From positions 1-64,000 of the forward strand of contig JAHCBA010000017.1 of NCBI GenBank assembly GCA_019634625.1: 64,000 nucleotides of DNA, given 5' to 3'. The notes below the pieces were generated by a model. The model made no database searches. It had not been told where the DNA came from and saw nothing but the letters and a program-made list of their open reading frames with translations. The position numbers and the translations under genes were made by a program. Position 1 is the first letter of the stretch; every line of letters begins with the position of its first letter. Positions 1 to 64,000 of the stretch are shown in pieces. Origin of the DNA: Verrucomicrobiia bacterium. GTDB taxonomy: Bacteria; Verrucomicrobiota; Verrucomicrobiia; Limisphaerales; CAIMTB01.

Positions 1-73
1 AGGTTGGTAGAAAGGGTTTGTGGTTGTCAACGATGGATTGGGTTGGGTAGATAGGCTGCAAAAAGGGTGATTC

Positions 74-1645
74 ATGGAGGAACGATCGAATGAAGGACGG
101 GATGGGGGAAAGGGTGGGGGTGAGGGTCGGAGGGGGTACGAGGATCCGGCGTGGTTGCAGCGATTGTGGGGGGTTCAGCGTGTGCCGCTTTCGCCGGAGC
201 GGCTGCATTGGTGGAGCGTTCACGTGCAGCGGTTCCTGGGGTTCGTTCGGAAGCACCAAAGGGAGGGTCCGGTGGGGGTGCTGGCGGAGGAGTTTCTGGC
301 GGATGAGCGTCTGCGGGAGCCGGCGCCCAGCGCGTGGCAGTTGGATCAGGTGCGGCAGGCTCTGGAGGTTTTTGGGCGGGGAATCGAGAACTGGCACTTC
401 CGGCCGGACGAGCAGGGGTGGAGACGTCCGGCATTCCGCGTGAGGGTGCAGGCGGCAGGGGAAGGGCTGGGCGGGCGGGGGCCGGAGTCGGAGCCTGGTG
501 TCGTGCGGGAGGAGGCGGTGGAGCGGGTTCCGCACGCGAATGGGAGGGCAGGGGGGCGGGGCGGGGCGGGATGGAAGGAGCGTTTCGTGGGGGTGATCCG
601 TCTCCGGCACTATTCGATCCGGACGGAGCAGACGTATCAGGACTGGATCGAGCGGTTTCTGCGGTTTCACGGGGGCATGGAGCCGGGGGCGCTGGGGGAG
701 GCGGAGGTGCGGGAGTTTCTGGAGTATCTGGCGGTGGCACGGAATGTGTCGGCGAGCACGCAGAACCAGGCGTTCAGCGCGCTGCTGTTTCTGTACGGGG
801 TCGTCCTGGAACGACCGCTGGGGGATCTGCAGGATGTGCTGCGGGCGCGTCGTGCGGGGCGGTTGCCGGTGGTGCTGAGCCGGGAGGAGGTTCACCGGCT
901 GTTGAATGGGATGGAGGGGACGCTGGGGTTGATTGCGCGGGTGTTGTACGGGACGGGGATGCGGTTGATGGAGTGCCTGCGGTTGCGGGTGAAGGATGTC
1001 GATTTCGAGCGGGGCATGATCACGATCCGGGAGGGGAAGGGGGACAAGGACCGGACGGTGATGCTGCCGGAGGCGGTGCGGGGTGGATGGGTGCAGCATC
1101 TGGAGCGGGTGCGAATTCTTTGGGAGTCGGATCGGGCGTCGGGATTGCCAGGGGTGTGGATGCCGGATGCCCTGGAGCGGAAGTATCCGGAGGCGGGGAA
1201 GGAGTGGTCGTGGATGTGGGTTTTCCCGGGAAAGCGGCTTTCGGTGGATCCGAGGTCGGGGATCGAGCGGCGGCATCATGCGCACGAGACGGCGGTGCAG
1301 CGGGCGGTGAAGGCGTCGGCACGGATGGCGCAGATTTCGAAGCCGGTGGGGTGCCATACGTTGCGGCACAGTTTCGCGACGCACCTGCTGGAGCGGGGGA
1401 CGGATCTGCGGAGTGTGCAGGAGCTGTTGGGGCATCAGAGCGTGGAGACGACGCAGATCTATACCCACGTGATGAACCGTCCTGGACTGGCGGTTCTGAG
1501 TCCGTTGGATGACGGAACGCCGTTGCGGGAGGAACCTGTGGAGTATCGGGTGGGTTCGGGTTCAGGTGAGGCGCGGCGCCCCCGACAGGCGAGGGTCGAG
1601 GACAGGCCGTATGAGCTGCTGGAGGATGAGGGGAGTCCGGGGTGA
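74..1645 (+). CDS. intI: Integron-type tyrosine recombinase with extra N-terminal domain
   Basis: Site-specific recombinase of the integron integrase group (523 aa). The C-terminal catalytic domain has the expected tyrosine-recombinase residues: Arg297 (GTGMRL), Lys322 in the beta-hairpin, His428/Arg431 (HTLRH), His454 (GHQS) and nucleophile Tyr463 (IYTHV). The stretch at about 383-425 before HTLRH (WVFPGK... HETAVQRAV) matches the additional patch that separates integron integrases from ordinary XerC/D. The usual core-binding SAM-like domain is at about 168-265 (YSIRTEQTYQDWI). Ahead of it lies a further helical domain at about 25-110, so the protein is roughly 180 aa longer than class 1 IntI. 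It is followed by a duplicated, hairpin-rich non-coding block rather than obvious cassette genes. The family assignment is firm; activity and the presence of real attC sites are not established. Confidence 0.9.
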   Translation: MEERSNEGRDGGKGGGEGRRGYEDPAWLQRLWGVQRVPLSPERLHWWSVHVQRFLGFVRKHQREGPVGVLAEEFLADERLREPAPSAWQLDQVRQALEVFGRGIENWHFRPDEQGWRRPAFRVRVQAAGEGLGGRGPESEPGVVREEAVERVPHANGRAGGRGGAGWKERFVGVIRLRHYSIRTEQTYQDWIERFLRFHGGMEPGALGEAEVREFLEYLAVARNVSASTQNQAFSALLFLYGVVLERPLGDLQDVLRARRAGRLPVVLSREEVHRLLNGMEGTLGLIARVLYGTGMRLMECLRLRVKDVDFERGMITIREGKGDKDRTVMLPEAVRGGWVQHLERVRILWESDRASGLPGVWMPDALERKYPEAGKEWSWMWVFPGKRLSVDPRSGIERRHHAHETAVQRAVKASARMAQISKPVGCHTLRHSFATHLLERGTDLRSVQELLGHQSVETTQIYTHVMNRPGLAVLSPLDDGTPLREEPVEYRVGSGSGEARRPRQARVEDRPYELLEDEGSPG

Positions 1646-1672
1646 AGGTGGAGGGTGGATTTGGGTGGGGGG

Positions 1673-2123
1673 GACACGCTGAAGCGTGGACACCGAACGA
1701 TTGGGGGGCGGCGAGGCGTTGGGGGGGATGTTGCGCGTTGGGTCCGGGTTGGGCGTTCTGGCTTATCGTACTCGTGATCGACGGGGGTGGATTTCGATGG
1801 TGCTGCTGCGTTTTGGTTGGGTTCCCGGGGTTCGAGGACGAGTCCCGAGGAGGGGGATGGCTTGGGCGGGTTGCAGGAACGTTGGTCTGCCGGATAGGCC
1901 CTTCGGGGGGGGTGAGCTGAACACGTCTTCGGGTGGGCGAGCGGCGTGAAGCGGGACCGTCGAGCCTGCTGGCCCCGGAGGGATGGGTTCTGCGACCCTT
2001 GGCGGGGTCGTGAGCGGGGTGGGACTTCTGCCCGGGGGTCGAACCCGCGGAGCCGGGTTCGACCCCCGGCTAATCTCTGGAAACCCTCCGGGTTTCTTGC
2101 AGCAAGCCTCGTACGCGTCTTCG
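1673..2123. repeat. Family B long repeat, copy 1
   Basis: About 450 bp that recurs with only scattered differences at 2288-2739, about 615 bp further on. It opens with a small hairpin (CACGCTGAAGCGTG, 1675-1688), includes a second one (CGACCCC-TGGC-GGGGTCG near 1992) and ends with a perfect 16 bp stem-loop at 2032-2069. It lies directly after the integrase gene and holds no convincing protein gene. The 165 bp between the two copies (2124-2287) also has a relative near 11.8 kb. Confidence 0.88.
2032..2069. other. Perfect 16 bp stem-loop inside family B
   Basis: Left arm CCGGGGGTCGAACCCG, six-base loop, right arm CGGGTTCGACCCCCGG: a fully paired 16 bp inverted repeat. The second copy at about 2645-2683 has one extra G in the left arm. 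The right half alone resembles a tRNA T-arm, but no tRNA body surrounds it. It could be a terminator-like or recombination-related hairpin. Its function is unknown. Confidence 0.8.
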
Positions 2124-2287
2124 TGAGCGAAATCGCCCCGACTAGTTCGCATGCGAAATGGGAGGTCCGATCAACATCAAGATCGAACCCATCGGGCCAG
2201 CCTTGAGGCGATGCTCGATGCGGTGTGTCTGCGGGTTCGAGTACGGTGGGATGGGGAAGGGGGAGGGTGGTTTTGGGTGCCGGGGGG

Positions 2288-2739
2288 GACACGCTGAAGC
2301 GTGGACACCGAACGATTGGGGGGTGGCGAGGCGTTGGGGGGGATGTTGCGCGTTGGGTCCGGGTTGGGCGTTCTGGCTTATCGTACTCGTGATCGATGGG
2401 GGTGGATTTCGATGGTGCTGCTGCGTTTTGGTTGGGTTCCCGGGGTTCGAGGACGAGTTCCGAGGAGGGGGATGGCTTGGGCGGGTTGCAGGAACGTTGG
2501 TCTGCCGGATGGGCCCTTCGGGGGGTGAGCTGAACACGTCTTCGGGTGGGCGAGCGGCGTGAAGCGGGACCGTCGAGGCTGCTGGCCCCAGAGGGATGGG
2601 TTCTGCGACCCCTGGCGGGGTCGTGAGCGGGGTGGGACTTCTGCCCGGGGGGTCGAACCCGCGGAGCCGGGTTCGACCCCCGGCTAATCTCTGGAAACCC
2701 TCCGGGTTTCTTGCAGCAAGCCTCGTACGCGTCCTCGTG
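2288..2739. repeat. Family B long repeat, copy 2
   Basis: Second copy of the block at 1673-2123, in direct orientation with a few substitutions and one- or two-base indels. Immediately after it, at 2741-2775, the first ~35 bases of the unit start again (CGCTGAAGGCGTGGACACC), so a third truncated unit begins inside the 3' end of the next gene's region. This suggests tandem amplification. Confidence 0.88.
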
Positions 2740-2772
2740 CTCGCTGAAGGCGTGGACACCGAACGGTTGGGG

Positions 2773-3954
2773 TCAGCGAGGCGGCCGGGGCAGGTTCGGA
2801 GTTCCGGCTGGATCGGGGCGGACGCCGGCGGCGCAGACTTCGTTCCGATTGGCGCAGAGGCGGGTGAGGACGAAGGGATCGGCGAGGGGTGGCAGCCAGG
2901 ATTTCACGCGGTCGAGGGCGGGATAGCCGGCGGTGCCCTTGAACTTGAGGGTGACGATGAAGTTCCGGCAGGCGCCGCGGTCGAGCCACTGGCGGAGGAG
3001 ATCGAGGGTGCGTTCGGGGGGGGCAATGACATCGCAGAGCAGCCAGTCCACGGGGCGGTCGGGCGTGAAGGCGAAGGCGTCGCCAGTGCGAAAGGCGAGC
3101 CGCGGATGGCGCATGAGGTCGGGGCGGAGCGGCGAGCGGTCGATGGCGGTCACGTGCGCGCCGCGGGTGAGGGCAACGTGCGACCAGCTTCCCGGGGAGG
3201 CGCCCAGATCGACGCAGCGGTCACCGGGTTGGATGGCGTGGCCAAGGCGGGCTTCGGCTTCGAGGAGTTTGGCGAAGGCGCGGCAGGGGGCGGATTTGTC
3301 GGAGGCAACGGGCACGTCGCCGAGCGGAAACGGGGAGAGACGGGCCCGCTGGACGGCGGGGATGGGAGGCGGGGCGACGGAAAGGTAGCCGTCCCCGGGG
3401 GAGGTGAGGAGGAGCTGGACCAGGGCATCGTCCGGTGTGAATGGGGCTGTGGATTGGGTGAGGCGACGGAGGAGATGGCGGCGGTGACGTTGGAGCCGAT
3501 CGACGAGGGCCTGGCGGATCAGGCGGCAGCGTTGATGGCCGGCAGCCGGACTGTCGCCATAACGGGGAACGAGGTGAAGGCGCCAGGGCGGGTTGTCGTG
3601 GAGGCGCTGGGAGACGGCTTCGAACAGGAGATCGCTCCAGTCACGGATGGAGGCGGCTGAGTGGGGACATGCGTCGGGGAGCCATTGGCGGGCAAAGACG
3701 AGGAGCGGGAGGGGTTGGTGCGGGGCAGGGAGGCCTTCGAGACGGAGGATGGAGAGGTGCGGGGACGCGGGAGGTGGCGGCGCTGAGGAGAGGCGGCGGG
3801 GCCGGGCGGCGGGCGGGGTGTCGGGGGCGGATGGGGCGGGGTCAGGAATGGGATAGGAGCCGGGGAGGCGTTCGAGACGGAGGGACGGGACGGCGCGGTG
3901 GAGTTCGGCGACGAGGAGGGGCAGGTCGGCATCGGTGCCGATGAGAAGGTCCAT
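2773..3954 (-). CDS. RlmM/FtsJ-like SAM-dependent rRNA 2'-O-methyltransferase
   Basis: Predicted ribose 2'-O-methyltransferase of 393 aa, resembling RlmM (23S rRNA Cm2498) and the FtsJ group. The C-terminal half has the SAM-binding motif CVDLGASPGSWSH, an acidic strand end (AIDRS), the catalytic-type aspartate in LLCDVIAPPE and the catalytic-type lysine in TLKFKGT. The N-terminal half is variable and Pro-rich, as expected for an RNA-binding region. I start it at the ATG of MDLLIGTDAD, where family-like sequence begins. The open frame continues further upstream, but only as antisense to the neighbour. It is last in a minus-strand run with the PQQ-propeller gene 77 bp upstream. It lacks several conserved RlmM N-terminal blocks I would expect, so RlmM orthology is likely rather than certain. 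Confidence 0.75.
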   Translation of the reverse strand: MDLLIGTDADLPLLVAELHRAVPSLRLERLPGSYPIPDPAPSAPDTPPAARPRRLSSAPPPPASPHLSILRLEGLPAPHQPLPLLVFARQWLPDACPHSAASIRDWSDLLFEAVSQRLHDNPPWRLHLVPRYGDSPAAGHQRCRLIRQALVDRLQRHRRHLLRRLTQSTAPFTPDDALVQLLLTSPGDGYLSVAPPPIPAVQRARLSPFPLGDVPVASDKSAPCRAFAKLLEAEARLGHAIQPGDRCVDLGASPGSWSHVALTRGAHVTAIDRSPLRPDLMRHPRLAFRTGDAFAFTPDRPVDWLLCDVIAPPERTLDLLRQWLDRGACRNFIVTLKFKGTAGYPALDRVKSWLPPLADPFVLTRLCANRNEVCAAGVRPDPAGTPNLPRPPR

Positions 3955-4031
3955 GCGAGCCGGCGGACGGCGGACGTGTGGGGCGTGAGGGGCGCGTGAA
4001 GGACGTGTGGCGAAGCGCGATGGAACGGGTG

Positions 4032-5642
4032 TCAGGGTGTCAGGGCGAAGGCGTGGAGGTGGGTCATGGTGGTCACGTAGAGGCGTCGATTGGCGGCCAC
4101 GGCGGTGGCGCTGATGCCGGTGTCGAACCGGTGTTCGAAGACGGGCTGGAGGGTGCGGCCGGCGGCGAGGACATGAAACCAGCCGCGCCGGGTGCCGACA
4201 TGAACGCGCCCGTCGGCGACGAGCGGGGAGGCCCAGGTTTCGCCCTGGAGCGGGCAGGTCCAGAGGTTCTGTCCCGAACCGGCATCGACGGCGTGAAGGT
4301 TTTGGGCGCAGTCGGTGACGTACACGATGCCATCGTGGACCGCCGGGGTGGAGAAGGTATGGCGGACGAGGGGATGGGACCAGCGGAGCCGGGGTTCGGG
4401 TCCGTCGAGGTCGTAGGCCTTGAGCCAGGCCTGGTTTTTGCCCCACCACAGGTCGCCGCCGCCGGCGATGTAGAGGCGGTTTTGCACGACCACGGGGGCG
4501 CCGTAGAAGTTGCTGGGTCCTTCCCGGCGGTTGAGATGGAAGCGGTGGACATCGGATTTGGGCGCTTCGGGATCGAAGTCGATGTGCCAGCGGTGGGCGA
4601 GCCGCCAGGGATTGCCGGGGTGGGTGGTTCGAGGGTGCCGCGGGTCCGGGGAGACGGGGAGCGGATCGAAGGCGTAGATCACGCCGTTGCCGGCGGCGAA
4701 GAGGATGAGGTCCTGGCCGGCGACGGTGGCCATGGAGGGCGGGGCCCAGGTCGAGTGATAGATGGCCGCGCCGATGCCCTCGTCGTCACGGGCGAGGTAA
4801 CGTCCGGTGCGCTTGTCGAGGACGACGAGGCTGGGGGCGTCGGGGCGGCGCAGGTGGCGATGGGTGTTGTCCACGCCGGTGCCGGTGTTGAGGTAGAGGT
4901 GGTCGCCGCGGATGAGGATGGAGCTGTGGGCGGCGTCGTGGGACCAGATGCCGGCGCCGCTGGTGAGGTCGAACATCCAGAGGATGTCGGCATCGAGGGG
5001 ACCGGGGGTGATGCGGTTGGGGGCGGGGGCGTCGGGGAGGAGGGAACCGTCCGGGGCGAATGCCGCCGGGGCGCCGCGGGCGAGGGTGTTGGTGGGCTGG
5101 GGGGCGAAGTAGATGGCCTCGTTGAGGAACGGGCCGTCATTGCCGTTGGCGAGGCCGTTCAGGTCGAGGCAGAGGACGACGCCGCGGTTGTCAACGACAT
5201 AGGCGCGGTCGCCTTCGAGGGTGGCGGTCGAGGAGATGCCGCTGTTGGGCCAGTCGAAGTAGGCATCCTCGATGCGCTTGGGGACGACCAGTTGCCAGAG
5301 GAGACGGCCGTCGAGTTCGTCGAGGCACATCAGGACCCCGCGGTCGCCGTGGTGATTCGGGTCGCGGGGTTGGCCGTTGTTGGTACCGATCAGGATGCGG
5401 CCATGGGCGATGACCGGGGTGGAATGGGATTCGGTGCCGAGGGGCACGGACCAGACATGGTTCAGGCCGGTCCCGGGATCGAAGCGGTCGGGGAGGGGGC
5501 GTTCGGCGGAGACCATGTTGCGGGTCCAGGCGTGACCGAACTGGGGATGATCGGCGGCCGGGAGGCGGAGTCCGTGGGGGGCGAGGAGGATGGCCAGGCC
5601 GGCGAGGCAGGCGCCTGGGGCGACGGGGGAACGGGGATTCAT
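4032..5642 (-). CDS. Secreted PQQ-like beta-propeller protein (BamB-like)
   Basis: 536 aa with a hydrophobic N-terminal export signal (about 1-29) ending near LPAAD. The rest is an eight-bladed quinoprotein-type propeller. Blades show the pattern of a hydrophobic strand, a short loop with G and D, and W near the end, for example LDELDGRLLWQLV, DPGTGLNHVWSVP, DAGSGQNLWTCPL and LAAGRTLQPVFEHR. I see no residues that clearly bind PQQ, so it is better described as a PQQ_2/BamB-like repeat protein than as a dehydrogenase. It probably acts in the periplasm or outer membrane. It is one of three such proteins in the window, all divergent from each other. The upstream neighbour on the same strand is a predicted outer-membrane barrel, 60 bp away. 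Confidence 0.82.
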   Translation of the reverse strand: MNPRSPVAPGACLAGLAILLAPHGLRLPAADHPQFGHAWTRNMVSAERPLPDRFDPGTGLNHVWSVPLGTESHSTPVIAHGRILIGTNNGQPRDPNHHGDRGVLMCLDELDGRLLWQLVVPKRIEDAYFDWPNSGISSTATLEGDRAYVVDNRGVVLCLDLNGLANGNDGPFLNEAIYFAPQPTNTLARGAPAAFAPDGSLLPDAPAPNRITPGPLDADILWMFDLTSGAGIWSHDAAHSSILIRGDHLYLNTGTGVDNTHRHLRRPDAPSLVVLDKRTGRYLARDDEGIGAAIYHSTWAPPSMATVAGQDLILFAAGNGVIYAFDPLPVSPDPRHPRTTHPGNPWRLAHRWHIDFDPEAPKSDVHRFHLNRREGPSNFYGAPVVVQNRLYIAGGGDLWWGKNQAWLKAYDLDGPEPRLRWSHPLVRHTFSTPAVHDGIVYVTDCAQNLHAVDAGSGQNLWTCPLQGETWASPLVADGRVHVGTRRGWFHVLAAGRTLQPVFEHRFDTGISATAVAANRRLYVTTMTHLHAFALTP

Positions 5643-5702
5643 GCGTTTGGGGGGGCAGGCCGGTCGGGCCGGGAGATTACGGCGGGCGCGCGCTGGATGG
5701 CG

Positions 5703-6773
5703 TCAGAAGCGCATGGAGAAACCGGCGTGGACGGCGAAGGAGGTGGTGAAGTCGATTTCCGCTTCCCGGCCGTTGGCGCGGTGATGGAATTTCTGGGCGG
5801 GCTGCCAGCGGGCCGAGGCGACGAGGCTCGCGCGTTCCCAGAGGGCCCAGTCGAGGCCCAGCTGCACGAAGCCACCGATGAGGAAGTCGCTGAAGCTATG
5901 GCGCGCCCCGGCGGTGACCGGGGGCAGGGGATCGACGGTGCTGCGTTCGGAGTAGCGGTGGTTGCCGCTGACGAGGAGGGCAAGCATGCCGGCTGAGGCG
6001 ACGCCGTTGAGGCGGCCGGCGAGCTGGGCTTCGAGGTACACGCCACCGGTTATGGGGAAGAGATCGGTTTCGAGTTCCCAGGTGCCTTCGAGGAAGCGGC
6101 CGGCGGGATCGAGGCGGGTGGAGCGGGCCGGCACGGAGCCAAGGCGCGGGCCGGGGCTGTCTGCGAGACCCGAGTAGGGCGGAGGAGGGAGGCTTGCGGG
6201 ATCGGTGTCGGCGAAGGAGTAGAGGTCCTGGAGGATGGTGACCGGGGTGGACACGGCGGTGCGGAAGGTGCCGCCGACGCTGTGGTAGCCGAAGCCGAGG
6301 AGGACGCCCCAGTCGGCGGTTCCGACGGGGCCCAGGCTGCCGCGGTATTCGAGGTTGGCGGAGGGGGAGATGAAATCGCCGACGTTGCTGGCACTCACGG
6401 TGGCGGGATCGGTGGCGGCGTGGAAGGCCATGCCGTCGGGACGGATCTGGGCGGAGTTGCGATATCCCCAGTGGGCGGTGGTGCCGTCCTCGTTGCCGGC
6501 GGCATCCACGCGGTTGTAGCCGTCGTCGTAGGTCCGGTTGACAGCGGAACCGGAGTCTGGGCCTGGCTGGGAGGCCGAGACGTGGGAGCCGAGGTGGCGG
6601 AAGTGGACCTGGGTATTGAGGAGGACACCGCCGGTGAAGGAGAGCGACTGGTTTTGGGCGGAGACGGCGAGTGGAACGGCGAGGAGGGTTCCGGCGGCGG
6701 CGGCGCCTGCGAACGGCGAACGCCGGGGAAGGGCGGAGTGGAAGCGGGAGTGCGAGGGGGTGCGGTGTTTCAT
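5703..6773 (-). CDS. Predicted outer-membrane beta-barrel protein
   Basis: 356 aa, not assigned to a named family. It has a signal peptide (residues 1 to about 38, cut after AVSA), then long alternating hydrophobic/aromatic strands such as WGVLLGFGYHSVGG, GVYLEAQLAGRL and FLIGGFVQLGLDWAL. It ends in FAVHAGFSMRF, with the terminal Phe typical of barrels inserted by BamA. The start is the ATG that overlaps the larA-like stop codon by four bases (ATGA), so translation is probably coupled to that gene. It may serve as an outer-membrane channel or an attachment protein. Nothing in the sequence shows a substrate. Confidence 0.65.
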   Translation of the reverse strand: MKHRTPSHSRFHSALPRRSPFAGAAAAGTLLAVPLAVSAQNQSLSFTGGVLLNTQVHFRHLGSHVSASQPGPDSGSAVNRTYDDGYNRVDAAGNEDGTTAHWGYRNSAQIRPDGMAFHAATDPATVSASNVGDFISPSANLEYRGSLGPVGTADWGVLLGFGYHSVGGTFRTAVSTPVTILQDLYSFADTDPASLPPPPYSGLADSPGPRLGSVPARSTRLDPAGRFLEGTWELETDLFPITGGVYLEAQLAGRLNGVASAGMLALLVSGNHRYSERSTVDPLPPVTAGARHSFSDFLIGGFVQLGLDWALWERASLVASARWQPAQKFHHRANGREAEIDFTTSFAVHAGFSMRF

Positions 6774-8032
6774 GCGAGGTAGGGGATGGTGAGGGGACCG
6801 AGAGGGAGGACGGCGACACGGGCTTGGGGACCGAGCCGTTCCAGCTCGGTGCGGACGGCGGCGCCGATGTCGGGGCAGGGCTCGAGGTGGCAGGCGCGGA
6901 CGACGTCGTCGGGGAGGGAGGAATGGATGAGGACGCGGGCGCGGCGCTGGATGAGGGCCTGGATCTGGGCCTGCCATTGTTCGGGCCGGACGAAGCCCGG
7001 GCTGGCGAGGAGGGCGAGGATGGCCTCCGGGGATTGGCCGCTGCGGAGGAGGTGGTCGAGGGGACTGGCGGCGGGGACGCCTTCGCGGCATTCGCAGGCG
7101 AGGATGAGGAGGCCGCCTTCGGTGAGGATGCGGGCGCCGGCGCTCATGCCTTTGACGCCCTGGTAGAGGTTGAGGTCGAGGGGGTAACCGGAGTTGGTGG
7201 TGACCACCACCTCGAAGGGCGCCTTGACGCGCTGCATGGCGGAGGTGCGGACGAGGGCGATGCCTTGGCGGTGGGCCTCGATGAGGTCGCCGGCGAAGAC
7301 GCCGGTGATCTGGCGGTGGTCGTTGAGGGTGACGTTGAGGAGGAAGGAGGGGCCGGTGCGAAGGGCGATGGTGCGGAGTTCCTCCCAGAGGGGGTTGCCC
7401 TCGGTGACGCCGAAGGTGGCGCGGGGATCGCCGATGTTCCGGTAACCGTGGTTGCTCATCACGGTATGGAGGCCGGCCACGCCCGGCATGAGGCCCTTGG
7501 GTCCGCCGCTGAAGCCGGCGAAGAAGTGGGGTTCGATGAAGCCGGTGACGATGCGCAGGTCGGCCTCGACGGCGTGGCGGTTGAGCAGGGCCGGGGTGCC
7601 GTCATGGGTGACCCCGAGGGGGACGAGGTCCTCGTCGCGTTCGCATTCGTGGTTCAACACCCGATAGCGGCGGAGCACTTCGGGGGTGAGCATGCGGGCG
7701 AGTTCGTCGGAGGAATTGGGGCGGTGGGTGCCGGTCTGGTTGAGCAGGACGATGTTTTCCGGGGGATGATCCGCGAGGTGATCGAGGAGCCAGGGGATGA
7801 GGCGGTCGTTGGGGGTGGCGCGGGTGATGTCGGTGAAGAGGATGCAGACGCGGTCGGACGGTTTGAGGCGTTGGCGGAGCGGGGCGGAGGCGATGGGTGC
7901 GCGAAGGGCGGCCTCGACGGCGGCCTTTTCGTCGGGGAGGCCGGGGCGATGGGACGGTTCGATGACCGTGGTGCGGTCCCCGGGGAGGTCCACTTCGAGG
8001 TGGCCCTGGCCGTAGGCGAGTTGGATGTTCAT
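6770..8032 (-). CDS. larA: LarA-like nickel-pincer racemase/epimerase
   Basis: 420 aa, close to the 424 aa of Lactiplantibacillus LarA, the lactate racemase that uses a nickel-pincer nucleotide cofactor. The key residues fall at a constant offset of five from the known enzyme: His103 (GTHRP), His169 (EPHFFAGFSGG), Lys179 (GPKG) and His195 (MSNHGY). This preservation of the cofactor lysine and the acid/base histidines makes an active enzyme likely. LarA homologues act on several 2-hydroxy acids, so lactate is only one candidate substrate. The cofactor-building genes larB, larC and larE are not in the window. An open frame extends another 375 bases upstream, but that part is encoded by a family A repeat, so I use the ATG of MNIQLAYGQG. 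Confidence 0.9.
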   Translation of the reverse strand: MNIQLAYGQGHLEVDLPGDRTTVIEPSHRPGLPDEKAAVEAALRAPIASAPLRQRLKPSDRVCILFTDITRATPNDRLIPWLLDHLADHPPENIVLLNQTGTHRPNSSDELARMLTPEVLRRYRVLNHECERDEDLVPLGVTHDGTPALLNRHAVEADLRIVTGFIEPHFFAGFSGGPKGLMPGVAGLHTVMSNHGYRNIGDPRATFGVTEGNPLWEELRTIALRTGPSFLLNVTLNDHRQITGVFAGDLIEAHRQGIALVRTSAMQRVKAPFEVVVTTNSGYPLDLNLYQGVKGMSAGARILTEGGLLILACECREGVPAASPLDHLLRSGQSPEAILALLASPGFVRPEQWQAQIQALIQRRARVLIHSSLPDDVVRACHLEPCPDIGAAVRTELERLGPQARVAVLPLGPLTIPYLA

Positions 8033-8114
8033 GGCAGGACGGACGCGATGGGACAGCGAAGCAGAAGGGAGCGGGGTAGGACAAGCCGCGGGCGGGGCGA
8101 AGCGGTTGAAGCAG

Positions 8115-8270
8115 TGCATCCCGGAGTTATGGGGAGCGGTGCGAACTTCGCCAAACGGCGCTTCGGAGGGCCGGGTTCCACGAGGCCGCAAGGGAGTGGA
8201 GCGATGGGACGAGGACTCGCGGAGCTCGTCCCTCCGATTCGTCGCCTCCTCACCCACAACTCCGGGATGC
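8115..8270. repeat. Family A MITE-like element, copy 1
   Basis: A 156 bp element with terminal inverted repeats (GCATCCCGGAGTTATGGG at the left, CCCACAACTCCGGGATGC at the right, one mismatch) and an internal TCGGAGGG/CCCTCCGA pair, so most of it can fold on itself. It sits in the 361 bp between the divergent larA and TIM-barrel genes, which otherwise contain nothing I recognise. Relatives are at about 12.1, 20.4, 30.7, 59.7 and 60.0-60.2 kb. Confidence 0.85.
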
Positions 8271-8393
8271 GCTCCCGCGGCCGTTCGGGGGACGGCTTCC
8301 GTTGACTTCGTGCGGCGGGGGCAGTAACCAAGCGGCTCACCACAGGCACGACGCACGGTGCGGCGCGCCATCCATGTCCACTTGAATGCTCCC

Positions 8394-9356
8394 ATGAACG
8401 CATCCACCGCCGTTTCGAATCGTCGTCAATTTCTGGCCACCGGGGCTGCCAGTGCCGCGTTGCTGGCCGGGGGGGCGGCGGCGCAGGCGCACAGCACCCC
8501 GGCGGCGGCCAATGCGGTGGTGCGTCCGCGGACGGACCGGCGGATTCTGCTGTCGTGCAAGCTGGGGATGATCACCAAGGAGCAGGGGGGGCGGGCGCTG
8601 ACGTTGACGGAGCGGTTGCGGATGGCGGCGGCGGCGGGATTGGACGGCGTGGATCTGGACCAGGCCGGGGAATTCACGGCGGAGCAGGCGCGGGAGGCGG
8701 TGCGGCAGTCGGGGGTGTTTGTGCACAACGCGATCAACCACGCGCATTGGAGCCAGCGGCTGACGAGTGCGAGCGAGGAGGAGCGGGACCGGGGCCGGGC
8801 GAACATCGAGCATTGCCTGCGGGTGTCGCATGCGGCGGGGGGCAGCGGGGTGCTGATTGTGGTGGGGCGGGGCGGGGACGGTCCGGCGGAGGTGGTGGAG
8901 GAGCGGTGCCGGCAGGAGATCCGGAAGTTGATCCCGCTGGCGGCCGCGCTGGGGCAGCCGATCCTGATCGAGAATGTGTGGAACCAGATGATGTACGACC
9001 ACGACGCGCCGCCGGACCAGGGGCCGGAACGGTTCATCCGGTTTGTGGACAGTTTCCGGAGCCCGTGGGTGGGGATGTATTACGACATCGGGAACCACTG
9101 GAAGTACGGGCAGCCGGGCGAGTGGATCCGTGGGTTTGCCCACCGCTGCGTGAAGCTGGATGTGAAGGGGTTCAGCCGGGCGCAGGACAAGTTCGTGGAC
9201 ATCACGGGGGAAGGGGACGATCTGCCCTGGGACCAGGTGCGCCGGGCGCTGGACGACATTGGATTTGCGGGCTGGGCGACGGCCGAGGTGGGCGGGGGCG
9301 GGCTCGAGCGGTTGACGCTGGTGCGCCAGCAGATGGAACGGGCGTTTGGGCTTTGA
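8394..9356 (+). CDS. Tat-exported sugar-phosphate isomerase/epimerase-like TIM barrel
   Basis: 320 aa of the xylose isomerase-like / AP endonuclease family 2 fold. Residues 9-30 carry a twin-arginine signal (RRQFLATGAASAALLAGG), so the protein is probably exported folded. The barrel shows the expected metal-site regions: LIENVWNQMM, MYYDIGNHW, CVKLDVKGF and GWATAEVGGG. The open frame could begin 12 codons earlier, but the ATG used here places the RR motif at the usual distance. Such proteins are common in planctomycetes and verrucomicrobia as hydroxypyruvate isomerase-like or sugar-modifying enzymes. The substrate is unknown. It is 60 bp upstream of the PHP hydrolase gene on the same strand, a probable two-gene unit. 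Confidence 0.83.
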   Translation: MNASTAVSNRRQFLATGAASAALLAGGAAAQAHSTPAAANAVVRPRTDRRILLSCKLGMITKEQGGRALTLTERLRMAAAAGLDGVDLDQAGEFTAEQAREAVRQSGVFVHNAINHAHWSQRLTSASEEERDRGRANIEHCLRVSHAAGGSGVLIVVGRGGDGPAEVVEERCRQEIRKLIPLAAALGQPILIENVWNQMMYDHDAPPDQGPERFIRFVDSFRSPWVGMYYDIGNHWKYGQPGEWIRGFAHRCVKLDVKGFSRAQDKFVDITGEGDDLPWDQVRRALDDIGFAGWATAEVGGGGLERLTLVRQQMERAFGL

Positions 9357-9416
9357 TCGGGGACGGTGCCGAAGGTCGGGGGACGATTCCTGAACCACGA
9401 GACTTGAAGCGACATC

Positions 9417-11681
<2,265 letters not shown>

Positions 11682-11718
11682 TCGCATTCCCGCAAGGCGA
11701 TCCCCTCGTACTCGTAGT

Positions 11719-11749
11719 CTTAATCCTAATCTTAATCTTAATCTTAATC
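11719..11749. repeat. Simple tandem repeat, unit CTTAAT
   Basis: About five copies of a six-base unit (one with a base change), an AT-rich patch in otherwise very GC-rich DNA. It lies 38 bp downstream of the PHP hydrolase stop codon. Confidence 0.85.
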
Positions 11750-11756
11750 GCCCACC

Positions 11757-12040
11757 CCAGTTCCCACGCTGAATTGGAGCTTCGAGAAATATCAAGCCCA
11801 TCACACCCGCCACGAGGCGACGCTCGAAGAAGGTGTGCCTGCGGGTTTGAAGGCAGGTTCGAGTACCGCCCTTCGGGCTGAGTACGAGTCGTGCGAGGGG
11901 TGGTTTGGGCGAGCGGTTGGGCGGTGGCGTGGCGGGAGGAGGGAGCGTCGGGTCAGCTCGGCCCTCACGGATGGGTGGTGCGACCCCTGGCGGGGTCGTG
12001 TGCGAGTTGGGACCCGATCGCAGGGGAAGCTGCCGGTCCT
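11757..12040. repeat. Diverged family B segment
   Basis: Runs parallel to the 2143-2245 spacer and to parts of the 1.7-2.7 kb repeats. Shared anchors are GAGGCGACGCTCGA, GTGCCTGCGGGTTTGA, GGTTCGAGTACCG and the hairpin CGACCCCTGGCGGGGTCG near 11980. It shows that family B is dispersed and not confined to the integron locus. Confidence 0.65.
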
Positions 12041-12055
12041 CCGGGGCGACGGTGC

Positions 12056-12208
12056 TCCCCAAGTTGTCGGTAACGAGCCAGGGAATCGGAGGGACGAGCT
12101 GCGCGAGTCCACAACCGAACGCTCCACACCGTTGCGGCCTCGTGGAACCCGGCCCTCCGAGGCCATGCTTCGCGAAGTTCGCGCCTTTACCTACAAGTCC
12201 GGGATGCA
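12056..12208. repeat. Family A MITE-like element, copy 2 (inverted)
   Basis: Opposite orientation to copy 1. The conserved core (GAATCGGAGGGACGAGCT through GGAACCCGGCCCTCCGAG) and the end AGTCCGGGATGCA are clear; the other end has decayed. It lies about 90 bp before the yebC start. Confidence 0.75.
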
Positions 12209-12298
12209 CGGGGAGCAACCGACATGGAGCCAGCTGTGCCATCACTTCGCTATTTCTCTTTCGCGGTTTCCGGGGGTGCCGGGTAGGCTGCCACTGTC

Positions 12299-13021
12299 AT
12301 GGGCGCACAATGGAAGCAGGCGGGTCGCGAAGCCAACGCGCAGAAGAAGGGCCAGCTCGTCAGCAAACTGACCCGGGAGATCATGGTGGCGGCCAAGCTG
12401 GGGGGGCCGGAGCCGGACTTGAATCCGCGACTGGCGGCGGCGGTGGACAAGGCGCGGAAGGCGAGCGTGTACCGGGACACGATCGAGCGGGCGATCAAGA
12501 AGGGGGCGGGCCTGACGGATGAGCCGATCCAGTACGAGACGGTGCTGTACGAGGGGTTTGCGCCGCACAAGGTGCCGGTGATTGTGGAGTGCCTGACCGA
12601 CAATCGGAACCGGACGGCGCCGGAGATTCGGAACCTGTTCAAGGCAGGGGCACTGGGGACGCCGGGGAGTGTGGGGTTCTTCTTCGAGCATGTGGGGGTG
12701 GTGGAGGCGACGCATGCCGATGCGGGCCGCGATCCGGAGGCGGACGCGATTGAATCCGGCGCGCAGAATGTCGAGGCGCTGGAGGCGGAGGAGAAGGAGG
12801 AGTCGGGCGGGGTGGGGGCGAGGTTTCTGACCGAGCCGAAGGAGCTGGCGGCGGTGTCGAAGTGGCTGGTGTCGGCCGGATGGAAGGTCTCGGCGAGCGA
12901 GATGCGGTATGCGGCGAAGGGGTCGACCGCCCTGACGGACGACCAGCGGCGTGAGGTGGAATCGTTTTTGAACGCGCTGGATGACCATGACGACGTGCAC
13001 CGGGTGTATGCGGCGCTGTAG
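12299..13021 (+). CDS. yebC: YebC/PmpR-family protein
   Basis: 240 aa, full length for the YebC/TACO1 family. It starts MGAQWKQAGR, the hallmark N-terminus (MxGHxKW in the other branch), and keeps YEGFAPHKVPVIVECLTDN, RNRTAPEIRNLF and FEHVGV. YebC proteins bind DNA as regulators in some bacteria. Other work shows that YebC/TACO1-type proteins relieve ribosome stalling at proline stretches. Which role applies here cannot be read from the sequence. It is usually linked to ruvC; here the next gene, 26 bp downstream on the same strand, is an unrelated TIR-nSTAND gene. Confidence 0.92.
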   Translation: MGAQWKQAGREANAQKKGQLVSKLTREIMVAAKLGGPEPDLNPRLAAAVDKARKASVYRDTIERAIKKGAGLTDEPIQYETVLYEGFAPHKVPVIVECLTDNRNRTAPEIRNLFKAGALGTPGSVGFFFEHVGVVEATHADAGRDPEADAIESGAQNVEALEAEEKEESGGVGARFLTEPKELAAVSKWLVSAGWKVSASEMRYAAKGSTALTDDQRREVESFLNALDDHDDVHRVYAAL

Positions 13022-13047
13022 CGGCTGGTGAACCGAAGGGATGGACG

Positions 13048-15201
13048 ATGCCTGACCCGACCCGCGGCGGTTACGATGCGTTCCTGGCATTCGACCGGGC
13101 GGACCAGGCGGTGGTGGAATCCGTGCGGAACTGGCTGACGGAGCCGGGCGGGCTGGGGGTATTTCTGGACTACGGGGAACTGGACCCGGGGGCGTTGCGG
13201 CGTGGGGATCGGGCGGCGGCGCTGCGGCGGAGCCGGTGTCTGGTGGTGATGGTGGGACCGCAGAGCGCGGCGCGATGGGGTGGGGAGACGGCGCAGGCGT
13301 TCATGGCGGCGGGGATGCGGGAGAACGAGCTGACATTGATTCCGGTGATCCTGCCGGGGGTGACAGCGGAACAGCAGCAGGGGCTGCCGATGTCCTTCCA
13401 GAGGCGGCTATGGATCCCGTTTCCCCGGGATGCCCGGGACGTTCCGGCCTTGCAGGCTTTGGCGGCGGCGATCCGGAAGGCGGGGGATGTGACGGGGGGA
13501 GCACCGGACAGCGTTCCGGGGGTGCTGGACGCGGCGGCGTGTCCGTACCGGGGATTGCGAGGGTACCGGGAGGAGGACGCCTACCGGTTTTTTGGGCGGG
13601 AACATGCGGTGCAGCGGGTGCTGCTGCGCCTGAGCGGGTCGTCGGTGGTGACGCTGGCGGGGCCGGCGCGGGTGGGGAAGACGTCGGTGGTGCGGGCGGG
13701 GGTTCTGCCGGAGTTGCGGGCGCAGGGTTGGGCAACGGAGGTCATGACGCCCGGGCCGGATCCTCTCGACCGGCTGGCGCGGGTGTTGTGGGGGCTGCAG
13801 CGGGAGAACCTGCGTTGGCGCATGGGGGAGATCCGGGAGCATCTGCGGGAGGCGGGACTGCCGATTCTGGGGGTGTTGGCGGACCAGATTCTGGACGATC
13901 TGCGGAAGGACCGGTTGTTGCTGGTGATCGACCAGTTCGAGGAGTTGTTCGTGGCCACGCGGGACGACGGGGTGCGCCGCCGGTTCATGGCACTGCTGGC
14001 GGCGGCGGCGGGAACGCCGGGTGGCCGGGTGCGGATGCTGGTGGTCCCGCGAACGGCGGCCCTGGCGGCGTGTGCGGCGGACACGGAGTGGAACCGCTGG
14101 ATCACCGGGGATCTGCTGCAGCTCGGGGTGTTGAGCGCGCGGGATGCGCGTCGGGCGATCGAGGGACCGGCGCACCAGGTCGGCCTGGAGATGGAGGAGG
14201 GCCTGACGGATCGGATTCTGGAGGACTGGCGGATGGAGGGGATGGAGGTGGCCTTGCTGGGGCAATGCATGGAGGAACTCTACCGGCGCCGGGAGGATCG
14301 GGGCGGCCGCCTGGCCCTGACACTGGAGGCGTACCGGGCGATGGGGAGCCTTGGGGGGGCGGTGGCGACGCGGGGAGAGGAGGAGTACCGGCGCATCGAG
14401 TCGCGATTCGGCGCGGACGGGACGAGGCTGCTGCGGCAGTTGCTGGCGGTGCATTTTGTCCGGCCGGAGCCGTTGATGGAGGAGTTGTGCCGGCCGGTGC
14501 TGGAGTCGGAACTGGAACAACTGGGCGCGGATCGGAGCCTGCTGGAGGGGGTCCTGGAGGAGTGGGAGGAGGCGCGGCTGTTGCTGGCCACGCGGTTTCC
14601 GGCGCTGGCTTCGGACCGGACCAGGGGGAGGGAAGGCGGCGACGAGGAGGGGGAGGGGCCGGCGTGCAACCGGCTTCAGGTGGCGCACGAGATCTGGGTG
14701 ACACGATGGCCGCGGCTGAAGGGCTGGCTGGAAGAGGATCGCGATGACGCACGGGCGATGGAGGCGCTGCGTCGGGAGGAGGTGGCGTGGCGGGAGGCGG
14801 GATGTCCGGGGGACCGATTGCCGGCGGGGGGACGCCTGCTGGACCTGGAGGAATTGTTGGTGCGGCACGCGGCGGTGGTGCCGCCTGGGGTGCGGGAGTA
14901 TGTGGCGGCGGCGGTGGGTGTCCGCGAGGAGGCCGAACGCGGGCTGGTGGGAAATCTGCGGAGGGAGTTGCGGGAGGCGACCGCGCGGGCGGAGGGGCTG
15001 GAGTCGGATTTGCGGGAGGCGGAGGGCCGGTTGTCGGAGGCCACGACGCGACGGAAAGAGGCGGAGGATCGGTTTCGCGAACAGGCGAAGCGATGGGAGG
15101 AGGCGGAGGCAAGCCTGGGGCGGTGGCGGTTGGCGTGCCTGCTTCTGGGGGCGGTGGGGGTGGGCTTGTGGTTGGCGTGGCGCGGCGGGTATTTCGGGTA
15201 G
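13048..15201 (+). CDS. TIR-nSTAND protein with C-terminal coiled coil and membrane anchor
   Basis: 717 aa. Residues 8-140 form a TIR domain (YDAFLAFDRAD, GLGVFLDYGEL, LVVMVGPQSAARW). Glu80, in RWGGE, sits where TIR NAD-hydrolases keep their catalytic glutamate. Residues 165-470 are an nSTAND NTPase: signature PYRGLRGYREEDAYRFFGRE, Walker A GPARVGKTS (205-213) and Walker B LLLVIDQFEE. A bridging region follows (HEIWVTRWPRLKGWLEED), then a coiled coil (about 625-685) and one membrane span (about 690-711) nearly at the C-terminus. Related proteins usually continue into a WD40 sensor propeller; none is present. Such TIR-STAND proteins act in anti-phage defence or signalling in known cases. That role is inference here. 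Confidence 0.85.
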   Translation: MPDPTRGGYDAFLAFDRADQAVVESVRNWLTEPGGLGVFLDYGELDPGALRRGDRAAALRRSRCLVVMVGPQSAARWGGETAQAFMAAGMRENELTLIPVILPGVTAEQQQGLPMSFQRRLWIPFPRDARDVPALQALAAAIRKAGDVTGGAPDSVPGVLDAAACPYRGLRGYREEDAYRFFGREHAVQRVLLRLSGSSVVTLAGPARVGKTSVVRAGVLPELRAQGWATEVMTPGPDPLDRLARVLWGLQRENLRWRMGEIREHLREAGLPILGVLADQILDDLRKDRLLLVIDQFEELFVATRDDGVRRRFMALLAAAAGTPGGRVRMLVVPRTAALAACAADTEWNRWITGDLLQLGVLSARDARRAIEGPAHQVGLEMEEGLTDRILEDWRMEGMEVALLGQCMEELYRRREDRGGRLALTLEAYRAMGSLGGAVATRGEEEYRRIESRFGADGTRLLRQLLAVHFVRPEPLMEELCRPVLESELEQLGADRSLLEGVLEEWEEARLLLATRFPALASDRTRGREGGDEEGEGPACNRLQVAHEIWVTRWPRLKGWLEEDRDDARAMEALRREEVAWREAGCPGDRLPAGGRLLDLEELLVRHAAVVPPGVREYVAAAVGVREEAERGLVGNLRRELREATARAEGLESDLREAEGRLSEATTRRKEAEDRFREQAKRWEEAEASLGRWRLACLLLGAVGVGLWLAWRGGYFG

Positions 15202-15270
15202 GAGCCTGTCTGAAGGCTGGAAGGGGGGTTTGTGCGCGGGCGGGCAGCGCGGGGTTCCGGCATGGAAAAG

Positions 15271-15294
15271 CGCCGGACGCTGACGCGTCCGGCG
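15271..15294. terminator. Bidirectional terminator-like hairpin
   Basis: Perfect 10 bp stem CGCCGGACGC / GCGTCCGGCG with a TGAC loop, in the 117 bp between two convergent genes (the TIR-nSTAND gene and the PA14-like gene). AAAA precedes it, giving a short U run for the minus-strand transcript. Confidence 0.75.
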
Positions 15295-15318
15295 CGTTGG
15301 GAGGGAGGCGGCGACGAT

Positions 15319-17406
15319 CTACTGGACCAGCCGATAGTAGCGGCGTTCGGCTGCGGAGACCTGAACGGCGTGGGGACTGGAGGCGCCGGCGACGTCGGAG
15401 AAGGGGCCGTTGACGTCGGGGGCGGATTGGAGACGGCCGGCGCCGGTCCATGTGATGGTTACCGTGTCCTGGGCCAGGGCAATCGAGCCGATGCGGAGTT
15501 GGTCCCCGGCGGTGATGCGGATGTCATCGAAGGCGACGATTTCGTTGAACCAGGTGGTGAAGGCGCGGATTTGGATGACCAGGTCGGTGGCTCCCTGGGG
15601 GATGGGGTAGGTGACGTCCTTGAAGGCCAGCCCCAACTGGGTGGGATTGGAGGGGTTGGTGAGGCGGTCATCGAAGTATTTGTCGTTCCCGGATGGGGCG
15701 GTGAAGCGGACGAGCTGGCTGAAGTTCCCGGAATTGTTGGGATCGATCCAGAGGTCGAGGAAATCGTCGGTTTCGAAGTCAAGGAAGGTTGCGGCCGCGG
15801 CGAAGGTGACGCGGACATTTTCCTTACCGGCGACATTCACGGGCGGGAGGGTGAGGGTCTTGGTGGTGCCGGACCCGTCGGAGTCGAACTTGTTGAGGGC
15901 CGCGCCGGCGAAGAAGCCGGTTCCCTCGTAGCCGGTGAAGGCGCCGCCGCCGTACACCGATCCGGCGGGGGAATCTTCGGGACCGTTGAGCAGGACGAGG
16001 AGCGGGACGGTGACCGTCTCGGCGTCTCCGGTGGGCACGTAGGAGGCGGCCGTGATGGCGCCCTGGAGGCGGACATTGCCGGACGTTTCCCCCAGCAGTT
16101 CCCAGGTTCCGGAAGAGATCGGGCTGGTGTCGGGGGCGCCGGTCTCGGTGGACACCGACAATTCGAGGGAACCCCCGCCGCCCGAGTTGAAGGCAACCAC
16201 CTCGAAGGGATAGGTGCCGGTGTTCAACTGGACCGTTCCGTAGCGGGCCCGGTGCCCGCCGGCGGCGTCCTCGACGATCACGTTGTCGGCCTCGGAGAAG
16301 CCGTTGCCGTCGCGGTCGATGCGGAGCCGGGCGCCGTCGTCCATGCCGAGAGCAAAGCTGTAGGTGCCATTGGCAGTGACCTGGATCTGGCCGCGGGCCT
16401 GGAGGCCCCAGACTCCGGTGGCTCCTCCGGGGACGGGATAATCCCAGAACCAATCGCCGGGAGAGGCGTCGGAGAAGTCGAGGGTGTCCACCGTCTCCTC
16501 GGAACGGTCGGAGGGTTTCGATCCCGCGATCATGGCATCCACGTCAGCGAGGCTGGCGGCCGTCGGCGGGATGCTGCGGGACAATGTGGCGACGGTGATG
16601 GCTCCACCGGGCAGATTGTCGCCGACAAGTTGCCAGGTGTAGGAGCCCGTAGCGACGGGGAAGGATCCGGTCAGGCCTCCGGCCGCGGGGTGGGCGGCAT
16701 CGACGACGGTGCCATTTCCGGCTTCGAAGGTGGCGGTGGCGCCGATGGTCGAGACGAGGAGATCATCGTGGTCGAGGGCGGAGAAGGTGAGCAGCGGCTT
16801 CCCCGTACGAGCGAACCGGCCCGGGGTCCCGAGATTATTGGGAGTCTTGATGATCAGGTCGGCGACGACCGCGGAGTCGGGGATACTGATGTCGTCATCG
16901 ACGACGGTGTGGCCCCGTGTGGCGAGTCGATCGGCGAGCGACTGGGCGGAGGTGCTGTCGGCGGAAATGAGGACGGTGGCGCTGGCCTTGCCGCGCAGGA
17001 GCCAGTGGATGGTGGCATCGAAGAGGGTCCAGAACTGGGGCGAGACGTCCTCCTCCTGAATGGCGGCATCCCAGGCGAGGAGGGCGCGGCGTTCGGGGGT
17101 TGGGCCATAGACCCCGACGATGGAGACCTCGGACCGATGGGCCCAGTACACCGGCCCGACCTGATCTCCGCTGGAGGCGACGAGCCCAGGGTCATGTGGG
17201 ACTTCCGAGGTGAACCTGCCCGTGGTGGTGTAGCGTTTGGGGGTGGCGGCCTCGCCATCGTCGTTGAAGCCCTCCTGGTAGATCAGTTCGGCGGCCATGG
17301 CATGGCCGACGGCCACGATCGCGACTGCGAGGCAGGCTGATGGGATGTGTCGGCGGGCGGGTTTGGGCAGGGACTGCCGTCCCGATGGCCATCGTGCTGA
17401 TTCCAT
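15319..17406 (-). CDS. Secreted protein with PA14-like region, function unknown
   Basis: 695 aa. The export signal is at about residues 17-39 (CLAVAIVAVGHAMAAE). A Rossmann-like segment at about 140-280 (ATVLISADSTSAQSLADRL, DLIIKTPNNLG) is followed by a PA14-type beta-sandwich at about 340-430 (GTYSFALGMDDGARL, YPFEVVAFNSGGGGSLELS). The last third has jelly-roll-like strands and ends ERRYYRLVQ, an ending common in secreted verrucomicrobial proteins. PA14 domains usually bind carbohydrate, so an extracellular polymer-binding role is plausible. I cannot name a family for the whole protein. Convergent with the TIR-nSTAND gene; upstream, 240 bp separate it from mnmA, which runs the other way. 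Confidence 0.75.
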   Translation of the reverse strand: MESARWPSGRQSLPKPARRHIPSACLAVAIVAVGHAMAAELIYQEGFNDDGEAATPKRYTTTGRFTSEVPHDPGLVASSGDQVGPVYWAHRSEVSIVGVYGPTPERRALLAWDAAIQEEDVSPQFWTLFDATIHWLLRGKASATVLISADSTSAQSLADRLATRGHTVVDDDISIPDSAVVADLIIKTPNNLGTPGRFARTGKPLLTFSALDHDDLLVSTIGATATFEAGNGTVVDAAHPAAGGLTGSFPVATGSYTWQLVGDNLPGGAITVATLSRSIPPTAASLADVDAMIAGSKPSDRSEETVDTLDFSDASPGDWFWDYPVPGGATGVWGLQARGQIQVTANGTYSFALGMDDGARLRIDRDGNGFSEADNVIVEDAAGGHRARYGTVQLNTGTYPFEVVAFNSGGGGSLELSVSTETGAPDTSPISSGTWELLGETSGNVRLQGAITAASYVPTGDAETVTVPLLVLLNGPEDSPAGSVYGGGAFTGYEGTGFFAGAALNKFDSDGSGTTKTLTLPPVNVAGKENVRVTFAAAATFLDFETDDFLDLWIDPNNSGNFSQLVRFTAPSGNDKYFDDRLTNPSNPTQLGLAFKDVTYPIPQGATDLVIQIRAFTTWFNEIVAFDDIRITAGDQLRIGSIALAQDTVTITWTGAGRLQSAPDVNGPFSDVAGASSPHAVQVSAAERRYYRLVQ

Positions 17407-17646
17407 GCAATCTCCCTTGGTTGATTGGGTTTGAACTCGAATGGCTCCCTCCGTCAGCCCACGCCAAGGCGCGGTCAGGTGTGCCTCTTGGGATAAGGCT
17501 GATTGCTACAGGAGTGTGCGGAGGCTAATCGTTGGCAGTCGGGGAGCAAGACGCAATTGCGATGGGGGCGACGGAGCGGTGCATCCCGGTGGCGGGTGAG
17601 GTCGCTTTACAGGTCCGGGGAGGGGGACCTAGGGTGGCGGGCGGTG

Positions 17647-18756
17647 ATGAAGAACGGAACCAGGCGGGTGGTGGTGGGGATGAGCGGCGGGGTGGATTCC
17701 TCGGCGGCGGCGGCGCTGTTGTTGAAGGAGGGGTACGAAGTGGTTGGGATCACGTTGAAGCTGTGGCCCCAGGACTGCGTATCGAGGGCGGAGGACAAGT
17801 GTTGCGGGCCGCAGGCGGTGACGGATGCGCGGGCGGTGGCGCACCGGCTGGGGATTCCGTTCTATCTGGTGGACGAGGCGGATGAATTCCAGCAGCAGGT
17901 GATCGGGTATTTCGCGGAGGAGTACCGGGCGGGGCGGACGCCGAATCCGTGCGTGATGTGCAACGAGAAGCTGAAGTTCGGCACGTTGATCCGGAGGGCG
18001 CGGCAGTTGGGGGCGGAATGGGTGGCCACGGGGCATTACGCGAGGGTCGAGCATGGCGCCGGGGAGGGGGGGCGGCATCTGCTGCGCAAGGGGCGCGACC
18101 CGCGCAAGGACCAGAGCTACTTCCTGTTTTCGCTGCGCCAGGAGCAGCTGGCCCGGACCCTTTTTCCGCTGGGCGAACTGACGAAGTCGGACACGCGCGA
18201 TGTGGCGCGCAGTTCGGCGCTCAAGACGGCGGAGAAGGAGGAGAGCATGGAGATCTGCTTTGTTCCGGACAACGACTACGGGCGGTTCCTGGAACAGGCC
18301 CGGCTGGTCGAGCGGCATCGGGGGGACATTGTGGATCTGCACGGCCGGGTGCTGGGGCAGCACGACGGGATCGAGTTTTTCACCATCGGGCAGCGGCGGG
18401 GGTTGGGCATTGCCGCAGCCCAACCGTTGTATGTGGTCGAGCTGGATGCGGCCAGGAACCGGGTGGTGGTGGGCGACGCGGGGGCGTTGGAGCGGGACGA
18501 GTTCGTGGTGGAACGGTGCAACTGGATCCCGTTCGAGGGTCCGCCGGAGACGGTCACGGCGACGGTGAAGATCCGGTACAACCATCCGGGGACGGCCGCG
18601 ACCCTCGAGCCGCGGGCGGACGGCACGGCGACGGTGCGGCTGGCCGAGCCGCAGCGCGCCATCACGCCGGGGCAGGCGTGTGTTTTCTACCAGGACGACC
18701 TCGTGCTGGGCGGCGGGTGGATTGGTCGGAACCCGGGGGTGTCCAAGGTGTCATGA
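17647..18756 (+). CDS. mnmA: tRNA-specific 2-thiouridylase MnmA
   Basis: 369 aa. Thiolates U34 of tRNA-Lys/Glu/Gln in the cytoplasm using ATP and sulfur from a persulfide relay. It shows the PP-loop GMSGGVDSSAA, the catalytic cysteine in NPCVMCNEKLKF, KDQSYFLF, the second catalytic cysteine in MEICFVPD, and the C-terminal beta-barrel (IGQRRGLGI, KIRYNHPG, GQACVFYQDD). The open frame runs 48 codons further upstream without family-like sequence, so I start at MKNGTRR. The last four bases overlap the start of cutA (ATGA), indicating translational coupling. Confidence 0.96.
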   Translation: MKNGTRRVVVGMSGGVDSSAAAALLLKEGYEVVGITLKLWPQDCVSRAEDKCCGPQAVTDARAVAHRLGIPFYLVDEADEFQQQVIGYFAEEYRAGRTPNPCVMCNEKLKFGTLIRRARQLGAEWVATGHYARVEHGAGEGGRHLLRKGRDPRKDQSYFLFSLRQEQLARTLFPLGELTKSDTRDVARSSALKTAEKEESMEICFVPDNDYGRFLEQARLVERHRGDIVDLHGRVLGQHDGIEFFTIGQRRGLGIAAAQPLYVVELDAARNRVVVGDAGALERDEFVVERCNWIPFEGPPETVTATVKIRYNHPGTAATLEPRADGTATVRLAEPQRAITPGQACVFYQDDLVLGGGWIGRNPGVSKVS

Positions 18757-19121
18757 AGGAAACGGCGGATCATTGCGTGGTGTGGGTCACCGCGCCGGAC
18801 GCGGAGGTGGCGCGGGGGCTGGCCCGGGCGGCCCTGGAGGCGCGACTGGTTGCCTGTGCGAATGTCGTGCCCCAGGTGGAATCCCACTACTGGTGGCAAG
18901 GCCGGATCGAGATCTCCGGCGAACTGCTGGTGATGTTCAAGACCCGGCGCGACCGCCTGGCGGCTTTGGAGCGGCTGGTGATGGAGCGGCATCCCTACGA
19001 CACCCCCGAGTTCGTGGTGCTGCCGGTCGGAGCGGGAAGCGAGCGGTACCTGGACTGGATCGACGCGAGCATGGCGATCAGTCCGCCACCCGGACCGCCC
19101 TCCAGCGGCCCGTCTGCCTGA
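18753..19121 (+). CDS. cutA: CutA1-like divalent-cation tolerance protein
   Basis: 122 aa. Typical small trimeric CutA1 fold: CVVWVTAPDAEVARGLARAALE, ACANVVPQVESHYWWQG, EISGELLVMFKT and HPYDTPEFVVLPV are all characteristic. The protein is linked to copper tolerance in E. coli, but its molecular job is unsettled. It starts inside the mnmA stop codon. Its last 44 bases overlap the convergent PQQ-propeller gene, and the C-terminal PPPGPPSSGPSA tail is encoded in that overlap and is probably not part of the fold. Confidence 0.93.
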   Translation: MKETADHCVVWVTAPDAEVARGLARAALEARLVACANVVPQVESHYWWQGRIEISGELLVMFKTRRDRLAALERLVMERHPYDTPEFVVLPVGAGSERYLDWIDASMAISPPPGPPSSGPSA

Positions 19122-20349
19122 GGCCGTCGCGGAGGTACACCACGCCCGCGGAGTAGGCGGGATTGCACCAATTGAGCGAGGAGACCTGGGCGCGGCCGTG
19201 CTCCTGGTAGGCGGCGGGGCTGGCGGCGAAGAGGAGGAGTTCGCCCCCGTCGGTGAGGGCGAGGATCCGGTCCTCCATGGCGATGAACCCGGCGTAGGCG
19301 TTGCCGGGCGAGGTGGTGAGGATGCCCGGTTGGGACCAGCGGAGGCGTCCGGTGGTCATCTCGACGCAGACGAGGTCGCGGGCGGGACCGACCCCGTAGA
19401 GGTGATCGCCGACGGCGACCGGGCTGGCGAAGTTCATGGCGGCGTCCTTCGAGGTCCAGGCGAGGTCGGCGGACCATTCGTTGTTCTGGCGCGACACGCG
19501 GATGCCGAGGAGTCCGGCTTCATGGGAGGAGACGATGACGAGGTCGCGATGGAGGACGGGCGTGGTGACGTGGCGGGCGTAGGAGGTTCTCACGGGAACG
19601 CGCCAGAGTTCCCGGCCGGAGCGGCGGTCGAGTCCGACAACGCCGATGGCGGTGAAGCAGACCACCTGGGGGATGTCGTGCAGGGTGCCGACCACGGCGG
19701 GGGCATAGCCGGCCTGGTCGTCGGTGCTTTTCCAGAGGACGGCGCCGGAGTGCTTGTCGAAGCAGACGACACCGGCGCCGGGCCGGCCGCCGACGGGGGC
19801 GATGAGGTGTTCGCCATCGATGAGCGGGGAGCCGTTGTTGCCGTGGCGGGCGGCGCCCGGCGCGAGGCCGCGTTCGCCGATGAACTCGGCGCCGAAGTCC
19901 TTCACGTAGTTCGCACGCCAGACGAGGGACCCGTCGGAGACCCGGCGGCATTGGAGTTCGCCGCGGCAGGAGACCGCATAAACGCGGTCGCCATCGACGG
20001 TGGGAGTGTTGCGGGGACCTGTGGGCCCTTGGGAATCGGAGAAGGGTTCGTCGATGTCGGCGCGCCAGCGTTCGGTTCCGGTGGCGGCATCGAGGGCGCG
20101 AAGGGTTTCCCGGCCGCCCTGGTTGTCGAAGGCGAAGACCCGTCCGCCGGACACCACCGGGGAGGCGAGTCCTTCACCTGCGGGGATCTGCCAGAGGACG
20201 GCGGGATCGGTGGGGAGGGTGGGGAGGGCGGGGGCGTCGGGAGGGGCATGGCCGTTGTGACCCGGGCCGCGCCAGTTGGGCCAGTCGGCGAGGGCCGGAA
20301 CGGCAAGGAAGCAGAGGGCCGCAAGGAGAGGGCCGGTCGGGAAACGCAT
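19078..20349 (-). CDS. Secreted PQQ-like beta-propeller protein
   Basis: 423 aa with a clear signal peptide (MRFPTGPLLAALCFLAVPALA). Starts the mature part with DWPNWRGPGHNG, the WPxWRGP motif that opens many verrucomicrobial/planctomycete PQQ_2 proteins. Repeated blade motifs follow: ALDAATGTERWRADI, RVSDGSLVWRANY, FDKHSGAVLWKST, GLDRRSGRELWRVP and EMTTGRLRWSQP. Likely periplasmic or outer-membrane associated. No dehydrogenase active-site Asp or disulfide ring signature is evident, so catalysis is doubtful. A family A element fills most of the 185 bp upstream. Confidence 0.85.
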   Translation of the reverse strand: MRFPTGPLLAALCFLAVPALADWPNWRGPGHNGHAPPDAPALPTLPTDPAVLWQIPAGEGLASPVVSGGRVFAFDNQGGRETLRALDAATGTERWRADIDEPFSDSQGPTGPRNTPTVDGDRVYAVSCRGELQCRRVSDGSLVWRANYVKDFGAEFIGERGLAPGAARHGNNGSPLIDGEHLIAPVGGRPGAGVVCFDKHSGAVLWKSTDDQAGYAPAVVGTLHDIPQVVCFTAIGVVGLDRRSGRELWRVPVRTSYARHVTTPVLHRDLVIVSSHEAGLLGIRVSRQNNEWSADLAWTSKDAAMNFASPVAVGDHLYGVGPARDLVCVEMTTGRLRWSQPGILTTSPGNAYAGFIAMEDRILALTDGGELLLFAASPAAYQEHGRAQVSSLNWCNPAYSAGVVYLRDGLRQTGRWRAVRVAD

Positions 20350-20397
20350 GCGCGAAGTTCAAGGGGTTGGGGCGGGTCGCGTCAAGAGAGGGCGGGA

Positions 20398-20529
20398 GAG
20401 GGGGGTGCCTCGCGAAGCGTGGCTTCGGAGGGCCGGGTTCCAGGAGGCCGCAAGGGTGTGGGGCGTTGGGTTGCGGACTCGCGGAGCTCGTCCCTCCGAT
20501 TCGTTGCCTCCTCACAAACAGCGCCTGGG
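20398..20529. repeat. Family A MITE-like element, copy 3
   Basis: Same orientation as copy 1. The core from GGCTTCGGAGGGCCGGGTTCC to GTCCCTCCGATTCGTTGCC is well kept, but both terminal inverted repeats have decayed. It lies between two minus-strand genes. Confidence 0.75.
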
Positions 20530-20534
20530 AGCGC

Positions 20535-23414
20535 CTATTCGGGGGCGTGGACGAAGCCGGGGTGGGCGGGGAGTTCGAGGGCGCCGGGGCGCTGGAGGGA
20601 ATAGAGGACGATGGCCTGGGCGGCGTGATCGGCGGCGCGGTCGCGAAGGCGGGCGAGGGTGATGGCGCGGTCGCGGGCATTGTCGTCGGGCCGGTAGCGT
20701 TCGTGGGCCTGGCGATGTTCGGCGGCGAGCTGATCTTCGCCGAGCTGGGCGTGGAGGAGGGAAAGGTTGTAGTGGGCGGTGACGTTTTCGCGGTCGATTT
20801 CGAGGGTGCGACGGAAGCGGCGGACGGCTTCGCGGAGGTAGTGTTCGCGGGCATCGCGGCGGGCGGGTCCCCGTTCCATCTTGGCGCGTTCGAAGAGGGC
20901 CTGGCCGAGTTCGTTGATGACCTCGTAATCGCGGCTGAAGTCGAGGCCGCGCCGGTCGAGTTCGGGGTAGCGATCCTCGAGGATGCTGGTGAACTCGGCG
21001 ATGGCCTCGTCGAGGAAGCCGTTCTGTTTGTTCACGAGGCCGTTGAGCCAGGCGAGGGTCCAGCGGGGGGCCGGGGGATCGAAGCGACCGGGTTCGCCGG
21101 CCCGCTGGAGGGCGGTCACGGCGTCGGCGAGGCGGCCTTCCTTGAAGAAGACCCGGGAGAGGTTGGCGGGTCCGTCGAAGCGACCGAGGCGTTCGACCTG
21201 TTCGAAGGCGTGGGTGGCCTGGATGAGTTCGCCTTTTTCGCTGCCCTTGTCGCCCTTGTTGAGGAGCCCGATGCCGTAGTCATTCCACCGCTGCCATTCG
21301 GGAATGGCGGAGGGCGGGTTTTCGACAGGGCTGTGGTCGCGTCCGGCGATGGGGAAGCGGATGGCGTCGCGGGCGATGATGCGGATGGGGAGGTCGTTGG
21401 TGACCTGGAAGGGATCGCCGTTGGTGTAGCCGGTGCCGAAGACGTAGTTGAAGTAGATGGTGTCGAACTTGCGGTAGTTGAGTTTGACCTCGAACTCGAG
21501 GGGTTCGGTGAGGTCGTCGGGGACGGTGAAGGCGTAATGGACGACGAACCCGGCGCCGGGGGGGATCTGGTTGTTGTAGAGGGGGGTGAAGATGTCCTGG
21601 GGATTGCGGCGATCGATGCGGTTCCCGTCGCGGTCGAGCATGTAGACATTGACGAAGTGGGACCAGGGATCGACTTCGCCGTGGGGTCCTAGGCCGCCGC
21701 TGCGGGCGACCACGCGGGAGCCGCTGCGTCCGAGGACATCGACCCAGATCTCGTTGGAATCGACGGTGCCCTGGGAGAACAGGTGTCCCAGGCGGAGGGT
21801 GCGGAGGACGACCTCGAGCAGGTAGGAACGGCCGGGTTCGAGGGCGGGCACCTCGGGGCGGAGGGGGGCGATGAGGCGGCCGTCGATGGTGGCGTCCTCC
21901 TTGACCCCGAAGATGTCCACGCGGAGGGAGTTGGTGCCGAACTGGCGATGGGCCTCGATGATGTCGGTTTCGCCGCGCAGGTGGGGGAGGGCGGTATTGG
22001 CCGAGGGGAAGAGATGGCTGTGGATGTAGCGCTGGGAGGGATTGGTGGGATTGAAGAAATTGGCGCCGAAATCCTGGGACGGCTGGAGGGGCATGTGGCA
22101 GGCGTTGCAGCTCTGCTCGGTGGTGGGCGGGTAATAGAAGGAGCGGGCGCCGTGTCCGACGCCGCTGAGGAGGAAGGCGTCGTAATGATTCTGGCCGCGC
22201 AGGAACTCCTTGTAGTGATTGACCTCATGCGGGATGGAGACCTTGTGACAGGAGCCGCAGAATTCCTCCTCGCGCATGAAGGGTTTGAGGAAGGTGCGCT
22301 TGTGGAATTCGGGCTTGGCCTTGACGAGCTGGTTGTTGATCCACTGGAGGACGCGGTTGGTGGAGTAGGCGAAGGGGTAGTGGACCGGTTCGTCGATGGT
22401 GTAGTCCGCGTTCCCGATGGCGCTGTCCACGGAGACGATGCCGTGGCAGGAGGTGCAGGTGATCCCGGCATGGGCCGTGGGGTGGTGGTTCATGTCGAAG
22501 TGCGGGTCATCGAAGGCCCCGCTGAAGAAGGGGACGGGATCGTGACAGCCGGCGCACCATCGGGAGGCCTTGACGTTGCCATCGCGCTGGAGGGCGACCT
22601 GGCGGGTCTCGTTGACGCTGAACAGGTAGAACGGGTTGTTGAAGGAGGAGAACCGGTGGGCGCTGTGGAACCAGCCCTGGTACACGTCCTCGTGGCACTT
22701 CCGGCAGTAGTCGTCCATCATCAGCGTCCCGGCCGGAATGAAATTGCCGGAGACCGTTTTGGCGGCGGACGGGTGGAAGTACTGACGACCTTCGGCGGAG
22801 GCGAGCTGGGATTTCTGGGGGTGCTGGGAATGGAGGAAGACCATGGCCAGAACGACGGCCCCGACGGCGCCGACGCCGATGAGTCCGCCCTTCCAGCGGA
22901 TGCGGGGACCGGCGAGGCGATGGAGGATGTAAAGCCAGACGCAGAGGACGGGGGTAATGACGTGGGCCCAGTAGGCGAACGAGCGGAGCTGGGGATCCTT
23001 GAGTCCGATATTCTTGAACTGGAAGAGATCGATGCGGGTGAGGGCCACGCCGCTGACCAGGACGACCAGGGCGGTGAGGAAGAGGGCGTAGCCGACGCGG
23101 ACGGCGCGGCGGTTCGAGCGTCCCCGGGCGTTGCGCATGTGGATCAGGCCGAAGACGAGGAACGGGACGAGGAGCAGGAACCCCAGCAGCAGGTGGAGCC
23201 CGAACATGAGCTGATAGAAGTAGGTCTGGTACAGCGTCGGGCGATGGAGCCATTCGAGGAAGGTGATGGCGCCGAGATAGGCCGAATTGGCGCCGAGGAC
23301 CGCGACCAGGACGAAGACCGCATACAGGACCCAGCGCAGGCGGGGGCCGATGGCGGGGACGTACTTCCGCCGGGCGGAGGGCGTCTGCGGCGGTGGGGTT
23401 GGGGCGTCGCTCAT
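20535..23414 (-). CDS. Membrane b/c-type cytochrome: 5 TM segments, 5 haem-c motifs, TPR tail
   Basis: 959 aa. The N-terminal 200 residues hold about five membrane spans (27-49, 70-92, 107-125, 148-168, 175-194). Paired histidines at 74/92 and 151/165 could ligate two b haems. The periplasmic part has five CXXCH motifs (CRKCH, CAGCH, CTSCH, CGSCH, CNACH) and extra histidines for bis-His ligation, then a beta-rich domain (about 500-680) and TPR-like helices to the end (ALFERAKMERG, ALQRAGEPGR, HYNLSLLHAQLGE). A plausible role is quinol oxidation or reduction at the inner membrane coupled to the periplasmic cytochromes encoded upstream. I know no named family with exactly this architecture. Confidence 0.8.
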   Translation of the reverse strand: MSDAPTPPPQTPSARRKYVPAIGPRLRWVLYAVFVLVAVLGANSAYLGAITFLEWLHRPTLYQTYFYQLMFGLHLLLGFLLLVPFLVFGLIHMRNARGRSNRRAVRVGYALFLTALVVLVSGVALTRIDLFQFKNIGLKDPQLRSFAYWAHVITPVLCVWLYILHRLAGPRIRWKGGLIGVGAVGAVVLAMVFLHSQHPQKSQLASAEGRQYFHPSAAKTVSGNFIPAGTLMMDDYCRKCHEDVYQGWFHSAHRFSSFNNPFYLFSVNETRQVALQRDGNVKASRWCAGCHDPVPFFSGAFDDPHFDMNHHPTAHAGITCTSCHGIVSVDSAIGNADYTIDEPVHYPFAYSTNRVLQWINNQLVKAKPEFHKRTFLKPFMREEEFCGSCHKVSIPHEVNHYKEFLRGQNHYDAFLLSGVGHGARSFYYPPTTEQSCNACHMPLQPSQDFGANFFNPTNPSQRYIHSHLFPSANTALPHLRGETDIIEAHRQFGTNSLRVDIFGVKEDATIDGRLIAPLRPEVPALEPGRSYLLEVVLRTLRLGHLFSQGTVDSNEIWVDVLGRSGSRVVARSGGLGPHGEVDPWSHFVNVYMLDRDGNRIDRRNPQDIFTPLYNNQIPPGAGFVVHYAFTVPDDLTEPLEFEVKLNYRKFDTIYFNYVFGTGYTNGDPFQVTNDLPIRIIARDAIRFPIAGRDHSPVENPPSAIPEWQRWNDYGIGLLNKGDKGSEKGELIQATHAFEQVERLGRFDGPANLSRVFFKEGRLADAVTALQRAGEPGRFDPPAPRWTLAWLNGLVNKQNGFLDEAIAEFTSILEDRYPELDRRGLDFSRDYEVINELGQALFERAKMERGPARRDAREHYLREAVRRFRRTLEIDRENVTAHYNLSLLHAQLGEDQLAAEHRQAHERYRPDDNARDRAITLARLRDRAADHAAQAIVLYSLQRPGALELPAHPGFVHAPE

Positions 23415-23580
23415 AACGGTGGGCCCAACCGTGGCACGTTCGATCCTGCAAGGCCGGTCCGGTGGGACGCGGCAGTATGCAAAGGGAGGGGGAGGGTTGA
23501 CGAGGATTGGGGCGAGCTGCTGGAAAGCGGGGGCGGGATGCGGGAAATCCGGGGTGAGCGGGCCCGGGGGGATCCAACAT

Positions 23581-23620
23581 GGAAACGGCCGGTCAGGGTT
23601 GGAAGCCTGCCGGCCGTTCC
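23581..23620. terminator. Hairpin between two cytochrome genes
   Basis: Arms CGGCCGG-T-CAGG and CCTG-CCGGCCG, extended by GGAA/TTCC, form a stem of about 15 bp with small bulges just after the nine-haem cytochrome stop codon. There is no long U run. It may partly terminate transcription or stabilise the mRNA of the upstream five genes, separating their expression from the membrane cytochrome. Confidence 0.55.
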
Positions 23621-23640
23621 GCTGCCCCCGTTCCCGGGGA

Positions 23641-25344
23641 TCATTCGGCCATGGAAGCGGTCACCAGCTTCCTGGCCTCATCGAGCAGGTGACGGGCGTA
23701 CATGCCATTGTGGACGCCGTAGCTGCCGTCGTGTTCCACCATGTAGAGGAAGAACCGGGCCTGTTTGATGGCGTCGGGGACGACCGACTGCTCGGCGGGG
23801 GTTGGGCCGCGCGGGGACGGAAGGTCGGGGCGCTGGCTGATCTGGCCGGCCACATTGTATTCCCAGGTGAGTTTGCCGTACTGGGTACGGAGCGGTTCCG
23901 GGGCCCTGGTTTCACCCCAGGTGTCGAGGAGGGCTTTGACTTCGGCGATCTGGTTGCGGACGAGGCGCTGGGTGAAGCCCACGAAGGCTTCGGCTTCCTC
24001 GGGAGTGTGACAGGGTGCGCAGTTGACGGACAGCGGTTTGAAGGAGTGTCCGGTCAGGTGGAACTCCTCCTCGGACGGCCCGCCGAATTCGAAGCCGGCG
24101 GTATGGCAATGGGTGCATTGCCTGGCGATATCGCGGTGGGAGGAATGGCGCGGTGTCCCGAGGGAGAAGCCGACATCGCCCACGAGGAAGTTGTATTGAG
24201 GGGAGTGATGGGGGGGACGGGAGGTGTCCTGCCAGCGGGCTCCGCGCTGGTTGTGGCATTGTCCGCAGAGATTGATGTCTTCGCGGTATTGCGCGGCGAA
24301 GGTGGTGTTGGTGGACGTGCTGTAGGAGAAGAAGTCCATCGAGTGGGGCGGATTGCGCAACTGGGAGCCGAAGGCGGTTTTTTCGTGGGCGGTATGGCAG
24401 ACGGAGCAGGTGATCGCCGTGTGGGCGGCGTGGGTTTGGGCGGGCATGGACGGCGGGGTGTCCTCGTCCTTGAGACCTTTCAGCATGGCGAGGCGGACGG
24501 CGCCGGAATGGCAGGCGCCGCAGGACCGCATCCGGGCCTCGGCGGTGGCGGGATTGGTGTGCTGGAAGTCCGCGGCGAGGCTGGGAGTGACGGCGCGGTG
24601 CCCGGAGGTGAGCCAGTCATCGTACAAGGGGTGATGGAAGTCGTTGTGGCAACCACCGCAGGTCATGGAGGCCAGACTGACGACGGGGCGGGCGAGGAGG
24701 TCGCCGGGATCGGCGACATGGCGGCCTCCGGGGCCGTGGCAGCTTTCGCACTGGACGCCGCCGAGGCGCGGGGTGGCGGCATCGCTGACGAAGCCGCCTG
24801 GGAGGCCGTAGCCGACGGTGTGACAGGGGAGGCAGGTCGGGTTCGAGGCCTGGCCGATGCGTTTGAGGGTTTCCAGGGCCTGTCGGTGGGGGGATTCGGC
24901 CCAACCCTGGTGGGCGGACCGGTGACAGGCGAGGCACACGGTGTCGCCGAGGTAGTCGGGGCGGGGCGCCTGGATTCGGAAGAACCCCGTTCCGGAATCG
25001 GCGGGTACGGAGAGGGAATGATCCGTGGTGGGGCTGCCCACGGCCGTCCAGGAATCGGCGTCGAGGCTGGAGCGTTGCTCGATCCGGTAAGGACCGCCGA
25101 GGCCGCTCCAGCGCAGGAGAAGTTCCAGGTCGCCGTCGCCCTTCTGGATTCCGGTGATGGCGGGGCGGGGGTCCACGCCGCCGCGCCACGGATGGAGCAC
25201 CAGGGAATCGGCGGGGAGGGGTTCCCGGGGCAGGGCGGACGGCGCCGCGAACGCCGGCGCACCGAGATGGATCAGGAGGCCCACGGCCACGGCGTGGGCG
25301 AGGGAATGGAGGTGCGCGTGGCGTGTGTGGGTCGCGGGCTTCAT
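23641..25344 (-). CDS. Secreted nine-haem c-type cytochrome
   Basis: 567 aa with a signal peptide (about 1-33, ending PAFA). After a short fibronectin-like beta region (about 60-130: LELLLRWSGLGGPYRIEQRS) come nine CXXCH haem sites: CLACH, CLPCH, CESCH, CGGCH, CGACH, CSVCH, CGQCH, CTHCH and CAPCH. Spacing and extra histidines resemble the octahaem/NrfA-like electron-transfer cytochromes, but I see no CXXCK or other active-site haem of a nitrite reductase. Most likely a periplasmic or surface electron carrier. Only 19 bp separate it from the NapC-like gene upstream, so the two are co-transcribed. Confidence 0.87.
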   Translation of the reverse strand: MKPATHTRHAHLHSLAHAVAVGLLIHLGAPAFAAPSALPREPLPADSLVLHPWRGGVDPRPAITGIQKGDGDLELLLRWSGLGGPYRIEQRSSLDADSWTAVGSPTTDHSLSVPADSGTGFFRIQAPRPDYLGDTVCLACHRSAHQGWAESPHRQALETLKRIGQASNPTCLPCHTVGYGLPGGFVSDAATPRLGGVQCESCHGPGGRHVADPGDLLARPVVSLASMTCGGCHNDFHHPLYDDWLTSGHRAVTPSLAADFQHTNPATAEARMRSCGACHSGAVRLAMLKGLKDEDTPPSMPAQTHAAHTAITCSVCHTAHEKTAFGSQLRNPPHSMDFFSYSTSTNTTFAAQYREDINLCGQCHNQRGARWQDTSRPPHHSPQYNFLVGDVGFSLGTPRHSSHRDIARQCTHCHTAGFEFGGPSEEEFHLTGHSFKPLSVNCAPCHTPEEAEAFVGFTQRLVRNQIAEVKALLDTWGETRAPEPLRTQYGKLTWEYNVAGQISQRPDLPSPRGPTPAEQSVVPDAIKQARFFLYMVEHDGSYGVHNGMYARHLLDEARKLVTASMAE

Positions 25345-25363
25345 GGTTTGTCCTGGGATGAAC

Positions 25364-26839
25364 TCAATCGAGCATCAGCCCTCCTGTGTGGCATTGGTGA
25401 CAGGAGAGATCGGTGTATTCGGAGTCGATGTGGAAGAAGACATGGCCATCGGCGCTCAGATTCCGCAGTTCATCGGGAGTCGAGCCCTGGGCGAGGATGA
25501 CATGGCAGGAATTGCATTCGCTTCCACCGATCCGGCGGCGTCCGTCGGCGGTGGTGTGACTGCCGTCGTGACAACGGAAGCAGCCGGGCCAGTCCTTGTG
25601 GCCGAGATTGTCGGGGTAGGCCCGCCAGTTGGCCTTCATCGCCGGGAAGAAGCTCTGCTGATAGATCTGCTGGGCCGAGGAGACGAGGGATTCGATGCCG
25701 GAGTAGCCGCGGTAGATCCCGCGGAGCGCCTCGCCGATCGTCTGCATGGCCTCGGCATTGGAGGTGTAGTCGCGGGTGAGGAGGGCGACCACATTGGAGC
25801 GCACCCAGGGGAGGGCCGGATTGATCTGGCCGGAATGGAGGGCGAGGTCCATGGAATCGTTGGGGCTGCGGAAGCGGTGGGCGGGGCGGTTGTGGCAGTC
25901 GAGGCAGTCCATGCGACGCACCTGGGCGGGATCCGGGTCGCCCGAGTAGTCCGGGGTCCGGTACACGGTGTGGGTGCCGTCGGGGTGGGTCACCCGGACC
26001 CAGGGGATGGTCTGGCGCTGGGGGTCGGAGGCGTAGTACTCGACCTTGTTGGTGAGATTGATGTGCCAGTGGATGCCATTGCCCAGGGTGGGGTGGGTGT
26101 CCGGGGCGCCGACAAGAAGGAGCATGCGGACGGTGAAGGGGCTGTTGTCCTCGTCGGAGAGGAAGCGGTGATAGGTCCGTTCGAGGTTGCCGGAGATCTT
26201 CTCGGGCCAGTGGCATTGCTCGCAGGTTTCCTGGGCGGGACGCAGGTTGTGGACGGGGGTTGGGATCGGGCGGCTGTAGTTGTCGGTGAACGTCGCCAGG
26301 AGCTGGTGAACGCCGTTGATCTTGGCCTTGATGTAGTGTTCGGCACCGGAACCGATGTGGCAGTCCACGCATCCGACCCGGGCATGGGGCGAGATCAGGT
26401 AGGTGGTGTATTCGGGGTGCATGGGTTCGTGACAGGCGGTGCCACAGAACTGGGTGGATTCGGTGTAGTGATAGGTCTGGACGACCCCGACCGCGGTGAT
26501 CAGGAGGAAGGCGACGGCGCCGGCGACGAAGAACTGGAGGATGCGGCGGTCGCGGGGCCGGGAGAGGTCGATGATCAGGGGATGCGCGGCGGCACCGGAT
26601 TTGCGGACGTGGCGGCCATGGATGCGAAACCCGACGAACAGCATCAGGGTGCCGGCGAAGAAGAAGGCCGGTGTGACGATGTAGGCGAGGATGCCGACGT
26701 AGGGATTGCTCTGGCGGTTGAAGACATCGACGGCGAAGAGGAGCAGGAAGGCGAAGAAGGCGGCGGTTGCGAGGATGGCACCCGCGGCGCTGAGCCAGTT
26801 GCGAAAGAGCCGCGTCTTGTCGAGCCAGGGGGTCTTCAT
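25364..26839 (-). CDS. NapC/NirT-like membrane multihaem cytochrome
   Basis: 491 aa. Three membrane spans (about 15-37, 48-70, 100-121) precede a NapC/NirT-type block. Haem 1 has the unusual CX3CH spacing (CGTACH, 132-137), followed by SPHARVGCVDCH and IGSGAEHYIKAK. Further haem motifs are CEQCH, CLDCH, CFRCH, CNSCH and CHQCH, seven sites in all. Family knowledge: NapC/NirT/CymA proteins take electrons from the quinol pool and pass them to periplasmic cytochromes. Here the protein is longer and has two extra N-terminal spans, as in some verrucomicrobial and delta-proteobacterial relatives. It is the best candidate for the quinol-facing step of the cluster. Confidence 0.87.
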   Translation of the reverse strand: MKTPWLDKTRLFRNWLSAAGAILATAAFFAFLLLFAVDVFNRQSNPYVGILAYIVTPAFFFAGTLMLFVGFRIHGRHVRKSGAAAHPLIIDLSRPRDRRILQFFVAGAVAFLLITAVGVVQTYHYTESTQFCGTACHEPMHPEYTTYLISPHARVGCVDCHIGSGAEHYIKAKINGVHQLLATFTDNYSRPIPTPVHNLRPAQETCEQCHWPEKISGNLERTYHRFLSDEDNSPFTVRMLLLVGAPDTHPTLGNGIHWHINLTNKVEYYASDPQRQTIPWVRVTHPDGTHTVYRTPDYSGDPDPAQVRRMDCLDCHNRPAHRFRSPNDSMDLALHSGQINPALPWVRSNVVALLTRDYTSNAEAMQTIGEALRGIYRGYSGIESLVSSAQQIYQQSFFPAMKANWRAYPDNLGHKDWPGCFRCHDGSHTTADGRRRIGGSECNSCHVILAQGSTPDELRNLSADGHVFFHIDSEYTDLSCHQCHTGGLMLD

Positions 26840-27010
26840 GGAATCGGGATACCTGCGGGGTTCGGGAATGCCGTCATGGAATGCGCGTCAGGCACGGGGC
26901 TGGATCGGAGAAGGCCGCGGGACGGATTTCGCGGTTTGGTGGGGGTGGGAGGCCCGGTCGCCGTCCGGGAGACGCGGCGCCGGGCCATGAGAGGGACGCG
27001 GCGCGGGGCG

Positions 27011-27358
27011 CTACTTTTTCGCGAAGGTCCGGGTGTACTTGATGAGGGCGAGCATTTCCTCCTCACTGAGTTTGTCGGTGAAAGGCTTCTTGATTTCGGT
27101 GCCGCGTCGATCCTTGACGCCCTCCTTGAGATTCTTGAGGGCCTTTTCGTCGGTGAACTCCGCGATGACCTTGGGATCGGTGAAGTCCTTGGCACCGACC
27201 TTGCGGCCCATGGTGGTCTTGCCGGTGCCTTCGCGATGGTGGCATGAGGCGCAATGTTTGGTGTAGTTGGCGGTGACGGCCTTGAGTTCGGCATCGGTGA
27301 AGTCGCCCATGGCGGGCATGGCGACGGCGAGGGGGGCGACGATGATGAGGTGCTTCAT
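27011..27358 (-). CDS. Small periplasmic class I cytochrome c
   Basis: 115 aa. Signal peptide (about 1-18, ending AMG), one haem site CASCHHREG at about 36-40, and a distal Met candidate in KLSEEEMLALIKYTRTF. The length and order (CXXCH near the N-terminus, helical C-terminus ending in Y-R-F) fit a mono-haem c-type cytochrome that shuttles electrons through the periplasm. It lies between the NapC-like gene and the barrel gene on the same strand. The 171 bp downstream of it hold no gene. Confidence 0.9.
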   Translation of the reverse strand: MKHLIIVAPLAVAMPAMGDFTDAELKAVTANYTKHCASCHHREGTGKTTMGRKVGAKDFTDPKVIAEFTDEKALKNLKEGVKDRRGTEIKKPFTDKLSEEEMLALIKYTRTFAKK

Positions 27359-27415
27359 TTTCTTGTTATGGTTTTTATTGTGGAAGGCTGACTGAGTGCC
27401 GGGGTGGGGTGCGGG

Positions 27416-29593
27416 TCAGAACAGGTAATGGGCGGAACTGTAGAGAAGGTGGGCATGGTAATCGTTGTTCCCCCCGGACTGGGTGCTGCGCGCCTGGAAA
27501 TAGCCGTACCGCAGGTTGACGCGAAGCCGGGGGTGGATCCGGCGGGTGATCGTGGCGAGGACGCCGTGTTCCTCGAGGCCGGAATTGTAGGGCTGGGAAT
27601 CGAGGAGCCAGGCTTCGAAGTTGTCGGCGAGGTAGTAGCGGTACTGGGCCTGGAGATCGGTCCGGTGATCCAGCACGAATCCGGCGGTGGCGTTCAGGCT
27701 GAGGTAGTCGTTATCGGCCGGGGCGAGGACGGACGCGGCGGTGGCGGCGGAGCGGGTGCGATCGAGGGCGTAGTGGGCGGAGGGTTGGAGATAGAAGCGG
27801 GGGAAGGGGGTCCAGGTGATGGTTTCGCTGAAGATGTGTGCGGTGCTGGCGGCGGCGGTGTGGAAGTCAAGTCCTGTGCCGCGGTGTTCGAAGGTGTTGT
27901 GCTGATAATCGTAGCGGCTGATCAGGGTGAGGTTGCGGAGCGGGCGGAAGGTGACGCGGAGATTGACGTCGTCGGTGACAAAGTCCTGTTCGCGGATGAA
28001 GGCGGGGTAGAGGCCGAAGGGATTGATGTGAAGGGCGGACGTTTCGCCGTACCGGTTATCCCGTGCCTTGCGGTAGTATTGGGCATGCAGGTTGAGGCGG
28101 GTCAGGGGGTACCACAGGAGGCCGGCGGTGTATTTCTGTGAGAAGCGGTCGAAGTCGGTATCCCGACGGAGTTCGATTTCGTCGTAGGCCGGGAGTCTCT
28201 GGATTTCCAGGAGGTTTCCGTCGCCCTGGGTCCAGTCGGCACGCGAGTAGAGGACGACATTGGTGATGCCGGTGTAGCGGATTTCGAGGTGCTGGGAGAG
28301 GTCGAGGGTATCCCGGGCATTGGCGGCCTGGCGGTCCATGGGGACCGTGCCGGTGTCGAGCCAGGAGGAGGAGCCGTCCAGGGTCTGGTGCTCGATGCGG
28401 ACGGACGGGATGACCGCGAGGTGGGGGAACGGGGTCCAGAGGAGGTTGAGATTCCAGACGTGCTGGTCGAGTTGGGCGCCGCCGGTGAGATCGAGGAAGC
28501 CGACATCCCGTCGTCCGAAGATGGGGTCGTAGATGGGGTCATGACCTGCTCCGGCGATACGGCTGCCGCCGAAGGTGGTGTCCAGGGTGGTGAAAAGGTA
28601 GGCGCTGGAGAGGCGGAGGCGGTCGTGAAAGAGGGTGTCCACGAAGGCGCGGGCTCCGTAGAGGTCGCGCTCGATCCGTTCGGTCTGGGTGATGTGGCGG
28701 TCGGACGATTCCCCGGGGCGGCGGCGGAGGAGAAGGGCCGAATCGAGGTCGGAGGTTTCGTAGGTGAAGCCTGCTCCGACGGTGGTGTTTCCGAGGGCCT
28801 GGCGGACATCGAGGGAGACGATGTCGGTGGTTTCGTCGATGCGGCGGAGGGAAGGGACGATGGCCCGGACGCCGAAGCCGCCGGTGAGGCCGGTGTCGCC
28901 CCAGTGGGTGGAGCTGCGGAGGCCATCGCGGTAGAGGTGGCGGTAGCGGAGGGTGATGTCCGGGAGGCCTTCGCGGCGAAGGCCGGCCTCGAATTCGGCG
29001 GAGCCACGGGCGAGTTCGAGGGGGTCGTCGTAGAGGTCGATCCACTGGGCATTGGCGGGGAACCAGCCGCCGGATGGATCATCGAATTCGAGACGGCGGC
29101 TGGTGCCGACGCGGACGTAGCCCCAGTCGAGGTCGGTGTACTCGAGTCGCACCCGGTAATCTTCGTAGGCGAAGAGGGAGTGGGCATCGATGCGGAAGAG
29201 GCCGCGTTTGCCCACATCCTGTTCGAAGCGGAAGGACTCGATGCCTCCGAAGGCGGTGGCGGGGAGGCCGAGGCGGCCCTGGGCGGCGGCGGCATCGCCA
29301 TGGACCATGAGGCCCCCGACGGAGACATCGAGCCAGTTGCGGAAGTCGCCGGGAACCGGGTCCAGTTCTGGAAGTTCGGTGTCGGGGAGATCTTCGTCGG
29401 GGAGATCGACGGGTTCGGTGGCGGTCGGGGGCGGGCCGGGTTGCGGTGCGTCGGGCGCGCCTTCCTGGGGGGCGGGTTCCGGGGAGGCGCCGATGGCGTG
29501 GGCGTGGAGGGCGACGGCGAGGATCCCGGAGAGCCATGGGGTCACCCGAGGGCGTTCGGCGGGCGGCGTGGGAAAGCCTGCGGGGGTGTTCAT
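27416..29593 (-). CDS. MtrB/PioB-like outer-membrane beta-barrel of a porin-cytochrome conduit
   Basis: 725 aa. A signal region and a Pro/Glu-rich linker (about 20-85) are followed by some 600 residues of alternating strands with aromatic ends, e.g. YRVRLEYTDLDWGYVRVG, ITLRYRHLYRDGL, LNLHAQYYRKARDNRYG and YLSLNATAGFVLDHR. It ends in LLYSSAHYLF with terminal Phe. Size and strand density fit MtrB/PioB-type barrels, which wrap a multihaem cytochrome and carry electrons across the outer membrane. The gene lies 18 bp downstream of an MtrA/DmsE-like multihaem cytochrome. That pairing is the main evidence for the role, since barrel sequences alone are poorly diagnostic. The N-terminal CXXC of Shewanella MtrB is not present. 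Confidence 0.72.
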   Translation of the reverse strand: MNTPAGFPTPPAERPRVTPWLSGILAVALHAHAIGASPEPAPQEGAPDAPQPGPPPTATEPVDLPDEDLPDTELPELDPVPGDFRNWLDVSVGGLMVHGDAAAAQGRLGLPATAFGGIESFRFEQDVGKRGLFRIDAHSLFAYEDYRVRLEYTDLDWGYVRVGTSRRLEFDDPSGGWFPANAQWIDLYDDPLELARGSAEFEAGLRREGLPDITLRYRHLYRDGLRSSTHWGDTGLTGGFGVRAIVPSLRRIDETTDIVSLDVRQALGNTTVGAGFTYETSDLDSALLLRRRPGESSDRHITQTERIERDLYGARAFVDTLFHDRLRLSSAYLFTTLDTTFGGSRIAGAGHDPIYDPIFGRRDVGFLDLTGGAQLDQHVWNLNLLWTPFPHLAVIPSVRIEHQTLDGSSSWLDTGTVPMDRQAANARDTLDLSQHLEIRYTGITNVVLYSRADWTQGDGNLLEIQRLPAYDEIELRRDTDFDRFSQKYTAGLLWYPLTRLNLHAQYYRKARDNRYGETSALHINPFGLYPAFIREQDFVTDDVNLRVTFRPLRNLTLISRYDYQHNTFEHRGTGLDFHTAAASTAHIFSETITWTPFPRFYLQPSAHYALDRTRSAATAASVLAPADNDYLSLNATAGFVLDHRTDLQAQYRYYLADNFEAWLLDSQPYNSGLEEHGVLATITRRIHPRLRVNLRYGYFQARSTQSGGNNDYHAHLLYSSAHYLF

Positions 29594-29611
29594 GGGGTTG
29601 GGGGTGACGGG

Positions 29612-30454
29612 TTAGAAGCGGAGGGATTGACTGACCTGGGAGCCGTGGACGGCTTCATGGCAGCCGGCGCTCCAGCAGGTGCCGCGGGAGAGGAATGCGG
29701 TGTGGTCGATGGTTCCGATGGCGATGCGGCCCGGGGCGGGTTGATGCTGGAAATGGCACTTGAGGCAGAGGATGGCGTTGCGTTCGGTCAGCATTTTGGC
29801 GTTGACCGAGCCGTGGGGTTGGTGGCAGGCGACACAGCCTTCGCGCATGGCCTCATGCTCGAAGATATGGGGTCCGCGCTGGGCTGGGTGGCACTCGAGA
29901 CACGTGGCATTGGCGGCGAGGAGGGCTGCACCACCGCGGACGGCATCGCCACGGTGAGGATTGTGACAGGCGCTGCAACCCATGGAGCCACGTCCAGCGT
30001 GTACGGCTGCGTGGGCATCGCCGACCGGGTGACGGTGGGGGAGGGCGAACTGGCCGCGGAGGTGGGCATGGCACTGGTAGCAGCTCTCGGGATTGCGGTC
30101 TGGGTTCACCAGGGTTCGGGCGGCGCCGCCGCTTTCGACATGGATGCTGGCCGGGCCGTGGCAGGATTCGCAGCCGACGTGGATGGCATTGGGTCCCCGG
30201 GCGACCAGGCGCGCATGGGCGGCGGTTGGGAAGTGGAGGGTGATGGCCTCGTGGCATTGGGCGCAGGATTCCGAGCCGGCGTAAGTGGCGCCTCCCATGA
30301 CGTGGGGCATGACCACGGTTCTCGGGGTGGACGTGGAGCAGGAGACGAGCAGACCGGAGAGAGCGAGGGTAGCCAGGCCGACGAGGGCGATGAGGGCGTG
30401 TGGCCAGCCGGGGAGCCGGCGGGGAGGGGCGGGTTGTTGGGGGGCGGTGGTCAC
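29612..30454 (-). CDS. MtrA/DmsE-like multihaem cytochrome (eight haem sites)
   Basis: 280 aa. An N-terminal hydrophobic segment ends in a possible lipobox (GLLVSC, Cys about 39), so it may be a lipoprotein or simply anchored. Haem motifs in order are CAQCH, CESCH, CYQCH, CSACH, CLECH, CVACH, CLKCH and a final atypical CX4CH (CWSAGCH). The phrase GSESCAQCHE and the regular HxxxxxCxxCH spacing resemble the decahaem MtrA/PioA/DmsE family, here with fewer haems. The product would sit inside or next to the barrel encoded immediately downstream. First gene of the six-gene minus-strand cytochrome cluster. Its promoter must lie in the 454 bp shared with rpoD. Confidence 0.83.
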   Translation of the reverse strand: MTTAPQQPAPPRRLPGWPHALIALVGLATLALSGLLVSCSTSTPRTVVMPHVMGGATYAGSESCAQCHEAITLHFPTAAHARLVARGPNAIHVGCESCHGPASIHVESGGAARTLVNPDRNPESCYQCHAHLRGQFALPHRHPVGDAHAAVHAGRGSMGCSACHNPHRGDAVRGGAALLAANATCLECHPAQRGPHIFEHEAMREGCVACHQPHGSVNAKMLTERNAILCLKCHFQHQPAPGRIAIGTIDHTAFLSRGTCWSAGCHEAVHGSQVSQSLRF

Positions 30455-30908
30455 CGGATCGGGAACGGCGATTGGGAGGAGTTTGGGCCTGTCAGGGGCT
30501 TATCCTTGGGATTACTGGGCGGCAGCCAAACCCAACTCAGAAAGGGGCCACCAACCGAACCTTGCCATGATCGGCCCAGAAATTGGCTTGAGAATTCGGA
30601 GGCGGCCCGGGGGTATGGGGTGGGATGCAGGGGTGGAATGACGCCTGGCGGATTCGCGGGGGTGGTGGGGGAGGTGTGAGTTTCGCGGAGCGTGGTCTCG
30701 ATGGCGGGGTACGGTGAGGCCGCAAGGGTGGGGTGCTTTGGGGGTTAGGGACTCGCGGAGCTCGTCCCTCCGAGTCGCTGGCTTCCCGCCCAGACCGCCG
30801 GGATGCACCGAATGAAGCCAAGATACTTCTCTGACTTCTTGACGTTGGGGCGAAGGGTTGTCATGGTGCCCGACCTTTTCGGTGTTCATTCAGTCCATTA
30901 CGTCCGGT
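30455..30908. promoter_or_regulatory. Divergent intergenic region, cytochrome cluster / rpoD
   Basis: 454 bp between divergent starts. The part nearest the cytochrome gene (30455 to about 30670) is unique and holds no ORF I believe. A family A element fills about 30676-30807. About 100 bp then remain before rpoD. I could not pick convincing -35/-10 boxes by eye. Confidence 0.5.
30676..30807. repeat. Family A MITE-like element, copy 4
   Basis: Same orientation as copy 1; the core GGACTCGCGGAGCTCGTCCC and the end CCGGGATGCACCGAAT are kept. The end plus the following CACCGAAT is identical to copy 6. It lies about 100 bp before the rpoD start. Confidence 0.75.
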
Positions 30909-32780
<1,872 letters not shown>

Positions 32781-32810
32781 AGTGGGGCGGCCATGAGCCG
32801 GGGTCGGGGT

Positions 32811-32849
32811 CGAAAGGGACGAAAGGGACGAAAGGGACGTAGGGGACGT
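32811..32849. repeat. Tandem repeat, unit GAAAGGGAC
   Basis: Three perfect nine-base units followed by GTAGGGGAC and a partial unit, 31 bp after the rpoD stop codon. Confidence 0.85.
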
Positions 32850-33030
32850 AGAGAGGGACCCGCTTCGCAGGAAGAATGGGGAGGCGTCAGGGACCCTCGC
32901 GGCGCTGTGCGCCCTCACCCGCCACGGACCGTCGAACTCGAAATCGTGGTCGGAATCGGGCTTTCACGTTTCGCCAGATCCGTCCGAGACGGAATGCGGG
33001 TTCAGCGTGGCTGGGTGGTCTTGGGAGGCT

Positions 33031-33044
33031 CACGCTGAAGCGTG
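33031..33044. repeat. Family B hairpin motif, isolated copy
   Basis: CACGCTGAAGCGTG (5 bp stem, TGAA loop) followed by TACACCCAAC, matching the hairpin plus GACACCGAAC that opens the family B repeats at 1675 and 2290. Confidence 0.7.
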
Positions 33045-33121
33045 TACACCCAACCGTCCTGCCCCCGATGCCGACCCCGACGCCGATCGGAGAAGGGAGG
33101 CTGAAAACCGCCAGCCGAACT

Positions 33122-33703
33122 TCAGGCCCTGGCGGCTTCTGCCGGCTCCGCTTGCTCCATGAAGGCGTAGCAGAGCATGTGCAGGATGCCCATGTGGGCG
33201 TCCTCGACGCGCCCGTAGTGGGCATCGTCCACGACGACCACCTGGGCGGCGATTTCGGCCAGGCGCCCGCGTTTGGCGCCGACCAGGGCGACGGTCCGGA
33301 GGCCCTCGCGTTGCGCCCAGGCGAGGGCTTTCACGAGGTTGGGCGAATTGCCGCTGACACTGACCGCGATGAGGACATCGCCCGGGCGGGCGTAGTTTTC
33401 GAGCTGGCGGACGAAGATGTCCTCGTAGGCGTAGTCATTCCCGAGCGCGGTGATCCACGGGAGATTGTCGGTCAGGGAGAGGCATCGGAAGCGGCGTCCG
33501 AGGGCGTCGGAGGCGCCCTTGCCGAGGTCGGTGACGAAATGGGAGGCGCTGGCCGCGGAACCGCCGTTGCCGATGGCGAAGATCTGGCGGTCTTCGGCGA
33601 GCGCCGCTTTCAGCGACTCGAAGACGGCCATGACGGCGGGGAGTGGGATGGAATCGAGGGCGGCCTTTTGTTGCGCCCGGTAGCGGTCAAGCCAGTCCTG
33701 CAT
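33122..33703 (-). CDS. gmhA: SIS-domain phosphoheptose isomerase
   Basis: 193 aa. Sedoheptulose-7-phosphate isomerase type SIS protein, first step of the heptose pathway for the lipopolysaccharide core. It has QIFAIGNGGSAASASHF (sugar-phosphate loop), CLSLTDNLPWITALGND, SGNSPNLVKAL and the C-terminal HMGILHMLCYAFME helix containing the likely catalytic His. The start is the ATG at MQDWLDRYRA; 15 further codons upstream are Pro/Arg-rich and unlike the family. The PQQ-propeller gene ends 48 bp upstream. DiaA-type SIS proteins are similar, but heptose isomerase is the better match. Confidence 0.88.
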   Translation of the reverse strand: MQDWLDRYRAQQKAALDSIPLPAVMAVFESLKAALAEDRQIFAIGNGGSAASASHFVTDLGKGASDALGRRFRCLSLTDNLPWITALGNDYAYEDIFVRQLENYARPGDVLIAVSVSGNSPNLVKALAWAQREGLRTVALVGAKRGRLAEIAAQVVVVDDAHYGRVEDAHMGILHMLCYAFMEQAEPAEAARA

Positions 33704-33751
33704 GGGAGGGCAAGGGTACGGCGGGGGACGTTGCGGACGCCAATGCAATGA

Positions 33752-34996
33752 TCAGCGGGTGCCGAGGCCGTAGAGATGGCTGCCGGTGCGCAGGAACAGG
33801 CGTCCGCCGGACAGGGCCGGGGTGGTGTAGCAGAACTCGGCGAGGTCGTTGGTGGCGACGGGGCGGAAGGCAGCCGGGCTGGCCTCGAACACGGTGGTCT
33901 TTCCCTCGATGTCGGTCGCATAGATGTGGCCGTTGGCGAGGATGAGGGAGGATCGGAAGCGCCCGCCGAGGCGGTGATCCCAGACCGGCCTTCCGGTGCG
34001 GGCATTGAGGCAGAAGAGCATGCCCTCATCCACGACGACGTAGAGGTGTCCATCGTGGAAGACGGGCGAGGGGACGTAGGAGGCCTGGCGCCAGTCGGAC
34101 CAGGCGACATGGGATTCGGTGACGTCGCCACGACCGGAGAGGCGGACGGCCATTCGGGAGCGGTTGGGATAGCCGGCGGAGGCGAACACCATGCCGTCGC
34201 CGTGGACCAGGCCGGCGACGGCGACATCGCTGGGGCCGCGGACCCACCAAAGGAGATCGCCGGAGAGGGCTTCATAGGCGCGGATCTCGTCGCTGCCGGC
34301 GACGATGACCTGGTCCAGGGAACCTTCCCGGACGACGAGGGGCGGGATATGCGAGATGCGCCGTTTGCCCGGGGTGGCCCTCCAGCGTTCGCGTCCGGTG
34401 GCGGCATCGAGGGCGAGGACGGCGGCCTCCCCTTCCTGACGGCAATCGAAGAGGACGAGGTCGCGATGGAAGATCGGGGAGTAGCTGTAGCCGTGTTCGC
34501 CTTCGAACTGGAGGGGTTGGACCGCCCAGAGTTCCCTGCCGTCGAGGTCGAAGGCACGGAGATCAACACGGTCACCGGCCTGGAACGAGGTGACGACCCG
34601 GGAGCCGTCGGTGGCCGGGGTGGACGAGGCGCTGCTGTTCTCGCGGTGCATCGCGTCGCGGTCGCCCTCGAGCACTGTCTTCTGCCAGACCGGGCGGCCG
34701 CTGGTGGCATTGAAGCGCATGAGGACGCGGTGTCCGGAGTCGGGCAGAATGGAGGTGAGGAAGACGGCGTCGCCCCAGACGATCGGGGAGGAATGGCCTT
34801 CGCCGGGGACGACCGTTTTCCAGAGGACGTTGTCGGTGGGGCTCCAACGGACGGGGATGCGGGTATCGAGGCTGGTGCCATCGCCGCGGGGGCCGCGGAA
34901 CTGGGGCCACGGTTCGGCGGCCTGGAGATCCGGTCGGACGCCCGGGGCCAGGAGCAGCAGACTCAGGAGCGACGGCAGGCAGGGAACGACGCGCAT
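33752..34996 (-). CDS. Secreted PQQ-like beta-propeller protein
   Basis: 414 aa. Signal peptide (MRVVPCLPSLLSLLLLAPG...) and the opening motif EPWPQFRGPRGDGTS, the same WPxFRGP signature as other planctomycete/verrucomicrobial PQQ_2 proteins. Blade motifs are MRFNATSGRPVWQKT, AFDLDGRELWAVQ, ALDAATGRERWRATP, YEALSGDLLWWVRG and CLNARTGRPVWDHR. Probably periplasmic, with scaffold or ligand-binding rather than proven enzymatic function. It shares the motif but not close sequence with the 4.0 kb and 19.1 kb proteins. The open frame reaches back another 220 codons antisense to the DUF4405 gene, which I treat as noise. It is divergent from that gene, with 140 bp between starts. Confidence 0.86.
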   Translation of the reverse strand: MRVVPCLPSLLSLLLLAPGVRPDLQAAEPWPQFRGPRGDGTSLDTRIPVRWSPTDNVLWKTVVPGEGHSSPIVWGDAVFLTSILPDSGHRVLMRFNATSGRPVWQKTVLEGDRDAMHRENSSASSTPATDGSRVVTSFQAGDRVDLRAFDLDGRELWAVQPLQFEGEHGYSYSPIFHRDLVLFDCRQEGEAAVLALDAATGRERWRATPGKRRISHIPPLVVREGSLDQVIVAGSDEIRAYEALSGDLLWWVRGPSDVAVAGLVHGDGMVFASAGYPNRSRMAVRLSGRGDVTESHVAWSDWRQASYVPSPVFHDGHLYVVVDEGMLFCLNARTGRPVWDHRLGGRFRSSLILANGHIYATDIEGKTTVFEASPAAFRPVATNDLAEFCYTTPALSGGRLFLRTGSHLYGLGTR

Positions 34997-35136
34997 GAGG
35001 CGGGAGGGTGCGCGGACGGCCGGGGGTTGGCGAGTGGGGATTGAGCAAGGGCGATTCACCCCAAAAGGATTTACGGGCTGGCTCCGTTGGGCGAAGTGGA
35101 TGGGAAACCCCAAGTGGGGATGAAAGCGAGGCCTCG

Positions 35137-35778
35137 ATGAAGCGCAGCAGCTTGAATTTTTGGGTGGATGGGGTGGCGGCGGTGCTGATGGTGGGGATGA
35201 TCGCGACGGGACTGGTGATCCGGTTCGTCCTGCCGGCGGGAAGCGGGAGCCGGCTGGAGTTGTGGGGATTGAACCGGCACGGGTGGGGGGACTGGCATTT
35301 CTGGCTGGCGGTCGGGTTGGGAGGGGTGGTGCTGGTGCATGTGGCATTGCATTGGGCGTGGGTGTGGGCGGTTGGCGGGCGCCTGGCGCGTGGAGGGGAG
35401 GTGGGAGGTGCAGCGGCGCGGCCACATCGGGCTGCGACGTGGGGCGTGGCGCTCGGGCTGATGCTGGCGCTGGTCCTTTGGGGCGGCATGGAGTTGGGAC
35501 GCCGCCAGGTGCGGGAAGCAGCCGGGTCTTCGGAGGGTGGGGACCATGGGATGCAGCGTCGTGGTGGGGTGCCCGTGGAGGCCGAGGATGGGGAGGAGGT
35601 GTTGCGCGGTTCGATGACGTTGGCCGAGGCCGCGGTGGCGCGAGGGATTCCGATCGAGGCATTGCGGCGGCGGCTGAACCTGCCGGAGGGTGTTCAAGAG
35701 GGCGAACGGCTGGGACGTGTCTGTCGCGAGCAGGGCATGTCCATGGCGGAGGCGCGTCGGCGCCTGATGGCGCCGTGA
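35137..35778 (+). CDS. DUF4405 membrane protein (cytochrome b-like)
   Basis: 213 aa. Residues 1-75 match DUF4405, also called flavinylation-associated cytochrome: KRSSLNFWVDGVAAVLMVGMIATG, then HGWGDWHFWLAVGLGGVVLVHVALHW. Histidines at 49, 55, 68 and 72 are placed to hold b-type haem. Three membrane spans (about 8-30, 56-80, 100-122). The C-terminal 80 residues are soluble and contain two similar helical motifs (LAEAAVARGIPIEALRRRL, GRVCREQGMSMAEARRRL) that look like small sequence-repeat helices. Likely redox function in the inner membrane; the partner is unknown. Confidence 0.78.
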   Translation: MKRSSLNFWVDGVAAVLMVGMIATGLVIRFVLPAGSGSRLELWGLNRHGWGDWHFWLAVGLGGVVLVHVALHWAWVWAVGGRLARGGEVGGAAARPHRAATWGVALGLMLALVLWGGMELGRRQVREAAGSSEGGDHGMQRRGGVPVEAEDGEEVLRGSMTLAEAAVARGIPIEALRRRLNLPEGVQEGERLGRVCREQGMSMAEARRRLMAP

Positions 35779-35803
35779 ACGGGGGGGGGCGCGGGCGCGG
35801 GCG

Positions 35804-36532
35804 CTACGGCGTGGCGAAGCGGGGAAAGGCGGCGAAGGCGGGTTCGGGGGGTGCCTCGAAGCGCCAGTCCCGGTCGCGCCAGCAGAAGGCGAGAGCTGCG
35901 GCGTGGAGGGCCTGGAATTCGAGGAGGAGCGCAGCGCGATCGGCGTCGGTCTGGCGTCCTTCGACGAAGCGGAGGTACCGGAGGGGATCGCCGCCATAGA
36001 TCTTGTCACCGACGATCGGGTGCCCGGCATGTTCGAGGTGGATGCGGATCTGGTGCTTGCGGCCGGTGAGGGGTTCGGCGCGGAGCAGGGCGAAGGGTGC
36101 GTTCCGCCGCTCGAAGCGCGACACGACGTGGAATCGGGTGGCGGCCGGCGCGCCATCGAGCCGGACAGTATCCCGGATGGCCACCGGGCTGTCGGGATCG
36201 GGGCCGAGGGGCGCCTCGATGGTGAACGTTTCTGCCGCGGGGTGGCCGTGGACGATGGCGAGGTATTCCTTGTGGACGGCGCGCGACTGAAAGAGGCGTC
36301 CCAGTTCGGCGGCGGCTTCGCGGGACTTGACGGCCACGGTGACGCCGCTGGTTTCGCGATCGAGACGGTGGACAAGAGTGACCCCGGTGTCGGGCAGATG
36401 AAGGCGCAGGCGGCTGATGAGGCTGGACCAGGCGTCGCCCTTGGTCGGATGGCAGACGAGACCGGCGGGCTTGTTTACGACGAGAAGGTCGGCGTCTTCG
36501 TGCAGGATGGAGAGCCGGGCGGGGAATGACAC
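35804..36532 (-). CDS. RluA-family RNA pseudouridine synthase
   Basis: 242 aa from the GTG chosen. The catalytic motif HRLDRETSGV is intact, with ADLLVVNKPAGLVCHPTKGD before it and PLTGRKHQIRIHLEHAGHPIVGD after it. All are diagnostic for RluA/RluD-type synthases that modify rRNA or tRNA uridines. There is no N-terminal S4 domain. An ATG at 36667 would add 45 residues, but that extension is read through the small ORF segment 36586-36726 in another frame and is not family-like. I therefore prefer the internal GTG, with moderate certainty about the exact start. Confidence 0.9.
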   Translation of the reverse strand: MSFPARLSILHEDADLLVVNKPAGLVCHPTKGDAWSSLISRLRLHLPDTGVTLVHRLDRETSGVTVAVKSREAAAELGRLFQSRAVHKEYLAIVHGHPAAETFTIEAPLGPDPDSPVAIRDTVRLDGAPAATRFHVVSRFERRNAPFALLRAEPLTGRKHQIRIHLEHAGHPIVGDKIYGGDPLRYLRFVEGRQTDADRAALLLEFQALHAAALAFCWRDRDWRFEAPPEPAFAAFPRFATP

Positions 36533-36585
36533 GGTTGCGGCTGGGGCTGGGGAGGAGGAGGGGAAGCCCCGGGAGGGCTTCGTGC

Positions 36586-36726
36586 CTAGCCGTAGCCCGG
36601 CAGCAAGGTCGGGAGCGCTGGCTTGGACGTATCGGGCAAGAGCCTCGTCGTTCGCTCGTTGCGACACTCCGCTCCGAGCCGCGCCTCGCTCGCTTCAGGT
36701 CGATGCCCGAAAGCCTTCGGCACCAT
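36586..36726 (-). CDS. Small ORF (46 aa) with strong ribosome binding site
   Basis: Begins MVPKAFGHRPEASEARLG and ends LPTLLPGYG. The ATG is preceded by AAGGAGG at six bases' distance, the best Shine-Dalgarno sequence I saw in the window. The ORF begins 30 bp after the PHP phosphatase stop codon on the same strand and ends before the pseudouridine synthase. I do not recognise the peptide. It is rich in Arg, Pro, Glu and Ala and has no membrane segment or signal. It could be a genuine small protein, a leader peptide or part of a dispersed element. Confidence 0.4.
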   Translation of the reverse strand: MVPKAFGHRPEASEARLGAECRNERTTRLLPDTSKPALPTLLPGYG

Positions 36727-36755
36727 CGCTTTCCTCCTTACTGCATGGATACGGC

Positions 36756-37580
36756 TTAGAGCGGCACCGGGATGGGCCTTCGTTGTTCGAACCGGACCGT
36801 TTCCGTGTAACCGCAGTCCCGGGCCAGGGCGACGGCGGCGGGGAAGTCGGCGGCCACCTCGTCGGGGTGGTGGGCGTCGGAGCCGAAGGTGAGGAGGACG
36901 CCACGCTGGCGCGCCAGGCGGAGAAAGGCCGGGGCGGGATACATTTCGCGGCACGGCTTGCGGAGGCCGGCTGTATTGATCTCGATGGCGACGCCGTGGC
37001 GGGCAGCGGCATCGAGGAACGTTTCGAAGAGCGGCGTGCAGTCGCATCCGGGGACGAACCCGAATTTCTTGGGCAAATCCGGATGGCCAATGATCTGGAA
37101 GAGTCCGCTCGAGGCGGCGGCGGTAAGTCGGTCGAAGTATTTGGCCCAGACGTCGAAGGCATCCCGCGCCCGCCACTGATCGAGCTTGGCGGGGTTGTCG
37201 ATGTCCCATCCCCCGTCGATGTAGTGCACCGAGCCGATGAAGTAGTCCCAGTCATGCCGGGCGGCGAGCTGGCGGATCCAGTCTTCGTGGCCGGGGATGT
37301 AATCGACCTCGAGGGCGGCGCGGAGGGTCAATTGGGGAACCCGCTCGCGTGCGAGGCGAATGCCGTCGAGGTAGCCGTCGAGGGCCGCCAGCGCCATGTG
37401 CCAGTTGTCGAAGTCGTCGCGGGGCATGGGATTGTGTTCCGACAGGCCGATCTCGGTCAGGCCGCGCCGGGCGGCGCTGAGAGCGAGGTCGTAGGGCACC
37501 CCCTCGGCGTGATGGCAGAGCTGGGTGTGCATGTGGTAATCGGGCGGCAACGGCACCGGAGGAGGGTAAGGGCCGGGCAT
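36756..37580 (-). CDS. PHP-domain histidinol-phosphatase (HisJ-like)
   Basis: 274 aa. PHP-fold metallo-phosphoesterase of the HisJ/HisK group, which removes phosphate from histidinol phosphate. Metal-binding motifs: DYHMHTQLCHHAEG (14-27), EIGLSEHNPMP, ALEVDYIPGHED, FIGSVHYIDG, IIGHPDLPKKFG and TFGSDAHHPDEV. All are typical. Members of this group also include less specific PHP phosphatases, so histidine biosynthesis is likely but not proven by context. Downstream is a small ORF with a strong ribosome binding site. Confidence 0.85.
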   Translation of the reverse strand: MPGPYPPPVPLPPDYHMHTQLCHHAEGVPYDLALSAARRGLTEIGLSEHNPMPRDDFDNWHMALAALDGYLDGIRLARERVPQLTLRAALEVDYIPGHEDWIRQLAARHDWDYFIGSVHYIDGGWDIDNPAKLDQWRARDAFDVWAKYFDRLTAAASSGLFQIIGHPDLPKKFGFVPGCDCTPLFETFLDAAARHGVAIEINTAGLRKPCREMYPAPAFLRLARQRGVLLTFGSDAHHPDEVAADFPAAVALARDCGYTETVRFEQRRPIPVPL

Positions 37581-37684
37581 GAGGTGTCGAGGGGAACGAC
37601 CGTGAGGGCCTTCGGCCGACGCACCCCATTCACCCCATTGCCCGGCCGTCCGGCCGATCCATCGAACGGGGACGTGGGTGCAGG

Positions 37685-37985
37685 GTAAATAATCAGTAAT
37701 CAGCCAGACACATTACTATTGACCATTGAGCGGGTATCCACACGGGTCTGGGTGGGTGGGGTGGGTGGGGTGAAAATGGACCGAAATTCTGTGCATATGA
37801 ACAAGTTTTAAGGCGATTCCAAGGTGGCTTTTTCGGTAAAAAGTAATGAGACAGACAGAGTGATGTTGATTGTTGACCAGGGGCGCATGCGGGTCTGGGT
37901 CGGAGGGGTGGGAGGGACGGGGGGGGGGTGAGGCGAGAATGGACCGAAATTCTGTGCATATGCACGAAGTTTAAGGTTGAAAAGG
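37685..37985. repeat. Two tandem units of about 150 bp
   Basis: Unit 1 at about 37685-37830, unit 2 at about 37840-37985. Shared blocks are AGTAATCAGCCAGACA / AGTAATGAGACAGACA, TTGACCA, CGGGTCTGGGT, a G-rich run, and ATGGACCGAAATTCTGTGCA. Each unit ends at the palindrome GTGCATATGCAC (perfect in unit 2, decayed in unit 1). Noticeably less GC-rich than the surroundings. Confidence 0.75.
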
Positions 37986-38003
37986 GTTCGAAGCAAATGC
38001 ACT

Positions 38004-38133
38004 CATGGTTAGGGTAGATGGACCGCAGGGGACAGGAGTCGATCCATCCGGTAAGGCGCTAACCGACCGGAAGAGGTATGCCGGCATCGTTCGCGATGAG
38101 AATGGCACCGACGATCGCCGGGCAGGTGCAGAC
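38004..38133 (-). repeat. Duplicated gene leader, left copy
   Basis: Matches 50563-50692 without gaps: start codon ATG-AGT at the same place, then a core at 38039-38133 of about 95 bases with only a handful of differences. The gene that should follow is missing; only 11 codons remain before a stop. Together the two copies bracket a 12.6 kb segment as direct repeats. Confidence 0.8.
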
Positions 38134-38352
38134 GTCCGTCCGACTCCGTGGGCGCCGGGCTCGTTGGTGACGGCATCCGCTCCGGCTTGACGATCCATGG
38201 CCGGGCGTTGGCGGCTGCAGGAGGTCCAATTCCCGGCGCCAGAAGAGGCCAAACCCATGGGTGAAGTCGTGACGGGCAGGCTGACCAAGGGACCGGGAAT
38301 GACCTGCTTCGGGTCAGCACGCCCGGACCGACACGGAAGGTCCGCCTCGGCA

Positions 38353-38985
38353 TCAGGCCCGGCCGCGAGGATCACCCGTGGACGGTGGCGTCGATACGGC
38401 GGGGGAGGGCGTCATTTCGACCTTCAACCACGCGCGGGCGTAGGCCATCCATTGTTTCGCCGTGGGAACCGCAATCCCCAGAACCTCCGCAGCCTCCTCG
38501 AAGCTCAGCCCTGCGAAATACTTCAGGGTGACGAGTTTCGCCTTGCGCGCATCCACAAGCGCAAGACTTTCAAGGGCGTCGTTCATCGCCAGCAGCCGGT
38601 CGTCCTCTTCCGGCGCCGCGACTTCGAGGTCGTCCAAGTCAACCCTCGCGGGGTGGTTCCCCCGCTTGGCCGCCTGCCGCCGCCGAGCACGATCCACGAG
38701 GATGCGGCGCATGACCTCCGCTGCGGTAGCGAAGAAATGCTGTCGATCCTGCCATGTTCGGTCACCCGCGCCGGCGAGACGGACCCAGACTTCGTGGACC
38801 AAGGCTGTAGGTTGGAGCGTGCGTTCCCGGGATTCCCCGGCGAGTCGATGGGCCGCCAGTCGCCGCAACTCGTCGTAGACCACGGGGAGAAAATCTGAGG
38901 CATTTCGCGCCTCGGGCACCATGTGCTCGCGGCCGGGCAAGGAGCCACTTTGCGGTTGGAGATTGCTGGCCAAGGATTCTGCCAT
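38353..38985 (-). CDS. ECF-family RNA polymerase sigma factor
   Basis: 210 aa, sigma-70 ECF type found mainly in planctomycetes, verrucomicrobia and acidobacteria (Sigma70_ECF, PF07638-like). Region 2: FLPVVYDELRRLAAHRLAGE, LQPTALVHEVWVRLAG, RQHFFATAAEVMRRILVDRARRR. Region 4: ALESLALVDARKAKLVTLKYFAGLSFEEAAEVLGI with a helix-turn-helix (AVPTAKQWMAYARAWL). These ECF genes usually neighbour a Ser/Thr kinase with a sensor region. The candidate partner here is the WD40 kinase at 45.0-48.9 kb on the same strand, but several genes now separate them. Confidence 0.9.
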   Translation of the reverse strand: MAESLASNLQPQSGSLPGREHMVPEARNASDFLPVVYDELRRLAAHRLAGESRERTLQPTALVHEVWVRLAGAGDRTWQDRQHFFATAAEVMRRILVDRARRRQAAKRGNHPARVDLDDLEVAAPEEDDRLLAMNDALESLALVDARKAKLVTLKYFAGLSFEEAAEVLGIAVPTAKQWMAYARAWLKVEMTPSPAVSTPPSTGDPRGRA

Positions 38986-39110
38986 GAGCTGGCGCTGACG
39001 GGCGTGCTTTCGTCAAGTCGCCACATCTGCCTCATGCGCCAATCGCAGCGAGAACGCGGGGTTCATGTTGCGGACGTCAACGTGTTTCGGGAGCTCCCTC
39101 GGGGCATCGT

Positions 39111-39503
39111 TCAAAGGCGCCTTCCCAGTCTACGCAGACCGAGCAGCAAGAGACCACCACCGAGGAGGAAGCCGATCAGGTGCAACCCCATGAATCCCCC
39201 CGACATCTGGAGCCACAAGAAGCCGCCGGTCATCACGATCCCTCCGACGAGTGTGAAGAGAATCCCCTCGACCAGCCGCAGGCGCAGGGATGGATGGCGA
39301 GTGACATCGAGATTCGACGAGCGATGAAGCCGGATGGAGGCAGTCGCCGAGGTGAGGGCGACGATACCAAAGAACGCGAGGCGGCCGTAAGCGAGGGTAT
39401 TGACTTCGGCGTCTCCGATTAGAGGGGCTTTGCAGAGTTCGATGACCAGGAACAGCGACGCCAGGATGCAGACAGCGCCCGACATTCCGGAGAGATGGTA
39501 CAT
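39111..39503 (-). CDS. Small four-span membrane protein, unknown
   Basis: 130 aa. Four predicted membrane segments (about 5-25, 44-60, 79-99, 103-123) with a short basic tail GLRRLGRRL. No recognisable family or catalytic motif. It lies 27 bp downstream of the zinc-ribbon membrane protein on the same strand, so the two are probably made together. Codon use fits the local, less G-biased segment. Confidence 0.6.
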   Translation of the reverse strand: MYHLSGMSGAVCILASLFLVIELCKAPLIGDAEVNTLAYGRLAFFGIVALTSATASIRLHRSSNLDVTRHPSLRLRLVEGILFTLVGGIVMTGGFLWLQMSGGFMGLHLIGFLLGGGLLLLGLRRLGRRL

Positions 39504-39530
39504 GGGTTGGAAGGAAGTCTGGCGGGGGTC

Positions 39531-40445
39531 TTAACTCGTGAATTCTCGCACCAGGCCGTAGCCGACGGCCGCGATGCCTGTCCAGGTCAGCACCCGGGCG
39601 AGGAAGGCGGCCGCCGATGCGAGGGATCCAGTACGCTGCAGGGATGCGGTGGTACCGACCTGCCTTCGGACGCGATGCGCGAGTGCCGAGGCGAATGGGC
39701 CTCCGACCAGCCATGCGACCAGGGTCAGGGGCAGAATGAGGAACGTGATCACCATGCCGCCCTGATCGTTGAACGTGCCGGGCGGCCTGGTAATTACCCA
39801 GGCCCAGGCAAGGAGGATGGTGGTCCAGGCGGCCAAAGTTAGGGCGAGACTGAGGGTGGCTCCGGAAGTAGCGACGATGTTCCGCGAGCGCCACCTATCG
39901 CCCGCCGGCCCTGGCGGCGGTGGGACGGTGAGCGCCTCCAGGCACGAGGGACAGCGGATTTCGCGTCCGACCCATTCCGATGGGCAGGCGATCTTCTGGT
40001 CGCACTGGAGGCAGGCGAACTTCAGCTCGCCCGAACTGCCTGTTGCGGACGCATCCGGCACACCGGCTGTGGATTCCTGAGGACCGTCCGCAACCTCCCG
40101 GCTTCGGACCCGGGCCCATCGATGGGCCAGCCATGCGCCCAACGCACCCCCAGCCAGTCCATATCCCCCGAGAAAAGCTCTCGCGAACACGGTGCCGAAG
40201 AAGCCGATCCAATCCATGAATTCACTTTCACCGGAGAGCGCGGCGACCAGGAAGCCCACGATGAGCGGAAACGAGATGGCGAGGGAGGTTCCCAGCGCAC
40301 CCAGGAGCGCGCCGTAAACGGCAGGACGACAATCAGGACAGGCGCTTCGTGACCGTGTCTCGCCGGGAAGCTCATGTGCGGCTCCGCGATCCGCATCGCG
40401 GTCCCCTGGGGTTGGGATGGGTCGTTGGATCATGGTCGTTCGCAT
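39531..40445 (-). CDS. Membrane protein with central zinc ribbon
   Basis: 304 aa. Four to six membrane segments flank a cytoplasmic zinc-ribbon-like module (CLQCDQKIACPSEWVGREIRCPSC) with two CxxC pairs and the sequence style common in uncharacterised verrucomicrobial and planctomycete proteins. N-terminal spans are at about 45-68 and 85-105 (ALLGALGTSLAISFPLIVGF), C-terminal spans at about 190-290. I start at MRTTMIQRPI; an earlier frame extension is Arg/Pro-rich and unlikely. Function unknown. The zinc ribbon suggests nucleic-acid or protein binding at the inner face of the membrane. Confidence 0.65.
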   Translation of the reverse strand: MRTTMIQRPIPTPGDRDADRGAAHELPGETRSRSACPDCRPAVYGALLGALGTSLAISFPLIVGFLVAALSGESEFMDWIGFFGTVFARAFLGGYGLAGGALGAWLAHRWARVRSREVADGPQESTAGVPDASATGSSGELKFACLQCDQKIACPSEWVGREIRCPSCLEALTVPPPPGPAGDRWRSRNIVATSGATLSLALTLAAWTTILLAWAWVITRPPGTFNDQGGMVITFLILPLTLVAWLVGGPFASALAHRVRRQVGTTASLQRTGSLASAAAFLARVLTWTGIAAVGYGLVREFTS

Positions 40446-40625
40446 CGGTTCCTCACAGCGCCAATTCCACGGCAGCAAAGCCATCCGAATCCGGCCCCCA
40501 CCAGATCCGGTGTGCATGGCGGCAAAAGGTGCCGATCTGCGAGCGGGAGCGTGCATCCATTCTTTCGGGGCGTGCATCGAAGGAATGCTGTGGATGGGAT
40601 TATGAAGCGTGCGGGGCGGAGATCG

Positions 40626-41888
40626 TTATCGGGCGCGACACGACGCTGTGGCGGACCCGAGGATTTCGCTCCGTTCCTGAAGGGGCACGGGCACGTCGAC
40701 GGTCAGCATGTCCTGGATTCGCTGACGGAGCTCGCGCGTCAACACGGCGGCGGAGGCACGGAGGTTGCGTCCGTTTTCGCGTCCAGAGGGTCCTATCTCG
40801 ATCGGATGTCCGAACGAGATTTCGGCGAATCGCGCCGCGGGGTAGGTGCCCGCCCCGAGGACGTCTTCGTCGAGCTTGAAGAGGGTCTCCGCGATGCGAT
40901 CGAGGGTGGGGCGACTCTCCAGATAACGGCCTCGGTAACTGTACAGTTGCTGGGCGGCGAACAGGCGATCCAGATCGTCATCGAGCTGCTCCCTTCGTTG
41001 GGGATGGCGGCTCGCGGCGTCGCTGAGCAACTCGAGGCGGATGCGGTGGCGAAGGGTGCTGATCCTTGGGGAAAGTTCGGATCCCATGGGTTGGAGGTCG
41101 TGCCGTCGTTCGACGCTCCCGACGAGGAATTCCTGAAGCCAAACGATGCGTTCATGTAGGTCGCCGCGGCGTGTCTCACCCAGGAATTCCTCCTCCTTGA
41201 TGGAAAGGAGGACGCTTCCGATTCGTAGGATACGGTCGGTCACGCCGAGATGCCGCTGGGGTTTCCAGGTGATGCGGCGTTCCAGGACCTCCAATCGGCG
41301 CGCGAATGTCCCTTCCACTGCCGGATCATGCCGGATGCGGATGGCAGTGGGGATGGCGTAGGCCCGCCTCCCGAGGGGTAGTTTCCCCGCGACGCGCAAC
41401 GCGATCGTCGCGGGTCCCTCATTGAGCAAGTCGAGTTCCTCGTGGTGGTGGTAGATCTCGCCTTCCGGGAAGATCACCAGTGGATGATGCCCCGTGCGGA
41501 GAAGGCTCATCGCGGTCCGCAGGGCAGCGAGATCGTTGCCTTCGCGATCGACGGAGAAGGCGCCCGAGCGTTGAAGGACAAATCGGCTGAGCGGGCCCCG
41601 CTCGAAGCATTCCCGGGCTGCCATGAACTGGAAGGCGAGCCCGACTCGGCGGCCGACTTCAACCAGGAGACAGGGGTCGGCATGATCGGCATGGTTGGGA
41701 GTCACCAGGACGGACTCACCTTTCCGGGCGAGGCGAATGAGCTCCTGCTCCCCCTTGACCGACAGGCGTCGGATGCGAAACCGGAACCGGAGGAACCCGG
41801 CCGAAATCAGGTGAAGCAATGGGCGAAACCAGCGCGCCGACCGGGGCGGCCGAAAAACGTACGGTTTCTGGGTCCGCTGCAGGTTCAC
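40626..41888 (-). CDS. PlsC-like lysophospholipid/glycerophosphate acyltransferase
   Basis: 420 aa. The PlsC-type motif I (NHADHADP, HX4D) at about residues 65-72, motif II region (FMAARECFERG), motif III FPEGEIYHHHEE and a later basic block are present, so it probably transfers an acyl chain to a lysophospholipid or similar acceptor at the membrane. The C-terminal 200 residues are helical and unusual for PlsC. Its ATG overlaps the stop codon of the Aas-like gene by four bases, so the two proteins are very likely made together in a fatty-acid recycling or phospholipid remodelling step. Confidence 0.82.
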   Translation of the reverse strand: MNLQRTQKPYVFRPPRSARWFRPLLHLISAGFLRFRFRIRRLSVKGEQELIRLARKGESVLVTPNHADHADPCLLVEVGRRVGLAFQFMAARECFERGPLSRFVLQRSGAFSVDREGNDLAALRTAMSLLRTGHHPLVIFPEGEIYHHHEELDLLNEGPATIALRVAGKLPLGRRAYAIPTAIRIRHDPAVEGTFARRLEVLERRITWKPQRHLGVTDRILRIGSVLLSIKEEEFLGETRRGDLHERIVWLQEFLVGSVERRHDLQPMGSELSPRISTLRHRIRLELLSDAASRHPQRREQLDDDLDRLFAAQQLYSYRGRYLESRPTLDRIAETLFKLDEDVLGAGTYPAARFAEISFGHPIEIGPSGRENGRNLRASAAVLTRELRQRIQDMLTVDVPVPLQERSEILGSATASCRAR

Positions 41889-44164
41889 GAGGCAAGGCTC
41901 CTGGCGAGTTCCTTGATGCGACGGAGGTCAAGCTTACCCGATCCGAGCTGGGGGAAGCTTTCAACACGGAAGAAGGCGTCCGGCTTCGGCTTCCAAAGGT
42001 TGGGAAGATCAGCTTTGGCCAGTTGGTCAAGGCAGGCGCGCAACGGCACGTCGGGCAGGGTATGCAAAACCACCAGGCGTTCGCCCTTGCGTTCGTCTGG
42101 CACGCTGGTGACGACAAACGTCAACTGGGTGACGGCGGCCAACTCGTGCAGACATTCCTCCACCCGGAGATGCGGCACCATTTCGCCGCCAATCTTACTG
42201 AACCGGCTCAGGCGGTCGGTGATCCGCAGAAAGCCGTCGTCATCCATCGTGGCGATGTCTCCCGTGACGTACCAGCCCTGGCGGAAGGCACGCGCCGTGA
42301 GGTCGGAGCGTCCCAGGTACCCCTGCATCACATTCGGGCCGCGCACGAGCAACAGGCCTGGTTGCCCCGCTGGAACGGGCTGTTCCGTCACGGGATCCAC
42401 GATGCGAACCGCGATGCCAGGGAGGGGATGGCCGATGCTCCCCCGCTTCGCACCGACCTGCAGGACGCCCGTGGTGCGGAAATCGTGGGTGTTCACCGCC
42501 ACCGCAGGCGCGCATTCCGTGCATCCGTAGCCTTCGAAAGGTCGGATGCCGAACTTGTCCTCGAACGCCGTCGCCAGGCGATCCGGCAACTTTTCGGCGC
42601 CGACCATGACAACGCGCAGGCTGCCGAAATCGTCCGGGCGGCAGCCGTTGAGGTAGAGCTGAAGAAAGGTCGGGGTGCCGAGGAGGAAGGTCAGCCCGTA
42701 ATCGCGAACCAGGCGACCCACGGCCGCCGCATCCAGCGGAGTCGGATGGTAGGCAACGCCCAGCCCCAAGGTTGCCGGGAGGCAGAGCGTGGCCGTGTAG
42801 CCGAACGAGTGGAAGAAGGGCAACACCCCGAGCATCCGATCACGGGAGTTCAGTCGATAGACCTGCGCCAACTGCGCGATGTTGGCGGCCACGTTGGCAT
42901 GGGTGAGCGGGATGCCCTTGGGATCGGCGGTGCTACCGCTCGAGAAGATAATGGTGGCAAGGTCGTCCGGGCGGGCGTGCTGGGTTCGCCCCAGAGCCCG
43001 TTCCAGCCAGGAAGCCGGAAGTAGCCCGCCCATGGCCAACGCAACGAGTCGTTCGCCCCATCGCGGTTTTCCGACAGCGTCCTCCAGGGCCAACACGGGG
43101 CAGGGCGGGTTCACCTTCGCTTTCTCCAGGAAGAGCCGGGAGGTGATCAAGGTGCGGATTCCGCACTGGCTCAGACAGGATGCGATGGTTTGGCTCGAAC
43201 TCGTGTAGTTGAGGTTCACCACGACCTTCCCGGCCAGCAGCGCGGCGAAGTTGACCAGAGCACCTGTCACAGAGGGAGGCAGGAGGATGCCGACCTTCTC
43301 CTCCGCGGCCCAGTGACTTCGCAGCTTTCGGGCCAGGTGGATCGCGCCGGCCAGCGCGGCCAGAAATCCGAGAGAAGGAACTCGGGCATCGCCCATGGCG
43401 AACCGGAACGGGTGACGCCGTGCGGTCCGCCGAAAGGCTCGGTGAAGAGGTTCGCACACTTGTGCCCGCCGCCGCCAGGCCTCGCTCACCGCCTCCTGCA
43501 CCGCGTTCCGGATCTCAACGGCGGTCGTGGCGGAGGAAACGGGGTTTCCGAAGTGCACCCAGACCGATTCCCGCCACCGGGACCACCCCCGGCCCGGGGC
43601 GATCACAAGCCCCACCGGAACGATGGGAGCCTCCACTCCTTTCATGATCTCCTCGCTGTCTGTCCCGAAGGGCAACATCTGGCCCGTCCGACTTACCTGC
43701 CCTTCGCCGAACACGCAGACCCATTGGCCTCCGCGAAGGGCCTCGGCGACCTGCCGAAACCGGTCCTGAAGTTCGCGCGGCGACGCGGCGCGGGGCAGGA
43801 CGATCGCCTCGCAGCGAGACGACCCTGCGCCGGCCACTCGCAACGCCGGGTCGTCCTCCCTCAAGACGACAAGCACGCGCCGCCGGAGGGCGCCGGCAAT
43901 GATCAAGGCATCGGAGGCGGACACATGGTTGGAGACCAGGAGCGCCCCGCCCTCCGAAGGCAGGTGTTGCAGTCCGTCGGCTTGGACGTCTCGACCCCGC
44001 GCCAAGGCCATGCGTGCGAAGATTCCCAGCCATCGTGAACGGCTTGCCTCGCTGCCCTCACCGTAAACGGAACCGCCAACGGGGGTGGATCGGGCCGTCC
44101 GCTCGAATTGCGAAATATTGGAGATTGCCGCTCGAGCGCTCGTGGTGGTGCCGTTGGTTGACAT
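41885..44164 (-). CDS. Aas-like acyltransferase / acyl-CoA (ACP) synthetase fusion
   Basis: 759 aa. Residues about 70-250 are a PlsC-type acyltransferase (NHVSASDAL, HX4D; variant motif FGEGQ). Residues about 270-755 are an adenylate-forming ligase with IIFSSGSTADPKGIPLTH (P-loop), GYGCTECAP, YVTGDIATMDDDGFL and the catalytic C-terminal lysine in LGSGKLDLR. The order resembles E. coli Aas (2-acyl-GPE acyltransferase/acyl-ACP synthetase) but without the MFS segment found in the longer type. The start is the ATG at MSTNGTTTSA; upstream frame is non-coding debris. It is directly upstream of, and coupled to, a second acyltransferase. Confidence 0.87.
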   Translation of the reverse strand: MSTNGTTTSARAAISNISQFERTARSTPVGGSVYGEGSEASRSRWLGIFARMALARGRDVQADGLQHLPSEGGALLVSNHVSASDALIIAGALRRRVLVVLREDDPALRVAGAGSSRCEAIVLPRAASPRELQDRFRQVAEALRGGQWVCVFGEGQVSRTGQMLPFGTDSEEIMKGVEAPIVPVGLVIAPGRGWSRWRESVWVHFGNPVSSATTAVEIRNAVQEAVSEAWRRRAQVCEPLHRAFRRTARRHPFRFAMGDARVPSLGFLAALAGAIHLARKLRSHWAAEEKVGILLPPSVTGALVNFAALLAGKVVVNLNYTSSSQTIASCLSQCGIRTLITSRLFLEKAKVNPPCPVLALEDAVGKPRWGERLVALAMGGLLPASWLERALGRTQHARPDDLATIIFSSGSTADPKGIPLTHANVAANIAQLAQVYRLNSRDRMLGVLPFFHSFGYTATLCLPATLGLGVAYHPTPLDAAAVGRLVRDYGLTFLLGTPTFLQLYLNGCRPDDFGSLRVVMVGAEKLPDRLATAFEDKFGIRPFEGYGCTECAPAVAVNTHDFRTTGVLQVGAKRGSIGHPLPGIAVRIVDPVTEQPVPAGQPGLLLVRGPNVMQGYLGRSDLTARAFRQGWYVTGDIATMDDDGFLRITDRLSRFSKIGGEMVPHLRVEECLHELAAVTQLTFVVTSVPDERKGERLVVLHTLPDVPLRACLDQLAKADLPNLWKPKPDAFFRVESFPQLGSGKLDLRRIKELARSLAS

Positions 44165-44253
44165 GGGATGCCACTCATAGAAGCGCAAATCCCGCGCGAC
44201 AAGTATGTCGAGGACATGCAGCGGACCGAGCCAGCCCCGGCCTTCCGGGACGA

Positions 44254-44397
44254 TCAGACCGAGAACCGTCGAAGCGCCTTTCCAACCAGCAGACTTGGGA
44301 TCGTTTCCCTGATCAGCGCAAAACCGGCTGCCGCTGCCGCCAGCGTTCCCCAGTCCGGCACAGAATCGATCAGACTGACCAAGGTGAACGTTATCAT
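44254..44397 (-). CDS. Small hydrophobic ORF (47 aa), doubtful
   Basis: Starts MITFTLVSLIDSVPDWG and has an Ala-rich hydrophobic stretch (about 17-29) that could span a membrane. No clear ribosome binding site. It lies in the decayed stretch between the P450 remnant and the Aas-like gene, so chance is the simplest explanation. Confidence 0.2.
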   Translation of the reverse strand: MITFTLVSLIDSVPDWGTLAAAAAGFALIRETIPSLLVGKALRRFSV

Positions 44398-44438
44398 TCA
44401 ACCCGCGAGCTCTACGACTTCCACATGCGAGTCCGCGG

Positions 44439-44603
44439 CTATCTCGGGCATACATGCAGCGAAACCCCGTTCCTCGGTCGAAGCATGAACGCAGGATTGG
44501 GAACCGGGGCCGACGCCGTCGGTTCGAACCGGAATCGACGGAGCCACGTGGCCAGGATCAGACCCATCTCCATCCTGGCGAAACCCTCGCCGATGGAATG
44601 TTC
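44439..44603 (-). pseudogene. Cytochrome P450 C-terminal remnant
   Basis: About 54 codons ending in TAG read IGEGFARMEMGLILATWLRR, then FRFEPTA... and LRPRNGVSLHVCPR. This is the standard end of a P450: the I-G-x-x-F-A-x-x-E helix after the haem loop, the LATLLRRFRF strand and the LRPR-G tail. The haem-ligand Cys that should precede IG is replaced by Ser, and everything upstream is gone. The frame overlaps the last codons of the FAD-oxidase remnant by about 40 bases in a different register, so two dead genes are joined at this point. Confidence 0.72.
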
Positions 44604-45007
44604 TGGTTCAGCCGAAACAGGTGGGATGGATCAAACCTGGCCTTCAACGCGGCCAATCGCTGAAACTTGGCCGCGCCAAACGCCGCAGTCATGCGTTCGG
44701 GAGCGGTCTCGGCTTCGTAGTCCGGATAGAATCCGGCGGAACCGAACCTCTCGGCGGTCCCCCAGGATTCCCGCATCCACGCCCGGTTGGATTCATCCTC
44801 GTCGGTCGAATTCCACATGCCCACCCACAGCAGGATATGCAGGGCGTTGCGATAGGAGACCGCCGTTGCGTCCGCCGGCACGCGCCCGACCGCCCCGCCC
44901 GGGGTGTAAAGCACCACGTGGCTCTGGGGTGAAGGCACCTGGCGGCACCGTTCAATCAGCAATCCGATGGCGTCGGTGTTCAGATCGTTCACGTAGGAGG
45001 TCTTCAT
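44558..45007 (-). pseudogene. FAD-linked oxidase C-terminal remnant (BBE domain)
   Basis: 149 codons matching only the end of berberine-bridge-enzyme-like FAD oxidases: GGAVGRVPADATAVSYRNAL, WMRESWGTAERF, then AAFGAAKFQRLAALKARFDP and the terminal SHLFRLNQN. Intact enzymes are about 450-500 aa and begin with an FAD_binding_4 domain, which is absent because the WD40 kinase gene ends 12 bp upstream. The short ORF keeps an ATG, but the protein could not bind FAD. Downstream it runs into the P450 remnant. Confidence 0.75.
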
Positions 45008-45019
45008 GAGTCGGCGTTA

Positions 45020-48000
45020 TCAGGGCGATCCGGCGGATGACGGAGGCACGACGGTTTCCAGGCGTTGAAGCTCCCGTTGTGTGAGGATGTCCACGTTCCC
45101 TGAATCGTCGAGGCGGCAACCGCTGAGCTTCCAGCTCTGACGTTCCATCTCGGCAAGGGGAACCTCGCGTTCCGGAAGGAGGATGACCAGGGTTTGGCTG
45201 GTCTCAAAGGGAGCCTTCTGTGTGAGTATCCGTGAATCGCGGTCGAACAGGAATTCCACCGGCTGATCGCGTAGTGCCACGGCGGGCGCAAGCGGCAACC
45301 CGGTCGAAGTCTCCCAGAATCGAAGGTTCATCCCCTGGCCTGATCGTCCACCGGAGGACGACGATTCGAAAAGGACCAGGAAGCGTCCGTCCGGACTGAA
45401 CACAGCCTGACGGGGCAACCCGGACAGCTTCATTTCGTGGCCGACCGGACGTTCGGTCGTGTTATCCCAGAGGCGCAGCGACAGGTCGCCCGCCTGCGCC
45501 GCGCGCCATCGACCATCCGGGCTCAACGCCAGGCCGGCGCGCTTGGATTGAAGATCGCGGGACGCCACTGGATTCGGCGGCGGTCGGGGATCTCTCGGAT
45601 CCGTGAAATCGAGCAACTCGAGGCCGATCGCCCATTTCCAGTCGTCGCTGATGGCCAGGTAGAAGTCCATGGGGGATCCCGAGGCCAACCGCCCGGCGGC
45701 CACGTCCCACACCGAGATGGCGTAGCTATTGCGGGCAGCGATGAACCGGGCATCCGGGCTGAACCACAGCGCCAGCCAAGTGATCTGCTTGGGCGCCGAG
45801 GGTAGAATTGCGCCGGATTGCCGGGTGGCAACGTCCCACAACTGGATCGAGCCGGTACCATCGTTGCCCACGAGTCCCGCAAGTGTCCGGCCGTCCGGAC
45901 TGAAGGCCAGTGAGCCCTGGTTGGTCCAGGTGATGGACGGTTCCAACTGCCGGCCGGTGATGGAGTCCCAGAGACGCACTTCGGAACCTTCCCGACCGGA
46001 CTGGAAGGCGGCGGCCACCATCGCGCCGTCGGGACTGAGCGCCGATCCGATCATGGCGCCGCTGTCGGAGACGGGCCATTCCCGTGAAATCCGGTCGGAA
46101 GCCGGGTTCCGCCAGGCCATGGCCTTGTCGGCATTGCTGTAGGTCAACACTTCCCCGTCATCCCGGACACCCAGGACACGGACACCCTGCCAATCCTTGA
46201 CCCAGTCCGCCGGCGGGATGGTCAATGAGACCATTCCGGATCCGGTGGACTGAGAGGTCGTTGATAGCTCCCGGGTATTGAACTCCGTTTGGACGGAATC
46301 GAACCAAAGCCAGGATCCATCGGAAGTAAAAGCCGCCGAGGTGACCATCCGGGGAGGCATGTGAGTCGGTCCCCATTGCCGCCCGGTCTTCGTATCCCAC
46401 ACCCGGAGTGCGCGATCGGGTCCGGAGGTGGCAAGCCGCAGACCATCCGCGCTGAGCGCCAGCGCGCGAACGTTGTCGTCTGAAATGGCGATAATCGGTC
46501 CCATGGGTTCACCCCGGTCGAGGTGGATGACTTGGAAGCCGTTGGTCAGGGACAACACAAGGTGGTCGCCTCCCGGGGACACCCACGGCCGTTGGAAGCG
46601 GTGCAGGCCCGCGGTGGAAGCGCCTTTCGGACGGCCCGTGTTCATGTCGTAGAGGGCACAAACCGCGCCATTCACAACCCACAGCCCCTGGCCGCTCGGC
46701 GAAAACCAAAATGGATCTGACGGGCCATGCGCCACGCCCGTCCCATTCGTTCCCAGCGGTGGCGACGCCGGTTCACCGGACCTCGCATCCCAGAGGGTCA
46801 GCGTATGAAAGCCCGCAGCCACACGCGAACCGTCTGCGCTCAGAGCGAACTCGTGATTGACAAGGTCCTGTCGATCTCCGGACCAGGTGGTGACCAAGGG
46901 ATCTTCCGTGGTCGAGTCCCAAATCTGCAGCCGGTATCGGGCGTCCGGCGCATGGTCGGAACTTTGGACGGATGGCCGACCGGGAAGTGGAACCGCCGGG
47001 TTGTCGAACGTAAGAAGCCGCCGGCGAACGGGGTCCATCGCAAATCGAAGAATGCGGTCGAGCAACGGACGCGGCGGTTGGTTCGAACGAACGGGAGCGA
47101 GGTCCCATAACTGGAAGGAACCCTCCACATTGACGATCAGCAGCGTTCCGTTGGCGCTGAGCCCCGGCGATCCAACCCGGCGGCCACCCGTCGAGAAGCG
47201 GGCGATCGCCCGGCCTGTGTCCGGATCCGAAAGGGTGACATCCCCCTCGGTGCCGCCCTTGGCAATCCAGGGAAGGCCCGCACCCGGTGTCGAAGGTCGG
47301 GCGACCCAATTGTCCGGTGTGGCGCCCGCCGGTTGCGGGCTCCACCAACGCCATTCCGGTTTTGGCAGGCTGTTCATCCAACCGCTCCAAAGCAGCGTGC
47401 GGCGGATGCGTTCCTCCGGGAGATGGTCGACCGTCCTGCGGGCTTCCAGAAGATGCAGCAACCCGATGGGGTCCCCTTGTTCCAACAAACGGACCCCCTG
47501 TTCGGCCTGGGAAACGGACAGCAACCGCGCCGCGCGGTCGCGTTCCTCGGTTGCTGTCCTTCCAGCGGCTTCCGCATGGGCGCGCTGTCGGGACTGCTCA
47601 ATCTCCGCGTCTTCCGCATCCCTGCGTGCGCGCTTCTGATCCTGCAGCGCCCAGGACAACACCACGACGCTCGCCACGAGGACGGCCGCCACCGTCGCGC
47701 CCGATGCGAACACCAGTCGATGTCGGCGCCACGCTTTTTGAACCTGGTACCAGGCACTGGGAGGGCGAGCCTGTACCGGTTCGTGACCGAGGTGCCGCCG
47801 AAGATCGGCCGCCAGATCCTGTGCAGTCGGATACCGTCGGATACGATCCTTCTCCAGGCATTTCATCACGATCCAGTCGAGGTCGGAGGGGAATCGCGAA
47901 TCGCGAATCGGGAACGGGGTATGGGACCGGGCGCTCTGAAGCTGTGTGAGCCGGGTGCTCGGGCGCAGCGGTTCCTTTTCCCGAATCGTGCGCCTCATCG

Positions 48001-48922
48001 CATCGAGCCCTTGCGACATCAGTTCCTTCGCGTCGAAGGGTGTCACCCCGGTCAACAACTCGTACAACAGCACGCCAAGGCTGTAGATGTCACTGCGGGT
48101 GTCGATGTCCAGCCCGCTCATCTCCGCCTGCTCCGGGCTCATGTACGCTGGCGTCCCGATGAACTGATGCAATTGCGTGTACACCGTCGCGTCGGTCAGT
48201 CGTCCCGCCGTCGCCTTGGCGATGCCAAAGTCGATCACCTTGGGCACCGGCACCCCGTCGTGAAGGGTGACCAGGATGTTCGAGGGCTTGATGTCGCGGT
48301 GGATGATGCCCTTCTGGTGCGCGTGTTGGATGGCCTGGCAGACCTTGATGAACAGGTCGAGCCGGTCGCGGAGGGGGAGCTTCTCCTGGTCGCTGTACTC
48401 TGTGATTCGGATGCCACGGACCAATTCCATCACGAAGTAGGGGCGGCCGGCGTTGGTGGTGCCGGCATCGAAGACCCTGGCGATGCCCGGGTGGTCCATC
48501 ATCGCCAGCGCCTGGCGTTCCGCCTCGAACCGGGCAATGACCGCCTTGGAGTCCATGCCCGGCTTGATCAGCTTGAGCGCGACGCGGCGGTGGACGGGTT
48601 CGGATTGCTCGGCGACATAGACCACGCCGCAGCCGCCTTCGCCGATGCGTTCAAGAAGCTTGTAGCGGCCGATGACAAGGCCGACCGAATCATCGGCGGC
48701 GCCCGGGTTGGCAGGCAGGTCCAGGGCAATCGTGGGCCGGTGGCCGCCCGATCCGAGGCACTCCAGGGTTTCGGGCTGATCGTGAGCCGCGAGGAGGGCG
48801 GCCAGGCGCGCGCGCAGGGCACCGTCCCCCCCGCATTCGCGGTCGAGGAAGGCAGCCCGCTCCTCGGCGGGCAGGAGTGCCGCGACCTGGAAGAGAGCTT
48901 CTTCGGCCATTGGCGTCTTCAC
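45020..48922 (-). CDS. Ser/Thr protein kinase with membrane span and WD40 propeller
   Basis: 1300 aa. An N-terminal helix region typical of planctomycete/verrucomicrobial kinases (residues 5-50) precedes a full kinase domain (about 87-380): glycine loop IGEGGCGVVY, Lys117 in VALKLIK, HRDIKPSN, DFGIAK, GTPAYMSPEQ. A membrane span follows (about 408-430), then a short coiled region, then WD40-type blades to the end (LALSADGLRLATSGPDRALRVWD, SPDGRTLAGLVGNDGTGSIQLWD). The kinase is predicted to be active in the cytoplasm with the propeller outside. A small in-frame insertion near residues 345-356 (PFPIRDSRF) comes from a simple TTCGCGA repeat. MAEEALFQVA, four codons in, is an alternative start. 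Confidence 0.93.
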   Translation of the reverse strand: MKTPMAEEALFQVAALLPAEERAAFLDRECGGDGALRARLAALLAAHDQPETLECLGSGGHRPTIALDLPANPGAADDSVGLVIGRYKLLERIGEGGCGVVYVAEQSEPVHRRVALKLIKPGMDSKAVIARFEAERQALAMMDHPGIARVFDAGTTNAGRPYFVMELVRGIRITEYSDQEKLPLRDRLDLFIKVCQAIQHAHQKGIIHRDIKPSNILVTLHDGVPVPKVIDFGIAKATAGRLTDATVYTQLHQFIGTPAYMSPEQAEMSGLDIDTRSDIYSLGVLLYELLTGVTPFDAKELMSQGLDAMRRTIREKEPLRPSTRLTQLQSARSHTPFPIRDSRFPSDLDWIVMKCLEKDRIRRYPTAQDLAADLRRHLGHEPVQARPPSAWYQVQKAWRRHRLVFASGATVAAVLVASVVVLSWALQDQKRARRDAEDAEIEQSRQRAHAEAAGRTATEERDRAARLLSVSQAEQGVRLLEQGDPIGLLHLLEARRTVDHLPEERIRRTLLWSGWMNSLPKPEWRWWSPQPAGATPDNWVARPSTPGAGLPWIAKGGTEGDVTLSDPDTGRAIARFSTGGRRVGSPGLSANGTLLIVNVEGSFQLWDLAPVRSNQPPRPLLDRILRFAMDPVRRRLLTFDNPAVPLPGRPSVQSSDHAPDARYRLQIWDSTTEDPLVTTWSGDRQDLVNHEFALSADGSRVAAGFHTLTLWDARSGEPASPPLGTNGTGVAHGPSDPFWFSPSGQGLWVVNGAVCALYDMNTGRPKGASTAGLHRFQRPWVSPGGDHLVLSLTNGFQVIHLDRGEPMGPIIAISDDNVRALALSADGLRLATSGPDRALRVWDTKTGRQWGPTHMPPRMVTSAAFTSDGSWLWFDSVQTEFNTRELSTTSQSTGSGMVSLTIPPADWVKDWQGVRVLGVRDDGEVLTYSNADKAMAWRNPASDRISREWPVSDSGAMIGSALSPDGAMVAAAFQSGREGSEVRLWDSITGRQLEPSITWTNQGSLAFSPDGRTLAGLVGNDGTGSIQLWDVATRQSGAILPSAPKQITWLALWFSPDARFIAARNSYAISVWDVAAGRLASGSPMDFYLAISDDWKWAIGLELLDFTDPRDPRPPPNPVASRDLQSKRAGLALSPDGRWRAAQAGDLSLRLWDNTTERPVGHEMKLSGLPRQAVFSPDGRFLVLFESSSSGGRSGQGMNLRFWETSTGLPLAPAVALRDQPVEFLFDRDSRILTQKAPFETSQTLVILLPEREVPLAEMERQSWKLSGCRLDDSGNVDILTQRELQRLETVVPPSSAGSP

Positions 48923-49008
48923 GGCGATGCGAATCGTCTCATGAATCCGTTGAGTTGAGGTTTGGATTGGATGGTGTGAGGTGGTTGGCGAACGATTGGA
49001 GCGGCGGG

Positions 49009-50565
49009 TTACAGGGCGACGACCACCGACTTGGTCTCGGTGTAGTTTTCGAGGGCGTCGTTCCCAAGTTCACGACCCCACCCCGATTGTTTGTATCCGC
49101 CGAACGGGAGGGCGTTGTCGTAGACGTGATAGGTGTTGACCCAGACCGTGCCCGCATGGAGCGCGTGCGCGACGCGGTGAGCCTTCTGGACATCGCGGGT
49201 CCACACACCGGCCGCCAGGCCGTAGGTGGTGTCATTGGCGGCGGCGATGACATCCTCGACTTCGCGGAAAGGGATCGCCGCGACCACGGGACCGAAGACC
49301 TCTTCGCGTACGATCCGGTGGCCCGGGTTGGTTTGGAGCAGGACGGTGGGTTCGTAGTAATACCCCGGACTTCCGCCCTTCCGGCCGCCGACCGCCGCCC
49401 GGGCTCCTTCGCGGGCCGCGTGATCCACGTAACCCGATACGCGCTGAAGTTGCTCGCGCGAGACCAGTGGTCCCATCGTGGCTTGGGGGTCGAAGCCGTG
49501 ACCGAGACGCGTCGCCCTGGCGCCGGCAACGAGGGCATCGACGACCTGATCGAAGTGTCGCGTGTGCACGAAAAGCCGCGATCCCGCCGTGCAGACCTGG
49601 CCGGAATTGAAGAAGACCCCGCCCGCCGCGCCCTCGGTCGCGGTGGCGACGTCGGCATCTTCGAGGATGACATTGGGGGACTTGCCGCCGAGTTCGAGCG
49701 TGACCTTCTTCAGATTTCCGGCCGCGGCCTGGACAATCCGCCTGCCCACCTCGGTCGAACCCGTGAACGCGACCTTTGCGACGCCGGGGTGGGCGGCGAT
49801 CGCGGCTCCCGCGGTCTCGCCGTAGCCGGGGAGAATGTTGAGCACGCCGGGTGGGATTTCCGCCTCAAGTGCGAGTTGGCCCAGGTATAAGGCGGTGAGA
49901 GGTGTTTGTTCCGCGGGCTTGAGGAGGATCGTGCATCCCGCGGCCAGGGCGGGTCCGAGTTTCCAGGCCGCCATCAGGATCGGAAAGTTCCAAGGGATGA
50001 TCTGTCCAACCACGCCGCCCGGCTCCTTGAGGGTGTAGGCAAGGAACCGCTGACCGGGTTGAAACGGGGCCGAGAGCGGCACGGTTTCGCCGTGGAGACC
50101 CCGAGCCAGACCCGCCATGTACCGGATCGTGTCGGCCGCGAACGGGATGTCCCCATGTCGGGCCAAAGCAAAGGGCTTGCCGTTGTCGAGCGATTCCAGC
50201 GTGGCCAGGGCAACGGCGTGCTGCTCGATCAAGTCGGCGAATCGCCACAGCATCCGAGATCGGTCCGAAGGCGTGACACTCCCCCAGGGGCCGTTCAGGG
50301 CACGGGTCGCCGCCGCAACCGCGCGATCCACATCTTCGGCGTCCGCTTCCGCAACCCGGGCAAGAACTTCGCCGGTCGCTGGATTGAAGGTGTCAAACGT
50401 GCGCCCGGACGCCGCCTCCACCCATTCTCCGTCGATCAACAATGGACGCGGCGAAGCCAGGAACGCGACGATGTCCGGTTCAGGCGATACGCCCGCCTGA
50501 ACGGACGGGGCAAACACCGGCGTGACGGATGCCGAAGCTTCAAGGGTGGAAGTGGTTGCGCTCAT
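49009..50565 (-). CDS. NAD(P)-dependent aldehyde dehydrogenase
   Basis: 518 aa. Classic ALDH superfamily enzyme oxidising an aldehyde to a carboxylate. It shows IIPWNFPILMAAWK, KPAEQTPLTAL, FTGSTEVGRRI (cofactor loop), the general base Glu in VTLELGGKSPN, the catalytic Cys in GQVCTAGSRLF, EEVFGPVV and the C-terminal PFGGYKQSGWGRELG. Substrate class is like ALDH1/2 or betaine aldehyde dehydrogenase; it cannot be fixed from sequence. The N-terminus (about 35 residues before LLIDGEWVEAASG) is longer than usual. Its leader and start codon are duplicated at 38.0 kb. It is 86 bp upstream of the kinase gene start on the same strand. Confidence 0.95.
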   Translation of the reverse strand: MSATTSTLEASASVTPVFAPSVQAGVSPEPDIVAFLASPRPLLIDGEWVEAASGRTFDTFNPATGEVLARVAEADAEDVDRAVAAATRALNGPWGSVTPSDRSRMLWRFADLIEQHAVALATLESLDNGKPFALARHGDIPFAADTIRYMAGLARGLHGETVPLSAPFQPGQRFLAYTLKEPGGVVGQIIPWNFPILMAAWKLGPALAAGCTILLKPAEQTPLTALYLGQLALEAEIPPGVLNILPGYGETAGAAIAAHPGVAKVAFTGSTEVGRRIVQAAAGNLKKVTLELGGKSPNVILEDADVATATEGAAGGVFFNSGQVCTAGSRLFVHTRHFDQVVDALVAGARATRLGHGFDPQATMGPLVSREQLQRVSGYVDHAAREGARAAVGGRKGGSPGYYYEPTVLLQTNPGHRIVREEVFGPVVAAIPFREVEDVIAAANDTTYGLAAGVWTRDVQKAHRVAHALHAGTVWVNTYHVYDNALPFGGYKQSGWGRELGNDALENYTETKSVVVAL

Positions 50566-50692
50566 GGTGAGAGTAAGTTCATCGCATGGAATAGACGTCG
50601 ATCCATCCGGTAAAGCGCAAACCGACCGGAAGAGGTATGCCGGCATCGTTCGCGATGAGAATGGCACCGACGATTGCCGGGCAGGTGCTGAC
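50563..50692 (-). repeat. Duplicated gene leader, right copy (5' of aldehyde dehydrogenase)
   Basis: About 130 bases ending in the ALDH start codon, matching 38004-38133 without gaps. The region contains small inverted repeats such as CCGGT/ACCGG and could be a structured 5' leader. Whether it regulates the gene or marks a recombination boundary is not clear. Confidence 0.8.
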
Positions 50693-50764
50693 CGGGATGC
50701 ACCAGGCTTCGAGTTGTCGAAGCCTGGAGGACTTGCGCGGCCGCGGCCGTGCGATCCTGCGGGG

Positions 50765-53700
50765 TCAAGGGGCGGGATCGATGCGGATGCGATAGAAGCG
50801 CGCGACGGCGGCGGGAGGCTGATCGGGCAGTTCGAGGGTGCGGTCCCCGGGTGCGGCGGGGATGAGCTGCCAGGTCTGCCATGAGGTTTCGAAACCGTCC
50901 CGGGATTCGATGCGGTACGCGAGGCCGGCCTTGGCGATGAAGGACAGGGTCAGCCGGTCAGGCGTGGCGGCGGCATGGGTCCAGCGGAGCACATCGTCCG
51001 GATCCTGCGGATGGGTGCGGGCGAGGAACTCGTCGCGATTGGTCGCCCCGTCGCCGTCGGTGTCGAGGAGCGCGTCATCGGGGTCCATGGGATCGAGGCA
51101 ATGACGGACCTCCCAGGCGTCGGGGAGGCCGTCGCCGTCGGAATCGAGGTTGGGCGGGGGCAGCCGTCCGGGGGTGGGCGGGGCGGCGATCCAGACGCGG
51201 GGTTGATTGCCCAGGGCATCGAATTCCACGCGCTGAAGGGAATGGCCGCCGCCATCGGCGGAGGCGGGCCACGGAGCGCGGTCCGTATAGTTCAGCCGGT
51301 CCACGACGATGGCCGGGATCATGCCGGGTTGCGGGGAGGTCGGACCCTGGGGGCGGTCGGGTCGGACGAGCTCCAGGGTTCCATCGGAATTGGGGAGGGA
51401 ACCGGCGAAAGGTCCGAAGAGGGGGATGGAAGGAGGCACGTTGAAGGTGGTCTGGAATTGCACGCGGGCCTGGGGATTGGTCTCCGGATCGAAGTGAACG
51501 AGCAGGAGGATGGCGCCCGGGGGCAGGGTGATGTCCGGGGGAAAGGTGAAGTCGATGGAACCGGTGAGGCGCCAGGTGTGGGTTGGGAATTCGGGATCGA
51601 AGAGGGGCACGGGATGTGGGGAGGCGTTGACCAGTTCCACGAATTCGAGGGTGGTGTCATTGAGGCCGTAGGAGCCAAGCCGGATGTCCGGCGGGCGGTA
51701 GTGGATTTCGGACAGGACGACGGCAGGGGGCAGGGGGCCGGCGTTGGGGGCGCCTGGGGTGAAGGCGCGTTGGGGCACGAGACGTTCGAGGCCGTCGCAG
51801 GTCAATTCGCGGCCGAAACTCACTCCGTTGGCGGCTGCGCCGAAGCGGAATCCGTGGGCGTAGCCGGTGAGTTGACCTGAGGGGTCCGTGCCGAAGAGCC
51901 AGGCGGATTCGCCGGTGGAATCGAGGCGGAAACCGGGGAGTGGGGCGGCCTGATCGGCGAAATCGCCCTCGTCGAGCCAGAGATAGCCGCCGGGGGGAAG
52001 GACGGTTCCGGGCGGGAGGCGGTATTTGGCGGGCACGGTGCGGTCGTCGGTGAGATACCAACCGCCGATGGAGACGGGGAAGGGGCCGGGGTTGTGGAGT
52101 TCGATGCCGTCGCGCTGGGGCAGATCGGTGTGGGTGAGGATTTCGTGAATCACCACGGAGGCGGGACGGACGGGGGCGGGATCGGGGAGGCCGGGGGAAC
52201 CGCCGGGAAAGGCGCTGGGCCGCCAGAGTTCCGGGAACCGGCCTGGCGGCGGGGGCGGGGCGGATTCGTCCACGGGAACGAGGGAGAAGCCGAAGCCGTC
52301 GGTGGTCGGGTGCCAGCCGTCGCGGAACTCGACCTCGGCGATGACCTGTCCGGAGGAGGTGGCGAACCGGAGACGTTCGCCGGTGCGGTCGAGTCCGCCC
52401 TCGAAGGCGCCGGCGACCTGGGGGACGGCGCCATAGCGGAGGGTGAACGCGGCGGGGTTGCGGACAAGGACGAGGCGTTCGCCGGGGCCGAGGACGGTGA
52501 GGGTTCCGGTGGCGAAGGCGAAGCGGATACCCTGGACGGCGTGGAGATCGATGAGATCGAGGGTGCGGGTTCCGAGATTGGCCAGTTCGATGAATTCGAA
52601 GTCGCCGCGGGAGAGCGAGGGGAGAGCCGCCAGTTCGGAGGCGGAGGGCGCCGAGGGTCGGTAATGGATCTCGGTGATGCGGAGTTCGCCGGGTTCGGGT
52701 GCGGGCAGGGTGGAGAAGCGCGCCTGGGTTCTGCCCGACCATGGGGACGAGATCGGCGGATTGCCCGAGCCGGTCAGATTGCGGTGCGACAGATTGCGGG
52801 CGCGGGCGGTGACCAGGGCCCGGGTGCCGAGCGGGATTGGGCCGGCGTAGGTCAGGGCGGATGCGGACACGGCGCCGCCGGGTGCGCGCGGGTCGGAGCC
52901 GTCGAGGGTGTAGTGGATCTGGGCGCCGGGGGGACCCGAGAGGGTGAGGGATGAGTTGGGGGGGACGACACCGGGTTGGCGGCCGAGGGTGGGGGCGGCG
53001 AGGAAGTTGGTGTCCATGAAGGCGAGGCGGCGGGAGAGCCAGGTCTTGAGGATCTGGATCTCGTTCTGGTAACTGCCGCGCGGGGTGGTGAAACCGGGCC
53101 AGCGGGCGGCTTCGCGGGGTTGGGCGGGACGCACTTCGTCGGTGAGATCGTCGACGAGGGCGAAGAGGCGGTCCTGGGAGAAGGAGGTCAGGCGGAGTTC
53201 CTGGTAGCGATCGATCCAGCGTTGCCAGAAGTCGGCATCGCGGAAGAGACGGCCCCACCACGGATAGTTGAAGAAGTCCGTCCCGCCGGAGGCCGACCAG
53301 ACACGGGGGTTGGCGTCGCGACCGTCGGTGGAATTGAGGGCGCGGTCGAAATCCCAGATGGGGCCGAAGGTCAGGCGCCCCTCGCGGGGTTTGTGGAAGA
53401 AGGTGCTGAGGCGGAGGGCATCGACATTGAAGGCGAGGACGTTGAGGAGGTGATGATCGAGCCAGGATTCCTGGTCCACGTAGGCCCGCCAGCCGAGCGT
53501 TGGGTGCTGCCAGTTGGGGGCGTTGAGGGCGGTGCCGAAGGCGTTGAGGTAATCGCGGATGTAGTTGCGCTGGGCCACGCGCTGGGGCAGGCGGATGTCG
53601 CGCTCCTTGGGATCGACGTAGGCGATCGTCTGGCCGGCGGCGCCCAGTCCGGAATCGCCGGGGTCGAGGCGGTCAATTTTGAGGAGGTAACCGCCGGTGA

Positions 53701-55828
53701 CCTGGGGAGGCAGGATGTGCTCCGGTTGGAGGCGGTCGATGGCGACGCGGCTGGCGTTGCGTTTGACCTTTTCCATGAGGACATAGATGCCGGCGTACTG
53801 ACTGGACCCGAGCGCGCCGGAGCCGGGCTGGAAGTACACCTCGACGAAGCGGGTGCGGGAGGCGTACCAGCCGAGTTCGTTGCTCAGTTGGTACATGAAC
53901 GGGTTGTGGATGAGGATGGGTTCGAAATTGTTGGGGGCGTAGAGAATCCAGTCGGACTCGGCGGGCATGCCGAGCGGGGAGAGGTTGCGGGCGGCATCCA
54001 GTTCATCCCGGAACTCGACACTGTAATTCTTTTTCGGCTGCCCCAGCGTGCTCGAGCCGCGGATGTTGAGGCGCGCGCGGGTGCGGAGGTCCGGGGCGTT
54101 GGTCAGAGAACTCACGCCGCCCCGGGGTTCGTAGAGGGAAAAGAACGCAGGGTATTCGCCATCGGCCGGCACGGTACCCCGACCGAAGCCGTGCATGACG
54201 ACCAGCGGCAGGTGCGAGGTGACACCCAGGGCCGAGGCGTTGACCTGCACGTAGTATTCCGCCGAGGGCGGTCCCGGGAGGAGTCCGGGAACAAAGGCCC
54301 GGGCCCGGAGACGCAGGGTGGTGGAAACGGTCAGGGGCGAGTCGTACGCGGGCGACTGACCGGTGGGCAGGGAACCGTCGGTGGTGAACCGGATCGTGGC
54401 CTCCGGGTGTTCGGCGGAGAGGACCAGGGTGAAGCGCTGGGTGAAGGTCCCCCCGATCCGGGAGAAGCGCACGGCCGGGGCGAATCCGGGTCCACCCTCG
54501 GTGTTGGGGGCTCCGGGTGTCGGTTCCACGAAGTATCCGGACAAGAGCGGGTCGGTGGGCAGGCGTCCGTACGAGATGTCCTCCTCCTGCGGGGGGAAAG
54601 CGGGGGCGAACTCGGACATCACCTGCCCGGAGGGGCGGTAGAGCCCGAGATACTCGCCGGCGCGGTCGAGGCTGAAATTGGCGTGCAGGGGTCGGGCCGG
54701 ATCGCGGCGGTCCTTCCCGGAGGCGTACACCACCAGGAATCCCTCGGCCGGGAGCGTGACGGCTGGAAACCGCCATTTCGCCCATTGAGCCGCCGAATCG
54801 GTCAGGGTCCATCCTTCGAGCGAAACCGGTTCCGCGGTGGGATTGGCGATCTCGATCCAGTCGGAGGCGTCTCCATCCTCGTCGTTCAGGGTGCGCCGGT
54901 TGGAGGCCATGAACTCACTGATGGAAACCGCCGGAGGGGGCAGATCCGGATCGACGGTGTATTCCCAGGAACCGCCGGCGAAGGCGTTGGCGAGAGGGGC
55001 GGTGTCGCGGATGCCATGGTGGGGAACCCATGCGGCGGCAAGGTTCCCGGGTGGCGCCGCCGGGAACTCGAACACGTACTGATCGGCGTCGAGGGCGATG
55101 AGATTCGTGGCCGCCTGCCCTCCAAGGAGCAGGTCGCCGGCATCCACCCCGGTGACGGGTTCATTGAACATCACCGTCAGCCGGTAAAGCTCGCGGACAC
55201 GCGAGCCGGGGGCCGGAACGACCGCGAGCACCTGCGGAGGATCGGTGTCGATGTCCGCTTCGAGCGACGCCTGGAAGACGAAGTCACTGCTGTCGCCGAG
55301 GGACGCATTGAGGGCATGGACGGCGATCACATTGGGGCCCGGCGCCAGGATTTCGCGGAAGTTCCGGATCTCGTGGGACTCCGTGGGGATCGGTTCCGCC
55401 AGGGCGGGTCGGGAGGTGCCGCGAAAGGGGATTTCGCCATCCGGGACATTGAAGCGGACGACTGGATGACCGTTGAGCCAGGCGACGAAGCCGTCGTCGG
55501 ACAGAGCGTGGAGGCGAAGTCCGGTGAAGGCGGCTGGATCGTCCACGACGAAGGTTTTCCGCAGGTAGATGCCGGTGTAATTGCCGCGCATGTCGCCGAG
55601 CAGGGTGCCGGTGAGGGGTTCCCCGTAGTAGAACGGGGCGGGGCCGATGTTCCAGGCGGTGTCCTGAAACCCGGGGGTCCGCCAGGCGCTGGGATCGGGG
55701 GAGGACGGCTCGGAAGTGGCCTTGCGCCAGCGCCACGGGGTTTGGAAATCGAAGAGCACTTCGGCGCCGGATGGCACGGAGGCACCCAGAAGGACGCAGA
55801 ACAGGCTCCAGCGGAGGAGACACGACAT
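50765..55828 (-). CDS. Giant secreted CotH-like protein with lamin-tail domains
   Basis: 1687 aa. Signal peptide (MSCLLRWSLFCVLLGASVPSG). Then a galactose-binding-like domain (FVAWLNGHPVVRFN), a bacterial Ig-like domain (LYRLTVMFNEPVTGVDAG), a lamin-tail (LTD) domain (ISEFMASNRRTLNDEDGDASDWIEI) and a chitobiase-type Ig segment. A CotH domain follows at about 560-930: NIRGSSTLGQPKKNYSVEF, GIYVLMEKVKRNASR, IWDFDRALNSTDGRDANPR. More LTD domains and two calcium-type loops (DSDGDGLPDAWE, DTDGDGATNRDE) end the protein. CotH domains are atypical kinases in spore coats; in verrucomicrobia such giants are secreted and of unknown substrate. The gene is divergent from the M64-like protease gene. Confidence 0.88.
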   Translation of the reverse strand: MSCLLRWSLFCVLLGASVPSGAEVLFDFQTPWRWRKATSEPSSPDPSAWRTPGFQDTAWNIGPAPFYYGEPLTGTLLGDMRGNYTGIYLRKTFVVDDPAAFTGLRLHALSDDGFVAWLNGHPVVRFNVPDGEIPFRGTSRPALAEPIPTESHEIRNFREILAPGPNVIAVHALNASLGDSSDFVFQASLEADIDTDPPQVLAVVPAPGSRVRELYRLTVMFNEPVTGVDAGDLLLGGQAATNLIALDADQYVFEFPAAPPGNLAAAWVPHHGIRDTAPLANAFAGGSWEYTVDPDLPPPAVSISEFMASNRRTLNDEDGDASDWIEIANPTAEPVSLEGWTLTDSAAQWAKWRFPAVTLPAEGFLVVYASGKDRRDPARPLHANFSLDRAGEYLGLYRPSGQVMSEFAPAFPPQEEDISYGRLPTDPLLSGYFVEPTPGAPNTEGGPGFAPAVRFSRIGGTFTQRFTLVLSAEHPEATIRFTTDGSLPTGQSPAYDSPLTVSTTLRLRARAFVPGLLPGPPSAEYYVQVNASALGVTSHLPLVVMHGFGRGTVPADGEYPAFFSLYEPRGGVSSLTNAPDLRTRARLNIRGSSTLGQPKKNYSVEFRDELDAARNLSPLGMPAESDWILYAPNNFEPILIHNPFMYQLSNELGWYASRTRFVEVYFQPGSGALGSSQYAGIYVLMEKVKRNASRVAIDRLQPEHILPPQVTGGYLLKIDRLDPGDSGLGAAGQTIAYVDPKERDIRLPQRVAQRNYIRDYLNAFGTALNAPNWQHPTLGWRAYVDQESWLDHHLLNVLAFNVDALRLSTFFHKPREGRLTFGPIWDFDRALNSTDGRDANPRVWSASGGTDFFNYPWWGRLFRDADFWQRWIDRYQELRLTSFSQDRLFALVDDLTDEVRPAQPREAARWPGFTTPRGSYQNEIQILKTWLSRRLAFMDTNFLAAPTLGRQPGVVPPNSSLTLSGPPGAQIHYTLDGSDPRAPGGAVSASALTYAGPIPLGTRALVTARARNLSHRNLTGSGNPPISSPWSGRTQARFSTLPAPEPGELRITEIHYRPSAPSASELAALPSLSRGDFEFIELANLGTRTLDLIDLHAVQGIRFAFATGTLTVLGPGERLVLVRNPAAFTLRYGAVPQVAGAFEGGLDRTGERLRFATSSGQVIAEVEFRDGWHPTTDGFGFSLVPVDESAPPPPPGRFPELWRPSAFPGGSPGLPDPAPVRPASVVIHEILTHTDLPQRDGIELHNPGPFPVSIGGWYLTDDRTVPAKYRLPPGTVLPPGGYLWLDEGDFADQAAPLPGFRLDSTGESAWLFGTDPSGQLTGYAHGFRFGAAANGVSFGRELTCDGLERLVPQRAFTPGAPNAGPLPPAVVLSEIHYRPPDIRLGSYGLNDTTLEFVELVNASPHPVPLFDPEFPTHTWRLTGSIDFTFPPDITLPPGAILLLVHFDPETNPQARVQFQTTFNVPPSIPLFGPFAGSLPNSDGTLELVRPDRPQGPTSPQPGMIPAIVVDRLNYTDRAPWPASADGGGHSLQRVEFDALGNQPRVWIAAPPTPGRLPPPNLDSDGDGLPDAWEVRHCLDPMDPDDALLDTDGDGATNRDEFLARTHPQDPDDVLRWTHAAATPDRLTLSFIAKAGLAYRIESRDGFETSWQTWQLIPAAPGDRTLELPDQPPAAVARFYRIRIDPAP

Positions 55829-56072
55829 CGTGCGGGGAGGGTATCGCCGGATGGAAGGAAGGGGCACGGGAAAAAGCGGATACACCCAGGCACGGAGGAG
55901 AGGCGGAAGGCCCGGTGGGTTGAAGCCACCCCGGATCGATGTGAAAGAGTTTTGGGAGCAGCTTTTCTTGACGTCAGGATTCGAATCACTACGGTGGCCG
56001 GCAAGCCGGGGACTCGTTGCCAATCACAGCAAGGGCTTTCCCGGGCCACAAGGCGGTTGAACCAAGGAACTC
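55829..56072. promoter_or_regulatory. Divergent promoter region, CotH / M64 genes
   Basis: 244 bp shared by two divergent secreted-protein genes. It includes TTGACG at about 55967 and AT-richer spots (GAAAGAGTTTTGGGAGC) but no promoter I would assign with confidence. No repeat of family A or B is present. Confidence 0.35.
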
Positions 56073-59000
56073 ATGACAGACTCCACTTCATTCCTTTGCC
56101 GTGCCCAGGTGTTGTTCGTGGCGGCGGGCCTTCTTGGCCTGAGTCCTACTGTAACTGGGCAGGACGCATTGCCCGTCTTTCCACGCATTGCGCCCTACGA
56201 GGACGAATTCGGCTCAGGCGGATTCGTAGAACTGGTGATGTCCGCGCCGGCGGACTCAGTGATTCAGCTACAAACCTCGGAGAGTCCGGCGACGCCGCGG
56301 TGGGTGGATGTGGGTGAGCCGGTCATCTCGGCGGGCCTGCCTGTCACGATGGCGGTGCCGACTCACGAGGGGGAAGAGACCAAGGCCGTACCGTACCGGT
56401 TCTACCGGTTTAGTGTGACTCCCTACGACATCGTTGTTACGGACGATGGCAAGGCGACGGTGCTGAAGGTCGGCCAGGCCGCGCCGACGGGGGTGGTGCT
56501 GGCTTCGCTGAGGCGGCAGTTGGGAAGCGACGTGTTTCCCACCGAGCCGTACGATCCGTGGCGACCGTGGGAGCCGGGGGAGATGGAGGGCGTTGAGATC
56601 GGGGAGGCGCTGGCCAGCCGGGGTTTCAGGGTTTGGACGACCCCGCCGGAAAAGGACGATCCGGCGCTGCCGGAGCGATGGAGCGGGATCGAGCGGTTCC
56701 AGGAGCGGGAGCTTCCGGACGACCCGGCGGACATTGGCCGGGGCAAGATCGAGGACGGCTTCGAGGGAATCCCGAATTTCCCGCGTCCGGAGGCGTTCAC
56801 GCTGGAACCGCCGGAGCCGGGATCGACATCGGACAAGGTGTTCCGGGTGGAGGTGCCGGATCCGGAGAAGGAATTGCCGCAGGAGATCAACCCGAACTTC
56901 GTCGAGCCTGGCCGGCACCTGAGGGCCGCGTTGGAGGTGAAGGCGGACGGCGGCGTGGCGATTGTCGAGGCGGCCCTGGTGGCGGGCGACGCGTGGCGGC
57001 TGGATCCGCTTCTGGTGGAGACCCCCCACTGGCCGAAACACCCCAGCGTGGGTTCGCTGGTATGGGTGGTGCGGTCGCCGGTGGCCGATCGGGAGCGTTT
57101 CCTGAACCAGATCTATTTCATCGGGGCCCTGGACAATCCGTTCGAGATCCGGTCGTACGATCCTCCGCCGCCATATCGGGGATCGCATGGGAGCGAGGAA
57201 CAGCCCGCGGCCGATGTGCGGGTGCCGATTCCGGTGCTGGAGAAGGACACGGCGCTTCAGGGGATGACGATCGAGTTCTTCCGGTACATGGGCCCGGCGG
57301 AAATCGAGGTTCTGGATCCGGAGACGTTTGCGAAGCACCAGGACAGCTTCAAGTCGATCGGCAGGACCACCGGGGATGACCTGGTCAAGGTGGCGAGGGA
57401 GACCGAGCCGCGACGGACGGGAGGCGGGGCCTCCCTGGCGGCGGGGCTGCCGGCGCCGACGGTGACGCAGTTGTTCCGGAGCGGTCCGCGGGCGTCGAAG
57501 TTCAACTTCGTCGTGATCGGGGACGGCTTTGCCAATACCGCGGCCGACCAGAATGCGTTCAACAATTACGTCGAGAACACCGTGATGCAGGATCTGCTGT
57601 CGCGGGACGTGCACCGGGAGATTCTCAATGGGATCAACATTTTCCGGGTCAACACCTTCTCGGCGCAGTCCGGGATCACGACGGTGAACACCAACGGGGC
57701 GGTGGTCACGACGCGCAACACGGCGCTGCAGTACCGGTACAGCGGGGTCTGGAACCGCTGCTGGATGGAGCCCGGGCCGAACACGATCGCGCTCATGAAC
57801 GGGATCATCAACGGATTGGTGCCCGAGGTGGACGGGATCGCCGTGGTGTTGAATGTGAGCACGGGCGGCGGGTGCGCCCGGGGCACTCACTTCGCGGTGA
57901 CGCTGGCCAGCGGATGGGGGACGTTCGCGCACGAGTTCGGGCACTTCTTTGCCAGCCAGCAGGACGAGTATCAGTGCAACCAGGGAGCGGCGGGGTGCGG
58001 GAGTTACGCGGGCGCGGAACTCACGGAGGTGAATCAGACCCGGGTCACCGTTCGGAACCAGATCAAATGGAACGTGTGGATCCCGCCGACGCGGCCGGTC
58101 CCGACGGCGCAGGCGAATGTGGCCAACACCGACCAGGACGTCGGATTGTTTCCCGGGGCGACCCGCGGGAACCAGCAGTGGTGGAACGGCATCTTCCGTC
58201 CGTCGTGGCGGGGCCGCATGAACAACAACACCCCGCCGCACAACCCGGTCGGGTACACCGCGGTGCGGGAGACGGCGCGCGGCTTTCAGGAAGGGGACTT
58301 CCGGAAGAGCGTGGTGGGTGACTTCGACGGGGACGGCCGCACCGACCTGGTGATCCTGGATGACCGGCAGTTGTCGTTGTACCTGGCGCGGGACCGCACG
58401 GTCGGGCCGAACGATCCGGTCACGGGCACGCCTCCGCGGGCGGTGACCGGGGTCCTCGAGCCGACGTGGTACCACACGGATCTGCTGCGCAACGCGGCGG
58501 CCACCCGGTCCTGGGAGTTCCGCCGGAACGACATTTTGATTCCGGGTGACTTCGATGGGGATGGCCGGACGGATCTGTACGTGATCAACCTGGTGGACTG
58601 GAACCAGCCGTATCTCTGTCTGCTGCGATCGACGGGAACGGGATTCGAGCCGGTGCGCCGGTACGACCGGGACCTGCCGGGCTGGGGCGAGATGAGGCGC
58701 AACGACCAGTTCTACGCCGGGGATTTTAGCGGGGACGGAAGGGACGACCTGATGGTCTTTAATGGGCGCGACTGGAACATGCCGTATTTCCTGATGCTTC
58801 GTTCGACCGGCACGCAGTTGGTGTACTCAAGGCGGTACGACCGTTACCTGCCGGGGTGGGAGATGGGGCGGAACGAGAGGTTCCACGTGGGCGACTACAA
58901 CGGCGACGGGAGGATGGGAGTCATCGCGCACAACACCCAGGACTGGAATCAGGTTCACCTGATGATCTTCAACTCGACGGGGAGCGCGTTGTCCCTCGCC

Positions 59001-59576
59001 GACCGGTATTACGGGACGATCCAGCAGGGGAACTCCCTGTTCTGGACGATGCGGCGCCAGGACGAGCTGATCCCGGTGAATTTCAACGGGGACAGGACCA
59101 AGGATCTGGCGATCTTCAACGGGCGCGACTGGGGTCCGGAGTATCTGGCCCTGTTCGCCTGCAACGAGGCGGGCCGGCTCCAGTTCCGGCGCCGGTACGA
59201 GGACACCATCCCCGGCTGGAACATGCGCCGCCGGGACCGGTTCTATGCGGCCGATGTGAACGGGGACGGCAACGAGGACCTGGTGGTGTTCAATGCCGTG
59301 AACTGGTCCACGCAGTATCTCGGCATCCTGCGCTCGAACGGCGAAAACGCCCTTCAGGGCACCTGGCAGTCCGGCTGGATCGGCGGATGGAACCTGGGAT
59401 CCGTGGACAACTTCCACGTGGCCGAGTTCCGCGGCACCGGCGGCTGGACCGACCTGTTCGTGTACAACCAGGGATGGTTCGGGTTGCTGCGAAGTCACTC
59501 GAACCGGTACGCCCTCGAGGCCATCTACCGGCGCTGGATCCACAACCACCGCTATCACGGCTTCGGGTTCTGGTAA
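56073..59576 (+). CDS. Secreted M64-like metalloprotease with FG-GAP/VCBS repeats
   Basis: 1167 aa. Signal peptide (about 1-29). About 450 residues of unassigned beta-rich sequence precede the catalytic domain (about 470-760). That domain starts FNFVVIGDGFANTAADQNAFNN, as in IgA-peptidase M64, and has the zinc motif HEFGHFFASQQDEY with His620, His624 and the following Asp/Glu. Residues about 770-1150 are FG-GAP/VCBS-type repeats (VVGDFDGDGRTDLVIL, IPGDFDGDGRTDLYVI, FYAADVNGDGNEDLVVF), which usually form a calcium-binding propeller. Probably an exported protease that attaches to a surface or ligand through the propeller. No PEP-CTERM or sortase signal at the end. Confidence 0.85.
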   Translation: MTDSTSFLCRAQVLFVAAGLLGLSPTVTGQDALPVFPRIAPYEDEFGSGGFVELVMSAPADSVIQLQTSESPATPRWVDVGEPVISAGLPVTMAVPTHEGEETKAVPYRFYRFSVTPYDIVVTDDGKATVLKVGQAAPTGVVLASLRRQLGSDVFPTEPYDPWRPWEPGEMEGVEIGEALASRGFRVWTTPPEKDDPALPERWSGIERFQERELPDDPADIGRGKIEDGFEGIPNFPRPEAFTLEPPEPGSTSDKVFRVEVPDPEKELPQEINPNFVEPGRHLRAALEVKADGGVAIVEAALVAGDAWRLDPLLVETPHWPKHPSVGSLVWVVRSPVADRERFLNQIYFIGALDNPFEIRSYDPPPPYRGSHGSEEQPAADVRVPIPVLEKDTALQGMTIEFFRYMGPAEIEVLDPETFAKHQDSFKSIGRTTGDDLVKVARETEPRRTGGGASLAAGLPAPTVTQLFRSGPRASKFNFVVIGDGFANTAADQNAFNNYVENTVMQDLLSRDVHREILNGINIFRVNTFSAQSGITTVNTNGAVVTTRNTALQYRYSGVWNRCWMEPGPNTIALMNGIINGLVPEVDGIAVVLNVSTGGGCARGTHFAVTLASGWGTFAHEFGHFFASQQDEYQCNQGAAGCGSYAGAELTEVNQTRVTVRNQIKWNVWIPPTRPVPTAQANVANTDQDVGLFPGATRGNQQWWNGIFRPSWRGRMNNNTPPHNPVGYTAVRETARGFQEGDFRKSVVGDFDGDGRTDLVILDDRQLSLYLARDRTVGPNDPVTGTPPRAVTGVLEPTWYHTDLLRNAAATRSWEFRRNDILIPGDFDGDGRTDLYVINLVDWNQPYLCLLRSTGTGFEPVRRYDRDLPGWGEMRRNDQFYAGDFSGDGRDDLMVFNGRDWNMPYFLMLRSTGTQLVYSRRYDRYLPGWEMGRNERFHVGDYNGDGRMGVIAHNTQDWNQVHLMIFNSTGSALSLADRYYGTIQQGNSLFWTMRRQDELIPVNFNGDRTKDLAIFNGRDWGPEYLALFACNEAGRLQFRRRYEDTIPGWNMRRRDRFYAADVNGDGNEDLVVFNAVNWSTQYLGILRSNGENALQGTWQSGWIGGWNLGSVDNFHVAEFRGTGGWTDLFVYNQGWFGLLRSHSNRYALEAIYRRWIHNHRYHGFGFW

Positions 59577-59618
59577 GGCCCAGGGCGGCGGCGGCTGGTT
59601 CCGCAAGCTGAACATTGA

Positions 59619-59652
59619 CGGGGGATCGGTGACGCAGGTCGCCGATCCCCCG
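59619..59652 (+). terminator. Strong hairpin terminator after the M64 gene
   Basis: A 15 bp stem (CGGGGGATCGGTGAC / GTCGCCGATCCCCCG, one G-U pair) with loop GCAG, 42 bp past the stop codon and followed by ATCATTTA. The stem is very stable; the U tract is weak. Confidence 0.8.
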
Positions 59653-59668
59653 ATCATTTACGGTTGGC

Positions 59669-59748
59669 GTGGACTCGCGGAGTTCGTCCCTCCGGAGTGA
59701 AGCGAAGGGGAGGAATCGGAGGGTCGGGTTCCACGAGGCCGGCCGGGG
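59669..59748. repeat. Family A element, copy 5 (partial)
   Basis: Only one half is recognisable: GGACTCGCGGAGTTCGTCCCT, then rearranged core pieces (ATCGGAGGGTCGGGTTCCAC, GAGGCC). No terminal repeats. Confidence 0.6.
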
Positions 59749-59801
59749 AGGGGTGCCTTGGGATGAGCAACCGGGCTCACGCCAGGACGCCCGAATCGAG
59801 G

Positions 59802-59878
59802 TGGTGCGCGGGGCGGGGCTTGAACCCACAACCTTCGGCTCCGGAGGCCGACGCTCTAGCCAATTGAGCTACCCGCGC
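59802..59878 (-). tRNA. tRNA-Arg(CCG)
   Basis: 77 nt cloverleaf read on the minus strand: 7 bp acceptor stem GCGCGGG/CCCGCGC, D-arm GCTCAATTGGCTAGAGC, anticodon stem TCGGC/GCCGA with loop CTCCGGA (anticodon CCG), T-arm GTGGG-TTCAAGC-CCCGC with one G-U pair, discriminator A and an encoded CCA end. Confidence 0.96.
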
Positions 59879-59986
59879 GATCGGGAACGGGCGACGCCAG
59901 AAAGTGGCGGGCGTCCCGTCGGGGAAAGTGTCTCGCAAGGGCGGGGGTCTTGGCAAGCCGCGGGTACGGGCCCAAACCGGCGTCCG

Positions 59987-60240
59987 TGCATCCCGGAGTC
60001 GTGGGGAGAGGTGCGAACGTCGCGAAGCGTTGCCTCGGAGGGCAGGGTTCCACGAGGCCGCAGCGGAGTGGAGCGCTGGGTTGTGGACTCGCGGAGCTCG
60101 TCCCTCCGAAGGGTGGAACGGGGTGGTGACGTCGGAGGGCAGGGTTCCACGAGGCCGCAAGGGGGTGGTGCTTTGGGTTGTGGACTCGCGGAGCTCGTCC
60201 CTCCGATTGGCTGCCTCCTCACCCACAACTCCGGGATGCA
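59987..60240. repeat. Family A element, copy 6 (compound)
   Basis: 254 bp. Full terminal inverted repeats (TGCATCCCGGAGTCGTGGGG, CCCACAACTCCGGGATGCA) enclose two copies of the internal core, each running from GGAGGGCAGGGTTCCACGAG to GGAGCTCGTCCCTCCGA. It looks like one element that duplicated its core or inserted into itself. Confidence 0.85.
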
Positions 60241-60309
60241 CCGAATCGTCCTGATCCCATCGCTCCGGTGCGGGTGGACGGACGGCGCGGCGGCAGGGTA
60301 GGGTTCGGC

Positions 60310-60669
60310 ATGGAGCGATACGCGGTGGTGCAACTGGACCAGTTGCCGCCGGTGCCCTGTCCGTGCGGGACGGCGCGGCGCGGCTTTGGCGGGGTGCCCG
60401 GGGGGCTGGCGACGGTGCATCTGGTGGAGATCGAAGGGGAGGCGGCCCTTCACCATCACGGGCGGACCACGGAGATCTACGTGGTTCTTGAAGGGGAGGG
60501 TCACCTTGAGCTGGATGGCAACCGGTTGCCCGTCCTGCCGTTGATGGCGGTGATGATCCATCCGGGGTGCCGCCATCGGGCGGTGGGACGGATGCGGTTG
60601 TTGAACATCCCGATCCCGCCCTTCGATCCGGCGGATGAGTTTGTGGACGCCGCGGGGCCCGGCCGGTAG
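60310..60669 (+). CDS. Small cupin-domain protein
   Basis: 119 aa. Single cupin barrel with motif 1 ALHHHGRTTEIYVVLEGEGHLEL (split histidine-rich metal site HHH...E) and motif 2 IHPGCRHRAVG. Cupins of this size include isomerases, dioxygenases and simple ligand-binding proteins; no specific function can be given. The ATG chosen is the first with family-like sequence; the upstream frame is repeat-derived. It lies 12 bp before the exosortase gene on the same strand, a likely operon pair. Confidence 0.85.
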   Translation: MERYAVVQLDQLPPVPCPCGTARRGFGGVPGGLATVHLVEIEGEAALHHHGRTTEIYVVLEGEGHLELDGNRLPVLPLMAVMIHPGCRHRAVGRMRLLNIPIPPFDPADEFVDAAGPGR

Positions 60670-60681
60670 GAGAGGGCGCAC

Positions 60682-62376
60682 ATGGCGATGGGAACCGAGT
60701 CAGCGGCGGCGTCCACGGGGGCGGATGCGGGTGGCGCATCGGGGGCGTTGGGGAGACCGGGGGTGGGACGGGCGTGGGCGCTGGGGCTGGGACTGCTGGG
60801 ATTGTGGGTCTGGGCGGTGGCGGGGTGCGTGGACGAGTGGCGGGACAACCCGATGTACTCGTACGGGTGGTTTGTCACTCCGTTGATCGTGTTCTTCCTG
60901 TGGCGCCGGCTGGATGAGCCGATGGTGGGCCGGGAATTGTGGGGGGCGCCGCGCTGGCCGGCGCGACCGTCGGCGATCGGGCTTGGGGTGGCGCTGGTGG
61001 CCTTGCTGGCATTGCCGGTCGAGTTGCTCCGCAACGAACTGCCCGACGACCGGCTGAACAACTGGGGCCTCGCGCTGGCGGCGGTGGGGGCGACGCTTTG
61101 GGCGGGGCGTTGTCTGGGGGGCTGGCCGTTGGTGCGGACCCTGGCGTTTCCGGTGCTTTTCTTCCTGACCGCGGTGGCCTGGCCCAAACGGTACGAAACA
61201 CCGGTGACGATCGGGCTGCAGCAGATGGTGGCGACGGTGATTGTCGAGGTGCTGCATGTGCTGGGAATTCATGCGCAGCCGCAGGGGACGACGATTCTGA
61301 TGCGGGAGGGTCCGGTGGGGATTGCCGAGGCGTGCAGCGGGATCCGGTCGTTGCAGGCCAGCCTGATGATCAGCCTGGCGGTGGGGGAGTTGTTTTTTCT
61401 GCGGTGGGGCCGGCGCCTGATGTTGATCGTCCTGTGTGCCGCCCTGGCCATGGTGCTGAACCTGGGGCGGACGCTCGCGTTGTGTCTGGTCATGGAGACG
61501 CGGGGTGTGGAGGCGATGGACCGGTTTCACGACGGCATCGGGGACGCCATCCTGGTGGGGTTGCCGCTTCTGGCGTGGGTGCTGGGACGGGTGTTGACGG
61601 CCGGGGAGGGGGCGGTGCCGACCGAACCGCCGCGGCGAAAGGGGGCCGGCGGGGAGCTTCCGGCGTGGCGACGCCTGGCGGGGCGGGTGCGGGACTTCGA
61701 GTGGCGGCGGATGCCGTCCTTTGCGCCGGCCTTGGGAATCGGGATGGCCGGGGTGGTGGCGTACCATGCCTGGCTGTCTGTGCTGGATCGTCGGGATCCG
61801 CCGCAGGAAGGACCGTATTTCGCGGTGCGGACGGGGGAGGAAACGGGGACGGTCGAGGAGACGATGCGTTCGGACATCTGGGCGGCCCTGGCTCCGACGG
61901 AAGGCGGGATGTACACGCGCGAAGAGGACGGGGTGTGGGGCGGGCGGGTGCACTTGTACCATTTCTTCTGGAAACCGGCCGCGGCGAACCGCTGGGTGAC
62001 GGGGCATCGTCCGGACATTTGCATGCCGGCGGGCGGATGGCGGGTGGAGGGCCAGGTGGAGCCGCTGGAGGTCCGCTTCGGGGACCGGGCATTGACGATG
62101 CATCTGTTCCGGTTCGCGGGAGTGGGCCAGCGGGCGGTGCAGGTCTGGGGCATCTGGCGGAACGGGGAGGAAATCCCGATGGCGTTCTTCGATCGCCCGA
62201 CCCTGGAGTGGTCTCTGTTGACGGGGAAGAGCCGGTCGGCCGTTGAGGTGGTGTCGTGCGTGGTGCCGTACCTGGACGGGGAACCGCCGATCGAGACAGC
62301 CCGGCGGGTCCTGGGCGAGGTGATGGACTACCGGCGGGCGCCGGTTGCGGGAGGCCCGCAGACGCCGGCCCTGTGA
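60682..62376 (+). CDS. Exosortase fused to EpsI-like domain
   Basis: 564 aa. The N-terminal 310 residues are a multi-span exosortase with the catalytic triad in place: Cys218 in EACSGIRSLQ, Arg263 in NLGRTL and His283 in RFHDGIGD. The C-terminal 220 residues are an EpsI-type exosortase-associated domain with HRPDICMPAGGW (His442, Cys447). Exosortases cut PEP-CTERM-type proteins in the inner membrane and are tied to exopolysaccharide export. Fusion with EpsI is known in several exosortase subtypes. No PEP-CTERM substrate is encoded in the window, so targets must lie elsewhere. ManC, a nucleotide-sugar enzyme, is encoded convergently next to it. Confidence 0.92.
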   Translation: MAMGTESAAASTGADAGGASGALGRPGVGRAWALGLGLLGLWVWAVAGCVDEWRDNPMYSYGWFVTPLIVFFLWRRLDEPMVGRELWGAPRWPARPSAIGLGVALVALLALPVELLRNELPDDRLNNWGLALAAVGATLWAGRCLGGWPLVRTLAFPVLFFLTAVAWPKRYETPVTIGLQQMVATVIVEVLHVLGIHAQPQGTTILMREGPVGIAEACSGIRSLQASLMISLAVGELFFLRWGRRLMLIVLCAALAMVLNLGRTLALCLVMETRGVEAMDRFHDGIGDAILVGLPLLAWVLGRVLTAGEGAVPTEPPRRKGAGGELPAWRRLAGRVRDFEWRRMPSFAPALGIGMAGVVAYHAWLSVLDRRDPPQEGPYFAVRTGEETGTVEETMRSDIWAALAPTEGGMYTREEDGVWGGRVHLYHFFWKPAAANRWVTGHRPDICMPAGGWRVEGQVEPLEVRFGDRALTMHLFRFAGVGQRAVQVWGIWRNGEEIPMAFFDRPTLEWSLLTGKSRSAVEVVSCVVPYLDGEPPIETARRVLGEVMDYRRAPVAGGPQTPAL

Positions 62377-62443
62377 CTTCCCGGGGGGATGGACAGGGGC
62401 GCCTACCGGCGAAGAGGATGGGGAAGCGGTGGGTGTTCAGGCT

Positions 62444-63592
62444 TCAAACCCATCGGGCCCGGTCCGGGTCGGCGGCGAGGCGGCGGACGAGTTCCTTGAT
62501 TTTCTGGGACTGGGACTTGTGGGCGACGAGGGTGGCGTCGTCGGTTTGCACCACGATGGAGTCGCGGAGGCCGACGAGGCAGATGGGGGTGCGGCGGGCC
62601 GGGGACCTGGCATCGAAGACGATGTTGCGGGCGGCATCGACGTGGAGGAAGTCGGCCTGGGAACAATTGCCCTCGGAGTCCGGTTTGAGGTGACGGGCGA
62701 GGGCGTTCCAGGAGCCGAGGTCGTCCCAGGAGAAGTCGCCATCGGCGACGACGACATTCTGGGCGTGTTCGAGCAGGGCGAAGTCGATGGCGATGCGTTT
62801 TACCTCGGGGTATTCGGCGGCCAGGGTGCGGGAGAGGCGGGCGGGACCGGCGGCGGCGGCTTCGAACCAGCGGTGGCAGGCCTCGTGCATGGCGGGCTGA
62901 TGCGCCTGGAGGCCCTGGGTGACGGTGACAAAGGACCAGATGAACATGCCGGCGTTCCAGCGGTATTGTCCGGACTGGAGGTATTCGAGGGCGGTGTCGT
63001 GATCGGGCTTCTCCTTGAACCGTTCGGCGCGGTGGAAGACGGTTTTGTAGGGTTTGGCGCCCTGGGGAGGCGGGAGCGGGGCGCCGACACGGATATAGCC
63101 GTAGCCGGTGGCGGGTTCGGTGGGTTGGATGCCGATGGTGACGATGACCTGGCCGCGGCTGGCGAGGTCGAGGGCGTCGGCGAGGACGCGCTGGAACTTC
63201 TTCTCCTCGGGGATGACGTGGTCGGCGGGGAGAACGGCCATGACGCCTGTGGTGGAGCGGGCGCCGACGAGGGCGGCGCCGAGGGTGACGGCGGCGCAGG
63301 TATCGCGGCCGACGGGTTCGGCCACGACATTTTCCCGTGGCAGGAGGGGCAGTTGACGTCGGACCTCGGGGGCCTGGGCGGCGTTGGTGATGACGAGAAT
63401 GTTTTCGGCCGGGACGACGGGGAGAACGCGGTGGACGGCCTGCTGGAGGAAGGACTGGTCGCCGAGGAGGCGGATGAGTTGCTTGGGGGTCTTTTCGCGG
63501 CTGACGGGCCAGAAGCGTTCGCCGCGACCGCCGGCCATGATGATGACGTAGCGGTCGGAGGGGCGGGATTTCCGGGCGGCCTTGGTCTTCAT
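62444..63592 (-). CDS. manC: Mannose-1-phosphate guanylyltransferase
   Basis: 382 aa, makes GDP-mannose from GTP and mannose-1-phosphate for polysaccharide synthesis. The nucleotidyltransferase signature MAGGRGERFWPVSREKTPKQ is intact, followed by the PADHVI region, GYGYIRVG, RFKEKPD, YRWNAGMFIW and DFSWDDLGSW, all expected for ManC/GMP type enzymes. The phosphomannose isomerase domain of bifunctional forms is absent. The start is the ATG at MKTKAARKSR. Convergent with the exosortase gene, 67 bp apart, which suits a role in exopolysaccharide or surface glycan production. Confidence 0.95.
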   Translation of the reverse strand: MKTKAARKSRPSDRYVIIMAGGRGERFWPVSREKTPKQLIRLLGDQSFLQQAVHRVLPVVPAENILVITNAAQAPEVRRQLPLLPRENVVAEPVGRDTCAAVTLGAALVGARSTTGVMAVLPADHVIPEEKKFQRVLADALDLASRGQVIVTIGIQPTEPATGYGYIRVGAPLPPPQGAKPYKTVFHRAERFKEKPDHDTALEYLQSGQYRWNAGMFIWSFVTVTQGLQAHQPAMHEACHRWFEAAAAGPARLSRTLAAEYPEVKRIAIDFALLEHAQNVVVADGDFSWDDLGSWNALARHLKPDSEGNCSQADFLHVDAARNIVFDARSPARRTPICLVGLRDSIVVQTDDATLVAHKSQSQKIKELVRRLAADPDRARWV

Positions 63593-63741
63593 GAACGGCG
63601 CCAAAGAAATCCGGAACGGGGGCGGGAGGCGACGCGAAAACGCGGGTTCATGGGGTGGGGGCCTGCGGCAGCCGGGGCAATGAGGGAGGCGGGGTGGGAG
63701 GGCTTGCGCCGGATTGGAGCATTGAGGACGCTGCGCGGGCG

Positions 63742-64000
63742 ATGAGTTTGCTGCCATTTGGAGAGCTGGCTCCCTATCGGGAGCGGCGGTTCCTGCCGAC
63801 CACGGTGGATTGGAACGAGTGGGACGCGATCGAGCCGTTGTTCGACCTGTTGGAGATACGGTTGGGGGCGGCACAGACGGGCGCCGAACTGGAGCGATGG
63901 TTGGGGGATTGGAGCGAGTTGACGGCTGCGATCGGGGAGGAGAGCGCACGACGGTACATCGGGATGACCTGCCATACGGAGGATGCGGAGGCGGAGCGGG
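63742..64000 (+). CDS. M3-family oligoendopeptidase, N-terminal part (cut by window end)
   Basis: The frame is open from the ATG to the last base (86 codons). The encoded start, with RRFLPTTVDWNEWDAIEPLF, LERWLGDWSELTAAI and YIGMTCHTEDAEAE, matches the N-terminal helical region of PepF/M3B oligoendopeptidases. The zinc motif HEXXH would be much further downstream, outside the window. It is divergent from manC, with 149 bp between starts. Confidence 0.8.
   Translation, partial: MSLLPFGELAPYRERRFLPTTVDWNEWDAIEPLFDLLEIRLGAAQTGAELERWLGDWSELTAAIGEESARRYIGMTCHTEDAEAER

What the first reader, a model, noticed from the sequence alone, without database searches (positions are those of the whole stretch)
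13048..15201. TIR-nSTAND protein that stops at the membrane: the WD40 sensor is missing
A TIR domain with the probable catalytic Glu80, the PYRGLRGY nSTAND signature, Walker A and B, a coiled coil and then one membrane span at the extreme C-terminus. Relatives usually continue past the span into WD40 repeats. A membrane-tethered NAD-cleaving switch without its own sensor would need a partner or would sense the envelope itself.
Basis: partly seen in the sequence, partly recalled or inferred. Interest (0 to 1): 0.6.

Follow-up and report, generated by a model that had tools for sequence, protein, structure and literature searches.

The report
Sensorless tail-anchored TIR-STAND protein
A bacterial gene encodes an immune-switch-like protein (TIR domain plus STAND ATPase) that ends at its membrane anchor and lacks the usual sensor part, but its TIR domain has also lost the standard position of the NAD-cutting residue, so it is probably not the working NAD-destroying switch that was first suggested.

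Summary
Window 13048-15201 (+) encodes 717 aa: TIR_2, nSTAND1, a long C-terminal helix and one membrane span about five residues from the end. No WD40 sits in the 64-kb window; a convergent gene and a hairpin follow within 120 bp. Among 73 complete, non-redundant relatives with the span, none ends fewer than 46 residues after it, so the ending is rare. Relatives carry WD40, but also HEAT or GAF-SpoIIE.

The NADase reading is weakened. TIR NADases use the Glu of WxxxE. Here the motif is W77-G-G-E80-T81: the catalytic column holds Thr, while 13 of 13 aligned TIR-nSTAND1 relatives have Glu. Ala14 replaces a Ser needed in AbTir, and Arg51 an invariant Trp. The nSTAND1 core deviates at 28 of 83 conserved columns (at most 11 in any other protein), though the P-loop, Walker B and His547 remain. 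Codon composition is normal and the frame is intact; simulated drift to comparable change always gave stops.

Most likely this is a strongly derived, single-genome TIR-nSTAND1 protein, tail-anchored and sensorless, whose TIR no longer cleaves NAD by the standard mechanism, perhaps a membrane scaffold. New variant of a known kind.

The parts
13048..15201 (+). TIR-nSTAND1-long helix-TM gene, 717 aa; Shine-Dalgarno-like GAAGGGA upstream of the ATG, 26 bp after yebC
   Evidence: ORF and translation; Pfam; codon-position GC 0.766/0.507/0.859, like the neighbours
13081..13434 (+). TIR domain (residues 12-129); W77, E80 and T81 lie at 13276-13278, 13285-13287 and 13288-13290
   Evidence: TIR_2 44.6 bits; AF2 model of residues 1-152, pLDDT 83, VIA Z 12-14 to solved TIR domains; alignment A3
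13543..14802 (+). nSTAND1 P-loop NTPase with winged-helix region (residues 166-585): Walker A 205-212, Walker B 290-299, His547
   Evidence: PF20703 252.5 bits; 28 of 83 conserved columns deviate; AF2 model, Z about 14-17 to ORC/Cdc6, Apaf-1, NRC1 and other STAND/AAA folds
14884..15129 (+). long alpha-helix, probable coiled coil (residues 613-694)
   Evidence: AF2 model: one helix 613-712
15130..15183 (+). C-terminal membrane span, about residues 695-712 (RLACLLLGAVGVGLWLAW), then the tail RGGYFG
   Evidence: Kyte-Doolittle scan, peak 1.62 over 19 aa, the only segment above 1.6 after the winged helix
15270..15295 (-). 11-pair hairpin between the convergent 3' ends; terminator-like on the - strand
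   Evidence: three terminator-like sites were found against 2.5 expected by chance, so weak on its own

Best explanation
This is a strongly derived, accessory member of the TIR-nSTAND1 (NLR-like) proteins. It has no C-terminal sensor: after the winged-helix region a long helix leads into one C-terminal span, so the protein is tail-anchored with TIR and NTPase in the cytoplasm (topology inferred). The P-loop and Walker B are retained, so NTP-dependent clustering at the membrane is plausible (inferred). The TIR fold is retained, but Thr sits at the catalytic-Glu column, so it most likely does not cleave NAD by the standard mechanism and acts by TIR-TIR or scaffold contacts (inferred). The reading frame has been kept under selection (supported by codon composition and absence of stops).
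For: Domains. No WD40 nearby. Ends about 5 aa after the span; 73 complete relatives have at least 46 aa after it. Catalytic column: T81 here, Glu in 13/13; S14 to Ala and W51 to Arg, 13/13 conserved in the others. The A3 profile aligns that Glu with Glu of AbTIR WTNYEL. [quoted passage not shown] The same genome holds another TIR protein with intact WPNYE. 28/83 nSTAND1 columns are changed against at most 11 elsewhere. GC3 is 0.859 as in neighbours. Neutral simulation to 20-29% residue change gave 5-11 stops on average and never zero in 300 runs. No orthologue in 320 genomes of the order; no match near yebC in congeners.
Against: No experiment. A one-residue deletion between W77 and the helix could leave E80 in the pocket: AF2 starts the helix at E80 after GG, and model coordinates could not be inspected. 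'Scaffold' is inferred from what is lost, not from a positive signal. The gene is known from one genome, so selection could not be measured with orthologues. The conserved-column comparison is biased by pattern-based retrieval around Walker A and B.
Confidence: 0.5

Rival explanations
1. One reading: a membrane-tethered, active TIR NADase switch in which Glu80 is catalytic (shifted by one residue) and a partner protein or the membrane itself supplies the signal.
For: TIR fold is intact (Z 12-14); W77, D41 and G48 are conserved; two glycines precede E80 and the predicted helix starts at E80, so a loop deletion might keep it in place; P-loop intact.
Against: WxxE instead of WxxxE, Thr at the Glu column, Ser14 and Trp51 lost together; AbTir S140A and TcpC S176 mutants are inactive (PMC11374754); no partner-like gene next to it.
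Confidence: 0.22
2. A decaying remnant: an acquired TIR-nSTAND gene that lost its sensor by a truncating event and is now drifting.
For: Loss of the C-terminal module, 28 of 83 conserved columns changed, low profile scores compared with relatives (nSTAND1 252 against 396-415 bits, TIR 45 against 75-96), sporadic occurrence.
Against: 717 intact codons, GC3 as in neighbours in all three parts, no stops where drift simulation expects 5-11, no sensor debris downstream, helix and span still form one coherent end.
Confidence: 0.2
3. A sequencing or assembly error hides the true C-terminus.
For: Draft genome in 88 contigs.
Against: No WD40 or other remnant in any frame before the convergent PA14 gene, whose stop lies 118 bp downstream; the gene is far inside the contig.
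Confidence: 0.05

Closest known systems
TIR-nSTAND1-TM-WD40/HEAT/GAF-SpoIIE proteins of Chloroflexota, Planctomycetes, Nitrospira and Caballeronia (L034, L035, L039, L051, L059, L010, L033)
   Same: TIR_2 followed by nSTAND1 with PYRGL...FFGRE, Walker A/B, AHE, then a helix and a span
   Different: They continue 46 to about 1000 aa beyond the span, mostly into sensor-like domains; they have SH/SY, W and WxxxE in the TIR; best identity to the query is about 30%
AbTir and other bacterial TIR NADases
   Same: TIR fold, W77 (W204), D41 (D167)
   Different: Glu208 position is Thr81 and Ser140 position is Ala14 in the window protein
Plant TIR-NLRs, Apaf-1, bacterial Avs STAND proteins
   Same: N-terminal effector plus STAND NTPase core (Foldseek and VIA matches)
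   Different: C-terminal LRR, WD40 or TPR sensor is absent here; a membrane tail is present

Membership tests
nSTAND1 (PF20703) STAND NTPases | Profile score over the curated cut-off, with P-loop and Walker B | tested here: met
   252.5 bits against 27.1; G205, G210, K211, D295, E298, E299, R335 and H547 conserved
TIR_2 (PF13676) | Profile score over the cut-off and TIR fold | tested here: met
   44.6 bits against 28; model Z 12-14 to solved TIRs
TIR NADases | Catalytic Glu in the WxxxE motif | tested here: not met
   W77-G-G-E80-T81 in the window protein; 13/13 relatives have Glu at the T81 column; AbTir E208 aligns there
TIR NADases | NAD cleavage | not testable with these tools
   needs an assay
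TIR-STAND-WD40 receptors | C-terminal WD40 sensor | tested here: not met
   ORF ends about 5 aa after the span; no WD40 in the window
Catalogued anti-phage systems (PADLOC) | Match to a system model and defence neighbourhood | tested here: not met
   Only a chance-level match, 12.8 bits; the tested neighbours are YebC, a CehA-type hydrolase, a PA14 protein, MnmA and a TIM-barrel protein
Tail-anchored membrane proteins | Single span at the extreme C-terminus | tested here: inconclusive
   Hydropathy supports a span with a tail of about 5 aa; insertion and orientation untested

The most novel reading that the evidence does not exclude
A bacterial NLR-like protein that gave up both its sensor and its enzymatic TIR activity and became a tail-anchored scaffold or decoy, a bacterial counterpart of catalytically dead TIR adaptors.
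Probability: 0.25. Interest if true: 0.6.

Novelty: new variant of a known kind. Interest (0 to 1): 0.33.

Why it matters
STAND receptors are thought to be switched on through C-terminal repeats. A maintained protein that lacks them and has a non-canonical TIR would show that the NTPase core can be reused at the membrane for something other than sensing plus NAD destruction. It also shows that a Glu near the WxxxE motif must be checked for register before a TIR is called an NADase.

Tried and rejected
WD40 remnant or frameshift downstream: searched with C-terminal parts of relatives and with PF00400; none in place. Synteny: the CehA-yebC pair is kept in two congeners, but no TIR-nSTAND match lies near yebC in any of four congeners; in two genomes a subtilisin-like gene follows. 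Direct phmmer of the TIR against PDB found no TIR, so the profile was used. The TIR model's top VIA rows include plant RRS1 as well as NADases SARM1 and BtTir, with differences of about 1 in Z, so structure ranking does not tell active from inactive.

Full report
What is there. The ORF at 13048-15201 (+) encodes 717 aa. Pfam finds TIR_2 at residues 12-129 and nSTAND1 at 166-585, both over their cut-offs. AF2 with 68 sequences gives mean pLDDT 86 and a single helix 613-712. The last hydrophobic segment, LACLLLGAVGVGLWLAW, ends about five residues before the stop. The gene starts 26 bp after yebC and ends 118 bp before the stop of a convergent PA14-domain gene; an 11-pair hairpin lies between.

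Is the missing sensor real? Yes. No WD40 match lies in the window, although the genome has 116 WD40 matches elsewhere. C-terminal parts of relatives find nothing on the + strand downstream. In 73 non-redundant relatives with a stop in hand and a span after the winged helix, the shortest tail after the span is 46 aa, and most are about 700. What follows the span in TIR-nSTAND1 relatives is WD40 (L034, L059; L033 by its repeats), HEAT (L010), GAF plus SpoIIE (L039), or nothing recognised (L035).

Is the TIR an NADase? In bacterial TIR NADases activity mostly depends on the Glu of the C-helix WxxxE motif, and in AbTir S140A, D167A and E208 mutations inhibit (PMC11374754). In alignment A3, W77 aligns with the Trp of all 13 relatives, and the Glu column (W+4) is Glu in 13/13 and Thr81 in the window protein. 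E80 sits at W+3, where relatives have E, R, A or Q. Position 14 is Ser in 13/13 and Ala here; position 51 is Trp in 13/13 and Arg here. The family profile puts the same Glu column on the E of AbTIR's WTNYEL. Another TIR protein of the same genome has the canonical WPNYE. The fold itself is kept. A compensating loop deletion that leaves E80 near the pocket is not excluded: the predicted helix begins at E80 after Gly78-Gly79.

Is the NTPase intact? P-loop, Walker B, Arg335 and His547 are conserved, but the RADF, PGALPLL and RRR stretches are changed; in all, 28 of 83 leave-one-out conserved columns deviate, against a median of 4 and a maximum of 11 in the other 67 sequences. Retrieval by Walker A/B patterns inflates conservation around those motifs, but many deviations (336-338, 399-402, 469-483, 549-550) lie outside them.

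Decay or derived? Codon-position GC (0.766/0.507/0.859) is like that of the neighbours, in the TIR, nSTAND and helix-span parts alike. Simulated unconstrained substitution of this very sequence to 20-29% residue change produced 5-11 stops on average and never zero in 300 runs; at 10% change zero stops occurred in 6-22 of 300 runs. The target of 29% is my rough estimate from the excess of conserved-column changes. With no stop and no frameshift, long neutral drift is unlikely; recent loss of constraint cannot be excluded.

Distribution. No orthologue in 320 genomes of the order or in an even sample of 387 of the phylum; the best TIR-nSTAND1 match is 30% identical. In four congeners yebC is present but the gene is not found near it, as far as the contigs allow; other genes, for example a subtilisin-like one, follow. 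The tested neighbours are housekeeping or secreted proteins, not a defence island, and PADLOC gives no match.

Verdict. The anatomy reported is right and the missing sensor is genuine. The NADase claim is probably wrong or at least unproven. Best reading: a derived, tail-anchored, sensorless TIR-nSTAND1 protein with a likely non-catalytic TIR, perhaps a membrane scaffold or regulator (about 0.5). Shown: domains, ending, altered motifs, intact frame. Inferred: topology, clustering, scaffold role, defence context.

Noticed in passing
window 8114-8272, 12056-12211 (inverted), 20394-20534, 30742-30813 (partial), 59984-60246: Interspersed repeat family of about 140-150 nt, copies about 70-88% alike and in both orientations; one copy lies between the CehA-type gene and yebC; no Rfam match.
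   Followed up: partly
window 1667-2125 and 2282-2739: Direct duplication of about 458 nt, 98% identical, period about 614.
   Followed up: no
L001 (G000:C18:52445-52723): Second TIR protein in the same genome, AbTir-like, with intact FISHAS and WPNYE motifs.
   Followed up: partly
L039:3504-6602: TIR-nSTAND1 protein of a Pirellulaceae MAG that ends in GAF and SpoIIE phosphatase domains instead of WD40 repeats.
   Followed up: no
L010:1480-4860: TIR-nSTAND1 protein of the same order whose region after the span is HEAT repeats.
   Followed up: no
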